NCBI GenBank assembly: GCA_010909725.1
Contig: JAACMV010000020.1
Coordinates: 953,151 to 1,017,150, forward strand
DNA from: Picochlorum sp. 'celeri'
Taxonomy: Eukaryota; Chlorophyta; Trebouxiophyceae
Length of the DNA stretch: 64,000 nucleotides
Direction: 5' to 3'
In this document: positions 1 to 64,000 of the stretch, piece by piece
Numbering within the stretch: the stretch's first letter is position 1
Layout: each line of letters begins with the position of its first letter
Made by a program: the position numbers and the translations under genes
The notes under the pieces: model-generated
Databases searched by the model: none
Seen by the model: only the letters and a program-made list of their open reading frames with translations
Told to the model about the DNA's origin: nothing

Positions 1-1545
1 TAGTACGTTGTATATTTTGCAACTGGCAGGCCTCGTGATAGAAACCCACCAGTCCCAAATGTCCTCGTGCCTTCCCCAACATAAATGTCTGAGAAAAGAA
101 TGGCATAGGGAGCAGACCTATGCGTGTCTATGCGCAGGTTGTCTCCTCTTCCTGAATGAAATGCAGACATGAGACAACCCCGTACCGATATATCATGCAA
201 CCACTCACCACGGATATCAAATTCTGCAACCTCGACATCCGAGCTGTCGTAGAGTCCAATGCCAATGTGGCCATCCCATGGCATGCTCTTGGACCTCCTT
301 GATCTTGTGCGACCCACTTTGACAGAATCTAAGGATACCATTTGGGAATTTTTCACAAGGAATCCTTGATGGGCGTTGATGGTGTGCACATTGTAGACAA
401 ATGCATTCACAGCATTTTGAATCAGAATTCCATTGTACCCCTGATCATGATGATGCTTCCCAGCAGATGCCCAGGCAAACTCAATCGTCAAGTCTCGTAC
501 ACCACTCTCTTTTGGCATCGAATCCGGCATCGGAAGAAGCCTCGCTTTCCATTTTGGTGATACATCCATTGGAAGGGCACGTTGCAAGACGACCACATTG
601 CCATTCTGGATTTCTAAAATTCTGGAGACCCATTTGACTAAATCTTGTTCGTTTGATATGTCAGACGCGCATTGGGGCTCGCACTCATCCGCTGTAGTTT
701 TCATTAGACTAATTTTATCAAAATCTGTCCCATAGAGGTGGGATGCCAGGGATCCTCCAACATCTGATTGCATCAGCCTGACCCATTGCCCTGGGACAAG
801 CCCATCCACAGAATCGAGAATTAGATGCCTTTGTCCAATCTTTGACGGCTCAACCACCCAACCATGTGGCATTTTACTGGTATCTTTGCTACCGCGATCA
901 TGCCCAACAATCTGGATTACGCCATCACGCCACGAGTATGGGCTTTGCAGAAAGCCTTTTGTAAGATGTCTTTCAACATCAAAATCATCATACGAGGACA
1001 GCGGATGCTCGTAATACAGAGTCGTCTTCTCGTTTCCCTCACCTTTGAGAACAATGTTGTTCCCTGACAGGACAAGTCTTCCTTTCAGGAGGTACCTTCC
1101 AGCTGGAATCAGAATGGTGCCACCTCCATGCTTTGACACTGTGTCTATCGCAGCCAGGAAAGGCCCCGTGCAGTCGACTATTCCGTCACCGACTGCACCA
1201 AAATCTAGAACATTCGCACCAAAAGGTGGCTCAGGATACCCTCGCTCTTTGCCCGCATATCCACTGTACGACCAGTCCAGCAGCAGGTCCCTATTCCAGG
1301 ACTCGCCGTGGAGGCCCCATACCTTGGGGCCTTTATTCGATTCTACATGGGAAACTTTTATTTTTGAGCCATAATGAATTGAATTTACATCGTAACCATG
1401 GAAATTCCGATGGATCCTTGAGGTGATAGATTAACGGTTGATTGACAGTTGTCAGTCAACTCCCGCGACATACGAAAATGGACGCACCTACTCGAGGTAA
1501 TACGAGTGAAATTACCAAAATAAATACTAATGTATACATATACAT
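1..1545 (-). CDS. Secreted parallel beta-helix (pectin-lyase-fold) protein, 3' end beyond window
   Basis: I read two exons, complement(1488..1545) and complement(<1..1342), with a 145-nt intron that starts GTGCGT and ends TAG. Exon 1 encodes a hydrophobic leader (MYMYTLVFILVISLVLPRV) typical of a signal peptide. Exon 2 carries the hallmark of pectin-lyase-like proteins: LDFGAVGDG, then DCT, a run of acidic and hydrophobic residues, GGGTILIPAGRYLL and a long series of beta-strand-like repeats with N/D/G turns. The frame stays open to base 1, so the C-terminus is missing. The fold is found in polygalacturonases, pectate lyases and other polysaccharide-active enzymes; I cannot name the substrate. 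A secreted wall or matrix polysaccharide role is an inference. The first exon rests on splice signals and phase agreement only; the body of the protein is secure. Confidence 0.7.
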
Positions 1546-1899
1546 TCCTCTAGTACCCAAGAAGGGCAAACTCAATAGGTCGAGCTAAGAATGTCTTGGT
1601 GGTCGGTCGATCTGTTCCTCCGTGCACAAAGAAATCGCTTCAACGTGGAGTATCAATGGTGATCACTGCAAATAATATACAATATATTAAAAGATATGCT
1701 CTTGTTGGTAGGAATCGATGAGCTTTTCATGGCACCGTTGCGTATGCATATGCAAGCGTAGATGGCGCGTCATCTGGGCGAGGTGCGCCCTTGCAGAAGC
1801 AACGTCGCGCGGTAACGCGCGTTTCACGAGAAAGTGTGGTCTTCACGCTGTAGTTACAGTACATTATTCTTATCAGTTTTGCATACATTTCATTTTGTA
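1546..1899. other. Intergenic stretch upstream of the beta-helix gene
   Basis: This 354-bp spacer lies between the start of the minus-strand beta-helix gene and the stop of the next minus-strand gene. It is AT-rich near 1670-1700 and presumably holds the promoter of the leftward gene. A 61-codon frame on the plus strand has no family resemblance, and I see no gene here. Confidence 0.5.
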
Positions 1900-3510
1900 T
1901 TAGTGTGATCCTACAGTCGGAGAAGGGCCATTGGGTTCCTTCGAGTCTGTCGGTTCTGCAATGTTTGGTACAGCTGCAGGAGTTGGAATCATTCGGTTTC
2001 CATGAGAAGTCATGGTGGCCAATGCAGCCGCTTCCATAGGCGCCCCCACAAGCATATCGGATGTTACTAAGCCAGTGGCAGGTCTAACCCTGGACAAGAG
2101 TCCATTAGTGACTATACTTGTCTGCCGCAAAGCATCTCGTTTTGAAAAGGCACTGTTCACAGTTGAGCTCACTGCTCCAATCCCAGCGATCACAAATGCT
2201 CGATAGATTGGGTTTTCACAGATTCTCTTCATAAGATAGACTACCCATGAAGAGGTTGATGCTAAAACCTCGACGACAGGAGCACCTGATGCAACAGTCT
2301 GACTGCTATGGTAGGGTGGCAGTGGAGCCCCGAGAGGAGGCAGCTTCAGTTGGATGGAATGAGCCTCAGCAGTCAGAGTGTCACGCAACGCATACTCCAA
2401 AATATCGTCCCGTTTCATGATCCCAAAAGGACCGCCAGCAACAACATCAAAAGCAATACCACTGGAGGATTTCATTGTACACCTATACGCACAAGAACCT
2501 TCTGGCAAATATGGAGGAGGTATTAATACCTGTGTTTTGTTCAAAAGACTTGCTGATGATATTTCAGCTGCTACGATTCCCCGTATGCCTTGGCACAGGG
2601 ACCCCAATCTGGCAGACGACATTATATGAGGCAAACATGCCACAAGGAGTCGGACCTCGGCACTTGGCGAACACAGTCTCATGTCCCTATACCCTGGATA
2701 CTCCTTCGCAGGATCCACAAAAGATCCATCCCGTTCACTCAAGTTCTCACGGTCCTCCATCCCGGGCAACATTGGCACTTTATCACTGAATAGATGTGGC
2801 AAGCTCGGCGGAAGCTCTGGTCCATTAGTTGTCTGTTTTGAGAGACAGAATGCACAGCTCAACTCTGAAGCCAGTGCAAACGCATTCGCAGATGTCGTAG
2901 ACCCAATATCTAGAGCGCCAAAAAAGCCAAACAGAAAGTTGTAGGCATGGAACACACGAGGTGGTTCTCCACACATCCACGCCACAATGTCTGCTTTCGT
3001 CTCCTGTCTCACACGATGCGCTAATTGGTCACAATTGGTAGCATCCAGGTATAAGATATCTACGCCGACATCATTCAAAGCCTCGATCAATTGGTCTTGT
3101 ATCCTCAGGATTGGGGTCGGAATCGAATCAAGAACTTCTGCACCAGCATCACATCCCTGTCTCGGCTTGAGCCCAGCGTGAATGATCACACAAGTCGGTC
3201 TAAAACTCCTAATGTCTTCTACAATCTCGCTCGCAATCGGGTCCTTCAGAACTTTGTGAGCCACCCGGGTATCCACCGGAACATATGGCACAGCCAAAGC
3301 CAGCATACGAGGTATCGCCCTCGCTGCCCCACCGCTTCCACCCGGCCCGTCATACGGCTGTCCAGCACCTCCTTGCTTTGATCTCATATCCTGACCATAG
3401 AGTAATATATCCCTCAGGATGCCGTCCCTTTTGCTGAGCATATCAATGACATCTTCCACAGTCTTTCCGTACTGGACACAGAGTATCCGCTTCTCCCCCG
3501 TGATAGTCAT
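1900..3510 (-). CDS. Unrecognised 536-residue protein, possible C-terminal membrane segment
   Basis: One uninterrupted frame starts at an ATG and shows protein-like composition throughout, so it is very likely a real gene. I do not recognise the family. The first half has alternating hydrophobic strands and helices (for example VDILYLDATNCDQ and IVAWMCGEPPRVF), suggesting a globular alpha/beta domain. About residues 425-446 are hydrophobic enough for a membrane-associated helix. The last 90 residues are low in charge, rich in Pro/Thr/Ala and probably disordered. Several CxxC-like cysteines are scattered, with no zinc-finger spacing. It is followed head-to-head by the eIF2B delta gene, with a 674-bp divergent spacer. 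I can offer no function. Confidence 0.6.
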   Translation of the reverse strand: MTITGEKRILCVQYGKTVEDVIDMLSKRDGILRDILLYGQDMRSKQGGAGQPYDGPGGSGGAARAIPRMLALAVPYVPVDTRVAHKVLKDPIASEIVEDIRSFRPTCVIIHAGLKPRQGCDAGAEVLDSIPTPILRIQDQLIEALNDVGVDILYLDATNCDQLAHRVRQETKADIVAWMCGEPPRVFHAYNFLFGFFGALDIGSTTSANAFALASELSCAFCLSKQTTNGPELPPSLPHLFSDKVPMLPGMEDRENLSERDGSFVDPAKEYPGYRDMRLCSPSAEVRLLVACLPHIMSSARLGSLCQGIRGIVAAEISSASLLNKTQVLIPPPYLPEGSCAYRCTMKSSSGIAFDVVAGGPFGIMKRDDILEYALRDTLTAEAHSIQLKLPPLGAPLPPYHSSQTVASGAPVVEVLASTSSWVVYLMKRICENPIYRAFVIAGIGAVSSTVNSAFSKRDALRQTSIVTNGLLSRVRPATGLVTSDMLVGAPMEAAALATMTSHGNRMIPTPAAVPNIAEPTDSKEPNGPSPTVGSH

Positions 3511-4184
3511 TATATGTTTATGAAAAGCTTCCTATGAATTCTATGGCCCCACTCGAACGATGCAGTCCTGTAGAGGGTCCTGTAGAGAAACCACGCGGGC
3601 GAGGTGATGAGTACAAACTCGCTTCAAAGCACTCTGGATAAGGAAACAAGACGGCATATATGCCTGTACTGTACCTATTTTTCAATATTTTTTTACCCGG
3701 TGTATCGACGGATACGTGTTCTTGCATCACGCAGAAGGAAACAAGTTTGGAAAATCCCAAATTTTTCATGAACAAACCCCGGCTCAGTAGAGAGAGGTCA
3801 TAGGTCGCCCACCCTTCCAGACTGGCATTATCTATGCTCTATGGAGAATGGTTGAGCGACTTCTTCAAGAGATGAGGCATGCGCATGAGGCCTGTCAGAG
3901 ATGACAGGACTGTGTGCATGGATGGATTGTCATGCTCATGCATGAATGAGATGCAAAGATATACAAACACGTTCGCCTGTGGCACATCCTTGCAGATATG
4001 AGACATCCTCTGAGGTATATTGGAGCGTTGTATAGAGTAGTCTCGATGTGATTGGTCTCCAGATATACTGGAGGACTCGGGCCACGTGGCCATGGCCTTG
4101 GCGGTGAGATGACACCCGAGAATCCAAGCACTTGGATGGCACATCAGCAGGTGCCGTAATTTCAAAAAGTGTATTCCACTAATA
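3511..4184. other. Divergent intergenic region
   Basis: This 674-bp spacer lies between two divergently transcribed genes and should contain both promoters. Short frames on either strand, including one of 140 codons antisense to the start of the eIF2B gene, have no coding character that I recognise. No tRNA-like or repeat structure was seen. Confidence 0.5.
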
Positions 4185-6171
4185 ATGTCAAAATTGCCGG
4201 ATTTGTCACGGACATCCACGACCGGCCAGTCGTCGCAAGGCATTGACGCCCCCACTCGCAAGGTGGTTGGGTTCCATGTCGAAGGTGCAACGCCATCTCC
4301 TCAGAATGATGAGCTCATGAAACAAAATATCAAAAGTGGCTCATTGTCGCCGGTGATCATCCCTCCCTCATTTCAGGTGCGTACGATGTGTGCAGTCACC
4401 TACAGCGTGGACACGTACTGCGCGTTGTGATTCATCTTCCATACCATTGATTGGATTGAAAAATGTACAGGGACAAAGGACTCCTGAGACGTCGCCCCGT
4501 CAGCTTCCGGGGAGCAAGCGGACGAGCATAGACGAGCCTGGACGAGCGGCCGGGTCGAGGTATTCTCCCACGCACCGGCCACCGAGTGGAAGGAGCAGTT
4601 TAGACAATCCAGCGGGCACATCCTCATTTACACGTGGAAAGGATCAGGAGCCGTTGCCGTTGACTCCCATTGAGTCGAACAGCATTTTGGGGACTGTAGA
4701 GCAGCATGATGATGTGTCGGTCACAGTGTTCAAGGAGGAGGACAAGCCTCTCCAGCAACAGTCGTTGACGAGGAAAGATTCTCTGGCGACACCCTCGACG
4801 GCAGACGAAGACAAAGCGGTGAAAGAAGAAGGTAAGACAGAAAAAAAGACGAAGGAGCAAGGGCATAGGGATATTCCACCTAAAAAGCAGATGACCAAAG
4901 CAGAGAGGAGGGCTCTTCAGGAGGCACAGAGGGCTGCAAAGGCTGCTGCAAAGGCACAGAACCAGCAGCAACCAGATGGAAAGAAACGACATGTGGATGA
5001 AGAACATATTAGTAATAAGAAGGACGTTCAAAAGGATGTCGTGACGAGAAAGGAGGGTTCCAGCAGGCATCCTGCCAGTGTGCCCCGTCCTGCAGCATTT
5101 TTTGATCATTTACCAAAACAACAGTCTATTTCGATGGAAGAACTGGCATCTTCTGCGTTAGAAAAGTTCATTCCAGTCTCCTGTGTGGCTCTGGGTAAAA
5201 AAATGCTGGATGGATCCCTCAGAGGGACAAACAAGAGGAGCCTGGCCCTCCTGCAGATGATTGATGGAGTGATTTCGTCATTCGAGTTGTCCGAGGGGCA
5301 ATCTTTCACCAGAGAATTCACTGTGGCAGTGAAGAATATGGTATCATTTTTAGTTCGATGCCGGCCGCTATCCCCAGCTGTGGGGAACGTGGTCAAGTCG
5401 ATCAAGGCAGAACTTGGGCATGTAGCAGCGGACACAGAGTTGTCAAATGAGGAGGCAAAGAATGAACTGAGACGATTTGTGTCGACGTTTGCCCAAGACA
5501 AGATAACAATTGCTCAAAAAGCTCTGTCTGGAACGGCGGCAAGTAAAATAAGCGATGGTGACATAATTCTGACGTATGCGTGCTCATCAACTGTTGAGCA
5601 GACCCTGAAAGCTGCTGTGGCAGCGGGTAAAGAGTTTAGCGTGGTCATAGCAGATGCAGGGCCCTTGTATGAGGGCAAGGAATTACTGACGGAATTATTG
5701 CGCGTTGGTATTCCATGCGAGTATTTACTTCTAAACAGCTTGGAAACTGGTATGAATCAGGCTAACAAAGTGATGCTAGGGGCAGCAGCGGTCATGTCAA
5801 ATGGTGCAGTCTTGTCAAGAGTCGGGACGGCAGCAGTGGCCATGTCAGCATCGCTGGCCAACGTCCCCGTTATCGTCTGTTCGGAAACGTACAAATTCCA
5901 TGAGAGAGTCCAGTTAGACAGCATCACCAACAATGAATTGGCAAATCCTGCAGCACTGTTGCAGAAGGCTGGTCCTCTTGCCGAGTCGCTCCAGCAGGAA
6001 GACGGACAGTCAAACCTGTCGCTGCTCAACTTGGTGTATGATACAACTCCCGCGGAATTTGTCACGGTGATAATCACTGAGGTCGGTGCACTGCCACCAA
6101 CAAGTGTGCCAGTTGTCCTAAGGGAGTACAGATCTGAGAGTGAACTCATGATGCAAGCCTCAGCTGCCTGA
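4185..6171 (+). CDS. EIF2B4: Translation initiation factor eIF2B, delta subunit
   Basis: The coding sequence joins 4185..4376 and 4471..6171 across a 94-nt GTGCGT...CAG intron, giving 630 residues. eIF2B is the cytosolic guanine-nucleotide exchange factor for eIF2; the delta subunit belongs to its alpha/beta/delta regulatory core. The N-terminal third is charged and disordered, with a RKVVGF and LSPVIIPPS segment like those of plant delta subunits, followed by a Lys/Glu/Ala-rich stretch (MTKAERRALQEAQRAAKAA). The C-terminal 330 residues form the IF-2B Rossmann-like domain, with ILTYACSSTVEQ, VVIADAGPLYEGKELL, LGAAAVMSNGAVLSRVGTAA and VCSETYKFHERVQLDS. The intron phase and the plant-like exon 1 support the start at 4185. 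A TGTAA motif follows at 6194. Confidence 0.95.
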
Positions 6172-6219
6172 TGGAAAAATCTACTAAAATCATTGTAATC
6201 CGTTATTCATATCACTGTC

Positions 6220-6233
6220 AAAAACAGTAAAAA
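6220..6233 (-). terminator. RNA polymerase III T-run terminators for the permuted tRNA
   Basis: Two T5 runs on the minus strand (6229-6233 and 6220-6224) lie about 35-45 nt downstream of the 5' half of the tRNA. This is where a Pol III transcript covering both halves would be expected to stop. The assignment rests only on the T-runs and their position. Confidence 0.5.
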
Positions 6234-6266
6234 TTTTGCTCGCAGAGGATGTCATGCCCTCCTAGA

Positions 6267-6370
6267 TACAAGGCTGGTGCTCTAAACCAACTGAGCTATA
6301 GAAGCGTATCCCTACGTGAGGGGCATCATGTGTTTGCTTCTACCGTGGTTCGAACACGGGACCCCCAGCT
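6267..6370 (-). tRNA. Permuted tRNA-Thr(UGU) gene: 3' half upstream of 5' half
   Basis: Read on the minus strand, the order is 3' half (6370..6335), a 29-nt linker (6334..6306), then 5' half (6305..6267). Put in tRNA order, the acceptor stem GCTTCTA pairs with TAGAAGC (7/7), the D arm is GCTC/GAGC, the anticodon stem CCAGC pairs with GCTGG (5/5), the variable loop is GGGTC, and the T arm is CCGTG-TTCGAAC-CACGG (5/5), with discriminator A. The joined anticodon loop reads CTTGTA plus A, giving anticodon TGT, with the junction at 37/38, the usual tRNA intron site. Leader and trailer can pair in part (CC-AGA with UCU-A-GG), as expected for a splicing helix. B-box-like and A-box-like sequences are both present, in reversed order. 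By precedent in Cyanidioschyzon, the transcript would be circularised at the junction by tRNA splicing enzymes and the linker then removed by end processing. Confidence 0.88.
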
Positions 6371-6637
6371 GTCTGGCTGGATGCGATGATCCAATCACAA
6401 GAGAGAATTTTTTACATTTTATAAATACGTGGATACTGGCGCCGGCCTTCTCCAGTCCTTTTGGCATCCACCCGCGCTCGCCATCACATCAGTTTCTGTT
6501 TCATCCGATGCCTATGATTATTTATCACTGCTCAAAGCCTTGTTCGTGACGTTTCAGTCGATTCATGGGCATTTCATTCCTGCTAACAGGAATTTCATTC
6601 CTGAGGTACCATCTTCCTGCATTGACAGCGTCTCTGT

Positions 6638-7627
6638 TCAATATATAATCAAGGGTTTTTCATGAGGTATTCCAAGATAATTTAGTCCGAAACGATGGAC
6701 GTGTCTCAATTTGTCGATAAAAGCAACAAGCATCTCCTCGACACGTGCATCATCTAATTGAATGTCTGGTATTCTCGGCATTTTGATTGGTCTACCGATC
6801 ACGATCGTAAGTTGATTTCTGTATGGCACAGGGGTTCCATATTGGCCCCAGGCCAGCATCGGGGCGAAGCCAAGACTCCTGGACAGCCTCGTAAACATGT
6901 GTCTGGCAAATGAACGTGTCGGGGGATCATACAGTGGCCTCCAGTATTTGTAGAGATCACTCTGACCTATCCCAAAACAAGGAACGATAGATGCTCCTTT
7001 CTGCATGGCCAAGTGGATAAAACCTCTCCTTCGTTTCAAATACACACATTCCACACATTGCTCCATGAGCAAACATTCATGAACTCCTCCTGGGCATAAA
7101 GCCACGGAGCTGCCTCCGTCCAGCAGACACTCCATGGACGAACGCGACACTGGCCTACAACCCAGCCACCAAAACAAATGTCGCAACAGCGGGATGTAGA
7201 AAATCCCATCTGAGACAAGAATGGCCGCGCCGTCCAAGTTCTTGGGAATTTTCATTCCTGCTGGCTTCTCAACGTGACAAAATGTGCACATCCCTTGAGG
7301 CAGCACGCCATGAGGCTCATACGCAATCATGTAAGGCCCATCATCACCGAAACTCCCGCCATCTTCACATAAAACCTTCACTGGCAGGAACTCCTCAAAT
7401 GCCTTTATGCTGTAGGCCATGAACCAAGAAATCACGAGAGGACACGGTACATCCAAAGGTATGAGTAGGGATACAATAATTATAAAAAGGTTTGGAAACC
7501 CCAAGAGTGGGAAAAAAATCGCCAGGACCAATGTCGCCAGCACCCAAACGACCACCAGGATCAGCAGTGTGAACCATATTGAGACGGCAGCAATCACCTT
7601 GATTTCCCGCAACAAGTCTTGATTCAT
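6638..7627 (-). CDS. DGAT2: Diacylglycerol O-acyltransferase type 2
   Basis: This 329-residue protein transfers an acyl group from acyl-CoA to diacylglycerol, the last step of triacylglycerol synthesis, at the ER and lipid droplets. Two adjacent N-terminal membrane segments (about residues 13-60) are followed by the DGAT2 signature EPHGVLP, which has Glu in place of the animal His (HPHG) as in plants and algae. Further conserved blocks are the PGGVHE motif, RRGFIHLAMQKGASIVPCF, FGIGQSDLY and the C-terminal VIGRPI...HVHRFGLNYLGIP. The first in-frame ATG is at 7627; seven further codons upstream are open but begin with GTG. The gene starts 168 bp from the divergent CPSF30 gene. Length matches the family. 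Confidence 0.95.
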   Translation of the reverse strand: MNQDLLREIKVIAAVSIWFTLLILVVVWVLATLVLAIFFPLLGFPNLFIIIVSLLIPLDVPCPLVISWFMAYSIKAFEEFLPVKVLCEDGGSFGDDGPYMIAYEPHGVLPQGMCTFCHVEKPAGMKIPKNLDGAAILVSDGIFYIPLLRHLFWWLGCRPVSRSSMECLLDGGSSVALCPGGVHECLLMEQCVECVYLKRRRGFIHLAMQKGASIVPCFGIGQSDLYKYWRPLYDPPTRSFARHMFTRLSRSLGFAPMLAWGQYGTPVPYRNQLTIVIGRPIKMPRIPDIQLDDARVEEMLVAFIDKLRHVHRFGLNYLGIPHEKPLIIY

Positions 7628-7795
7628 ATCATACCATCGACATAGCACAGGGGCCTTTCAGAAGAATATCGAAAGTTTTTCATCCTTGAGGATTCTCAAA
7701 TCACAAGTGCTATTCAGCATTAAATAATCGTGGTGGGAGCAGCACCGCGGCATTATTATCAAATAAACTATAGTATTTAATTTAATTATAGAAAT

Positions 7796-8425
7796 ATGGA
7801 TGACGAAGATATAACGTTTGATTTTGAGCAGACGCTGCAAGACCACGCAAGTGCCCCACAGCATGAGCAGGCTGCTCAGAAAGACGAGGGTGCAGCACCG
7901 GCTGTCGCTGTTGGCAAGCCACGCAATTATAGACAGACAGTTTGTACATATTGGCTGCGTGGTTTGTGTATGAAGGGCGATACGTGCGGTTTTCTGCACG
8001 AGTTCGACCCGAACAAAATGCCTGTGTGTCGAAATTTGCTAAAGTATGGGACATGCAAGGAGCCTGACTGCCCGTATAAGCATTCAACGGAAGAGATAAA
8101 GGAGTGTAATATGTATAAGCTAGGTTTTTGCATTTATGGGCCGGCGTGCAGATTTAAGCACACACGCTTGCCTGGGCCTCCTCCTGACCCAGAGTTACTA
8201 GAAGCGGCAAAGCCAAAAGAGTACAGAAATATTAATATTGTGGCGAACCAGGCAAATGAAGGTATTCTTCCAGAAGATAATATGCGGCTGAAGAGGTTGA
8301 CGGACGCGTCGGGCAATGCATTGGCCTTGCCAGGCGAGGCAGTGCAAGCCCCTGGTGCTCCTTCATTTGTGGATCCCTCTCTTTTAGCATCCGTGGGACA
8401 GAAAGATCTACGATATGGGTTTTAA
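7796..8425 (+). CDS. CPSF4: Cleavage and polyadenylation specificity factor 30 kDa subunit (CCCH zinc fingers)
   Basis: This 209-residue protein belongs to the mRNA 3'-end processing complex and binds RNA at the polyadenylation signal. After an acidic N-terminus (MDDEDITFDFEQ) come three tandem CCCH fingers between about residues 48 and 122: CTYWLRGLCMKGDTCGFLH, CRNLLKYGTCKEPDCPYKH and CNMYKLGFCIYGPACRFKH. All cysteines and histidines are present. Animal CPSF30 has five fingers and plant forms have three, so this is the plant-like arrangement without the YTH extension. A short Pro-rich and basic tail follows. The stop codon overlaps that of the convergent LPA1-like gene within one TTAA. Confidence 0.92.
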   Translation: MDDEDITFDFEQTLQDHASAPQHEQAAQKDEGAAPAVAVGKPRNYRQTVCTYWLRGLCMKGDTCGFLHEFDPNKMPVCRNLLKYGTCKEPDCPYKHSTEEIKECNMYKLGFCIYGPACRFKHTRLPGPPPDPELLEAAKPKEYRNINIVANQANEGILPEDNMRLKRLTDASGNALALPGEAVQAPGAPSFVDPSLLASVGQKDLRYGF

Positions 8426-9717
8426 TTTTTTGCCTGATTTGCAATGCCTCGTCCATCGGTGAGTCGCGTCTGAAGTGAGTCAAGCTCTGGAGTGTCTGCA
8501 ATGAGTTTGTCGAATGGAGGGGCGCCAATACCACTTGACTTGATCACGCCATCCATTTGAACCTGGGCGTATATTTGGGTCATTGCGCCACTATCATCCA
8601 CACCGAGGCTTCTCACCCAGTTTTTCCATTCATCAATGTCATGTGGAAACAGTTTCCACTTGGAACGCTTTGGCTGTTGTTCTGCTTCATTTTTTGCCTG
8701 TACTGTAAATCCTTTGGATTGTTTCTGATCGTCTTTCAACTGCTGTAACTTCTCGTCAATATCCTCGTCATTCAGTATAACAGGGATGACAACGATACCC
8801 CGAGTCACAAAAAGACTGGCATATTCCGCAGCTTTTGCCAGGGACTTTCGCACCTGACCTCTACTTCCTGCGATGATGATGGGCCGGTACACCCCTCTGA
8901 ACGCTGCGATAGGGACAGTTCGATCCCCATCTTTTGAGACAGAGACTTGCAGCATCGACAGGTTTTCTTCCTTCTCAGCCATTTTGACGTTCTTTTGTCG
9001 AGAATTCAATTCTCTCACAAAGAGGAACCCAAATGCAACTACGCAGGCTACGTTGATACCGAACGTTTTAGCCGTTTCTTCGAGCTCATAGACTCCATTG
9101 AAAGCTGCTACCAGCCTTGCCGAGCTTACGAGAAAGCCAAGGGAGGCTCCAGCTGATAGTCCTCCAAACACAAACAGCCTGAAGAGCTGAAAGGGAGAGG
9201 ATGCTTCAGCTCTCAGCTTTGCATACCCTTCGTTGCCTATTCCACCCGCGACTTTTCCTAAAAGATCGTTCCATTCCTTGCGATCTCGTAGTTGAGACAA
9301 GTCGTCATCCTTCAGCGCCACTGACAATTTAACATCATAGTCGTTGATTGCCCTCTGCAACGCCTCTGAGGCATCCTGCCATCGTTTCAGCTTTACATAC
9401 GCACACGCCGAATTGTATACAGCCGCTCGCATTTCATCCTCGGTAGGATTCAGCGTCTGAGCCCGTAAAAACTCCTGCAGGGCCTTGTCAGCTTGTCCTT
9501 CTCCGAACAGTTCCAGGCCCTTTTCTACCACAAGTTCTGCCTGAGATTTAGAAGAGGCATTCACATTCTGCCTACTCGCGCATGTCACATAGATACTACT
9601 TTCAAATCTGCGTCTATTGAGGGCGCTGTCACCAACTCGTGTCTGCGGAGAAACCGAGTGTCTAGGTAGCGACGGACAAGGCAGACGATGCCCTCGATGC
9701 AGGTTCATTATCAACAT
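8422..9717 (-). CDS. LPA1: LPA1-like plastid protein (photosystem II accumulation), TPR plus two membrane helices
   Basis: The 431-residue product resembles LOW PSII ACCUMULATION 1, a thylakoid protein that helps insert newly made D1 into photosystem II. The first 55 residues are rich in Arg/Ser with few acids, as in plastid transit peptides. A TPR region follows (residues about 60-150, including ELFGEGQADKALQEFLRA). Two hydrophobic helices (about 180-225) flank a short loop. The C-terminal half holds the conserved AAFRGVYRPIIIAGSRGQV block. The gene begins at an ATG and shows no intron. It converges on CPSF30 with overlapping stop codons. Function is inferred from family resemblance. Confidence 0.85.
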   Translation of the reverse strand: MLIMNLHRGHRLPCPSLPRHSVSPQTRVGDSALNRRRFESSIYVTCASRQNVNASSKSQAELVVEKGLELFGEGQADKALQEFLRAQTLNPTEDEMRAAVYNSACAYVKLKRWQDASEALQRAINDYDVKLSVALKDDDLSQLRDRKEWNDLLGKVAGGIGNEGYAKLRAEASSPFQLFRLFVFGGLSAGASLGFLVSSARLVAAFNGVYELEETAKTFGINVACVVAFGFLFVRELNSRQKNVKMAEKEENLSMLQVSVSKDGDRTVPIAAFRGVYRPIIIAGSRGQVRKSLAKAAEYASLFVTRGIVVIPVILNDEDIDEKLQQLKDDQKQSKGFTVQAKNEAEQQPKRSKWKLFPHDIDEWKNWVRSLGVDDSGAMTQIYAQVQMDGVIKSSGIGAPPFDKLIADTPELDSLQTRLTDGRGIANQAKN

Positions 9718-10012
9718 GCTGGCGATAATTTATACTATATTGTCTAATTTCAACAGCGAATTGGCCCATGATCGTGTTGAAGACCCGCTGTGTTTCTGTC
9801 TGATCTAGATTTGAGGGACACCACATGGCGCCATGCCCGTATGCGTTTGGACAGCAGCAGCAGGCCATGTGTTCCCCATATGGGGCATCTCCAGCAAAGA
9901 TCTATGGAGGTTGACCAAGCCAGATCGCTCATGCCTTTTGTACACTCGCCAATCTTGGCTCTCCGTAGTTTATTTCGGTGTACAAAGAAATTTTTGATAG
10001 TGTCTCAACCAT
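9662..10012 (-). CDS. Possible small two-exon gene upstream of and overlapping the LPA1 start (doubtful)
   Basis: A frame starting at the ATG at 10012 (MVETLSKISLYTEINYGE) runs to 9944. It could be joined across a 42-nt GTACAA...TAG segment (9943..9902) to a frame that continues to 9662 in a different phase from LPA1, giving roughly 100 residues with a CCCC cluster. No family is recognised, and the second exon overlaps the LPA1 start. It may simply be the 5' leader of LPA1. The start context and splice signals are the only support. Confidence 0.2.
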
Positions 10013-10150
10013 GGTACTGGACCAGGCATTAGAACTCAAAGAGTGGGTCTCAAAACTCTCTCTTTTGGGGCAGGTAGGACATGTGACACACTGCCATGTA
10101 ATCTAAAGGATTCATTATAGTATTTTAATGCCTTGTAGAGGGCAAAGGAG
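9718..10150. other. Divergent spacer, LPA1-like and coiled-coil genes
   Basis: This 433-bp interval separates two divergent genes and should contain both promoters. Apart from the doubtful small gene listed separately, I see no coding or structural feature here. Confidence 0.45.
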
Positions 10151-11632
10151 ATGGACGGCGAAGAGAGGGTCTCGATCATGGATATCAGAGACAAGAGTGG
10201 GAACCCAGACTATAAGGGCCCCTTGTACCCAACCAGCCCTTGCTCCATTGAAGCGTATCAGGCGCTGGGTACTGATCCTTTGTTGCTCAAATACCAACCG
10301 ATGTCATTCTACCTGAAGAAATACAATGGAAGGCCAGATCTGGCTAAAATTGAACATGATCATTGCTACAAGAGGAGGCAGGATGCTTTTGCCATGCTAA
10401 TGGCTGAGAGAGAAAAGATCAAAGAGAGGAAGCAACGAGAAACAGAAACAAGTATTCGAGCATGCAAGCAAGCATCTGATTTGAACGAAATGATGAAAGG
10501 CATGGCGCTGAGGGAACAGCAGAGGCTTGAGCATGCAAAGAGGCAGCAAGAAAAAGAGATTCAAAGGATACGGAGCATGGAAAAATTACGAAAACAGACT
10601 GAGGAGAAGATGGCTTTAAATCAGAGAGCGATTGAGGAGCGTCAAATGTTAAAAGAGGCCGAGAGAAGAGCCATGGAGAGGAAGAGAATGCAGGAAAAAA
10701 GACAAAAGATGCAACAGCACATTCAGGTACGTTGGCAAGACGTTAGATGAGGAAATATCAAGCAGTCTATTGACGAACTGGTTGCATTTTTACAGAGGGA
10801 GAAAGAGAGAGAAAAGGAAAGACAAGATGCTCTACAAAAGAGGAATCAACAAGAGGCCATGAAAAAGAAGCGCGAGGAGGAAGAAGAGAGACAGAAAAGA
10901 CAATCACAGCAACGCCGAGAAGCTGCGCGGCAAGAAAAGATTCATAATGTCAAACGAAAGGCCGAGTTGTTCAGAAAGAGACAGCTGGAGATGCAGTTAG
11001 CAAAGGAGGCTGAACTGAACGAGAGAGAGAAGAGGCTGGAGTCCAACAGGATGAAAAAGAAACTCTTGTTGGAAAAGGACAGGAGATGTAGACAGAGGGC
11101 CGCGAGGAAGCGCCTAGAAGCGGTAAAACTGAACATGAACCGCTGCAGATCTATGAAGGAGAGGCTCTTTCAAGAACGGGAGGAGCGCAGTGCCAAGAGA
11201 CGAATGGAAAGAGCTAAAGAGCTTGAGGTAGAGTACCGCCAGAGAAAAGTACGCGAGCGTGAGAGGCGCCTTGAGAAATTAAAAGAGCAACAGGCTGTGA
11301 GACGGCAAGAGGAAGAGAAAAAGAAACTTTTGGATCAAAAACAGGATGAAAAACGGTCGCAAATGACGAAGAAACTTGAGCTTCATGGTCTTGAGAGAGA
11401 ACGGTTGGCACTCATGCAAAAGTTGAATATGCAAGACAAGCATTTACGGGTGGCAGCGGCCAGGAGAAAAGAAGCTTTTGAGAACGAAAAGAAATCTCAA
11501 AAGCTGGAGGAAGAGAGTAAAAGGGCCCAGGCGATCGTCGAGAAGAGGCAGGCACTTCAAAATGCTAGAAGGCTTGCTCATGAGCAAGCCTGCATCCAAA
11601 GAGCACGATTGAAGGCAGCCCTCTCGGCATAG
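10151..11632 (+). CDS. Long coiled-coil protein, possibly ciliary
   Basis: The coding sequence joins 10151..10726 and 10796..11632 across a 69-nt GTACGT...CAG intron and gives 470 residues. The first 80 residues (IMDIRDKSGNPDYKGPLYP and the following block) look globular. The remaining 390 are an almost continuous, very Arg/Lys/Glu/Gln-rich alpha helix with the heptad pattern of a trichohyalin-like coiled coil. Proteins of this build are common among axonemal and basal-body components, but the sequence alone does not prove a flagellar role. It ends close to the convergent LamG gene (26 bp). Confidence 0.8.
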
Positions 11633-11658
11633 GTTCAAAGGACAGTTCATACCTTACC

Positions 11659-14600
11659 CTAAAATGATTCATAGTCGTTATTTTTTCTACCAGGAAATGC
11701 ACTATACAACCCCCTTCCTGGAGCTGGCATTGTGTCTGTGAAGTCAGGGGATGCAGTGTCAACGTGTTCCATATCTAGCCCTCGATTAGGCAAAAGAGTG
11801 TACCGCACGCCTACAAGAGATTGCTTCAGGTTGACCAACCAGTCTTCGATCTCTGGGAATTTCTCAAGTATCGCATGTCGCTGGACAAAGGCAGCAGCTC
11901 CCGCCCCGACCACTGCAATGGTTACAAGGATGGGCACCACAATCCCAACAATGCCCGACTTGTTGTCCTCTTTCTCCCCAGATTCGTCGTCTTTCTTCAC
12001 ATCTGACTTTTTCTTCTCCTGATGGTCTCCTCCTGTCTTGCTATCGCCTCCATTTTTCCAGCAAACTGACGGACTAGTTGTCGTGCATTCCCAACCATCC
12101 ATCACTTGGCAGGCATCAGAGCACCCTGTCTTGGGACCGACATTACCGGTGTCACATTCCTCAAGCCCTTCCAGAACCCCATTACCACAGACTGAGAAAT
12201 ATTCTACGACCTCCCACACCGGAGGTTGAGTAACAATGAGGTCATGGCCATGTCCAGTCAAATCTCGCACCAAATAACCAGATCCTTCATCAAAGTTGTA
12301 GTATGCAACCAAATCCTTGTCTTTCGGATTGATTGCGTGGGTTTTTCCAGAATCATGTGGTGTACCCCTCTTACTCAGATGATATCTCATACTGCCTCGA
12401 ATTTCATCTGCTGTTCTCACCCTTCTCCATATTCTCAGCTCATCAATGAGACCAAAAAAGTCTTGAGATCCATATTCTTGTGCTCCTGAGTCAGATATAT
12501 CACCAACAGCCCCACTGGCACTGTCAAAGCATCCTCCCACACAATCCTGCTCTCTACCTATGATTAATGAACCTCCAGAGGGTATGGTTCTGCCATTTGC
12601 TCGAGTTACTTGCCAAACTTCTCTCCCATTATCGTAGAGACGTGTTTCTCCTGTTTTGGACTCCCATGTGACTGCAATATGATGCCATTTGCCATCCGTG
12701 GTAGATATACCGCTGGTGTGGTCACTGTACACGCCCTCATCTTCCATGACTGAAATCACCCAATTGTTGTAGTCTCCGATCATGAGCGAATTGTCGCCTT
12801 TTTCGTACCCTCCCACGGCATAGCTGAACGGCACCCCAGTATTACAAGAATCTGATGAGAGCATCCAAAATTCTACTGTGAAGGCCTCGTTGGGGAAGTT
12901 ATCAAAGTTTCTGTTGATGAGAACCTGCTGGTCGCTGAGCCTCATTGCGTGCCCGGCTTCGCCAGGTGTTGGAGGTGCCAGAGGACTGCCATTTCCATTT
13001 GCGAGGGGGGCACTTGAGTACACCCAAAGAGGTGCATCAGACCCAAAATACAGATCATTGGAATGCTTGTCCTTGAATGTATCTTCAATATAGCCTGTCA
13101 AAGAATCTTTATCGTCATGGAAACTTTGTGGCGAAAATGTGTACTCCTGAACCAAGTTGGCCATCTGAGGTCCTAGGTTGCTCTTGAACATGTTATTCTT
13201 AACCTCCTGCTCCGTTATCACCTTATCCCATATTCTAACTTGCGCCATATCACCACGAAGAGAGTATTGAGGACTGAAGTTGCCTCCGTAGGCTTGCTGG
13301 CGGGCCCCAAGCACAAACGACCCTGTGTCTGATCTAGAAGATCCTGCAGTTCGGAGCAAAAGATGGTCAACAAAAGACAACCGCACAGGATATCAAGTTC
13401 CGTTAATGACCTTCGATTTATTGAAGGCATTCGTACCTGCCGCAATAGAAGAATCGACACCTTCACCCGGAGATTTCTCAATCTCATCCTGACCACTTCT
13501 AGAGACCCAAAATGGAGTTGCCTCCTCGCCATCAAAGTACAGGGTCACCTTTCCTGTGAACCAGTTCCATGTGACTGCCACATGATGCCACTCGCCGTCA
13601 ACCCATCCAACGTTGAAATCGACCCAATTTTCGTACATGTCGCCCATCCCATTCCTGTTAGAATTGATTGACACGGATATAGAACCTGCAGTCTTGATAT
13701 TCTTGTGGTCCAACTCTTTGGAATTTGCCATCTCCTTTGAATACTTTTGAATCAAGATAGCCTCGTCCAAAGATACATAGTCTCCGTATGTTTTACTTTT
13801 ATCCCCTGCAAATGCTGCATACGATATGAAATCAGCCCACGTATCAGATTGGTCTTCACCGTAGGCAGGTGTACGGGCCCAAAATTCTATAGAAATGTCT
13901 TGCGTCGGCATCCCTCTGAAATTTTGATTCATGGCAAAATTGCTTTTGAAAGACACGACTCCAGCTCCACTCAAAGCCTGGGAGAATTGTTTCGATTCAA
14001 TAGTTTGCACGGAGGCTTTTGGCAACGATGCGAGCACCAAATCATTCCCTCTTCCCGATGAGTCCTTTGCATACCGTGTTGCCTTGCTGGATCCTTGAGA
14101 CTGTGGATCATTCATCTTCCAGTAGGCAGCAAGGTCTGGATGCTGATCGAGTCCCTCACTATCTCTCATATGCCTCAAAATATCTTCCTGTGACCGAGCG
14201 ACCCGCCAGATACGGACTTCGTCCATCTCGCCATTGAACCCCTGGCCCTTATCCAGGCAGCCACCATAACAGTCCTGCTCTGCCCCGAGCATCAACGCCC
14301 CCCCTTTCTTCAGAGGCGCCGTCTTTCCTGTTCTAGAACTAATGATACGCATGCCGTCCACGTAGATTTCTGTCAACCCGTCGTGAGCGGCAGTCCATGT
14401 CACTGCAACATGATGCCACTGCCCATTCCGTGACACCAAACTTGGCAGGGACGCACTGTGATTATACGCGTAATAACACGACTCTCCCTTAGGGTCAGGA
14501 AGCAGATCAATATATTCAAAGTCATGGCACGCGACCAGTCTGTTTTGATTGTATATGATGAAGTGATTAGCTTCCAGATCCGTTGATCCCTTCTCTGGAA

Positions 14601-14838
14601 ACTCTGGCTTTGCTGCATAACTAAACAGTGCCGTATTGTGGCAACTATCCGAGGTCCGAACCCAAGCTTCAAACGTCAACTCGCTCTCTCCAAGGTCCAT
14701 AAAGTTCTCGATGACCACGCCATTGTCTCGAAACAGCAACGCGTGCCCAGCACCCCCTGGTTGGGAAAGGTCACTTCGAACCTGACCCAGTGTCCCCAAG
14801 AACAAGGCCAAAAGCGATATGAATATCGTGAATCCCAT
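11659..14838 (-). CDS. Type I membrane protein with three LamG-like domains and a Cys-rich DUF4215-type repeat
   Basis: Two exons, complement(13437..14838) and complement(11659..13343), are joined across a 93-nt GTACGA...CAG intron (1,028 residues). A signal peptide (MGFTIFISLLALFLGTLGQV) precedes three concanavalin-like LamG_3 modules at about residues 25-230, 290-540 and 595-800. Each has the W-H-H-VAVTW core and a DEVRIW or DELRIW strand. A CGNGVLEGLEECDTGN segment near 850 matches the Myxococcus-type Cys-rich repeat (DUF4215). One membrane helix (about 930-953) is followed by a 75-residue cytoplasmic tail. Seven extra codons upstream are open but start with GTG. LamG domains usually bind carbohydrate or protein, so a surface adhesion or sensing role is inferred. 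No animal-type orthologue is apparent. Confidence 0.85.
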
Positions 14839-15107
14839 TTCTATTACAGTGGTAGTCACATATGCTGTATTATTCGGTCGAGCACGTCAGCTCACAACCA
14901 GTGAAATTTGATTGATCCCTCGGCCAACGCCATGAACTAAATTTGCCTTTCGAAACTCTCAATTCTGTTAATAAACAACCAAATCACTATTAACACTGTA
15001 TTTGCAATGCCCTCCTACCGCCATTTATGCCGTAGATTTATCGGTCATCGTTGGTACGACCATTGCCATGGTCCCAACAGTACTACTACGTGATGCATCT
15101 ACTGCTC

Positions 15108-16316
15108 CTACCAAGACCCACCCCGTTCGAACGTGTAGACATCGGAGGTGGGCCTACGGCCTTGATCGAGAACCTCTTGGATCTGTCCCAGGTCATCGTC
15201 TGTCAGAGCAAATTGGAACAACTTCAGGTGATCATCAATGTGTTCAGTATTCCTTGCGCCGACAATGATGCTACCAACTCCATTTTTCTGCAGCACCCAA
15301 CGAGAGGCCACGTCCGCGATGCTGACCCCACGAACATTGCCGACATTGTGCAATGTTTGGAGTAGTCTCTGAAACCAGTCCCATCCTCCTCGTTGCCTGA
15401 TGATGCTGGCATACTTTTGCAACGAGTATGTATTCATTCGCACTCTACACACACAAACAGTAAAATTCAGTACACCACAGATATCTACCAGGGATAACGG
15501 CATGATAACGCACTCTTCTGCAGGCTTGCCCAGGTACCTCGAGGACAGAAATCCTCCAGCCACAGTTCCATAGGGCAGGATGACAATCCCGTTCGAGGCG
15601 CAGAACTCTGTCATTCCATTCTCTGGACGCGTATCCAATAAACTGTATTGAATCTGGTTGGTCGCCACACGAACACCTGCCTTGACGAGCTCATCCAATC
15701 GCTGGACGTCAAAATTGGTGACGCCAACAGTCCTTGTAACCCCTCTCGCTTCTAATTCCGAAAGCGACAATGCAGCACTGACATACTTCTTCACTCCATA
15801 ATCTGCCCAGAAAAACTGTACACAGTCGAGGCATTCCACTCCGATATTTTCCCTGCTTCGATTCAAAGAAGCGGACACAAAGTCCAGGTGTCCAGCCCTT
15901 TCCATCGCATCATTAAAGCAGCAGAACTTGGTCAAAACCTGGCAGTGTCTGCTCTCGGACGGAAACTCTTTCCTGTACGATCCGATAATCTTCTCCGATG
16001 GACCATATATATCCGCAGTATCCAAGGTCGTGATCCCATTTTGAACGAACGTATGAATATCCTCCACTGCAGCATGCCCAGAAGTTCTGTCGCTCCTCCC
16101 TCCCCGATGGCCCCCACCCAGCTGCCAACAACCTTTGATCACTTTCGATATCTCCAAATCCTCTGAAATTCGCGTCCTTGGTACCCGCCTCTCCTCCAAG
16201 GGGGGAGCAGCCTGAACTGTTGGTGGTCTCGAGTATGACAGCAGGCTCGAAGTCACTCCAGCCACGACATCTCGCCTGGATGGGACTCCTGATTCTGCTC
16301 GTACAACCACCACCAT
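15108..16316 (-). CDS. Aldo/keto reductase, probably plastid, with twin-arginine-like leader
   Basis: The coding sequence is complement(join(15108..15444,15514..16316)), 379 residues. The 69-nt intron (GTGCGT...TAG) has no in-frame stop, so an unspliced reading would insert 23 residues. The NADPH-dependent oxidoreductase fold shows the active-site region TLDTADIYGPSEKIIG (Asp and Tyr), the strand VLTKF with the catalytic Lys, VGVTNFDVQRLDEL and the C-terminal IIVGARNTEHIDDHL. The leader contains SRRDVVAGVTSSLLSYSR, an RR followed by a hydrophobic stretch and an alanine-rich PTVQAAPP site. This resembles a thylakoid Tat signal, but the part before RR is too short to be a full transit peptide, so a further 5' exon may be missing. 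Substrate unknown. Confidence 0.8.
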   Translation of the reverse strand: MVVVVRAESGVPSRRDVVAGVTSSLLSYSRPPTVQAAPPLEERRVPRTRISEDLEISKVIKGCWQLGGGHRGGRSDRTSGHAAVEDIHTFVQNGITTLDTADIYGPSEKIIGSYRKEFPSESRHCQVLTKFCCFNDAMERAGHLDFVSASLNRSRENIGVECLDCVQFFWADYGVKKYVSAALSLSELEARGVTRTVGVTNFDVQRLDELVKAGVRVATNQIQYSLLDTRPENGMTEFCASNGIVILPYGTVAGGFLSSRYLGKPAEECVIMPLSLVDICGVLNFTVCVCRVRMNTYSLQKYASIIRQRGGWDWFQRLLQTLHNVGNVRGVSIADVASRWVLQKNGVGSIIVGARNTEHIDDHLKLFQFALTDDDLGQIQEVLDQGRRPTSDVYTFERGGSW

Positions 16317-16567
16317 TTGTTGAAACACCCACTTTCAAAATGTACCAGCAGAGTACAAACACCTTGATTAATTACATACAGGAGCGCTCTCCATCTGTAA
16401 TCATGAAGAAGGCGCGGTGTCGTTTTTCGAATTCGCAAGTCCATTGGTCTTGGGATGAAATCCACAATCATCCCATAACCTGGGGATGGTTTGGTCAAAT
16501 CCTATTTGTGAAGAACTGTACATTCTTTTCGATAATTGTGCAATAATTTCCTGTACCAGAGTTTGCC

Positions 16568-17402
16568 ATGGAGTATGTCAGTCCAGAGGGACTGCGGTTG
16601 GATGGACGCAGAGATAAGGAATTAAGAAGACTTAACGCTACCATTGGGGTTCTACAGTCAGCAGATGGGTCTGCGACGTTTGAAATGGGCAACACAAAGG
16701 TGCGTATGCATGTAGAGCATGCTCGATGCCGCACGTGTATCACTGTCGGGTGGAAAGGGGGCATGAGATCTCATTTTTAATACCTTTATGTTTGTATGGT
16801 AGGTGATGGCTGCCGTATTTGGCCCCAAGGAGGTGGAGCAACGGTCCCTCTTGGACGCAGACAAGGCCATAGTTCGCTGCGAGTATTCGATGGCAACATT
16901 TAGCACCGGGGAGAGGCGACGAAGGGGGAAGTCAGACAGGAGAGCGACAGAGATATCGAATGTCATTAAGAACACGCTGGAGCAGACAATCATGTTGGAG
17001 TTGATGCCTCGGACGCAGATAGATGTGTATGTACAGGTACTGCAGGCAGATGGTGGAACACGGTGTGCGAGTATCAATGCGGCCTTTTTAGCTTTGGCGG
17101 ATGCTGGAATCCCGATGAGGGATATTGTATGCGCTTGTTCTGGGGGATATTTGGATAATACTGTGCTGCTGGACATGAACTATGCTGAGGATTCAGGCGG
17201 GGGGCCTGATGTAGTTGTCGGGCTGCATCCATCTCTCGATAGAATGGTGCTGCTTCAATGTGATAATAGAATATCGATAGAGACATTCCAAGAGGTGGTA
17301 GATCTGGTCTCGGAAGGGTGTCGAGCCGTGGCTGCGTTCATGAGGGAAGCCCTGGTGGAGCACATCAGGCTCATGGCCGCAAGCCAGCAGCCTCGTGGCT
17401 GA
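16568..17402 (+). CDS. RRP41: Exosome core subunit RRP41 (RNase PH-like)
   Basis: Two exons (16568..16699 and 16803..17402) join across a 103-nt GTGCGT...TAG intron, giving 243 residues. The protein is a subunit of the hexameric ring of the RNA exosome, which handles 3'-5' RNA decay and rRNA processing. MEYVSPEGLRLDGRR at the start, FEMGNTKVMAAVFGP across the splice junction, and the RNase PH core (RRRRGKSDRRATEIS, TQIDVYVQVLQADGGTRCA, INAAFLALADAGIPMRD) are characteristic of RRP41. In plants this subunit can keep phosphorolytic activity; here the Arg-rich RNA-binding segment is present. The gene converges on IF-2 with 32 bp between stop codons. Confidence 0.95.
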
Positions 17403-17434
17403 TGGTGCACGTATTGTTTACATCGTTCAACATG

Positions 17435-20095
17435 TTATTCTATTTGTGACGTTGATATTGTAGGGGCGTGAGCCTCTTCCAACTTCAATTTCTTTTCGAC
17501 GAGGTCATACGCCTCGATGACATCCCCTTCTGCCCAGTCCTTGAAGCTCTCCATGGCAACTCCGCATTCAGTCCCTGAGGCAACTTCTTTCACATCGTCC
17601 TTCACTCGACGGAGCGACGACAGATTTCCTTCGTGCACAGTTTTCTTTCCTCTTTTCACTACGATGAATGCATTCTTTGTAAGCAATCCGTCAGTGACGA
17701 GACATCCTGCAGCTTTCCTGCTACCAGATCCAAATACAGCCTTCACCTCTGCCTCGCCTATCTTCACCTTTTCTTCTACTGATTTCAAGCGCCCTTCCAT
17801 GGCAGCCCTAACATCATCAACCAAGTCATAGATTACGGAATATGTCCGAAGAGTAACATTGTTCTTTTTCGCCTCAGATGTCACAGAATCTGAGGGTTGC
17901 ACATTGAAACCAAGCACCATGCCGCCAGAGGCAACTGCCAAATCAATATCTGAGGCTGTTATATCTCCTGGAGCGGAGAGCAAATATCTCAACATAACTG
18001 TGTCTTGTGGAAGGGCAGCCAATGCAGCCTTGACTGCTTCGCACGATCCTGATGCATCAGCCTTCAGGATGATGTTCATGCGTTGGAGAACTTGTTCTTC
18101 GTTCTCGTCATCCATACTAGCAAGAGACGATAAAGTTACCATATTACCTCCCCCGGCCATTTCGGACAGCCTCTCCAGCCTTCTTGCGTCCTCGACAGAC
18201 TCTGCTGCCTGTCGAGCCCTGGTCTCGCTGTCGAATACTTCAAACACGTCACCTGCCTGGGGAACAGAATTGAGACCAAGTACCTGGGCAGCCATGGAGG
18301 GACCAATTTCTTCTACATCCCCCGCAGACGTTTTCATCGATCTCACCTTACCATAGGAACCACCTGCAGCAATGCAGTCCCCTACCTTCAAGTGTCCATT
18401 CTGCACTAACAGCGTTGTCATAGGTCCCGACTTGCGATCCAGGCATGCCTCAAGAACCGTTCCTGTGGCTGACCGCTCGGGATTTGCAACCAGTTCCTCA
18501 AGTTCAGCTACGAGCAGGACTGTTTCAAGAAGATCATCCACCCCCATTCCTTTCTTTGCAGATATGTTCACCATGGGAGTTTTTCCTCCCCATTCCTCTG
18601 GAATCAGTTCTACTTCTGTGAGTTCTTGTTTCACTTTCTCAGGGTTGGCTCCTTCCTTGTCTATCTTGTTTATGGCCACAACAATTGGGACACCTGCAGC
18701 TTTGGCGTGACTGATTGCCTCCAGTGTCTGTGGACGGACGCCATCATCAGCTGCAACAATGATGATGGCAATATCTGTCACCCTCGCACCTCGGGCCCTC
18801 ATCGCACTAAATGCCTGTACGAGAAAAAGACGATTGAAATTAGGAATGGCGAAAATAGAGACTCGTGTGTTGACCAAATTTGAAGGCATGCCTCAGAATT
18901 AAAAAGCTCGTTTTGTTGTTTCAACAAGACTAATTCAGCGTTGGATTTTGGTTTCGCATCATTGGCAAGCACTATTTACTGACCAAGTTCACCTTGTGAA
19001 AAAACGTACCTCATGCCCTGGTGTGTCCAAAAACGTGACAGCCTTCCTCTCATCATTGTAGTCCACTTTGCATGTGTAGGCTCCGATCGATTGAGTGATC
19101 CCTCCAGCCTCATCCGCTGCGACCTTGGCTTTTCTCACAAAGTCCAAAAGTGAAGTTTTCCCGTGATCAACATGACCCATTACAGTTACAACGGGCGGCC
19201 TTGTCTGCAGGTTGTCGATGTCATCCTCACTAATAAAATCTCTAGACTTTTTGGCACTGTCTTCCACCTTCTCATCAATATCGAGCACGTCCACCCCGTA
19301 CTCCTCGCCTACAAGTTTCACAGTATCAGGATCTAATGTAGAATTCACTTGTACCGCGAGCCCTTTCATGAAGAGCTTCTTGACAATATCCACTGGTGGT
19401 ACGGCAAGCATCTCTGCCAGTTCTGGCACGGACATGCCATCTGGGCCCACCTCGAATATTTCTTCTCGCACTGGAGCAGAGGCCAAGGCCTCCTGCTTTC
19501 GCTCTGCCTTTCTGTTTTGTCGGGCTTTACGCCTATTCGCCAGGTTTATCTTTTGCTGCGCCCTTCTGTTGCCAGGCTGTCCTCTACCTCCTCGACTGGG
19601 ACCGTCATCATATCCGCCCTTTCCTTTGTTCCCGCCCTTGGCATTATTCCCATGTGGCCCTCTTCGACTATTTCTTCCACCCTGACTGTTCCCCTCGTTA
19701 TTCATTGGAACGTCAGGGAAACTGGCTGGCGACGCGGCCTTTCCACCTCCTGGGCTCTGTCGCTCCCTATTTCCATGATCACCCTTTTTCGTACCACCTC
19801 CACGCCGACCGCCTGGGGCAGGCGCCCTAGTCATCCGTGGGGGAGGACGCTTTGGTCTCTCTAATAGCTCTGGCTCATCGCCTTCTGCTGACGCAGAAGT
19901 GGCAAAGATACCGCGAGTGCCCGCCATACTATCCCTCACAAATACTGGGGCGATACGTGCCTTATTCGCCCACATTTCACCCAAAAGATGATATTTCCTT
20001 GTCAAAATGTCTCGTCTTACACCAGAACCTCGAACTTGTCCCGCAGCATGTCCTGGCTGCACTCCGCCACGTGGTCTGGACAGTCTGCCGCTCAT
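17435..20095 (-). CDS. infB: Plastid translation initiation factor IF-2
   Basis: Exons complement(19010..20095) and complement(17435..18814), joined across a 195-nt GTACGT...CAG intron, encode 821 residues. The protein is a bacterial-type GTPase that brings initiator tRNA to the plastid ribosome. A transit-like, Gly/Arg-rich N-terminal region of about 190 residues precedes the IF2_N helix domain ([16 protein letters not shown]). The G domain from about residue 295 has [18 protein letters not shown] (G1), [15 protein letters not shown] (G3, across the splice site) and AINKID (G4). Domains II, III and IV follow ([51 protein letters not shown]). Sequence blocks match chloroplast IF-2 of green plants closely. 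In most red algae this gene remains in the plastid genome, so its nuclear position is informative. Confidence 0.95.
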
Positions 20096-20553
20096 TTTGC
20101 CCCCAACGTCCGACTTGTGAATATTCTATATAGCACTTTTGAGATCTCAAAGTACAACACAAGACGACACCGCGACGATGTTGCTGCAGCGTGCCCAGTT
20201 ATCGGGGCAGTCAGTCTTTTGTTGGAAGTCTCCCAAAGTCTACAATCAGGAAAAAACTCTCGCACTTGTCATTCAAGAATTGGACTCTTTTCGCAATGCG
20301 ACACGCTTCCGCCCCTGTTCCTATCACATGCAGCAATCGCTGCAATCGTAAGGTGCTTGGGCGACGGTAGATAGATTGACGTCGACAGCCCTTTGAAGAC
20401 TTTACTAGACCGATCCATATAGCATATGGCCAATCACGGCCCACACCACCGCTCAGATTTCCGAGGGCCATCCACCTCCACCGGTCGGCAAACATTATAC
20501 ATTAGTTTCACACTGTCAGTACACTCCTTTGTTCCGATTCAGTAGACGTATAG
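20096..20553. other. Divergent spacer, IF-2 and CLPR2 genes
   Basis: This 458-bp stretch separates the starts of two divergent genes for plastid proteins and must hold both promoters. I see no repeats, RNA gene or coding frame of interest. Confidence 0.45.
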
Positions 20554-21439
20554 ATGATGGCATCCGCTCTTCACTGCGGAGGATATGTGGGGCTCGCAAA
20601 GACTCGTACGTCACTCTTGTAGCTACGAGTACCTTTACATACTAATGATACTATATTTAACATGATCTGATGCAGGTGGCAAGCCCTCTGGAATGGTAGC
20701 CCAGTCAAAGACCCACTCTGAGGGATTCTGGAGGTCAGTTGACAAGTCCTTGTCTGCAGGTGGGCAGCACCATGCAGCCTGCGTGAGTAATGGTAGTAAT
20801 ATGGTGGCTTATAGGAAAAAAGTTACGAAAATGATGCCGATCGGGGTCCCCAGGGTCCCTTACCGCACCCCCAAGGAGAGCTCCTGGCAGTGGGTGGACA
20901 TTTGGAACTGCTTGTATAGGGAACGCATCATTTTCCTCTCCAAGCCTGTCGACGAAGAGCTTGGAAATCAATTGGTAGCTACAATGTTATATCTTGATTC
21001 AGAGAGCCAGAAGCCGCTCAACTTGTACATCAATTGCTCTGGAGGGGAAGTGGTGCCGTGTCTGGCAATCCATGACACCATGAAGCATATTCGCAGTGAT
21101 GTCGGCACTGTAGGATTCGGTGGATGCATGGGTATGAGTGGCTTCCTTTTGGCTGTGGGAGCCAAAGGAAGGCGCAATGTACTGCAGAACACCCACATCA
21201 TGATTCACCACCCATCAGGTGCTGCACGCGGCCAGGCATCAGATATGAATAGAGAGGCCAAGGAGCTCCTCCGCATCAGAGATTACATGGACATGATTTT
21301 AGCGAGTGCCACCGGCCAACCATTCGACAAAGTCGCATACGACTTTTCGAGGAACAAATACTTTGATGCCAAAGAAGCGCTAGATTACGGAGTGATAGAT
21401 AACATTGTCAAACCTGCAAGAGCTCAGGCCGTGTTGTAA
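20554..21439 (+). CDS. CLPR2: ClpR2: non-catalytic subunit of the plastid Clp protease
   Basis: Exons 20554..20605 and 20676..21439 join across a 70-nt GTACGT...CAG intron (271 residues). The N-terminus is a short plastid leader. The body contains MPIGVPRVPYRTPKE, WQWVDIWNCLYRERIIF and GAARGQASDMNREAKELLRI, which match land-plant ClpR2 rather than ClpP. At the ClpP active-site serine (GxASM) this protein has GGCMGMSGFLLAVG, with Gly at the Ser position, so it should not be proteolytic. The catalytic His (MIHHP) and Asp (YGVIDN) are kept, whereas Arabidopsis ClpR2 has lost the His. It would assemble into the mixed ClpP/ClpR core in the stroma. TGTAA occurs at the stop and again at 21451. Confidence 0.92.
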
Positions 21440-21854
21440 AAACAAAATCTTGTAAAACAAAAATACGAGAAAATAAGGAGAGAATATCTGAATAGTAACC
21501 TCGAAGGACCAACGTTGTTTGAATCAATCAGGTTCCGTAGGGCTTGGTCGGTGTTCTCTCTCCAACGTGGATAAGGGAATCGAGAGATTTTCTCAGCCCA
21601 GTTTGTACGTCAGAATACATGTGATTTGCGCGTTTTTGATGGGTATAGGGAACGGAGTTTGATAGATGTCTCTGTTGGACTTCCCGGTGAGGGAGGTACT
21701 TCTTGGATTCATATTGAGTCTGCCTATGCACTTCAAAACCCAGTTTTGATATGTTCTCATGGTATATAAAAATATAACCTTCTCCTATGCTGTGTAGGAA
21801 TATCACCTGTGTGATCCTGTACACCTCGTGAGTGGGTGAACGAACGAGAGTGTC
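21440..21854. other. Spacer upstream of cullin-3
   Basis: A 415-bp interval between two rightward genes. It holds the 3' end region of CLPR2 and presumably the promoter and leader of the cullin gene. No gene or RNA structure was recognised. Confidence 0.45.
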
Positions 21855-24118
21855 ATGTCTGGCCGATTGACCAAGGTTTGTATCTTTCATGATTGGAAAA
21901 AGCATCTTATGTCTCTGACATTCGCGGATATCATGTGCAGTTCAAGATTGAGCCATTCAGGCACCCTCTCAAGCTCGATCCGGAGTATCCTGAGAAGACG
22001 TGGCAGCTCTTAGAGAACGCCATACACGAGATAAACAATGACAATTCTAGTGGGCTGAGCTTTGAAGAGCTACATCGAAATGCATACAATATGGTGGTGA
22101 ATAAGTACGGCCCGAGACTGTACAGCGGCCTGCAGAAGACGACCGAGGAGCACCTCAATACAATAGCAGAAAAGATTGAGCAACTGAATGGCGAGGCGAT
22201 GCTTAAATCTTTGCAGCATGAGTATGAGAGGCACAAGAAGAGTTTCTCAATCATCCGTGAAATCTTCATGCACCTGGACAAGTCAAATGCAAAACAGCGG
22301 CAGTTTAAAAGTGTCCATGAGCTTGGGCTGGAAATGTGGAGGACGTGTGTCATCAATAGACCTCTGATTCTGTCTCGAATGATAGATACAATACTAGCGA
22401 TGATTGAGAGCGAGAGGAATGGAGAAATATCGGATACCATGCTGACCAGATCAGTCATTGTCATGTTGATTGACCTTGGGGCTGAAGTGTATATTAAGGA
22501 CTTTGAGATGCCATTCCTCGATGCAACAAATAATTACTATGAACGTGAAGCATCGGAATCGATCGATTCCATGTCTTGCCCGGAGTATTTGTGCCACGCA
22601 GAAAGGAGATTGAAAGAAGAGATGGACCGAGTGGTCACATATCTTCATCCAACGTCAGGGCCAAAGCTATCAAAAGTTGTCGAGGATCGAATTGTAGCGT
22701 GCCATTCAGAAACCTTGATAAATAGTCCTACTGGAGCGATAACAATTTTAGAGCAGAAGGATTACGAGACGCTGAGCCGCATGTACAAGTTGTTCGTTCG
22801 CGTCAAATGCCAGAATGTGTTAAAGAATGCAATCGCAGAGTATGTGAGAGGGTTGGGCACGCAGATTGTGGAGGATGCGCAAAAGACAAGTGATGCAACA
22901 CTGTTTGTGTCATCACTGCTGGAGCTGAGGAAAGATTGTGATGAGATGTTGACATTGGGCCTGCATTCAGACAAAAGTTTTGTCAATGCAGTCAATGCTT
23001 CTTTTGAGTACTTTGTGAATAAAAACTCGAGATCCCCAGAGTATATCTCACTCTTCATGGATGCCAAGCTTCGCAAAGGAACCCGAGGATCCACAGAGGA
23101 AGAGACAGAGGAGGCATTGGAAAATGCAATTATTCTCTTTAGATACATTGCAGAAAAGGATATGTTTGAGAAATACTTCAAGCAACATTTGGCAAAGAGA
23201 CTCTTGACTGGAAAATCTTCCTCGGATGACGCAGAGAGATCCTTGTTGGGCAAATTAAAGGTTGAATGTGGATACCAGTTCACAGCCAAGTTGGAAAGCA
23301 TGTTCAATGATATTAGAACGAGCACAGAGACAATGAGTGAGTTCAAAAACTGGATGGAAGAACACGACAGCACACCTCTGGGTGTCGATTTATCGGTTCA
23401 AGTCTTGACGACTGGAGCTTGGCCAGCGAACGGACAACAGGGTGCCTGCAACTTGCCCAGGGAGCTTGATGCTTGTTGCGAGTTGTTCAAGGAGTACTAT
23501 GATAGTGCTCATTCTGGTAGAAAACTCAGCTGGCAGACTGCAATGGGGACTGCCGAAATAAGAGCAAAGTTTGGTAAGAAGAAGCACGAGATATCATGCA
23601 GTACCCATCAGATGGTTGTCCTGATGTTGCTGAATGACTCGGAGAGTCTGTCATACAAGGACATTCTCGAGTCCACGGGCATCCCAGACCCTGAGCTGAC
23701 ACGAGTCATGCAAAGCATGACATTTGTCAAGGGAAAAAATATCCTCAAGAAATCTCCAGATAGTAAAGACATACAGCCCAGTGACGTTTTCTCTGTGAAT
23801 GACAAATTCACTTCAAAGCTGTACAAGATTAAGATTGGAACGAGTACATCAACGAGAGAAAATGACTCTGAGCGTATTGAAACCAGGGAAAAGGTTGAAG
23901 AGGACCGGAAGCCTCAAGTCGAGGCGGCAATCGTCAGGTTGATGAAATCCAGAAAGGCTCTTCAGCACAATGACGTCATAACAGAGGTCACTCGCCAACT
24001 CTCCCACAGGTTCAATCCCTCTCCAGTCCTCATCAAGAGACGTATTGAGAGCCTGATTGAGCGAGAGTACATTGAAAGAGATGGAAACGATAGGAATCTG
24101 TACAGATATATTGCATAG
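21855..24118 (+). CDS. CUL3: Cullin-3, scaffold of CRL3 ubiquitin ligases
   Basis: A 21-nt first exon (21855..21875, MSGRLTK) and a long second exon (21941..24118) join across a 65-nt GTTTGT...CAG intron, giving 732 residues. Cullin-3 binds BTB-domain substrate adaptors through its N-terminal repeats and RBX1 through its C-terminal domain. FKIEPFRHPLKLDPEYPEKT, NNDNSSGLSFEELHRNAYNM, NSRSPEYISLFMDAKLRKG and YFKQHLAKRLL are cullin-3 blocks. The C-terminus has the neddylation region (VEAAIVRLMKSRKALQHNDV) and ends ERDGNDRNLYRYIA as in the family. Without removal of the first intron the protein would have no proper start. TGTAA is seen just after the stop. Confidence 0.95.
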
Positions 24119-24330
24119 CGCTATTGGTATGTAAACCAGATCTTGGGATCAATTTCGAAATTGCTACTAGTAGCAGTAGTACTGGAGGGCACATGATCTC
24201 GATGCATTTCAGATCAGGTGACGCGGGCATGATGATCTGAAATCTAAACCCGTACCTCCACTCTACTTTCTAGTATTAAATTTATTCATATTCTTACTTG
24301 AGGAATTCGCGCGTGAGGAGAGGCTTCAAT

Positions 24331-25618
24331 ATGACATTTTTGCCTTCGGGTTTGTACTCGCCAACAGCACTGGCTGCCACGTTCACAGCCAAACAGGAAC
24401 GGCAATCTGCTGACTCGCAGATCCAAATCGATGCTGGTAAATCAGGACCAATGGCATTTGCTCCTACTGAGCAAAAGATCCAGTTATACACAGGGGTACG
24501 TGCTGATTCGCGGCTGGTCTATTCTGTCTTCCTCCAATCATGAGATCGGCTGTAGCCATCGCCTGTAATTTGATATTGAAGAGTCATGTGCTAAATCTAA
24601 GAGTAATTGAAGCACTGGCCGAGGGCTTTAGGTCAGCCATTGCTTGTGATCTTGCCCACGACTGCTCCGCCTGACACTGCGAGGTTATGTGGGTTGATCG
24701 CCGAATATTCAACGGTGTCACGTCATGCTGATGCAGGAATACTACAAAGCCTGCGTTGTTGGAGGAATTTTGGCATGCGGTTTGACCCATACTGCTGTGA
24801 CCCCGCTGGATGTGGTCAAGTGCAACATGCAGATTGATCCCAAAAACTTCCCTGGCATTGGGGCAGGGTTTTCAAGACTGGCTTCCACGCAGGGCTTGGG
24901 GGGACTTTTCAAGGGATGGGTGCCGACATTGTTGGGATACTCTGCCCAGGGGGCTGGTAAGTTTGGCCTCTATGAGTACTTCAAGAAGACATACAGCGAT
25001 CTGGCTGGAGAGGAGGTGGCAGCGAGGTACCAAAACCTCATCTACCTCGCAGGTTCTGCATCTGCCGAGTTCTTTGCTGACATTGCTCTCTGTCCATTTG
25101 AAGCTGTCAAGGTCAAGGTACAAACCGTGCCAGGATATGCCAAGGGATTCACCGACGGTTTCCCCAAGTTTGTGTCCCAGGAAGGTGTTGGAGGTCTGTT
25201 CAAGGGATTGACTCCATTGTGGGGACGCCAGATTCCGTACACCATGATGAAGTTTGGCGCGTTTGAAAATGTTGTACAGGCATTGTACAAATATGTCGTG
25301 CCAAAGCCAAAGGCTGAGTGCTCAAAGACAGAGCAACTCGGGGTTTCTTTTGCTGCCGGTTATATTGCTGGTGTATTCTGTGCTGTTGTCTCGCATCCTG
25401 CTGATAATCTTGTTTCCAAACTTAACGCCACCAAGGGTGTGTCTGCTGGACAAATCATCAATGAAATGGGATGGTTTGCTCTCTTCACCAGAGGTTTGCC
25501 TCTTCGTATTGTGATGATTGGTACTCTCACTGGACTCCAGTGGGGTATCTATGACGCCTACAAAGTGTATGTTGGACTCCCAACAACAGGAGCAGCCCCA
25601 CCTGCAGAAAAGAAGTAA
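24331..25618 (+). CDS. PIC: Mitochondrial phosphate carrier
   Basis: Exons 24331..24495 and 24737..25618 join across a 241-nt GTACGT...CAG intron, the longest in the window, giving 348 residues. The protein is an inner-membrane solute carrier that imports phosphate with protons for ATP synthesis. Three carrier repeats are visible with their signatures: TPLDVVKCNMQID, CPFEAVKVKVQT and HPADNLVSKLN. EYYKACVVGGILACGLTHT and GFSRLASTQGLGGLFKGW are typical of the phosphate carrier subfamily. About 50 residues precede the first repeat and may form the mitochondrial presequence. TGTAA follows the stop at about 25,670. Confidence 0.95.
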
Positions 25619-26831
<1,213 letters not shown>

Positions 26832-26872
26832 AGTTTATTACAAAGGAATATATATACTCATCATTGTTGAAC

Positions 26873-27531
26873 TTACTCATCCTCTTTGAACGGATATTGT
26901 TCGGTCCGGGACTCGATCAACACCAGTCGAAGCTCTGTGGATGGATCCCCCTGCAGTGCATCCTTTGAGCACTCACATTCCACCTGAATATTAATCATGT
27001 CCAAAGCGCCTTCGATAACACCACAGATGATATTGTTGTACTGAAGTGACTGCAAATCATCGGGAAGCTGCACGAAATCCGTCAATGGATTTCCTTGAAT
27101 CACAATAGTGCAAGCTGTCCCTTCCGCATTCCAATCAGAGACAGAAGCTGTTGCATTCAGAAACATTTTCATTCCAACTGTAGCTATCTTATCGGCTGTC
27201 TCCTGAAAGTTAGAACACGAAGTCGTCTTCGTCGCGGCCAAGTACTCATCAATCAGACGAGTCCCAATGTTTCTCCCCCTGCACAGCAAGTACGTGGAGG
27301 GTCAAGGTTTACGTGCGATGAACCCCAGGACCATGCATCAATCGTACATTTTTTTCAACTGTGTGTTAACTTCACCGACATTTTCGTGGTCTGCAACGAG
27401 TTGCCTGACGATGCCACCGTACGTGAGAGTCAAGATTTCAGAATTCTGTACGCAACCGCATCATTAGATCTGACACGTGGAAATCACACTTACAAAAGTA
27501 TCAATTTAAAACGGCGTACAATGGACTCCAT
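26873..27531 (-). CDS. TRAPPC3: TRAPP complex subunit 3 (Bet3)
   Basis: Three exons, complement(27520..27531), complement(27348..27445) and complement(26873..27278), give about 171 residues. Introns are 74 nt (GTACGC...CAG) and 69 nt (GTACGA...CAG). NSEILTLTYGGIVRQLV, the conserved NIGTRLIDEYLA and FQETADKIATVGMKMFL, and PLTDFVQLPDDLQSLQYNN identify Bet3, the core subunit of the TRAPP tethering complexes that act as Rab guanine-nucleotide exchange factors at the Golgi. The first exon of only four codons is the least certain part; a further upstream exon cannot be excluded. Boundaries of exons 1 and 2 were inferred by eye. Confidence 0.85.
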
Positions 27532-27824
27532 ATCTATGCTCTGTAGCTACAGGGACAGCTGTCTTACACACGTGTTGTCGTTTCCCTTCCCTAGACTCTC
27601 ATGAGCAGTTACAATTCATTCAATCTTGCAAAAAAATTCTTTATAGTTATTATTTCTACTACACCGATGCGACCATTCGTTGTTGGTATGAGCGTAAGTC
27701 AGCTTTTCCATTCATTTATTCATTCAGACATCCATGGCCATCCATGGATGAAGAATTGTCATCAACCACCTGTGCCTTATGCAGTTAAGCATGTGTACAT
27801 TCATTGTCCGACAATTCATGCGCT

Positions 27825-29090
27825 TTAATCTTCCGTATCCTGATTAAGTAGCTGAGATGCTAGACAGCTGGCCACGATGATGCCAGATCCAACCCAACCC
27901 ATTGGCCCCCATCGCTCGTGCAGAAAGATGAAGGCGAACGCAGCACCAATCACCGGCTCCAACGTGTATATGATGGCAGCTTCTACCGAAGACACATCGT
28001 TGAGTGCCACCACTTCCATGAGAAGCACGACATCAGTGGTCAGAAACCCTGTATATAGGACCTCTTTCCAGGGAATGTCCATGGACTCTGTGCTGTTGGC
28101 AAGGAGTGTTTCCAGCAGATGAAGTGATTCCCCTGGATGCGTTACAGCTGCCGCGAGTGTACTGAGTAAAGCTGTCGTTGTCAAAACGACAGACATTAGC
28201 GCAAAAGCATTGTCTTTTCCGAGAACCCTTGACCAATGCTCGGTCCGATACATTTGAACACCGAAAGCAACAGCACTCAACCCACTCCAAATATCACCCA
28301 GGCACGGTGGAGAAGACCCATTCTGTTCAAGCAATGAGACTCCAACGAGGGCGGCCAAAGATGAGGCCCAAGTAACCGGTCTAACTCCTCTGCCAGACAA
28401 CCCTGCCAAGAAAGGGACAACGAGCACTGTGAACGTGGACAGGAAGGATGCCCGGGATGCATCCGTGGTGAGGAGCCCCTCGGACTGAAGCAGATACCCC
28501 ATGGCGGTGTAAATTCCAACCTCGACTCCTCCTTTAAGTACCGTCTCATTCCTGACAGCTGACAACAGGCCAGGGGCGAAGACAAGTGACGCCACCAAAA
28601 ACCGCAGAGAGGCAAACAAATACGGGTCAAAGGTTGCTCCTGCGTCTTTCACGACTACCCAGTTTGTTCCACATAAAAGCACTAGCAAATTCAGCATAAC
28701 AAGACCTCTCACTCGGGAAGACGCAACCCGTTCCCACCATTTGGGCGCCGCTGTTTGTTGTGCCACTAGAGACTGTTTGGTGTCCTGCAAGACTTTCATA
28801 TCCTGTGCTGCCGAGTCTATCAGGCCAGAAAATTCCTTTGCTATATCTTTCACAGTCTCCCGCGCCGATGAAAGGGCGAGCACGGGGGCAAACTGTCGAG
28901 CACGTCCTTGGCCGATCGCCAAACGCCGAACGAAGCCATCAGACCCATACTGGTGCTTTCCAAGCAATTTTATGTCTCCTCCAACCAAAACAACTCCCTC
29001 AGTACCCCCGGGCTTTGAGGGTTTGGTCAGACAACCCAGAGATTGTAGGGTTGCACGCGGCCTGCAGGCTGCACAGCTGTGCAGCGTCAT
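27825..29090 (-). CDS. EamA/DMT-family transporter, probably plastid envelope
   Basis: This single-exon gene of 421 residues has about 135 N-terminal residues with a transit-like start, then roughly ten hydrophobic helices from VRGLVMLNLLVLLCGTNWV to the end. The two EamA repeats of drug/metabolite transporters are recognisable: the first has GTNWVVVKDA and SLRFLVASLVF, and the second ends EAAIIYTLEPVIGAAFAF and FLHERWGPMGWVGSGIIV. Plant and cyanobacterial relatives are uncharacterised plastid membrane proteins, so the substrate is unknown. The start is an ATG. A 293-bp spacer separates it from TRAPPC3. Confidence 0.85.
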   Translation of the reverse strand: MTLHSCAACRPRATLQSLGCLTKPSKPGGTEGVVLVGGDIKLLGKHQYGSDGFVRRLAIGQGRARQFAPVLALSSARETVKDIAKEFSGLIDSAAQDMKVLQDTKQSLVAQQTAAPKWWERVASSRVRGLVMLNLLVLLCGTNWVVVKDAGATFDPYLFASLRFLVASLVFAPGLLSAVRNETVLKGGVEVGIYTAMGYLLQSEGLLTTDASRASFLSTFTVLVVPFLAGLSGRGVRPVTWASSLAALVGVSLLEQNGSSPPCLGDIWSGLSAVAFGVQMYRTEHWSRVLGKDNAFALMSVVLTTTALLSTLAAAVTHPGESLHLLETLLANSTESMDIPWKEVLYTGFLTTDVVLLMEVVALNDVSSVEAAIIYTLEPVIGAAFAFIFLHERWGPMGWVGSGIIVASCLASQLLNQDTED

Positions 29091-29321
29091 TTCTGCCTAT
29101 ATCTACTCCACGTGAGACGACTTGCTTGTAATATTTTAACACCAGTATGTAGGAATCGAGGCATCCCTTTGTAACGCATTCCTTGGTATCTCGAGATCTC
29201 AAGACGAGATGCATCTCCGTGCCTGCCGCATGCAGTGCATGTAGAGGATCTCTTCCTGTATCTCTCTCTGGTATTCAGCAAGTGTATTCCGAATTGTTAG
29301 TATACATGTACGTACAGTAGT

Positions 29322-30104
29322 ATGTATAGATTGTGTCAAGGTGCTCGATATCTGCCATCACCGCCGCATTGCCCTACATCTGTTGGACGCACATTCCGCT
29401 TTGCTGCCATGAGTCACTCAGCGCCAACTTCCTCAAGGGAGAACAGCAATCCGCCATCGGCATCAGCATCGTGGTATACAGATCTTAAAATCTCCCTGAA
29501 AAAGAACGAAAAGTCCAGGGAGTCCAGGTATTTTCAACTTGCGACCGTGGACTCGAGTGGTAAACCCTGTAATAGAACAGTCGTGTATAGGGGCTTTTTT
29601 CCCCAGGGAGGGGCTGTCAATGACAGTATAATCACATTCGTCACAGATCGACGGAGTGATAAAGTTGAACAGGTGGCACATTGCCCATTCGTAGAGATTG
29701 CATGGTACTTTCCAGCCACACGAGAGCAGTATCGGTTGAAAGGAGTTATCCAGGTGGTGGGAGAGGAGAGCGATCCGGACCTCGTGAAAGCGAGAGAAAT
29801 ATCCTGGAAGAATATGAGTGATCCGGGAAGGCAGCAATTTTTGTGGCCCACGCCAGGTATCCCAAGGACTGGGCAGGATGAGAGCCAGTACGACACCGAG
29901 GACCACCCGCAGAAGGATGCCCCTGTGGCTCCACACTTCTGCCTGTGCTGTGTGTATGTCACGCACGTGGATCATTTGAACTTGAAAACCAACGAGAGGC
30001 GGGTGCATGCTCGCGCTGACGGTCTGGCAAACCCCAGTGACATAATCGAGAGCAGGCATGGAACAGCAGTGGCCTGGAAGCCTGCTCTCCGAGTAAATCC
30101 ATAA
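29322..30104 (+). CDS. FMN-binding split-barrel protein of the Alr4036/PNPOx-like family
   Basis: The 260-residue protein has a 29-residue leader before a second ATG (MSHSAPTSS) and then the flavin split-barrel fold: RYFQLATVDSSGKPCNRTVVY, ITFVTDRRSDKVEQ and PFVEIAWYFPATREQYRLKG. The C-terminal CCVYVTHVDHLNLKTNERRV strand pair follows. Family members bind FMN and resemble pyridoxamine 5'-phosphate oxidase, but most have no proven reaction. The leader could target the protein to plastid or mitochondrion. It lies tail to tail with the 2Fe-2S protein gene (15 bp between stops). Confidence 0.85.
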   Translation: MYRLCQGARYLPSPPHCPTSVGRTFRFAAMSHSAPTSSRENSNPPSASASWYTDLKISLKKNEKSRESRYFQLATVDSSGKPCNRTVVYRGFFPQGGAVNDSIITFVTDRRSDKVEQVAHCPFVEIAWYFPATREQYRLKGVIQVVGEESDPDLVKAREISWKNMSDPGRQQFLWPTPGIPRTGQDESQYDTEDHPQKDAPVAPHFCLCCVYVTHVDHLNLKTNERRVHARADGLANPSDIIESRHGTAVAWKPALRVNP

Positions 30105-30119
30105 ATTTACATTCTCTTG

Positions 30120-30566
30120 TCATCCGTTGTATCCCCATATAACATCTACAAATTCTGACACTTCCAGCCGCTTGTAGTCTGTGCACTTCGGCACTGGTGT
30201 GATGCAAGTCCTGACAACAACCCCGACAGAATCCTCCTTGTCATCTGTGCTGTATTTCTTGACCTCCATCTCGCACATACCGCACTGACCACTTCCACAC
30301 CCAAGACTCACGCTCACCCCAGCATCTTCGGCAACTTCGCACAACAAAGAGCCAGGTTTTGCATGTGTCAGAATGTCTGATTCAACAAAGTATATTTCCA
30401 TCATTGCATCATCTTCGTTTGAGGTTGCCCTGCACCGCCTTGATGGTGTTTGACCACCTATTCTCTCAGCTGGGACTTTCGCCTGAGAATGTATATCTCT
30501 ATACCCTACCCATATCTTGCCGCTTCTGAACAGCCCCCTGGGGACCACGCTGCCTAGTCTGGTCAT
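30120..30566 (-). CDS. 2Fe-2S ferredoxin-like protein, probably organellar
   Basis: The 148-residue product begins at the first in-frame ATG (30566); 32 more codons are open upstream but lack ATG. The first 50 residues are basic and transit-like. A ferredoxin-type 2Fe-2S domain follows, with the cluster loop LGCGSGQCGMCEME giving C-x4-C-x2-C and a fourth Cys in VVRTC. The domain is short (about 90 residues) and resembles small plastid electron-transfer proteins such as the NDH-associated subunit PNSB3, but I cannot assign it more exactly. A redox role is an inference from the cluster motif. Confidence 0.75.
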   Translation of the reverse strand: MTRLGSVVPRGLFRSGKIWVGYRDIHSQAKVPAERIGGQTPSRRCRATSNEDDAMMEIYFVESDILTHAKPGSLLCEVAEDAGVSVSLGCGSGQCGMCEMEVKKYSTDDKEDSVGVVVRTCITPVPKCTDYKRLEVSEFVDVIWGYNG

Positions 30567-30829
30567 GGCATCCCCTTTGGCAGGTGCAGGAGAACGCTGC
30601 CTATATCTCACACTTTCTCTTGTCAAAATTTTTAAAGAACAACATAATCTAATCCAATCCAATGCTGACCAATTGTCATGAATGATTTTGGTGGAATCCT
30701 CTGCGGCAGACCCATCGATGGACTCGAGTCCAGTTCATTGACGAGTATCCCCTTGATGGCGACCTGATACGGCAGGCTGGGTATCTATTAATATTTTTTA
30801 ATCATAAGAATTGAGAATCTGACATCAAG

Positions 30830-31680
30830 ATGAGTGAAGGATCAGGTCCACATAGGAGTCGGTACGACACCGTGGATGGTTTTTGAATTTATTTCCTTGC
30901 CCTCCTGCTTCGATTGAATCTTTCGATGCTACCATTGTCATTACGTATTTATGTAGGAGTAGATCGCCGCGCGAGTCTCCAAAGGCTGAGAGACTGGGGG
31001 ATACGGAGCTTCGTATTCGAGGACTGACTCGAAATGTTACAGCAGAGCACGTCAGAGAAATCATGGGTGCATTTGGCCCTTTGGAGAGAGTTGACTTTGC
31101 TGTTGATGACAAGGTTCATCTTCCGCGTGGGTTTGCGGACATTTCCTACAAGAGTGAGGAGCATGGAAGGTTGGCCAAGGAGTACATGCACGAGGGCCAG
31201 ATAGATGGTGCTCAAGTCTCTGTGATTTACAGAAGGAATGCGGGACGAGCCAATACCAAGAAGTTGAGGTCTCGGTCTCCGATGACTAGGCGGAGAAAGA
31301 GTCCATCCCCAGTTGGTAGGAGACGGAGAATGAGTCCATCCCCAGTTGGTAGGAGACGCACAAGTTACAGTCCATCCCCAGTTGGTAGGAGACGGACAAG
31401 TTACAGTCCATCCGTATACCGCAGCGATCGGGGACGTAAAAAGAGGTATTCGACGAGATCACCAGTTTCTAGAGGACGGAGCAGGAGTCCCAGGAGATCA
31501 CGGTCATATTCTCGCTCTCCATATAGCAGCAGGAGCAGGAGTTACAGTAGCAGAAGCCCAAGGAGATCAAGGTCGTATTCTCGCTCTCCATACAGTAGCA
31601 GAAGTTATAGTAGCTACAGTAGTAGAAGTTACAGCAGCAGGAGTACGAGTAGGGGGCGAAGTCCGCCAAGGCGGCGATGA
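30830..31680 (+). CDS. SR45: SR45/RNPS1-like splicing factor: one RRM and a long RS tail
   Basis: Exons 30830..30861 and 30957..31680 join across a 95-nt GTACGA...TAG intron, giving 251 residues. The RNA-recognition motif (about 24-105: ELRIRGLTRNVTAEHVREI, RGFADISYKSEEHG, GQIDGAQVSVIYRR) matches RNPS1 and plant SR45, an exon-junction-complex component and splicing regulator. The C-terminal half is almost pure Arg/Ser, with four near-perfect copies of a SPSPVGRRR unit between 31,300 and 31,420 and later SYSRSPYSSRS repeats. These DNA repeats are coding, not a separate element. Expected location is nuclear speckles. Confidence 0.92.
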
Positions 31681-31692
31681 TTGATGCGTCTC

Positions 31693-32558
31693 TTAAACAA
31701 GTTTCTTAAAGAATTTCTTCATGCTGAATATATTTTCTTCCTCAACGCTTTCACTCTTCTCATCTAGATTGCTCGATCCCTCGAGCACATCGCGCTTCCA
31801 CATTGTCTTGGGTATGCTCAAGTTCCTCGGCCATACAGCGAGTTCCACTCTTGATATTTCTGCATGGGCATATCCCAGGGAGGCGTTCATGTCGTTCACT
31901 GTATCAACATCGTTCGATCTAAAATGGCCTGAAAGCTCTGGCAAATCGTAGTTTATACTCCAGTGCACCCTCCCCTCGATACCATCCGTCACCTTGAGTT
32001 TCTTCTTGTTCTGATACCTGCCTCCAGTCACATCCCACGCTGTGGCCACCCGAAATGATACATCCTTTGCTCTTGTGATGGGGTTCACTTCTCCTTGCAG
32101 ATCGAGTGCAAAGACCCACCAAGTCAACTTTCTAGATCGCAACGAAATATTCCCTGTATGGGTGACCCTCACCCGCCTCCACCATTTCTCTGCGCTGGCA
32201 GGCTTGACCTGCACAGATAATAGCAACAACGGTCATCAAGGACATTACCAGCAGCCAATGGGACCCACACACGGACCACAAACGAAAGTACTCTGTCATT
32301 CCCTCTAGAGTTGCAACTAAAGTCCACGCCAGTGATCAGCGAACCCTTCCTGTACAAACAGAACGTAAGCGGTCAGTCTCTGTGTAAGCCCCATACTCTC
32401 AGCACACATCTCGCCCACCTGTCCCTCAATTTCAGTGAATACTCAGGTACATAGTCCAGAGTAAAACGCTTCAGCAATTCATCCACAGTGTCGTAACTTT
32501 CGGTGTAACTGTATTCGCTCAGATGACCATCGCTGTAGGCGTCAATGTGGATGGGCAT
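31693..32558 (-). CDS. Unrecognised protein gene, three exons
   Basis: I read exon 1 as complement(32419..32558), starting MPIHIDAYSDGHLSEYSYTE, and exon 2 from 32349 downward (RKGSLITGVDFSCNSRGND). Exon 3 is complement(31693..32208), starting VKPASAEKWWRRVRVTHTGN. The first intron is a 69-nt GTGGGC...CAG. The donor of the second intron is unresolved (several phase-compatible GT sites between about 32,240 and 32,280), so the middle is uncertain by up to 12 codons. The C-terminal part has alternating beta-strand character (WWVFALDLQGE, RVHWSINYDLPE) and ends in a Lys-rich tail. I know no matching family. It is tail to tail with the SR45-like gene. Confidence 0.5.
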
Positions 32559-32772
32559 GGCTATCTTCCTCTTCAAATGAAATGAGTATTTATTCTGATT
32601 ACGGTTGCCGCAACTTGATCGGATGCATGTTTCAGCCGGTCCATCATGATGATCATCATGCCATATGGAATGGCAATGGATCCATTCCTCCGGAGGAATC
32701 CACAATTTAAGATACAATTTACGCTTCCGGATGATATCGCAGCCATGGGTCAGGGTATACTTTTTTTTTGAA

Positions 32773-33852
32773 ATGAAAAAAGATAGACTCCTGAGGCAGG
32801 GTAGTCGCACCAGTCCGGCAGTGTTACGTGCCAGTATTATTTTGGCCTTGGTCGGCTTGGTGTGGACTGGGTACAGGTCCATCGAGCATGTCGCCCCAGG
32901 GTTCCTCACGATATTGAGATATCGTTCTTGTGAGCTCGAGGAGCATGCTGAATACGATGGACAGGTGGTGCGGGACGGTTCCTCTTTCAAAACCAACTCT
33001 GCACAGCAGTGCCAAGACGCGTGCAACAAGGAGGAAGCGTGCAATGTATGGGTATGGTGCGGAGGGGCTACGGCAGATGGATGTGGCTGGGGCAGAGAAT
33101 ATCAAGAGTGCTGGCTGAAACACGCCTCGAGGTTGAATGCTGTCCAACCAGGTGTTCGGCAGCGCGGAGAACACGTTCCTTGGGTGTCTGGCACCTGTGT
33201 TGCTCCAGAACAGAGGGCCGCCGCAGAGAGAGAACGAACTGCAAAGCTTGATGCCGAAAAGAAGAGATTGAGCAAATTGAAAAATGACAAGCGGCTCCCT
33301 CTCGTGTGGTTCGACATTGAAATCAAGAAGAAAAGGGTAGGACGCATTGAGATGGTGTTGTTCACTGACGTTAGTCCCAGAAGCGCAGAAAACTTTAGAC
33401 AGCTCGTTACCGGAGAAGCTGGAGTGGTTCCTAAGGGAAAGGAAGGCGAAGGCAAGCCTCTCCATTTTCGAGGGGCAAAATTTTATAGGATCATACACAA
33501 GTTCATTGACCAGGCCGGCATTGACGTCCCTTCTGTCTATGGTGGGGAATTCAAAGACGATGCTGGAGGTCTCAAACTCAAACACGTACATAAGGGACTC
33601 CTGTCGATGGCAAATATGGGCCCGAATACGAACACTGCGCACTTTTCCATCATGATGGGGCCATCTCCCCACCTTGATGGACATTACACAATATTCGGCC
33701 AAGTCGTACAAGGGTTCGATGTTATCGACGCCATTAACAACCTTTCCATCGGAAAACCTGACAACACAGCTACTGCAGAAGAAGAAGTCGTCATTGTGAA
33801 CTGTGGCCAGGACAGGCAAGGAACAATCACCGCAGATTTGAATGCTCCTTGA
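32773..33852 (+). CDS. Membrane-anchored cyclophilin with a lumenal Cys-rich PAN/apple-like domain
   Basis: The 359-residue protein starts at an ATG just after a T9 run; an open frame extends further upstream but overlaps the divergent gene's leader. A single hydrophobic segment (about 19-40) after a basic start suggests a type II membrane anchor. Residues about 55-145 hold eight or more cysteines (for example CQDACNKEEACNVWVWC) in a PAN/apple-like pattern. A charged linker leads to a cyclophilin peptidyl-prolyl isomerase domain from about 178, with FYRIIHKFIDQAGID and GHYTIFGQVVQGFDVIDAI. The catalytic Arg is present, but the FFI motif reads FSI and the Trp of the cyclosporin site is His, so activity may be reduced. 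A secretory-pathway folding role is inferred. Confidence 0.8.
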   Translation: MKKDRLLRQGSRTSPAVLRASIILALVGLVWTGYRSIEHVAPGFLTILRYRSCELEEHAEYDGQVVRDGSSFKTNSAQQCQDACNKEEACNVWVWCGGATADGCGWGREYQECWLKHASRLNAVQPGVRQRGEHVPWVSGTCVAPEQRAAAERERTAKLDAEKKRLSKLKNDKRLPLVWFDIEIKKKRVGRIEMVLFTDVSPRSAENFRQLVTGEAGVVPKGKEGEGKPLHFRGAKFYRIIHKFIDQAGIDVPSVYGGEFKDDAGGLKLKHVHKGLLSMANMGPNTNTAHFSIMMGPSPHLDGHYTIFGQVVQGFDVIDAINNLSIGKPDNTATAEEEVVIVNCGQDRQGTITADLNAP

Positions 33853-33949
33853 TTATGGTGCTTGTGAATGTGAGCATCAAACAAAATAAATACAAACGTA
33901 AAATTGAAAATGAATTCGATCGTTTTAATCAGCAGCAACATCTATGAGT

Positions 33950-35023
33950 TTATCCAGAATGCCTGGCGACCCATTTTTCGATCAGTGGATTCACCAGTTC
34001 GGGGCTTTCATCCTGGGGACAATGCCCCACTCCAGGGAGCGCCACAAATTCCTCTACGCACTCATATGTCTCAAAACTTTTGCCCCATTCAATTTTTTCC
34101 CATGGATCTGCTTCGCCCCAAAGAATACTGACAGGAACTGGACACTGTTGAAGCTGCAGCTCTGGCAACGGGCCACTCGAGTATGATATGAAGTCGAGAA
34201 AAACATGGACGGCCCCATCCTCCAGGCCAGGCTTCAGGATAAAGTTCACTAACTCATCTGTAACAGACAATTCATCTCCATAACACTGCCGTAAGACACT
34301 TCGAACGCCTTGCTCCGTGGCAATCTGCTTGAAGAAGAGCGGGCCCAGCAACGAGGTGCGGAGTGTTTTCTGCAGCAGCTGAATGAACGGCCGGGCCAAT
34401 ACAGCTTGCTTTTCTGAATGCAGCATTCTCAAGCTCACATTAATCACCTGCACCGATGTCACCTTCTCAGGAGCTTTGATGGCAGTCTCCAGAGCAACAA
34501 TGCCTCCTACAGAGTTGCTCGTGATGAAGACCTTTTCCTGTCCTCCAATGACTTGATCCATAAAATCAATCACCTGATCAGACCAGACGTCAAAATTATA
34601 TATGCTATTGACCGGAGAATCTCGTGGATCCGGTTTGCTGCTGAATCCATACCCGAGCAAGTCCAGAGTGAAAACTCTGTGTCTCTTGCCAAGTTCGTCA
34701 ATGTTTCGTCTCCAGTGATCGCAATTTCCCCCGAAGCCGTGCACAGCTACAATCGCAGGTCCACTTGTTCCACTTTTCTGGTATCGTATGTCATATTCTC
34801 GCCACTTCCACACTCCCTCCGTGACTCCTGGGCGAATTTCTTTCTCTACCGTTGTTTCTGCCTTGCTCACAGCCTCAGGCGTTGCGGAGCCTCTAACAAT
34901 GCATTTCACTTTTTTCGATGTAGAGAGTACTTTGCGAGGAAAGCTGCGACCCGCCGTTGGGCCAAGGGCGCTGCAAGCTCCAACAGAAGCGCAACCGTGC
35001 TTCTTCACCACAAGATCAAACAT
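33950..35023 (-). CDS. CLD1: Chlorophyll dephytylase-like alpha/beta hydrolase
   Basis: The 357-residue single-exon product has a transit-like N-terminus of about 65 residues and an alpha/beta hydrolase domain. The oxyanion region is VAVHGFGGNCDHW, the nucleophile elbow SNSVGG (Ser about 172), the acid lies in WGEADPWE and the His in LPGVGHCPQDE. Blocks such as WKWREYDIRYQKSGTSGPA and NVSLRMLH closely match Arabidopsis CLD1, a thylakoid enzyme that removes phytol from chlorophyll during photosystem II turnover. Assignment to this subfamily is by recalled similarity. The gene lies tail to tail with the cyclophilin gene. Confidence 0.88.
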   Translation of the reverse strand: MFDLVVKKHGCASVGACSALGPTAGRSFPRKVLSTSKKVKCIVRGSATPEAVSKAETTVEKEIRPGVTEGVWKWREYDIRYQKSGTSGPAIVAVHGFGGNCDHWRRNIDELGKRHRVFTLDLLGYGFSSKPDPRDSPVNSIYNFDVWSDQVIDFMDQVIGGQEKVFITSNSVGGIVALETAIKAPEKVTSVQVINVSLRMLHSEKQAVLARPFIQLLQKTLRTSLLGPLFFKQIATEQGVRSVLRQCYGDELSVTDELVNFILKPGLEDGAVHVFLDFISYSSGPLPELQLQQCPVPVSILWGEADPWEKIEWGKSFETYECVEEFVALPGVGHCPQDESPELVNPLIEKWVARHSG

Positions 35024-35106
35024 GCAGGCTTGCTTTCAACAGAACTGCACTTCTTTCTCGAAAAGGGCCAATACGTCTGTTACAGAATTGTAATTTAAAG
35101 ACATCT

Positions 35107-38100
35107 TTAAGCACGAGGGCGCGGTGGCTTCATGGAAACCACTTGGAAGAATGAGTCCGGAATCTCCAGCCCCTGCTTCCTAACCTGATCTCTGGCTGCG
35201 TACAAAGATGTAATGTCCTGGGGTGTCAGGAAAATAAATTGAAGATTGCTGTTTTCTTTGGCGAAAGAGAGCAGATTTTCCATCGCAATTCTCCTGTTGA
35301 CTGAATCCATGAACACATCGAACTCATCCATGGCCCTGAAGGGCATATCAGTTTCACCACCCAACGCCAGGGCAAATGCCACTGTGGCAAAAGATCTCTC
35401 CCCTCCAGAAAGTTGTTTCAAATCCTTGATGACTCCACCAGCTTGGCCCTTCTCTCCAATTCGAACCCCGATTTCGAGCTTCCTCTCCTTGCGATGCACT
35501 CTGATTCTACCAAAGTGGCCCTTCTTGTTCATGTAATACCTGAACTTGCTGGACACAATCTTCTCCACGTTGTCATCGACTTCCTGAAGTTTCTTTTCCC
35601 TTTTTTCGTACGATGCTCTGATATCCTTATACATGTCCAGGATATTTTTCATACTGCGGCCATCCTTCTGGAGCTTTTCCTCCGCCTCCAGGAGCTCCCT
35701 CTCAACAACATCCAAGCTGCCTCCTGCCTCCTGATGGGCCTCTTCAATAATGTTGGTCACTCTTTGAAGTTTCTTCTCCAGCATCGTTCGAGTGAACGAT
35801 TTTCTTATCTGCTCGTCTGTCAACCCATTAGCTTTGTATTGCTCAGTCAAGGCTTTCTTCCTTTCCTCGGCATTCTCCCTGCTCCCAGCAATTTCGAGTG
35901 CCTCTGGCAAGTATTGGGCGATATTCCCCTCGATATTCTCCAGCTGATCCTCCCATTCCTTCTTCTTACTTTCCAGAGTTTCTTTGTGCTTTCTGACATT
36001 CTCGATATGCTTTTTGAGACTGGATATTTGATTTTTCAGGGCAGAAAACGAATCGACCAAAGCAGCGTTTGTCTCTGCCAGAGACTTTACCTCGGCTTCT
36101 TCTGCTTTAATCTGCTCCTCGATTTCAGCCTTTTTCTTTTGTTGATCAGCGAGCCTCTCATTGGCATCTTCGATCTTTGCTTCGGCTTGCAGTATATTTC
36201 TCTCGGCTGTGGCAATGTCGTTTCTGCATTCTTCAGTTGGGTCATCCACCAGAGCAGGCTGAGATTGTGGAATCGTCTGCGTATTTTCCAAAATCTCAAA
36301 GTTTGACACTGCCTCATCTGCTCGAGTTTTGGCCTGATCCAGTTGTCTATCATACTCGGCGCGGTCACCCTCTGCCTGCTGCAACTTTTGTCTCAGTCGA
36401 GCCACTTCACCCTCTGCCTGCTGCAAATCATGGTCCAGGCTCCTAATTGATGCCTCCGTCTCTTTCACCTTGTCCTCACGAGAAACGCCCAAACGAGGAA
36501 CCTTGTTCCGAAATTTCTTACTCTGTCCTTCCACTGCCAGCGTGGATCCACGGTACGTATACCGCGTGCCATGCGCATCAAACACTTTGTTGACTCTACT
36601 GTCTTTTGCCAGCCTGGAGCACACGGTGGCGTCGTCATTTAGCGACAACGCAGTCTGGTCCACTTTTCCCATATCAATCAGATAGTTCATGACCGGACCC
36701 TTGACGTCTTCCTTGCACGTGATGACTCCTAGAGCTGTGGTGCAGTTTGGCATCTTCTCTGCAGGAATGGAGTACAACCGACGCTTCAGATTTGTGATGG
36801 AAATGTTTGGCATGTCAAAGGCCGAAAATCCAGAAGATCTCAGAATGCTGCGAAGAGCGTGCAAGTCCTTCTCGCTCCCTACCAGAAACGAGTTCAAATA
36901 CATTCCAATTGCGCATTCAATGGCCCTTGCATACTTTACATCAGTGATCCCGAGGTATTGACCTATTGGACCAATAGGCTTTTGCGCAAATGAGCCTCTT
37001 TTGCATGCTTCTTCGATTTTTCTCATTGCTTGGATGACCTTCTCTCCTCCAAATTCGTACAAGGAATTTGTGGAAGACTTCTTGAGTGACATGAGCTGTT
37101 GCATGCACTCTTTTTTGTTCTTTTCGATTGTTGTTTTCCTCAAGCTCTCGTTTGTAATCTGCTTGTTGATGACATTGATACTCTCGCTCACATTGGCGAT
37201 GCATTTGTCCAATTCCCTGACCTTTTCATTGCATGCGCTCCTCTTCTCCTTTGCCACCCTTAGCTGCTCCAGATGCTCATTCACCAGATCATTTGCACGC
37301 TCCTCGTGGTCAGCTTGATCTTTCCTCAAATCCTCCAACGCTTCTTGGGCATCCTTCTTGCGGCTCTGCTCTGTGGAAAGTATAGTTTGGTTCCTGTCAA
37401 TTACTTTCAAGCTATGCTGAAGCGCCTTCACAACCTCCCTCCTCTGAGCTTTTAATGCATCAATCTTGGCCCTCATGGACTCGGCATTTGCCTCGAAGTT
37501 GTTGATGAATTCATTCTGCTTCTTGATGCTCTCTTGCTTTTCTTCCAGATCCGTTTGCTTCTCAGCAATTTCCTCTGTTGCCTTGGTCATTTGTGCAATG
37601 ACATCACCTTCAAGTTTGCCCTTCAGCTCATCGCGCATTCTCTCTTGCTCGTGCACGATTTCCATGGCGAACACGGTTTCCAAGTCCTGCAACTCCTGAT
37701 TCAAGTGCTCGAGGCGCTGCAGCTTTTCCTTACGAGACCTCACCTCACCCACCTTTGACTTGAGCTTGTCGTATTCATCCCCAATCTGCAACATAGCAAT
37801 GTCGTCAAAAGATTCCGCAACGCACGGCTGTGAGACCCCCTCAAGGGTTTCAAACTATCCATATTTGTATACCTACCTTTTCGACATGCTCGGACATTTG
37901 AGTCAGGCAGTGCTTTGTCACTGCAATATTCTCAGCAATCGTTCCCAGCTGGGTTGCATCCATGTACAAATCATACTCTTCATGGTCTGCTTTGGATGTG
38001 GTCGACCCCAAAAGCCCTCGAGCAGTATTTTGCGTCATCACAGTCACCGGGTTCGATGCGTTCAAGCCAAGCGTGTGCAGAATGTGCTCCAACTCCTCTT

Positions 38101-38815
38101 TTTTCCTCGAAATTATTCTGTTGTTCGCTGCTCTGAAAACCCATGAGTGCGTCCTCGTCGTGATACGCCGCTCAATAGTGATAGAATCTCCATACACGTC
38201 GTGCCGATACGCTTCATAATCTGCTGTGGGCTTGTTCCAAATAGTAACTTTGATGAGTGCTTCATCTGCCCCAGTGCGAATCAGCTTTGAGAGGGAAGCA
38301 TTCTTCCCATGCTTGGTTGCATTCACACCGAGACTGCATTGGAGCGCTTGAAGCGAAGCAGATTTTCCAGACCCATTCTTTCCGGAAATAAATGTCACGT
38401 GGGGGGCAAATTCCATAGTCATGTGCTCGTGACACATAAAGTCAACCACCTCGATTTTCTTCACATGACCGGGGAGCCCGCGAGTTCTGGTCCCATCATC
38501 TTGCCACACGCCATCATCTTGAAATTCTAAGGTCATTGGCTCGGGTGTATCTCCGTTCGATCGTGCCTGACCCACTCCCCCGGATGCCATGTTGCTTGAA
38601 GAGTTTTCCTTCTTGTCCGTCAGAGTCCGCGGCTTTTTCCCGACGACACGTGCGTCCACTCTTGACTTCCTCTTGCCATGCACTTTGACGGTTTGATCGC
38701 CAGTCTTCTCGCGAAGATTCGGATCCGTGAGGTCGATGACTGTACCGTCCTCAATGGACGCTTCACCCAACGGAGTCGTAAGCTCTTTCTTCACACCGAC
38801 AACCTCACCAGCCAT
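35107..38815 (-). CDS. SMC6: SMC6, ATPase subunit of the Smc5/6 complex
   Basis: Exons complement(37877..38815) and complement(35107..37785) join across a 91-nt GTAGGT...CAG intron, giving 1,205 residues. The protein works with SMC5 in DNA repair and recombination. After a disordered, Lys-rich N-terminus, VDFMCHEHMTMEFAPHVTFI and the Walker A motif GKNGSGKS (about 143) open the head. Two long coiled coils flank a hinge (about 450-600; KPIGPIGQYLGITDVKYARA). The C-terminal head has the signature LSGGERSFATVAFALALGG and Walker B region FRAMDEFDVFMDSVNRR. The ATG at 38815 is the first in frame. Long frames on the opposite strand are shadows of the coiled coil. Confidence 0.95.
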
Positions 38816-39258
38816 TGATGCTCCAAAAGACAAACAAACAATAAATTTCTTTAATGTTTATCCCAGGAAAGCCCAAGAGGACATCGGACAGGCTAGGTAC
38901 ACTGCAAACGTTGTTCGTTCGAGCCGGGGTAATAATTCAAACCGGACAGGACCCGAACGTGAAGACTGCGACACCGCTTTGGGACAATCTCCGTTCACAA
39001 ATGTTTATATTTAGATAGATATTCACGCAGTACAGCCCGTGGACGCTCATACGATGAGAAACCACCGAATTGAATTCCGTTGTTGTTGTTTTTAGAAGAG
39101 GGAGATCTCTAGAGATCTGCACGCACGATCCAAAGGTTCTTCCTATCAAGGTAACGAAGCCACCGGATAGATGTGAGCGAGCACCGGTCACTACCACCGG
39201 CGCAAGATGTCACTCTGCGAGCGTCACAAGTGAGCACATTCGCAATTTATAACAAACA
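38816..39258. other. Divergent spacer, SMC6 and Rieske protein genes
   Basis: This 443-bp region holds the two promoters. It contains a 16-bp perfect palindrome (listed separately) and a T-rich tract before it. No gene was recognised. Confidence 0.45.
39103..39118. repeat. 16-bp perfect palindrome
   Basis: AGATCTCTAGAGATCT is its own reverse complement and lies 140 bp upstream of the Rieske gene start in the divergent spacer. It could be a dimeric transcription-factor site, but nothing else in the sequence supports that. Confidence 0.5.
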
Positions 39259-39723
39259 ATGATCTCTGCTGCTCGTGTGAACAAGGCTGGTTTTGTGTCT
39301 GCCCCATCTGCGGGGAACAGATCACTCAGTGCTTCTAGGATCGCTGCGTGGCAGTCCACTGGTGTGACCAAGCAAGACATCGTATCCGCTGATGGTGGCA
39401 GGATGGTCGTCCAAGTCGACAGCCAAAAAGTGCTGCTGACCGTCGTCGACGATGCTGTGTACGCCGTCTCCAATAAATGCACCCACCTCAACTTGCCTCT
39501 TGTCGGGAAGACCGCCATGATGCAGGGGGAGATTCGGGACGGATGTATCGTATGCCCGGCCCATGGCACGGCATTTGATGTCAAGGATGGCTCCGTCAAG
39601 GGCACCTGGTGCCCAAACTTCCCAGACCTGCCGCTGGTTGGTAAGTTGAACAACAGTGAGAAGAGCCTTCCAACATTTGCCAGCAGGCTCGCAGATTCTG
39701 GCATTGTCGAAGTTGATGTGTGA
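39259..39723 (+). CDS. Plastid-type Rieske [2Fe-2S] protein
   Basis: The 154-residue product has a 35-residue Ala/Ser/Arg-rich leader and then a Rieske domain. The two cluster-binding boxes are complete: CTHLNLP and CPAHGTAF, 18 residues apart. The small soluble form without membrane helix resembles bacterial NirD-like and plant plastid Rieske proteins (a PSB33/TEF5 relationship is possible, although those often lack the ligands). A stromal electron-transfer or assembly role is inferred. A TGTAA follows near 39,772. Confidence 0.85.
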   Translation: MISAARVNKAGFVSAPSAGNRSLSASRIAAWQSTGVTKQDIVSADGGRMVVQVDSQKVLLTVVDDAVYAVSNKCTHLNLPLVGKTAMMQGEIRDGCIVCPAHGTAFDVKDGSVKGTWCPNFPDLPLVGKLNNSEKSLPTFASRLADSGIVEVDV

Positions 39724-39820
39724 TGTCGGTGGGTCCCCTTTGATAAAATAAAACGATTTTTATCATACGTATGTAATAAGGAAAAACCAAGAAAAGTATC
39801 ATCCGCATTTTCGTACAGCA

Positions 39821-40171
39821 ATGACATCGACGGTGTCGGACATGTTTTGTCGACACGGGGCAGCAGGAGGATTGGCTCGAGAGACCGTGCAAAAGAAAAA
39901 GGACAAGATGGAACAAGCTAAGAGGCGAGAGCGTGAAATAAAAGAAGCGAGGAAGATGGAATTGAAGTGGCAGAAAGAAGAGAAGGAGAGGGAACGACGA
40001 AACACCTTGGTGACGGTGCGGGAGGAGAGACAGCTCCATCATGATACGAAGAGGGCGCACAAGGAAAAACGCATCCAAGATCGCCGTGAAGAAAGGAGGA
40101 ACAACGGAATGACGTGCGAGCACGGCATCTGGAAGTGCAAAATCTGCTTTCCGAGAGGAGTCCAGGCCTAG
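39821..40171 (+). CDS. Small charged coiled-coil protein with a C-terminal CxxH/CxxC knuckle, unrecognised
   Basis: The 116-residue frame begins with an ATG and is strongly biased to Lys, Arg and Glu, forming a helix from about 25 to 95. It ends with CEHGIWKCKICFP, a compact C-x2-H and C-x2-C arrangement that could bind one zinc ion. The same strand bias as neighbouring genes and the short TGTAA-bearing spacer suggest a real gene. I recognise no family and propose no function. A further exon upstream is possible, because CAG directly precedes the ATG region. Confidence 0.55.
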   Translation: MTSTVSDMFCRHGAAGGLARETVQKKKDKMEQAKRREREIKEARKMELKWQKEEKERERRNTLVTVREERQLHHDTKRAHKEKRIQDRREERRNNGMTCEHGIWKCKICFPRGVQA

Positions 40172-40282
40172 GCGAAGCCTTCTGATTGATCGAGCAGCAA
40201 AATAAGAGTTCGAAAACTTTCATGTAGTTTAACGCCATACTCACACTCTGTATATTATCATATAGACATGTAAACCTCTCTA

Positions 40283-41014
40283 ATGTCTGCGTACGAACCG
40301 CAAATCCACCTTCGAGAGAGACCCATTGACAAAGGTCGCCCTGACTCCGTTGCCATATGTTTCATCGATATTCAGCACTACACATGTAGTAGAAGTAGTG
40401 TGTTGTATGCCTCTCAACCAGATGAGAATTTCGAGTACTTTTTTGATCGGTTGGAGAGGGTGTGTCGGAAGAATTGGCGACTGCTTGTGACGAAAGCCCG
40501 TGAGGCTCACATTCATGTTTTCACGTGCGTCATTCAGAGCCTGCGTAAGGATGGCAAGGACAGGGGGCTCGACTACCGGCTTTCAGGCTTTCAGGTTCAA
40601 CCAGGTTCAGTTGATGCCAGGCCCTTCATACCTGAGCTGGCCCCGCGGGAGAATGAAATCTGCTTGCCAAAAACAAGTGAGTCACGCATGGTTCTCTTTT
40701 TGTTATGTATCACTCATTCTTATGCCGTGATTTCTATGTATGTAGGCTCGAGTGTGTTCAACAGCACAAATTTGAACTACCTGCTTCGGAACTTGGGTGT
40801 CGAGCAGCTCATAGTGTGTGGATGCCTGACGGACCAGTGCATCGATCACGCAGTTAGAGACGCTTGCGATCTCGGATACTTGGTCACTTGCGTGGAAGAT
40901 GCCTGTGCCACGTTCTCGGAGGAACGACACGAGAATGCTCTCAGATCTTTTGGTGGATATTGTCGAATACGGACCACAGCCGAGTGTATACAAGAACTGC
41001 AAGAAGAAGAATAA
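40283..41014 (+). CDS. Isochorismatase-like hydrolase
   Basis: Exons 40283..40676 and 40746..41014 join across a 69-nt GTGAGT...TAG intron that contains no in-frame stop, giving 220 residues. The cysteine-hydrolase fold is clear: Asp in AICFIDIQHY, PRENEICLPKTSSSVFNSTN across the splice junction, and the nucleophile in VCGCLTDQCIDHAVRDACDL. Relatives include nicotinamidases, isochorismatases and N-carbamoyl hydrolases; the substrate cannot be told. There is no transit peptide, so the protein is probably cytosolic. The gene ends 26 bp from the convergent SEM1 gene. Confidence 0.85.
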   Translation: MSAYEPQIHLRERPIDKGRPDSVAICFIDIQHYTCSRSSVLYASQPDENFEYFFDRLERVCRKNWRLLVTKAREAHIHVFTCVIQSLRKDGKDRGLDYRLSGFQVQPGSVDARPFIPELAPRENEICLPKTSESRMVLFLLCITHSYAVISMYVGSSVFNSTNLNYLLRNLGVEQLIVCGCLTDQCIDHAVRDACDLGYLVTCVEDACATFSEERHENALRSFGGYCRIRTTAECIQELQEEE

Positions 41015-41039
41015 TTACAATGCATGTATCTGTTTACGT

Positions 41040-41329
41040 TCAGGATGTCTGCATCCCATTCAGCTCGGCCTTGAGTCTCCTAGAGAAAGCATCATCAATC
41101 GCTCCGACATCATCATCCCAGTCCTGCTCCCACAGCTCCTCATCCACCTCCTGTTGACTGCTGGTCCACTCTGCAAACAAAACTAGATGCCGTCATGATG
41201 ATATTCGCACCACAGATGGCCATTTCGCGACGCACCATCAACCTCGAACTCTTCGAATTCGTCCTCGTTCTCCAACAGCAAGGCTCCGTTCTCCGCGCGC
41301 TTGTCTTCAGCACGTTCTTCGGTACCCAT
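41040..41329 (-). CDS. SEM1: SEM1/DSS1: small acidic proteasome lid and TREX-2 subunit
   Basis: Exon 1 is complement(41236..41329) and exon 2 complement(41040..41170), joined across a 65-nt GTGCGT...CAG intron, giving 74 residues. The protein is a disordered acidic peptide that ties together the 26S proteasome lid and also serves BRCA2 and TREX-2. The two conserved acidic motifs are visible, ENEDEFEEFEVDEW at the splice junction and EVDEELWEQDWDDD, followed by the C-terminal helix AFSRRLKAELNGMQTS. Each exon alone is too short to stand out, so the gene is easy to miss. Family length (70-90 residues) agrees. Positions may be off by one base. Confidence 0.9.
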
Positions 41330-42048
41330 ATCTATTTGATGTATATCTAAGTGTTTTCCAGCCCGGGTTACTTTCCAACCAAGGAGTCCCGGGGAGTGAC
41401 GCAGTGATCGTCGAACCCTTTTTCCGCTCCAGTATAGCCAACGCTGGTCCGCACGCTGCTGTACAGTAAACAAAAACTAAATTTATAATGCTATAATTCC
41501 TCAGCTGTCCACCCTGTTGGTATTACATGCCAAATGCCACGCGCAAGGGCTCGACAGTCCCTTGACCTTATTTAAGGAACTGGCAACACCATTTCTTCGC
41601 ACTCTTGCAGCAGACGCGCCTACCAGAGCTGCTTCTGAAAACAAATTATATCGTAGAAAAATTCTCCGGACAGCAGGATAGCACGAGTACGGTCGACGGT
41701 GTTGTTATCCTTGTATCCTTGTCGCTGGGATCGGTACTGTTCGGGCGAGTCACACGCAATATTCTGCAGTCATTTTAGGCATTATACGTACAATAATACT
41801 GGAAGCAAGCTTGTTGTTGGGGAGTTTTCTCAGGTAGAAATCCTTTCTGCGAGGCAACGTGATCCTGAGTCCGACTGTGCGGGAAGGCGACGAGGCGCGG
41901 GTTTCGACGGTATCGTAGGTCAGAAACACGTTTATAAACTTTTCTCGTACACATTAGATCGCATCTTACATCAGAGAAGGCCAAAGGCCAGACAGCGTGA
42001 GTTCAAGTCCACCCACCTTGTCTGTCCAACTGTCCTCCAGGCACCGAG
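41330..42048. other. Spacer upstream of GSK3
   Basis: This 719-bp interval lies between the starts of SEM1 (leftward) and GSK3 (rightward). It should contain both promoters and a long GSK3 leader. Short frames in it have no recognisable content. A TTCAAGTCC stretch near 42,005 resembles a B box, but no tRNA can be folded around it. Confidence 0.45.
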
Positions 42049-43356
42049 ATGGATGCAAATGCTGCCGATACGATGATGCAGGAGAGGAGAACCTCCTCTT
42101 CGCAGACAACGAGCCAAACAGTGGACGACACTCTTCCGTACAAGATGGGCAAGTTGACATTGTCTATGGCACAGAGGGAGGGGAAAGAGGCTGTCTGGGA
42201 AGGAAAGGTGACATCTGGGGATCCTGCTGGTCCTGAATGTACCATAACGACATACAGTACAGATAAAGCGTTCCATGCAGATGGTATGAAGATTATTCGA
42301 TACCAGACATTGAAAGTGGTTGGCAATGGGTCTTTTGGCGTCGTGTTCCAAGCGAAATGTTTGGAGACTGGCGAAATCGTCGCAATCAAAAAGGTTTTTC
42401 AGGACAGGAGATTCAAGAACAGGGAATTGCAGATAATTCGAAAGCTACAGCATCCCAATATCGTGCAGCTCAAGCACTGCTTCTACTCGTCTGGTGGCCC
42501 TCCTCCAGTGGCAAATTCCAGGTCCCCGAAAGCTTCATCTTCTCAAGGAAACCCTGACGATTTGTACCTGAATTTGGTGTTAGAATATGTGCCAGATACA
42601 GTATATAAGATAAACAAGCATTACATACGCGCGGACGAGAGGATGCCGATGTTCCTCATAAAGATCTATGTGTATCAGATGCTGCGATCCCTGGCTCATA
42701 TCCATGCCCAGGGGATCTGTCATAGAGATATAAAGCCACAGAATTTATTGGTGGATGTCAAGACGCATACTTTGAAGCTGTGCGATTTTGGATCAGCAAA
42801 GATTTTGAGGCCAGAGGAATCAAACATCTCGTACATATGTTCCCGCTACTATAGGGCTCCTGAGTTGATATTTGGTGCGGCAAATTACACCCCTTCTATC
42901 GACGTGTGGAGTGTAGGGTGCGTTTTTGCGGAGCTGATCCTGGGAAAGCCACTGTTCCCTGGCTCCTCTGGCATCGATCAGTTGGTAGAGATAATAAAGA
43001 TCTTGGGGACGCCGAGCAGGGAGGAGATTTTTGCCATGAATCCCCACTATACAGACTTCAAATTCCCTTTCATCAATGCTTCTCCTTGGAGCAAAGTGTT
43101 TTCCAACAAAAAAGCTTGCAATGATGCAATTGACTTGCTCTCAAGGATGCTGGTGTACGATCCTGCAAAGAGAATCACAGCAGCCGAAGGAATGGCCCAC
43201 TCTTTTTTCGACGATTTGCGAGTTCCGGGTGCCACACTGCCGAGTGGGAATCCAATGCCTCCACTGTTCAATTGGACTGACAAGGAACTAGAGTCATTCC
43301 CACTGGAGGCAAGAGAGGTGTTGGAGAAGGCAGGAAAGGCAGTTGCAACAAGCTGA
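42049..43356 (+). CDS. GSK3: Glycogen synthase kinase 3 / SHAGGY-like protein kinase
   Basis: This single-exon gene gives 435 residues. The kinase domain runs from about 84 to 375: glycine loop [32 protein letters not shown] with the ATP-binding Lys, [14 protein letters not shown] and the activation loop [19 protein letters not shown] with the phosphorylated Tyr. The C-terminal helix region ([15 protein letters not shown]) is as in plant SHAGGY-like kinases. An insertion of about 17 residues ([20 protein letters not shown]) sits in a surface loop before [12 protein letters not shown]. The substrates are not visible from sequence. Confidence 0.96.
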
Positions 43357-43430
43357 TGTGGGGCAGTCACGTGCATGTGTTCAATTAAAAAAGCTTGTAC
43401 GATACCCTAGACCATGTATTAGTTGTAATT

Positions 43431-44870
43431 TTAGATATTATTACCCTTGTCACCGTTGCCAAAGCCAATCTGGGTGTCCTCGCCGCCGCCCCCCATAATG
43501 TCTTCTGCGGATCGTTTCTTCTTGTTGGTGTTCGCATCGACTCCAGAGCCAGGAGCTGCTTGGACGGCGGGTTCTTTGCCCTTGTCCGTCGTAGATGGGG
43601 CGAGGTTGATCCGCTTCGTCCCCCTTCCCACAACCCCAAGGTCCTTCACTGGGGATGCAATGTTGGATTTGTTCGAACCACCTCCCATGTCCACCCCTTG
43701 GGATTTCATCTCCCCTTGATTTCCTGCAGCTGACTTTTGAAAATGCGAGAGAGCTCCCCGGACTGCATCTGCCATGGCAGACTTTTCCTTTGCTTGTGCC
43801 TCCAATTCAACCCTCTTGTCTTTAAGATCATCCAATATTCCAGAGACATCCTGAATCTCGGAAGTGTGATCATCCCCACTGGCCTGCAGATTCTGTAACT
43901 TTTTGAAGAGAATATCTCGTGCGGATTCCACCTCCACAAGCGCATCCTCTGGCCTCTCGAGAAATTGGAGAGCCATGACCCTCTTGAAGTAAACCTCTGC
44001 AGTTCTCCTGTCATCCTCGGGGAAGTTTGCCATCTTTTGATACTTTAACGCGTGTTGATAGTCCGTCAGTGCGTTGTCAAAAGCTTCGTTTTCTAAAGCG
44101 ACATCCCCGAGGAGCACATGAACACTGGCCAAGTCATCACAGTTTTGTTGAGGATCCTTTTCCCAGATTGCTCGGGCAGTATCCAAATTCTCCCATGCGA
44201 TCTCAAGGTCCGTCGCCTCCACTTCAGCGTCATTAGATGGAGCCGCTTCCTCTGGTTGGTGCTCGTGCTGAGCACTCTCAGTCTCCGGCAGAGGCTCCTT
44301 GCCCTTGGCATCACCAACAGATGTTTGAACATCCTCCCCACCCGCCCCTGCACTGCCTCCAGCTTCCATTGTGTCCCCAATTGACGTGTGATTCTCTTTG
44401 TCTTCTACATCTTGATGAACATCGGTGTCCAGTTGGGCACCGAAGACGTCTGCATTGTCCTGAGCCTGATACAGCAGCACTGCACCATAGCGATAGTACG
44501 AGGAAGCACACTCCGTTGCAAGATCTGCAGACCAAATTCAACACACATCGGTCATACTATGTTCATTCAAAGAGCCATATTGCCTTGCCTCGATGGCTTT
44601 CCATGCGTTCTCGTTCGTTCCAACACACCTCCATACCGAGCAGTCCGTGCTCGCAGCACTTGGGCAAAGATGTCTGCTGCCATTTCGAGCGCATTTGCCT
44701 GCAAAACCAAAATCCCGGGATCAATTTCAAAAGCAGTTCAAGTGTTCCGCCATGCTATCGACCGCTACCTTGATGCACGCAACACCGGTGTTGAATAAAA
44801 ACTGGGTCTCCTCCACCGTCTTCCCCACAGCGGCGTTTCCCGCTCCGCTAGGACCAGCCTGATCAGCCAT
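43431..44870 (-). CDS. NASP: NASP/Sim3-like histone H3 chaperone (SHNi-TPR)
   Basis: Three exons, complement(44769..44870), complement(44629..44698) and complement(43431..44524), give 421 residues. Introns are 70 nt (GTAGCG...CAG) and 104 nt (GTGTGT...CAG). TPR units are interrupted by a long acidic insert, the arrangement typical of NASP: NALEMAADIFAQVLRARTARYGDLATECASSYYRYG, acidic residues about 80-165, then AWENLDTARAIWEKDP and VHVLLGDVALENEAFDNALTDY. The C-terminus has a basic, nuclear-localisation-like NKKKRSAED. The protein would bind H3-H4 and support nuclear import or storage. The exon joins were inferred by eye but keep phase. Confidence 0.88.
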
Positions 44871-45097
44871 AATTTCGGATATTATCTGGAACAGGCTCCT
44901 GCTTCTACAGCACGATCGACTATACGAAGATTCGTTAGATTTGTTGCCCTGCGCGTTAACAACTTTGTTGCCCTGCGCACTTGCCTCTCGTCACCCTTCG
45001 AACTAGAAAAATGATATTAAATAAACATCTATAGGTACACAATTAATTGCCTATACACCTGTGTACCAAAGATAAGACCCGTCAAATTTCAAATTTT

Positions 45098-46452
45098 TCA
45101 GGAAAAGTTTCCAAAGAAATCTTCGTCCACCTCCTCGGCCGCTGCCACGTGAGCATTGTACGTGTCCATTTCCTCCACAGACACTCTTCTCTGGCTTGCT
45201 CTGAATAGTCTGGGAGAGCTCTCCCGCCCCATGTACTCCGAGAGCCCGTGCAGCCACCATGAACCGCTGCCATCTGCTGTTGATTGGTGAACCGGCCCAT
45301 ACTCTTTTGCTACTAGCTCCAGCGGGCTGTCTGATCCCAGGAAACCAAACGATGCCAGAAAATTTTCTAGGTCTTCAACCGTCATGCTTGGCATTTCCCC
45401 CAGAATGAGAGATTCAAACGCAGCAGCATTTGCCATCTCTGCAAACAAACAGTCCAAAGCTCTCCTCGACAACCCCATAGACCGTATTCCTTGAAGCCCC
45501 CAAACCGATAATCGATCGCCCCTAAATCCTTTCGAGATCAGCGAATCGTGCAATGATGTCTCGCTCGACTCGAAGTCATGGTCAATCCTTCTCAACAAAC
45601 ACCCTGGAGGGACTTTTGCACCCTGCGCTCTGAGAATGGCTTCCGCCCTTTCATGTACGTGCCCTAAAAACAGAGATTAGATATATGGCAAATGAGTATT
45701 CGACCCCGCTCATTCCAGAAAAAACAAACATGACGCACCAGGAGCAACCAGAAAAATTACTGTTCCCAAGGGCCAGGGAATCCTCGCAAACCTCGTGCAC
45801 ATCCCATCCCCGACAAGGACAACCTGCTTGTATTCTTGATCTCGATTTACATTTACCATGTTGGCTATGTTGTACACAGATGTGTCCACAAACTTGCTGG
45901 CCAAAATATCAAAAGAATCACTTGCAGTCATGGACCCCTGATCCTCATCAGCAACATGCACCTGCAGCAGACAAGCTCAGTTGAGTACAAAGCCACGATG
46001 TTAGTCTGTTGGAGCAGCACATCACGCACGCTAGCGGCCAGCTCCTGAGCATACGCATCTGAGAAGAGGGAGTCTTGGGGAGACGTGGTCAAGGTTCGCA
46101 GCCACGCCAGTCTGCCAGCCTTTTGAAGATAGGTGCCATCTGAATTATCTGAAGATTTAACTAAGACTCTAGAATTCTTGATTTTGTTGGAGAGTGCGTG
46201 GAGCGCAACAGGGCGACCTCCCAGTTCTGAACACCGTGGGACCCCCTGTCGATGCAGAAATGTGCATTCGAGCATTGCCATGGCGCGAGAATACCTCGTA
46301 TAGAAATATCCAAAAAGATATTCTCGTGTGTCCGGCACCGCCTCGCGGTTTGGCATTCCATGATGAATGGAGCGGGCACGCACCCAACTTGTTGGGCCAC
46401 CATGCGCCAATCGTGACGAGTCGCCCCTAATTTGGCAGTCATAGTGCGCCAC
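45098..46452 (-). CDS. Leucine carboxyl methyltransferase (LCMT)-like SAM-dependent methyltransferase
   Basis: Exon 1 ends at 46030; exons 2 and 3 are complement(45739..45961) and complement(45098..45663). Introns are 68 and 75 nt, both starting GTGCGT. Visible family landmarks are SDGTYLQKAGRLAWLR, LFSDAYAQELAAS, FDILASKFVDTSV, the SAM-binding strand QVVLVGDGMCTRFARIPWP (G-D-G-M-x-T-R), and the following VIFLVAPGHVHERAEAILR. The 5' end is unresolved: the frame is open to 46452 without ATG, the first in-frame ATG is 46356, and a short first exon from an ATG at 46454 is also possible. The full protein would have about 370-400 residues. The methyl acceptor is unknown; plant relatives are uncharacterised. 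Confidence 0.75.
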
Positions 46453-46541
46453 ATTCAGACTGGTGACGTCACAAGAAAGCTTTCATGATATTGGCAATGT
46501 GCAGAGACAAAATTGGCGTCAGACACTCTGTGTGAACAGCA

Positions 46542-48287
46542 ATGGACGGTCGCATTCAACAGGCCCTCTGCTGCTGCCGAGCGCCTGCTGTCGTTGGGTG
46601 CGCCCCACGCCTGGGCAAGGTCGCAAGATTGCGTCACAGAGGAACAAGGAGTTTCACTGACAGAGTGACATTTGTGAATCCCAGCAGGCACATGAGCAGG
46701 TTTTCGACTCGCACAGTCCAGGCCTCCGTGGACGAGCGACCAGAGAGCTCGTCGGACGGAGACAGCGACATTGAAATGAGGGAGTTGCCTGAGGAAGAGA
46801 GTCACAAAGATAGAAATGGCCTTTTCCGCCGCCTAGCCAATGCGCTCGCCTCCAGATTGCCTTTGAGCCTCCCCAGCAGGGCTGTGTATGCCCTGGGGAA
46901 ATTCCTCTCTCTCAGAGTCGTGAAACTCGGCATATTCTTCACGCTAGGACTAGGTATATCTTTCATGGGCCACGTAAGGGCTCGTCAACCCGGTGGATCG
47001 TCCCGCAAGCTTCCTCAGGAAGTGATTTACAGCGACTTCCTGAACCTGGTCAACTCTGGCAATGTCAGAGCAGTCCGTTTCGAAGAAGGCAGCGGACGGC
47101 TTTTATTCGACATCATCAGCTCGACAGATGATTCTACCACATCGGATATCGCCGCTGGAAGGAAGTCAATGAGAAGGGTTCCAAGGCAGTTTTTCACCAG
47201 ACACCTGCCCGACCCGCAGCTGATCACCACACTCCGGGACAACAACGTAGAGTTTGGGACAGTGAAAGCTGCATTGAGCACTGCAATAAGTAAGATTATA
47301 TTGACAGCCTTGGCACTTTGGGTCCCGCTGGTTCCCATGTTCATCATAATGCGCAGATTTCTGGAGGGCCGTAATGGTGGCTCTCAGAGGAAGAAAAAGA
47401 AGGGAGTCCAGCGAGCACCTCGTGTACGATTCTCGGACGTGGCTGGCGTGGATGTAGCAAAACAGGAGTTACAAGAGGTGGTTGCCTGTCTCAAGGATTC
47501 GAGCAAATTCACAAGGGTGGGTGCCAAGCTGCCCTCTGGTGTGCTGCTGTGTGGGCCTCCTGGCACAGGAAAGACCTTGTTGGCAAAAGCTGTTGCTGGC
47601 GAAGCCAACGTTCCGTTTTTGGCAGTGTCTGCATCCGAGTTTGTGGAGCTTTTTGTCGGTCGAGGTGCAGCAAGAGTCAGGGAGCTGTTTGCAGAAGCCA
47701 GGAAACAGTCTCCATGCGTGATTTTTATCGACGAATTGGATGCAATCGGTGGGAAACGAGGCGCTGGGCTTAACGAAGAAAGGGATCAGACTTTGAATCA
47801 GTTGCTCACGGAACTGGATGGATTTGAAGGCCGCCCAGGTATTGTCCTACTCGCTGCTACCAACAGGGCAGAGGTGTTGGACCCAGCGCTCCTGAGGCCA
47901 GGAAGACTCTCCAGAAAGGTGAACGTAGACTTGCCAGACTTACAGGGTAGAGCCAGTATCATGATGGTCCACTTACGAGGAATTCCCATAGAGGGTGGCT
48001 CGGAAGGCATGGTACGAGCAGCGGAACTCGTCGCTCGGCTGGGTGCAGGATTTTCTGGGGCAGACCTAGCAAATGTGTGTAATGAAGCTGCATTCTTGGC
48101 CGCCAGGAGGGGAGCCGAATCGGTTTCCCTGGATGAATTAAGCGAGGCAGTGCTTAGAACCCGGTTTGGGGTGAATGGAACTCAATCGCAGGTACCGTCG
48201 TGGAGCAAAAACCTGCAGCGATGGTTTGTGGACAGCTTGTTGGGTGAAAAGCAAAACACCGTGAGGTCACAGCCTCTGGGATCCTAA
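46542..48287 (+). CDS. FtsH-like AAA+ protein lacking the M41 protease domain, probably plastid
   Basis: This single-exon gene gives 581 residues. A basic transit-like leader (about 60) is followed by an acidic linker, a first membrane helix (about 127-150), a small FtsH extracellular-type domain and a second helix (about 248-270). The AAA+ module is complete: [16 protein letters not shown], Walker A GPPGTGKT (337-344), [20 protein letters not shown], Walker [16 protein letters not shown] and the second region of homology [20 protein letters not shown]. After the lid ([20 protein letters not shown]) the frame stops about 50 residues later, and no HExxH peptidase follows. Plant FtsHi proteins keep a mutated peptidase domain; here it is absent, so unfoldase or chaperone activity is inferred. 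Confidence 0.9.
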
Positions 48288-48382
48288 CGACTTTAGGTTA
48301 CTGTATTTTATTTACAAATTCATTCATTCATTCATGTGTGTATTCGTTCAATTTAAAAATGATATGATACCTTGATGGATGT

Positions 48383-49318
48383 CTACAATGAGAAAAATTT
48401 CCACATTTCTAGACACGCATGATGCAGATGTATGTGGCGTTTTGCGAGGACCGAGAGATCTTTCGCATATCCACCCCCAACATAGCCCGCCACTGGAATA
48501 TCGTGGCCCAGGCACGTATCTATGACAGTCATCTCGCGGCGCATCAGGCCGTCATCGGTTAATCCAAGCTTGCCAAGTTCATCATCGCAATGTGTGTCTA
48601 CTCCGGCATCAAAGAGGACAATGTCAGGCTTCTCCCTCTGCAGCAAGCGCGGCAACGTGGCGCTCAAAATTTGCAAGTACTCTTCATCGCCGCAACCATC
48701 GCGGAGGGCGATGTCTAGATCCGATCGTTGCTTCCTTGCAGGAAAATTGTTCACCGCATGCATTGAGAATGTGAATATTCGATCGTCCCCCTGGCATAAA
48801 CTGGCTGTGCCGTCCCCCTGGTGAACATCCAAGTCGACTATCAAGACTTTCTTTACCCGTTGACAAGCCAGCAGATACTTTGAGGTGACTACCAAATCAT
48901 TCAGGATGCAGAAGCCTGACCCAAAGTCTTTGAAGCCGTGATGGGTTCCACCAGCGACGTTGCACGCTAGGCCATGGGCCAGAGCGAGCTCAGCTGTGAG
49001 CATGGTGCCACTAATTTCGGCACAAGTCCTGTCTATCAGCATCTGCGTGTTGGTTTGGTCCCCAAAGCCAATGCGCCGAGTCCTCTGGGCATCCAGCGAG
49101 CCGTTCAAAAAGTGCCCCACATATTCTGGACAATGCGCCAGCTCCAAGATATCCTTATCGACGAGTTTATCTGGAATATGCACCTGATCCATGGTAATGA
49201 GCCCATCAGATAGCAGCGTATTAAAAATCTCTCGAAACACCCCCATGGGAAACCGGTGGCCAGGACGGAGTTGAGGAGCCGAGTACAGCCGATGATACAC
49301 AATGGGCAGCAGCATCAT
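48383..49318 (-). CDS. Histone deacetylase-family protein (class IV / bacterial-like type)
   Basis: The 311-residue product begins at MMLLPIVYHRLYSAPQLR; further codons upstream are open to about 49423 without ATG, so an additional 5' exon is possible. All arginase/deacetylase-fold motifs are present: RPGHRFPMGVF, GGTHHGF (the His pair), DLDVHQGDGTA (Zn ligands Asp and His), FSMHAVNNFPARK, DAGVDTHCDD (Zn ligand Asp) and the catalytic-site GGGY. The PGHRFPM start and short length are like the small bacterial-type enzymes and plant HDA2/human HDAC11 rather than class I. Plastid or cytosolic location cannot be told, and the substrate may not be histone. Confidence 0.88.
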   Translation of the reverse strand: MMLLPIVYHRLYSAPQLRPGHRFPMGVFREIFNTLLSDGLITMDQVHIPDKLVDKDILELAHCPEYVGHFLNGSLDAQRTRRIGFGDQTNTQMLIDRTCAEISGTMLTAELALAHGLACNVAGGTHHGFKDFGSGFCILNDLVVTSKYLLACQRVKKVLIVDLDVHQGDGTASLCQGDDRIFTFSMHAVNNFPARKQRSDLDIALRDGCGDEEYLQILSATLPRLLQREKPDIVLFDAGVDTHCDDELGKLGLTDDGLMRREMTVIDTCLGHDIPVAGYVGGGYAKDLSVLAKRHIHLHHACLEMWKFFSL

Positions 49319-49714
49319 TGATCCTACATCTTCATCAGCAGACTGAATCTCGCAAGAGAGCTGGCAAACTCTGTTTATCGTATAAGAACAACGCCCTGGC
49401 CAGGGCCATGAACAACGACACACTGTGATGTGTGAACCCTACCCTGCACGGTCATTGGCCACCGTCGACTGGGAAAACGCGTAGGCAAGTGTTTCCATCT
49501 TAAATGTGTTTCAATACTGCTCAAGTCGCCAGCAATATGGAGTAGTTGTTTCAAGTCGCATCTGATTCATTCATGTGAAGCCCCTGGTTATTCAAGGAAG
49601 ATTCAACCTCGAGTCTGGACCTCTTGAATTTGAGTCGTAGACCCATGTCTCTTCGGTGAGATGAAGCGACGTTGTTCGCGTGGATAGGGGATTTTTTGTC
49701 GGGTTTCATATAGC
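49319..49714. other. Divergent spacer, deacetylase and Cys-rich protein genes
   Basis: A 396-bp region with the two expected promoters and possibly a first exon of the deacetylase gene. No repeat or RNA gene is evident. Confidence 0.4.
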
Positions 49715-52541
49715 ATGTTCTGCTCGTTCAAGGGCGAACGAGTCTTCGTGACGTGGCTGGTCCTACTGGTGACAACCACTCCACATGATTGGGCTGTTTG
49801 CAAAGTACGCCACCTGGTGCTCTCTTTGTCGATATTTAACTGCCACTGAGACATTTCAATCTTGCCTTGCAGAGTACCGACATGGATGGGTCAGGCAGCC
49901 TGCTTGTCCAGGTGACTAGGAACTATCTGCAAGCAGATTTGGAAGCAGGCCAGACCACGTTGGGCCTCTTGTTGAATGGATACCATCCACAAGAGGACCC
50001 AGTCAGAGTGACAGTGAAGTGGTCTAAATTCGGTCACAAAGGTCCTTCCAATATAGAGACAGTCGAATGGGACAGTGGCTCGCTCTCAGCAACCAAGAAT
50101 CTGACCCTCCGCTACGATGTGTCTTTGTTGGAGAACCCTCTAGAGGACTTTATACGAGCGGAGATTGTACATGCGTCACGTGGCCGCATTGATGAATCAC
50201 GCGGATCGACTATGGTGGGCCTTGCGAAGGAGGAGGACCTTCCAGAGTTTGCGGTGGCATCTGGAGAGGTCATTGCTGCTGGAGAGTCTGCCAACCTTTC
50301 AGTTCACTTGGTGTCAGGGAGGGTGTTTGGTGACAAACCCGCACTGATCGCCTATGCATTTAAAGCCCTGAGAGATCCCAATATGGAGAAGTACTTTCCG
50401 GATATCGTGCCGACGAATGGCATCCTCAGTTTTGCGCCTGGAGAAACTGTGAAGTACATTCCCTTGCCTGTAGAGTGGGAGAGTGTAGCTTCCGAGGCTC
50501 GGTACCATATCGCGATGGGGATCTATCCTGTATTCAAGGCAAAGGTATCGAATCGAGACCCAGTGGTAGCAGTCCACCTCCTCGGGACAACCAGAGGTGC
50601 TTGTCCACCAGGATCATCCTTGGGGAAGACAAATGAAGAAGCAAAGGAGTTGGTGGTGAAGAGCCTGATCCATGTGCACTCTGAGCAAGACAACTCGGGA
50701 GAAAACTCGAACGTGGCAATCGCCCTGTATGATAGGGATGGTTCCTCGATTCCACTGTTCAAGGAGGAATCTGCGAGCTCGAGCAGGCTTGGCGCGTTGG
50801 TAGAGAACAGGATGGATGCTGTTTGGGTGTGCATTGCCTCTGGGATGAAGCGGCAGTTGCAATATAGAGCATATACATCAGTTAAAGATATGACGTCTTC
50901 GACCTGCCCCAAGAGTATGGCCAAGTTTTCCAGAAGTCAGGTTGCAGGATACAGAGTGGAACTAACAGTGGGGCAAACCGAGTTTCGCATTCACAGCGAG
51001 GACAGGCTGGCAATCAGCATACTGCGACAGGGAGACGTTCGTCACACCCTCCTAAGGGCGTTGAAAATTCATCCTTCTCATGGCGAGCCTTTTTTGGCGT
51101 GTGATTTAAAGCAGGATGGCGGTGCAACAAAGCTTTTGTACCATCTGAAAAGTCAGTACCGAACAACTCCGGAGTGTGTTCCAGGTAAGGAATTTGCCAG
51201 ATAGACGACCTTTGCCCAGCCTTTTCGTCTCGCCACTTATTTTGTTATTCTTTTTTGATCATCGCAGGTGAAGCCATGAACGTCGTATTGCATCACGGAG
51301 CCGAGAATGTTCGGATAGAGCCAGAACTTTTGGTGCCAAACGTGCCCAGCATCAGGATTGAGATGAATGGCCAGGTTGTGACACAACATCACGCCAGAAC
51401 AGAGGATAGAATATCATCCCATGCATATCCTGAAGAGGATGAACAGCACATGAATAGTGGGTCTGTGTCAACAGAGGCCTACATCATGACTCTACCAGCT
51501 GGATATGAGATACCAGTGGATGTGGTGGTGTTTGGCGAAGACGGCACAACGTCATCCAAATACACACTCGTCCTCAAGAGGGAGCCTCAGAGCGATAGTA
51601 GCTTGATTCCCTATTCGTCCAGCATCCCCACGCATCCAAACCTGTCAAGCATCATTGCAGGGGTGGATGGCTTTGCCCAGTGCCAAGGGTGTGCTCCTGG
51701 GTGGTACAGTTTTGAAGTGGATGCTCAGACGTGCAAGCTGTGTCCTCCTGGCACATTTGCAGAGGAAAATGGATTCGAATGCGTTCCCTGCGCCAAGGGA
51801 ACGTATTCTGTATCTTGGGGATCAAACAGGTGCAAGCACTGCATCGAGGGCACAGTTGCAGCCACAGTGAGGTCCACCACGTGTTCCCTGTGCCCTGAGA
51901 GCGTGACGACGAATGGAGATGGCCAGTCAGCATGTGATGTTGCGGTAGGATCGATGGACATGTCGTCTCGATATGCTGTCATGATTTACGTCACCGTACA
52001 CGTCAGCGGCATTGACGAAGATGCCATCATTTTGAAGGCTGGAGTGGATGCTTCGCCGCACAGAGTGCTTTCGAATTTGATCAAGAGTGACATGGTGAAG
52101 GCTTTCAACACGTCCAAGTCGGCAGTGAACATCATGAGCGTTCGGAGAATGCCTAATAGCCATTTTGAGGCCAATGTGTCGACCTCCTTGCCAGTGTACA
52201 TTCCACCATCGGCGACAGAGGAAGACATATCCGCAGCGCTCGAGATTGAAAAACTGTCGGCAGACAGCCCCCTCGAGCTTCTGGAAAGGGATCCGGATGC
52301 ATTCTTCGGAAGGACGACAGAAATACTGAATGTTCACGTGGAGTCCACTGACGTGCGAACGGAGGACCATTTCCCTGAAGCCAGAAACAGTGGGTTGATG
52401 ATTGGTCTTCTGCTTACTGGTATAGTGTGCCTACTGGGTGGTATATCGCTTCTCTTCGGCGCCATAAGGCGGCACCGCCGTGGCAAGGCCATCGAGAGAA
52501 GCGCTTTGCTGGGGTTGAACTTCCAGCACAGCTCTGCATGA
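49715..52541 (+). CDS. Large Cys-rich type I membrane protein with cadherin-like and ephrin-receptor-like modules
   Basis: Exons 49715..49804, 49873..51184 and 51268..52541 give 891 residues; introns are 68 nt (GTACGC) and 83 nt (GTAAGG). Exon 1 supplies the signal peptide (VFVTWLVLLVTTTPHDWA), which the rest lacks. Most of the extracellular part has beta-sandwich character without a clear family. A segment ending VVFGEDGTTSSKYTLVLKRE fits the cadherin-like beta-sandwich (PF12733) pattern. Residues about 605-690 form a Cys-rich GCC2/GCC3 ephrin-receptor-like block (CKLCPPGTFAEENGFECVPC). A membrane helix lies at about 844-868, followed by a short basic tail (RRHRRGKAIERS). A surface receptor or adhesin role is inferred. 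Confidence 0.82.
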
Positions 52542-52949
52542 AAGTAGCATCGTTATTATTGGACAGGGGTCTTGTTGTAATAAAAGTTAAAGCTAAAGTG
52601 GCCATCTCCTGCTTTCCTTCTTCCCCGACGACACAAGGTGAGCATGGCCGAGGTGGACAGTTTGGAGAAAGTCGCGCGAAGACACGCGGTTCTTCTTCGT
52701 CTTCTTCTGTGTTGCTTTACTGTATATGATTTCAGCAAAGAAACAAGAACCTATTTGCACATTATGTGTTCACGATGAATGGATCAGCACCGTTTGTCGT
52801 TTTCCACGGGTAGAGCAAGTTTTCTTCTGTGTCGTATTCTTCGGTCCAGAGGATCAATGGATCGAAGCATTGTGCGTCTCCTCTGGTTGGGGTCAGAAGG
52901 GCTTTTTCGACGCTCGTGTCCAAAAACTGTCCACTTTTATCCTGTGGTC
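52542..52949. other. 3' flank and start of the repeat-rich region
   Basis: TGTAA occurs within 40 bp of the last gene's stop. After it I see no gene. Short frames on both strands have no family character, and T-rich stretches begin here. Confidence 0.45.
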
Positions 52950-52950
52950 G

Positions 52951-53043
52951 TCTTTTTTTATCGTGTCTTTTTACGGACGAAAACACGACGAGCGTTGTTG
53001 AAATTGTGTCTCCGGTCGAATGGATGACAGGAGCGGACACTAT
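52951..53043. repeat. Direct repeat, copy 1
   Basis: A segment of about 90 bp (GTCGTCTTTTTTTATCGTGT at its start, GTGTCTCCGGTCGAATGGAT near its end) recurs with about 85-90 percent identity at 53,652-53,738. The copies are about 704 bp apart in the same orientation. Confidence 0.7.
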
Positions 53044-53651
53044 TTTCAGTCAGAGAGCCACAGGGTTGAACAAGCTAGCGTGCTCTTGGCGCAACACACT
53101 CACTGCCACCCGCCCGCTTGAGCTTGGTTTTGTTCTTCTGCCGTCTCATTGATTTGATTCAACAGTATTGCAATGTCAATCAACGATTCGTGCAGAAACC
53201 CATCAGGAGAAAGAGAGGTCCTGGACGTCGTGGCTCTGTCCACTGTGATTGCCAAGGCATTGCCGTGGAACGGTGCGGGACCCCTCTCTGTGGACGTGGC
53301 CATACGTGGGTCGTATGATGGACTTGTTATGAATCTATGAATCATATGAATGGCTCTTCCTGCCAAAGGGTGACAGCTCTGCAGGCCCCTCCTCCTCCTC
53401 GTCCCAACCAATGTGACGCGAACGGAATTGACGACGACCAGCTGTGTTTTTAATGGGGACTTTCATTCGTCGCGGTGGTCGGCAGGACGTTGTTCCAAGT
53501 ATAATAATGGCATGTTCAATGCAAGTGGACACTCTAGACTGATCGACACACTCCCCAAGTACCCAAGTGCTTTTTGCTGTAATTGAACACAATAAAAAAT
53601 TGTGACCTTTAAAGGCAAAATTTTGCCAAACTTGCCAAACTTGTCGCTTGG

Positions 53652-53738
53652 TCGTCTTTTTTTATTGTGTCTTTTTACGGACTAATATCACGTTGAAATT
53701 GTGTCTCCGGTCGAGTGGATGACAAGAGCGGACCCTAC
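53652..53738. repeat. Direct repeat, copy 2
   Basis: Second copy of the segment at 52,951-53,043, with a short deletion (the run between GGAC and GTTGAAATTG is shorter). The spacing of about 704 bp resembles the 700-bp period of the other repeat family further right, but the sequences differ. Confidence 0.7.
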
Positions 53739-53914
53739 GTTCGGTGAGACCAAGACAGACTCTCCACTCCCATCAAGCACTCCTACGACTCTCAAGAAGT
53801 AATAAACATCATTATTAATCTGTTACATGGTTTACTAGTGGTATGTATGCAATCATCGTGTGTCATCGTGGTGGTTTGGCAATGTACGCATACATTCTAA
53901 GGCTATGGATGGAC

Positions 53915-53949
53915 GGTCCATCTGAGGGTCCATCCGAGGCAGATGGACC
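53915..53949. repeat. Inverted repeat able to form a 10-bp hairpin
   Basis: GGTCCATCTG and CAGATGGACC are perfect reverse complements around a 15-nt loop that itself contains GGTCCATC. Several CATGTGGAC copies follow between 53,950 and 54,010. No function can be read from it. Confidence 0.6.
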
Positions 53950-55360
53950 AGCACATGTGTAGCATGTGGACATCCATCCATTTTCATGTGGACTCTCATG
54001 TGGACCGACCGTGAGTCCCACCATTTCTCTGCGCAGTATTGATTGTGAGATTAAATCAAATGTTACACGTGTCAATCCAACATTTAAAACTAGTATCGAA
54101 TCAAGTCAAGGAGACGACAGACGAAAGAAAACCAAGCCAGGTGGTTGTGGGATGCAACCTCTGGGCCTCTTGTGGTGAACCTACCCCATTGTTTGTCGTC
54201 GAACGTTGCACCTTTTGCTCTGTGCCTTCCGCCCTTTGTTTTTCTTTTTCGAACAGATGGATCGATTTGTCCTGCGAGCCTGGCGCGTGGCTAGTTTTGT
54301 TTTACTTGCCTTGGTTTGGGGCTGTACCTGCTCTTGCAATCATCTTCTCAACTCCTTTTCTTGGTTCTTGTTACTTGGCGGTCTTTTGAATCCCGACTAT
54401 TCGGCACGGTGTCAAATACTAGTAGATCCCCATTCAACAGCCAACCTATTGAGGGTGAGCTCACCTCCATTTTTTTGTCACAGGCTCGTTTTGTATTGTT
54501 GTTCCAATCAATGTTGTTGACTGGTATATACAAACGCATGATAATAAATTGTCTTTGTTCTCGATGTTTTACTTTTGAATGTTGATTGTTGTGTAGCAGA
54601 GAAGCCTTTCTTTTTTTTCTTCTGTAGTTGTAGCTCCTACATTCATTGATCCAGGTCAGAGCAGCTCCTGTGGTGGCCACATTCCCTGATCTTTTGGTGG
54701 ACAGACAACACCTATCATTTCAATCAAAACCAGATTGATTCTGCTATACATCTTTTGTTCTTGTATTGTTGTAAGTGGATACGACAGACTACTAGAAATA
54801 CTGCTCAGAAAGCAGTCGCGTGTCAGGACAGCAGCAGGGTGTGTTGCACGATTCCCAACAAATCTCTGTGTGTGTGAGTGTCCGCATCCATCCTCATACC
54901 CATCCTATTTACCATACGAAAGAATAGATCGATTAGAACACATTTTTTGATTATTCGTGTTATTGTTGTGTTTTCTGAATCCACGAATCAGCATACGGAG
55001 GTATAGGTATGTATGGAGGTGTTTTGCTGTTTTGTTTGTTTAGGGTCTGTGGACGGTGGGTGAGCACACATTGTGTGCTATTGCTATTACTCCTCTCTTT
55101 GTTTTTTCTACCTCTCGAGCAGCAACAGCAGTAATTATTGTTGTTTGTTTTTAGTAGTAGTAAACCAACTGTAATAGTTGTAGAGAAGAAGAAGAACAAA
55201 ACGTGTAGCTCTTCTTATCAAGGTCTTTCACTCTCCACAGGGAGGGTAGATAGTAGGTTGAAGGCATCGGTCCGACGGGGTATTGGACCGATCGGCGAGG
55301 TCGGCCTCCTTTTTCTTTCTTTTTCGGGCGTGTCCGTCCGTAAATGAGGGCAATAAAAAA
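53950..55360. other. Gene-poor, T-rich region
   Basis: No convincing gene in about 1.4 kb. Frames of up to 116 codons exist but are rich in Phe/Leu/Cys/Ser, as expected for T-rich DNA, and lack family motifs. Short runs of TTG and TTGTTG are scattered. Confidence 0.5.
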
Positions 55361-55361
55361 G

Positions 55362-55418
55362 GATGACCATGGGCCAGAGAGCCCACACGCCTTAGCCGCT
55401 CGGCCACACTCAGCGTGC
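55362..55418 (-). other. tRNA-like 5' fragment with Pol III A box
   Basis: On the minus strand, TGTGGCCGAGCGGCTAAGGC matches the 5' half of eukaryotic tRNA-Ser/Leu, including the A box TGGCCGAGCGG. It is followed by a 6-bp hairpin (GTGGGC/GCCCAT) whose loop is one base too short for an anticodon loop, and then T6. No matching T arm, and no acceptor partner for CTGAGTG, was found on either side. It may be a tRNA pseudogene, a SINE head, or one half of a separated tRNA gene. Confidence 0.4.
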
Positions 55419-55479
55419 TTTTTCATCTCCTATCACAAGGGAGGTTTGACCGAGGATATCATCGTGATGTTTTCTTATT

Positions 55480-56060
55480 CATACTCACCCCATCCAAGAC
55501 CTAGTCTGATGGGAAAAAACCCTGGGTGTGGAGCACGCAGCAAAGCCAGGAGGAAGAGGGGAGCTGTGGAGCAGTCTTTCAACACGACGAGGTCTTCCCC
55601 AAAGAAGCGATATTACTATCCTACTATGCTCATTGCAACACGTGAAGTCTAAGTAGGACAATGTGCCATGCATACTGATGATACTGAGATACTAGTTGCT
55701 CCAGCATTGGTGCAACGTTACTGTGACAAGTAGTGCGTGCCACAGCTTGCTTCTTGTTGTTATTGTTGTTGTAAAGGAGACGATCTTTTTCATTCTTTTT
55801 CATGTCTCATGTCTTTTCATATACTTCTTATTGTACCTCTCTCTACCTCATATCTTGTCTGTGAGTCGATCTCCAGGTTCTTATCTTCTGCTTGTGTGTG
55901 TGTATTTGTGTTTTGTCCTGTTATTATTGGCTGCTTGCTCATATCGATTATTGTGCATGTTAGTATCATTATTACTATTTCTCTAACTAGTAACTGGTAC
56001 GAGATATTATCTTCTTTTGATTGCTTTGCTTTGTTGTTCTGTTTTCTCGTGTTGTAGCAG
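55480..56060. repeat. Dispersed repeat family, copy A
   Basis: This copy contains CATCCAAGACCTAGTCTGATG and the AGCAAAGCCAGG stretch, which resemble 62,476-62,545. It also has ACGAGGTCTTCCCCAAAGAAGCG, which resembles 63,279-63,306, and a GTTGTTGTAAAGGAGACGATC block followed by T-rich sequence with GTCTGTGAGTC and ATCTCCAGGTTCTT, which resemble copies B and C. Identity is moderate with many small indels. It shows no coding capacity. Confidence 0.55.
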
Positions 56061-56568
56061 CAGCAGTAGCAGTAACAGTAGTAGAGCTTGTCGTGTGTGG
56101 TGTCCGAGTCGTTTCACGTGGTGTGCAACGCTTTGGGTAGTATAGTGTTATTTTTTAAAATGTGTCGAGAGATCGTTGGTTGTGGCATTATTGATGAGGA
56201 ATGTGTTCTTGCATGTGACGTGGCCCAACTCTCGTTGGTCAGTGCATATTTGTGCGTGCAATTTTCTGTCGTGTGTGGTTGCTCTTGTTCTTGTTGTTGT
56301 ATATAGCGTTGCTGTTTTTTTTATACAACGCCCTTTTGATTGGTTTGGTTGGTATTTTTTTCGTGGTGGCCAGTCAAGTCAAGTGGTGGTGATGGGAAGA
56401 TCGCTATTCTTCTTGTTGTTCCGAGATGCTCCCTCTTCTTCCAGACATGTGGCAGCAGACCACTGTTTGTTTTGCACTGGGTGTGCGACGTTTTTTTTAC
56501 TGATATGGGTGTTTATTATTATTATTTAAATTGGTATTCTTCTTACCTTGTTCCCAGCAGATCCTTCC
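56061..56568. other. T-rich stretch left of the retrotransposon
   Basis: About 500 bp without gene-like content. It starts with CAG/TAG trinucleotide runs and ends in the CTTCC target duplication (56564-56568). Confidence 0.5.
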
Positions 56569-56864
56569 TGTAACAGCATGTCGCCAGTGTGGTTCTGGAC
56601 TTCCTTCCAGAGTGACACGGCATGCTGCCAACATGCGCTCACCAGCCGTTGCCGACAGGGAGCGTTCAACCTTCACACGCAGTGAGGTTCGACTACAGTG
56701 TGGATTGCATAGCAATTAATCATACAGTGGGTATCTCTCATATTCACTAAAAGTACTCGAATTAGAAGTTACATGAGAAATAATGATTCTCAGTATATGA
56801 AGATTCTGATGATGACAGATCTCCCCAGAGATCTCTTCCCACAAGGACGTAGCTCTCTGCTACA
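56569..56864 (-). repeat. 3' LTR
   Basis: 296 bp, read as identical to 62179-62474, with terminal TG...CA. It contains the inverted pair AGATCTC/GAGATCT near its outer end in element orientation. Confidence 0.93.
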
Positions 56865-56877
56865 ATTCCTCCCTGCC
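56865..56877 (-). other. Polypurine tract of the retrotransposon
   Basis: On the minus strand GGCAGGGAGGAAT directly precedes the 3' LTR, where plus-strand DNA synthesis would be primed. A second CCTCCCTGCCAAGA copy lies about 50 bp inward. Confidence 0.7.
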
Positions 56878-56938
56878 AAGAACAAACCAAATGTCCTCAT
56901 TTGGAACAGGGTATGTGTACCTCCCTGCCAAGAGCAGG

Positions 56939-59900
56939 TTATTCATCATCCAAAGGAATGATCAAATCATCTTCATCTGAATACATCGTGGTGTCGTCGG
57001 AAGTATGAATCTTGTCGTTTTGAGGAAAATCCTCTGCATTTTCTGCTGTAGAATCATCCCATTCTCTTTCCGATTGATGATTCATCGCATCAATATTCAT
57101 TCTAGAATGATAATGTTTCAGTCTATCCACATTGACAACTGGATGGAAAGCATAGCCTTGTTGCTTGGAATTCAATTCAACAGCATTGTTGGGAATCACT
57201 CTCACAACCGTGAATGGGCCAATCCAGCGAGGTTGTAGCTTTTTGAATTGCTTTCCTTCCCATTTCAATTTGTGAGTGGACAGCAGAACTCGATCTCCTT
57301 CCTTGTAGACAGCCACTCTTCTGGATTTGTTGGCATACTGAGCTTGTCTCTGTTGTGCCACCCTCATGTTGTGGGTTGCAGCCTGATGACAACGAAATAA
57401 CACATCCAAATATTCAGAGCTCGCTGTAGTCTTCTCAGTATCTTCCAGACCTAAAGCAATGGTATGGGGCTTTCTGGGATGACGACCATAATTCAAATAA
57501 AATGGAGTGAACTTGGTCGATTGCTGATACGAATCATTGTAAGCAAACTCCAGCGGCCATAATAATTCATCCCACGTATTCGTGTATTCATCACAGTAGC
57601 ACCGAATCATATCTTCCAGCACTCGATTCACTCTTTCAGTCTGCCCATCCGTTTGTGGATGATAGGCAGTGGATTGCAACTTCTGGCAACCCAGCTGGCT
57701 CATGAGCTCGATCCAGAACTGACTCGTAAACTTTGGATCTCTGTCTGACACAATGCTCGACGGCATGCCATGCAAACGATACACATACTGCAAAAAGATG
57801 GAAGCAGTACCTTTGGCATCCAACGACGCAGGTGCTGGTGCAACGGTGAGACATTTAGTGAACTTGTCCACCATCACCACAATCTGAGAATTCTTTCTGG
57901 CAGTCAATGGCAAATCTGTGATGAAATCAATTGTAACTTGGTCCCAAGGCTTGGCAGGAACAGGCAATGGCTGTAACAATCCAGCAGCAGGTTGATTCAG
58001 GCTCTTGACACTCTGGCAGACAGGACACTCTTTGACATACTTGGCCACATCATCTTGCATTCGAGGCCAAAAGTAGTACCTGGCCAGATCCTTGCACATT
58101 TTGTCCCTTCCAGGATGACCACTGAACATGCTGTCATGGTGCAGCATCAACAACTCAGTTTTGAACGAAGCATTGTCTGGAATGATCAACCGCTTTGGGT
58201 GCTGAGGTGATGGTCCATAATACAGCAATCCATTATGTTCAGTCACAGCATCCATGTTGACGTGATTCAGAATGGAGGGTACTGGAACTTGTTGCTTCCA
58301 GCACTTTCGAATCGACCCAATAAACTTGTCTGTCTTGTACAACTGCCTCAATCTGTTGAGCAGAGCCTCATCCAGCTGCAAGTTCACGGCCACAGAATTC
58401 AGTACCACTTCTGGAGGTCTGCTGAGCAAATCAGCAATACAATTCTTCTTTCCCTCAATGTACTGAATATCCAGATTAAAATCAGCCAGCTTGTTCAGCC
58501 ATCTAATTTGCACACCATTCAGATCCTTTTGAGTGGGCAAATGAGTCAAGGGCCTGTGATCAGTAAAAACCACATTCTTTGGCTGCCCCAGCAAGTAACT
58601 CCTGAAACGCCACACTGTGAGTTTCATAGCAAGAAATTCCTTGTCATACACAGAATATCTGAGCTCGGCACCTTCCAGCTTCTTCGAATAATATCCAAGA
58701 GGATGATACATGCCATCCACCAGCTGTGTGAGAACTCCTCCCACGGCATACTCCGAAGCATCTGTGAACACATGAAATGGCTTGGACATATCCACCAATC
58801 TCAAGACTGGATACGTCGTCAAAGCGTTCCTGAGAATTTCGTACGCTTGCTGAGCCTCCTGGGTCCATACAAAAGGCACCTCCTGCTTTGTCAATGCTGT
58901 CAAAGGCAGGGCAATCTTGGCAAAATCTTTAATGAACCTTCTGTAAAATCCCACAGCTCCCAAAAAGGATCTAATCTGCCTCTTGTTGGCAGGTCTTGGA
59001 AACGTAGCTATCTTTTCCACGAGTCTCTGGTCAGGCTTGATGCCCTCACGAGTCACCACAAATCCTAAAAACTTGGTGCTCTGGCGAAAGAACTCGCACT
59101 TCTTCATATTCAAATATACTTTGTTTTCTTTGAAACACTTCAAAACAGTCCGAACATGCTCCTTATGCTCCTCCTTGGTCTTGCTGAAGATGAGAATATC
59201 ATCCAGAAACACCACCACAAAGGCATCCATGTGGGGCTTGAGCATCTCATTCATCCAGGCTTGAAACGTTGCCGGAGCATTGGTCAACCCAAATGGCATC
59301 ACTCGAAACTGATATGAGCCATACCTCGTTCTGAAAGCTGTTTTGTGTTTGTCTCTCTTTGCTACAGGAATTTGGTGATACCCCGAATTGAGATCCAATG
59401 CTGTGAAGTACTTGGCTCCAGACAGTTGATCCAACAACTCGTCAATGTTGGGCAAGGGATAACTGTCCTTGACTGTCTGCTGATTGAGCATCCTGTAATC
59501 CACACACATGCGCAGATCACCATTCTTCTTCTTGACGAACAACACATTGGAACCAAAAGGCGACGTGGATGGTTCAATAATCCTCTTGTCCAGGAACTGT
59601 TGCAACTGCTTGCGAAGCTCTCCCAGCAACGTAGGAGACATCCTCCTCAACGGTTGCACCTTGGCTTTTGTTCCAGGTACCAAGTCAATGTGATGTTCCA
59701 CAGCATACGGTCTACCTTCAGAAGCATCTGGAGGCAATTGCCCCTCCAGCATAATCTCACCATACGAATCCTTCAATTCCTGCAGAAACTCCTTCTGGTC
59801 TTCCTGCTCTGCTCCCATTTCCAGAGCATGAAGACCCTTTTCATCTGTCGCACGACCTAGTGGCTCTTCACGTCGAGTGCTCACGTGAATCATATACATT

Positions 59901-61678
59901 TTCTCCACGCCCGAGGCAGATTGGCATGACCTTTTCATAGCAGAAGCAGTCAGCAGCATGTCATCTTCCTGGGCATGCAGAACTCTTTGGGTCGGCTTCC
60001 TCAATAATACAGACATGGATTGATAGCACAAACTGGCTCCTTGTGCCTTCAACCACGGCTGGCCTAAATACACATCATACTTGCTGTTCAAGGGTGCCAC
60101 TCGGAGGGCAACGTGGGTCACACACTCCTGAGCTCCATGTTGCACAATCCTCAAAGAACAATTTAGGACTTGATCAATACTCCTTCCAGATGACCCGTCT
60201 GGAAGCTTAAGCACTAGCGATCGACCTGTCGTCACATTCAATCCACTAGTCCTGGTGAGGAAATTCTCAGCCACAAAGTTTTCCTCAGCGCCCGAATCCA
60301 TTAAAATCCGCACTCTATATCCTTTGATGTAGCCGTCGAAAGAGAATATCAACCCTTTATCACCTTTCTTCGACTCCTGGAGATGGTATAAATCTCGATC
60401 CTTGGAAACACAGTCCCCATCATGAACACCAGCTTTGGTCAAAGCGGCCGTACTGTGCGATTCCTCAACAATCTCATTTTTGTTACTATTGGACTCCAGG
60501 GGTGGTCCAGGCGTTTCTTGAATACAATCCCCTGTTCCTGATCGATCTCCAGATCCTTTTGTTGTGAATTCCTCCTCGCCTGGGACAGCGACCTCACAGT
60601 GTTGCAGCGATGTGGACTGGCCACCCTTCGGTGCCCAACAAGGGCAGCGACGGCCCAAAGCCAATTGATCCTTTCCACATCGCGAGCACAACTTCCCATA
60701 TCTGTCAGCAGCCTTGACACAGAAATGAGTGGGATCCCATGCTGCACCACAACACTTGCACCGTCCCTTGCCATACTTCTTTGGCTTCTTCCCGTTCTTC
60801 GTCTGCGTCTCCTGGCCGCTCACATGATGAATGACCACTTCCGTGGACGACGACGACGGCGACAAATGAGAAATCCAATGCGACAAGTAAGCAATCAGTC
60901 TGTCCAATCTACTTCTAGACTGCACCTGTGGAGTGGTCTCCACCTCTTTGGCCAGCTGCTCTCGTTCATATTCCAACGCCTTGGCTTTGAATGCTGGCGT
61001 CAACGAGTTGATAAAGGTCTTGAACACGTGAATTTCAGAGTCTTTACTACCCATCATTTCCAGCTGGTCCAGCAATTGACGAAATGCCCCGAGATGACGA
61101 TCGAAATCATCCGCCGACTTCATTGTCAGAGAATTAAACTTGTCATACAAGGCCTCCACTGTCCTGACTCCAGCGTATTTACGAAAAACCTCCTGGGTGA
61201 GAGCATTCCACGATTCGAACGAGCCGTTATCTCGTACAGCTGATTCATACCAAAGACGGGCGCTATCCCGAAACAACAGCTTGACCTCCTTCAACCAGCG
61301 AGCCTCATCGTCTTGAAAACGATCCGACATATATATCTTGGCGCTGGTGGTCCATCGGATCACGCCGTCCAGGTCATTATGCTTCTCACCATAGAAGACA
61401 GGAGCGTCCAGCTTGGGCAACTTGTACCCCAGCGACGCACTCGTCGCGTGATCGTCCGACATCTGCCTGGGGCCTGTCTGCGATTGCATCGACAACTGCT
61501 TCACCATGGCTTTCAATTGTGCGATCTCCTCATACACATTGGCGACCTCCGTGGTCCCCTGGCTCACCGCGCCCAGGTCATCAGAGTCGAATGCATCATT
61601 CTCCCGCAGGCGTATCTCGATGTCCGGTGGACTCCCATGTCCAGCCCCTGGGCTCTCATTGCCCGGATTACTCGACAT
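56939..61678 (-). CDS. Gag-pol polyprotein of the LTR retrotransposon
   Basis: The single frame of 1,579 residues starts at an ATG 500 nt inside the 5' LTR. In order it holds a Gag capsid-like region (about 100-250), a Cys-rich zinc-binding segment (about 295-350, not the usual CCHC spacing), an aspartic protease with DSGA (about 459), a reverse transcriptase with the FLDD active site (about 826), an RNase H with FTDAS (about 975), and an integrase. The integrase has an HHCC zinc finger near 1180 and a D,D35E core with SDRDPKF near 1311 and HPQTDGQTERVNR. The C-terminus is acidic and no chromodomain is evident. No frameshift or stop interrupts it, so gag and pol are fused in one reading frame. 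Confidence 0.95.
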   Translation of the reverse strand: MSSNPGNESPGAGHGSPPDIEIRLRENDAFDSDDLGAVSQGTTEVANVYEEIAQLKAMVKQLSMQSQTGPRQMSDDHATSASLGYKLPKLDAPVFYGEKHNDLDGVIRWTTSAKIYMSDRFQDDEARWLKEVKLLFRDSARLWYESAVRDNGSFESWNALTQEVFRKYAGVRTVEALYDKFNSLTMKSADDFDRHLGAFRQLLDQLEMMGSKDSEIHVFKTFINSLTPAFKAKALEYEREQLAKEVETTPQVQSRSRLDRLIAYLSHWISHLSPSSSSTEVVIHHVSGQETQTKNGKKPKKYGKGRCKCCGAAWDPTHFCVKAADRYGKLCSRCGKDQLALGRRCPCWAPKGGQSTSLQHCEVAVPGEEEFTTKGSGDRSGTGDCIQETPGPPLESNSNKNEIVEESHSTAALTKAGVHDGDCVSKDRDLYHLQESKKGDKGLIFSFDGYIKGYRVRILMDSGAEENFVAENFLTRTSGLNVTTGRSLVLKLPDGSSGRSIDQVLNCSLRIVQHGAQECVTHVALRVAPLNSKYDVYLGQPWLKAQGASLCYQSMSVLLRKPTQRVLHAQEDDMLLTASAMKRSCQSASGVEKMYMIHVSTRREEPLGRATDEKGLHALEMGAEQEDQKEFLQELKDSYGEIMLEGQLPPDASEGRPYAVEHHIDLVPGTKAKVQPLRRMSPTLLGELRKQLQQFLDKRIIEPSTSPFGSNVLFVKKKNGDLRMCVDYRMLNQQTVKDSYPLPNIDELLDQLSGAKYFTALDLNSGYHQIPVAKRDKHKTAFRTRYGSYQFRVMPFGLTNAPATFQAWMNEMLKPHMDAFVVVFLDDILIFSKTKEEHKEHVRTVLKCFKENKVYLNMKKCEFFRQSTKFLGFVVTREGIKPDQRLVEKIATFPRPANKRQIRSFLGAVGFYRRFIKDFAKIALPLTALTKQEVPFVWTQEAQQAYEILRNALTTYPVLRLVDMSKPFHVFTDASEYAVGGVLTQLVDGMYHPLGYYSKKLEGAELRYSVYDKEFLAMKLTVWRFRSYLLGQPKNVVFTDHRPLTHLPTQKDLNGVQIRWLNKLADFNLDIQYIEGKKNCIADLLSRPPEVVLNSVAVNLQLDEALLNRLRQLYKTDKFIGSIRKCWKQQVPVPSILNHVNMDAVTEHNGLLYYGPSPQHPKRLIIPDNASFKTELLMLHHDSMFSGHPGRDKMCKDLARYYFWPRMQDDVAKYVKECPVCQSVKSLNQPAAGLLQPLPVPAKPWDQVTIDFITDLPLTARKNSQIVVMVDKFTKCLTVAPAPASLDAKGTASIFLQYVYRLHGMPSSIVSDRDPKFTSQFWIELMSQLGCQKLQSTAYHPQTDGQTERVNRVLEDMIRCYCDEYTNTWDELLWPLEFAYNDSYQQSTKFTPFYLNYGRHPRKPHTIALGLEDTEKTTASSEYLDVLFRCHQAATHNMRVAQQRQAQYANKSRRVAVYKEGDRVLLSTHKLKWEGKQFKKLQPRWIGPFTVVRVIPNNAVELNSKQQGYAFHPVVNVDRLKHYHSRMNIDAMNHQSEREWDDSTAENAEDFPQNDKIHTSDDTTMYSDEDDLIIPLDDE

Positions 61679-62161
61679 TCTTCTGTAGATAAGGACAACG
61701 ATTCAGACATGCTTATCAAGGTTGACTTGTCGAACAACTAATCAATGTACCTGTGAATAAAGAGAAACGATATCTATATATTTCACTGCTCTTCTGGCAC
61801 GTGAAATGTATCACCCACAACCACTGTTCGTATTGTTCGAACTGGTGCATGTATGATCAGCCGTTTCGGCGGAATAGAATGTTTTCCGAATGACCTACCA
61901 CAAGAACGAGACTCACTCTTCTGCATCAGATGGCGGCGGATCGCGTGTTCCCCCCAACGCGTTTTCATGATCCAGGATCATGCACGTGGCAAACTCTCTG
62001 TTTCCCACGTGTCAAAACGTGTCAGACTGATGACAACGCGTTTATGAGACGCGCCTGGCACGTGTCCGACGCCGAGTCGAGACGTTCCCAGTTTCTCAAA
62101 CGGTTGCGCAGAAACATTCTAAACCAGCCAAAACAAGCACACAAATACTTCAAAGTATTTT
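61679..62161 (-). other. 5' untranslated leader of the retrotransposon
   Basis: About 480 nt between the primer-binding site and the gag start. It contains repeated CACGTG(T) words and no protein-coding frame of note. It probably includes packaging and translation signals, which I cannot locate. Confidence 0.6.
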
Positions 62162-62177
62162 CCAAGAGCTGGAACCA
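62162..62177 (-). other. Primer-binding site of the retrotransposon
   Basis: One base after the 5' LTR the minus strand reads TGGTTCCAGCTCTTGG. The leading TGG would pair with a tRNA 3' CCA, and the rest fits an acceptor stem plus part of a T stem. The donor tRNA was not identified. Confidence 0.7.
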
Positions 62178-62178
62178 A

Positions 62179-62474
62179 TGTAACAGCATGTCGCCAGTGT
62201 GGTTCTGGACTTCCTTCCAGAGTGACACGGCATGCTGCCAACATGCGCTCACCAGCCGTTGCCGACAGGGAGCGTTCAACCTTCACACGCAGTGAGGTTC
62301 GACTACAGTGTGGATTGCATAGCAATTAATCATACAGTGGGTATCTCTCATATTCACTAAAAGTACTCGAATTAGAAGTTACATGAGAAATAATGATTCT
62401 CAGTATATGAAGATTCTGATGATGACAGATCTCCCCAGAGATCTCTTCCCACAAGGACGTAGCTCTCTGCTACA
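62179..62474 (-). repeat. 5' LTR
   Basis: 296 bp, identical on reading to the 3' LTR. It should carry the promoter and polyadenylation signals of the element. Confidence 0.93.
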
Positions 62475-63420
62475 CTTCCCATCAAAGACCTCTTCTGATG
62501 CGAGGAAGCCTGGATGAGGACGCACACACAGCAGCCAGGGCTGGAGAGGAGCTATAAAAACAGCAGTCTTTCTTATCTATGACACCACACACACGAGTGT
62601 TCCCCCCTTTTTTTTCTTTAACGATATCTCGTAATTACACTCCTACTATTACTACTATTGGGAACATACTGTGTAGACGTAGTAGTACTAGAACACTGAA
62701 ACTGCTCTCTCTCTGGTCTTGTTGTCGCCGTCGCTCAGGTCTGGTGGAGCAGCTTGTTGAGCAGTATTGTTGTTGTGAAGACGACGATTTGTTTTTTCAT
62801 TTCATTCTTGTTCTTGTTTCATGATGATGTCTTTTCTTTATTTTTATTCTTTTCATACACTTGCCTTCTTCTTATTGTTGTTGTACCGTTCTCTATCTCT
62901 CAGATATGAGATGTTGTCTGTGAGTCTCTCCTACTATCTCCAGGTCGTTCTTCTTGTCGTGTCGTGTTATTATTGGTGGTGTGGATTGTTGTTGTGTATG
63001 TTCTTATTATCATTATCATATATAAAGGGTATTATGATCTATTTTTTTGTTGTTTTGGCGTGTTTTTTGGTTGGTGTGTATTTTTTGGTTAGGGTATTTT
63101 GGTCTTGTTGTGGGTTGTTTTTTTGGATTTATTTTGTCTTTTTGTGATGTTTTCATATTTTTGGGTAGTTTATTATTTTTGTTTTGAATATTTAATTTTG
63201 GAATGGGCATAGCGGCAGTGGACTGGGGGTGAATATGTTGTTATTTACCCTCATTACCCTCGCCCACCAAGAACGACAGGGTGTAACCCAACGAGGTCTT
63301 CCTTTTCCAAAGAAGCGTCGCGATTGTATATATACTATCCTCATTGCGACTCCTCATGAAGTCGACGTTCAAGTAAATAAGTACGTACGCGTGCCTTGCA
63401 TGATAAGCTACTGAAAAACT
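62475..63420. repeat. Dispersed repeat family, copy B
   Basis: It begins just after the retrotransposon with CATCAAAGACCTCTTCTGATG, continues into a T-rich body (GTTGTTGTGAAGACGACGAT, GTTGTCTGTGAGTCTCTCC, ATCTCCAGGTCGTTCTTCTT) and ends with ATTTACCCTCATTACCCTCG and ACGAGGTCTTCCTTTTCCAA. The T-rich body recurs about 700 bp later as copy C. There is no coding frame with recognisable content. Confidence 0.6.
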
Positions 63421-64000
63421 TCAAAACCAACGGTGTGAGGTTGGTTACTCTAGTAGTGCTTGTTGTTGTTGTTGTGAAACAAAGACAATACGTTTTTCAT
63501 TCTTTCTCGTTTCATGATTTTTTCATGTCTTTTATTTATTTATTTATTTTTTTCATATATTATACTACTACTACTATTATTACACCTCTCTCTCTCTCTC
63601 GCTCAGATGTTGTCTGTGAGTGTATCCTATCTCTCTCCAGGTTGTTCTTCTTGTCGTGTGTTTCGGTGTGTCGTGTCGTGTTGTGTTATTATTGCTGGTG
63701 TGGATTATTGTTGTCCTTTCATTATCAATGAAGAGGAGTATTATGAGCTATTTGTTGTTATTTTTGGTTGGTGTGTTTTTTTTGGTTAGGGTTTTTGGTC
63801 TTTTTGGTGGTGTTTTTTTCTTGGCTTAATTTTTGATTTTTGTGATGTTTTCTTCTTTTTTGGGTAGTTTATTATTTTTTTATTTAGAAATTGTGTTAAT
63901 TTTTTGTTTGTGTGGCGGAGTGGGTGGCTAGTACTGCGTTATTTACCCTCATATACCCTTGGCCCGGGAGAACGACGAGTGGCACAGGGTATAGGTATAG
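63421..64000. repeat. Dispersed repeat family, copy C, truncated by the window end
   Basis: It contains GTTGTTGTTGTGAAACAAAG, GTTGTCTGTGAGTGTATCC, TCTCTCCAGGTTGTTCTTCT, TTGGTTGGTGTGTTTTTTTT and, near the end, ATTTACCCTCATATACCCTT. These match copy B in the same order at a spacing of about 700 bp, so B and C form a tandem pair. Confidence 0.6.

Follow-up and report, generated by a model that had tools for sequence, protein, structure and literature searches.

Can a tRNA gene whose 3′ half lies ahead of its 5′ half still provide the cell with a working tRNA? This question was raised by a short interval of the window, that is, the whole 64,000-nucleotide stretch of Picochlorum sp. 'celeri' DNA analyzed here, in which a sequence-only reading had claimed a permuted tRNA-Thr(UGU) gene on the minus strand. 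The claimed order proved exact to the base, running from 6370-6335 and then from 6305-6267, with 36 nt (discriminator included), 29 nt, and 39 nt corresponding to the 3′ half, the intervening sequence, and the 5′ half, respectively. The gene occupies the gap between two convergent open reading frames (ORFs). Its parts and neighbors are as follows, in window positions:

6420..6425, minus strand: TATA-like TTTATA, starting 15 nt upstream of AAATTC
6405..6410, minus strand: AAATTC upstream element, common to other permuted and ordinary tRNA genes here
6371..6386, minus strand: leader adjoining the junction, which holds bases -3 to -6 (6373-6376)
6336..6370, minus strand: 3′ half of tRNA-Thr(UGU), nt 38-72, before the 5′ half in transcription order
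6335, minus strand: discriminator base A73, read from the sequence
6306..6334, minus strand: intervening sequence of 29 nt without TTTT, bridging the 3′ end of the acceptor stem to its 5′ end
6267..6305, minus strand: 5′ half of tRNA-Thr(UGU), nt 1-37, with the anticodon TGT at 6270-6268
6229..6233, minus strand: T5 run, presumed RNA polymerase III terminator, 33 nt past the 5′ half
6224-6220, minus strand: second T5 run downstream of the 5′ half
4390..6171, plus strand: ORF with an IF-2B (initiation factor 2 subunit family) domain, ending 95 bp from the tRNA gene
6638..7648, minus strand: ORF with a diacylglycerol acyltransferase domain, the other neighbor

Placed in standard order, the two halves formed a 75-nt tRNA carrying the consensus features T8, A14, G15:C48, G18 G19, and TTCGA in the T loop. 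ARAGORN read the reordered 75-mer as tRNA-Thr(tgt) and drew every stem fully paired (acceptor 7/7, D 4/4, anticodon 5/5, and T 5/5), bearing out the claim of a full cloverleaf with perfect acceptor, anticodon, and T stems. CCA is not encoded, and AACAC comes after A73. An ordinary intron-containing tRNA gene was ruled out by the order itself, as the 3′ half precedes the 5′ half. When folded freely, the reordered RNA reached its energy minimum in a structure other than the cloverleaf, which counts against a functional permuted gene; the minimum-energy fold of unmodified tRNAs is often not a cloverleaf.

ARAGORN found no tRNAs in the unrearranged window, and Rfam at gathering thresholds reported no tRNA there. 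The sole Rfam report was a SNORD36 C/D-box snoRNA at 18967-18888 (minus strand, 49.6 bits), which lies between ORFs for the N-terminal and later parts of translation initiation factor IF-2 and therefore probably sits in an intron of the IF-2 gene. A strict scan for rotated cloverleaves on both strands of the window returned one place, tRNA-Thr(UGU), with 0 matches in 100 mononucleotide-shuffled windows. A covariance model, R2, was built from 15 ordinary tRNAs of the same genome with the Thr gene left out and rotated in silico, with introns removed, a cut at 37/38, and N linkers of chosen length. R2 gave the tRNA-Thr(UGU) gene 67.0 bits (E 2.5e-19; 54 sources, 132,988 bases), and among the 16 ordinary-tRNA loci searched alongside, its best match reached 27.2 bits. 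An earlier model trained with the Thr gene, R1, gave 69.6 bits, with ordinary-gene matches up to 29.7 bits. A chance cloverleaf was ruled out by the R2 score obtained without the gene, the shuffled windows, and the second haplotype described below. The permuted arrangement is thus confirmed: the ARAGORN reading after reordering and this high score for the reordered architecture agree with the claimed identity, and the interpretation of the locus in the sequence-only reading is supported.

A survey of the genome for further permuted tRNA genes was motif-guided, incomplete, and conducted mainly on one haplotype. Places with T-arm and D-arm motifs yielded 152 fetched loci, one of which (L186) was the window's own place, and further loci came from later searches; one T-arm/D-arm search listed 100 of its 108 places. 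Permuted genes were recognized with covariance models and a pairing detector as well as by visual inspection. At least 18 loci, including that in the window, were permuted, and these code for 17 tRNA species: Thr AGU, CGU, and UGU; Ala AGC, CGC, and UGC; Cys GCA; Gly GCC; elongator Met CAU; Arg UCG (two loci), UCU, and CCU; Leu AAG, CAG, and UAA; and Ser GCU and AGA. All 18 break at 37/38, and every Ala and Thr isoacceptor found in the survey was permuted. R1 gave 38 bits or more to 16 of the 18, the window's own among them; the Ser-AGA gene was spotted by eye, and Arg-CCU came from a D-arm motif search. After reordering, ARAGORN found a tRNA at 18/18 loci, with the anticodon unresolved for Leu-UAA, whose 3′ half had been cut one base short. 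Permutation of at least 17 tRNA species genome-wide is a larger finding than the single Thr gene.

Additional motif searches gave Arg-CCU in one case, only the known Thr-AGU in another, and no new gene in two. Two late motif listings of 17 and 57 places stand outside the counts; among the 17, C3:403297 and C23:402230 are the Arg-CCU gene. R1 matches scoring no more than 18.5 bits were also left out, as were two detector matches with 6/7 acceptor pairs judged to be chance (L072 and L121), an unconvincing ARAGORN tRNA at L058, and an ARAGORN Cys(aca) at L078 that overlaps the permuted Gly gene. The two copies of permuted tRNA-Arg(UCG) lie on C8 in opposite orientation (L095 and L098), and their 128-nt intervening sequence folds into several hairpins (z -4.7, with 0/200 shuffles as stable). 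Separately, L081, L106, L110, and L113 are near-identical repeats with a T-arm-like GGTTCGAGCCCCTA, located about 20 kb or less from contig ends, and perhaps form a subtelomeric repeat family.

The ordinary tRNA genes found represent 22 species, 12 of them with introns; five of their anticodons were read by hand, in genes where ARAGORN positioned the intron differently. No single species turned up in both permuted and ordinary form. The anticodon CAU occurred in both, and we took the ordinary gene to be the initiator and the permuted gene to be the elongator, presumably distinguished by CC at 32-33 with anticodon-stem G:C pairs versus U33. Among the loci read, Ala, Thr, and Cys genes were never in ordinary form. 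Gln-UUG, Gly-CCC, His-GUG, Leu-UAG, Tyr-GUA, Val-AAC, Val-CAC, and Sec were found in neither form, showing that the motif survey is incomplete; these eight may be ordinary genes that escaped the motif search or permuted genes with T arms or junctions outside the patterns used. An identical 17-mer, GAGGTCCCGGGTTCAAA, resembling a T arm or box B, abuts the first base of two ordinary genes: L013 134-150 (plus strand) before tRNA-Asn(GUU) and L023 224-240 (minus strand) before tRNA-Phe(GAA). This 17-mer may represent either a box B located outside the gene or a relic of a 3′ half, of the sort that might remain if permuted genes arose by tandem duplication.

The sequence signals at tRNA-Thr(UGU) are those of a single linear RNA, comprising an upstream element, a T-stretch after the 5′ half, and no terminator between the halves. 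AAATTC lies at -40 and TTTATA at -55. Across the permuted genes, a run of at least four T begins 36 nt or less after the 5′ half in 18/18, and TTTT within the intervening sequence occurs in 0/18. Between -60 and -18, AAATTC was present in 11/18 permuted and 7/22 ordinary genes, compared with 2.4% of GC-matched window stretches; in the other 7/18 permuted genes the exact motif was absent at the expected distance. By eye, the upstream element appeared bipartite in both permuted and ordinary genes, with a first part that was often ACTATA- or TATA-like and (G)GAAATTC about 5-15 nt beyond it. Upstream control, in place of internal boxes in normal order, would account for the transcription of permuted genes.

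A green-algal hBH motif at 37/38 is described in passages of a 2014 review (PMC3978253). For the corresponding central helix, nt 32-35 were compared with leader bases -3 to -6, using 5000 swaps of leaders between genes as the control. The 18 permuted genes formed 58/72 central-helix pairs, against a mean of 41.2 (sd 3.2) with swapped leaders, and 0/5000 swaps reached as high. The A-I pair (32:-3) formed in 17/18 genes, against 11.5 with swapped leaders. When the leader was slid from -2 to +7, pairing peaked at the expected register and was at most 35/72 elsewhere. A reduced set of 12 genes gave 37/48 central pairs against 26.5, again with 0/5000 swaps as high. The outer h′ helix across the 18 genes was not above chance (29/72 vs 24.5). 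At tRNA-Thr(UGU), 6373-6376 and nt 32-35 (6272-6269) pair at 3/4 positions, the A-I pair included, with T34:C-5 as the mismatch. Ser-GCU fails in the expected register; from reading its letters, a one-base leader shift (a 4-nt bulge) would pair all four. The reordered halves and the motif test thus agree on the claimed 37/38 junction.

The assembly totals 27.41 Mb in 30 contigs, many matching in pairs, and according to the accessible parts of its report, P. celeri has 27.43 Mbp divided into two sets of 15 scaffolds (PMC7225527). The second haplotype carries the same Thr gene at C5:943895-944115. Between haplotypes, 0/75 exon positions differ, compared with 7/299 aligned flanking and intervening positions (2/29 intervening and 5/270 flanking), and identity over the surrounding 1.5 kb is 99% (1480/1501). 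A DNA search with the 75-mer, in which the best candidates were scored and very common words skipped, found its two halves only here and at the allelic C5 place. Non-exhaustive searches, covering the motif-guided loci and 63/866 candidates scored with Rfam, found no ordinary tRNA-Thr gene.

Second-haplotype copies were found for 17/18 permuted loci. Alleles of 15 loci showed 2/1145 exon versus 100/4581 non-exon differences (Fisher p 6e-8), counts that were summed by hand and are not fully independent, as the two Arg-UCG loci are near-copies. One exon difference is a 1-nt insertion in the 3′ half of the Arg-UCG.1 allele on C17, which may be a long-read assembly error, and the other is a substitution in the 5′ half of the elongator Met allele. 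Three Ala loci were left out of this count: the second alleles of Ala-AGC and Ala-CGC have diverged yet are still permuted, and that of Ala-UGC was not found in 10 kb at the guessed place. The presumed alleles of tRNA-Ala(AGC), L118 (C4) and L231 (C30), are about 76% identical, with matched changes in the anticodon stem. Covariation was assessed by aligning 14 class I sequences, which represent 12 loci, two of these contributing both alleles; the class II (Leu and Ser) genes and the second Arg-UCG locus were excluded. Standard pairs made up 98.3% of 294 paired cells, compared with 64.8% after shuffling and at most 54.4% after sliding, and 18/21 pairs had changes on both sides; fitting the sequences to the model structure when aligning them favors this result.

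The explanation we hold to be very probable, judging from these sequence analyses, is a functional nuclear circularly permuted tRNA-Thr(UGU) gene of type II (37/38), processed via circular RNA. Permuted genes may originate from a tandem pair of tRNA genes through loss of the outer halves. The same loss from an ordinary pair could also leave a dead relic, two adjacent half-tRNA pseudogenes no longer expressed, and duplicated tRNA genes are considered a plausible intermediate in permuted-gene origin in the review cited above (PMC3978253). A relic would not be expected to keep its exons identical between haplotypes while the surroundings vary, nor fully paired stems, compensatory differences between permuted genes, junction pairing, and a T-run; another Thr-UGU copy was also not found in the non-exhaustive search. 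We consider a relic quite improbable. In an assembly polished with long reads only, as the P. celeri report indicates in part (PMC7225527), one could suspect that the two halves of a normal gene had been exchanged through an artefact of assembly or rearrangement. Both haplotypes carry the Thr gene, however, the SNPs surrounding it differ, and the same architecture recurs at 17 other loci, so that the two haplotypes and the many sister loci rule out assembly error and leave any such artefact a negligible probability.

A further alternative accepts that the Thr-UGU gene is transcribed and circularized but holds that it mainly yields circular RNA or tRNA fragments and that another tRNA-Thr, such as an A-to-I edited AGU, reads ACA. 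By ordinary wobble rules, ACA is read by a UGU or an IGU tRNA, and a Thr-AGU gene does exist, though it too is permuted. The constraint spans the whole tRNA, and the sole copies found of the UGU and AGU (giving IGU) tRNAs are both permuted, which argues against this alternative and makes it very improbable.

For the functional permuted gene, we infer transcription, cleavage, ligation, a circular intermediate, and decoding at Thr-UGU from the known algal pathway, as set out in parts of the review (PMC3978253). RNA polymerase III would produce one RNA consisting of the leader, 3′ half, intervening sequence, 5′ half, and trailer. The halves would fold into a cloverleaf, with the intervening loop closing the acceptor stem. 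The tRNA splicing endonuclease would then remove the leader and trailer at the anticodon-loop hBH motif, and ligation of nt 37 to nt 38 would generate a circle. RNase P and tRNase Z would excise the 29-nt loop, after which CCA would be added. This circular route would serve at least 17 tRNA species of this alga.

Considering the sequence evidence as a whole, decoding in Picochlorum probably depends on circular-RNA processing, to an extent beyond anything described in the literature searched. If at least 17 species, Cys and elongator Met among them, are permuted-only, the cell would have to rearrange RNA before reading many codons, and if every Ala and Thr isoacceptor found is coded only as a permuted gene, RNA circularization would be essential for the whole of those codon boxes. 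An upstream promoter element common to permuted and ordinary genes would make internal promoter order dispensable and allow permutation to spread. Permuted tRNA genes are uncommon. Why they persist is a question made testable by a fast-growing diploid alga whose translation appears to rely on at least 17 permuted tRNA species. Approachable questions include the handling of permuted precursors by the endonuclease, ligase, and RNase P, any role of the circles, and the spread of permutation between tRNAs. In genomes of this kind, a large fraction of the tRNA genes can escape standard tRNA annotation.

The 2014 review counts, in the parts available, 34 permuted tRNA genes in all, C. merolae accounting for 11 and four green algae for 19 (PMC3978253). 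The genes described here resemble those of the prasinophytes Ostreococcus and Micromonas (Maruyama et al. 2010, in PMC3978253) in being nuclear, with mostly 37/38 (type II) junctions, an hBH motif, and intervening sequences of tens of nt. The Arg-UCG intervening sequence, at 128 nt, exceeds the 1-74 bp range given in that review (PMC3978253). Among the rows listed there, the permuted prasinophyte species are Ser, Leu, Cys, Arg, Asn, and iMet, from 19 genes in four genomes (PMC3978253), whereas here all Thr and Ala isoacceptors found were permuted, and at least 17 species occurred in one genome. C. merolae (2007, in PMC3978253) shares the gene order, an upstream TATA-like element, a T-stretch after the 5′ half, the absence of an encoded CCA, and Thr among its permuted species, and the circular intermediate has been found in that alga. 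Its permuted genes, 11/43, break at several positions (types I-IV), in contrast to 18/18 at 37/38 here, as far as the review portions describe them (PMC3978253). The 3′ half also precedes the 5′ half in chlorarachniophyte nucleomorphs, with two Ser genes where present according to parts of PMC4494063, and in the archaeon Thermofilum pendens, with the junction at 59/60 and not 37/38 in the review sections used (PMC3978253).

The sequence-only reading had suggested that a green alga might extend the list of lineages with permuted tRNA genes. The green alga was borne out by a window protein 99% identical to LOW PSII ACCUMULATION 1 of Picochlorum sp. SENEW3; the Trebouxiophyceae, however, had already been added by the Auxenochlorella paper, as its accessible passages indicate (PMC12636532/PMC12633428). 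A full-text literature search found no permuted tRNAs in Picochlorum in the titles, abstracts, or passages retrieved, and the SENEW3 genome paper, which used tRNAscan-SE, does not contain the word 'permuted' in its main text as far as accessible (PMC11092101). Auxenochlorella UTEX 250-A (Plant Cell 2025, PMC12636532; preprint PMC12633428) is, in the passages available, the same kind of organism, a diploid and streamlined member of the Trebouxiophyceae with permuted nuclear tRNA genes, but it belongs to a different genus. Permuted tRNA genes are thus an already known gene type, and within the literature searched, the genus Picochlorum and the extent of permutation appear to be new.
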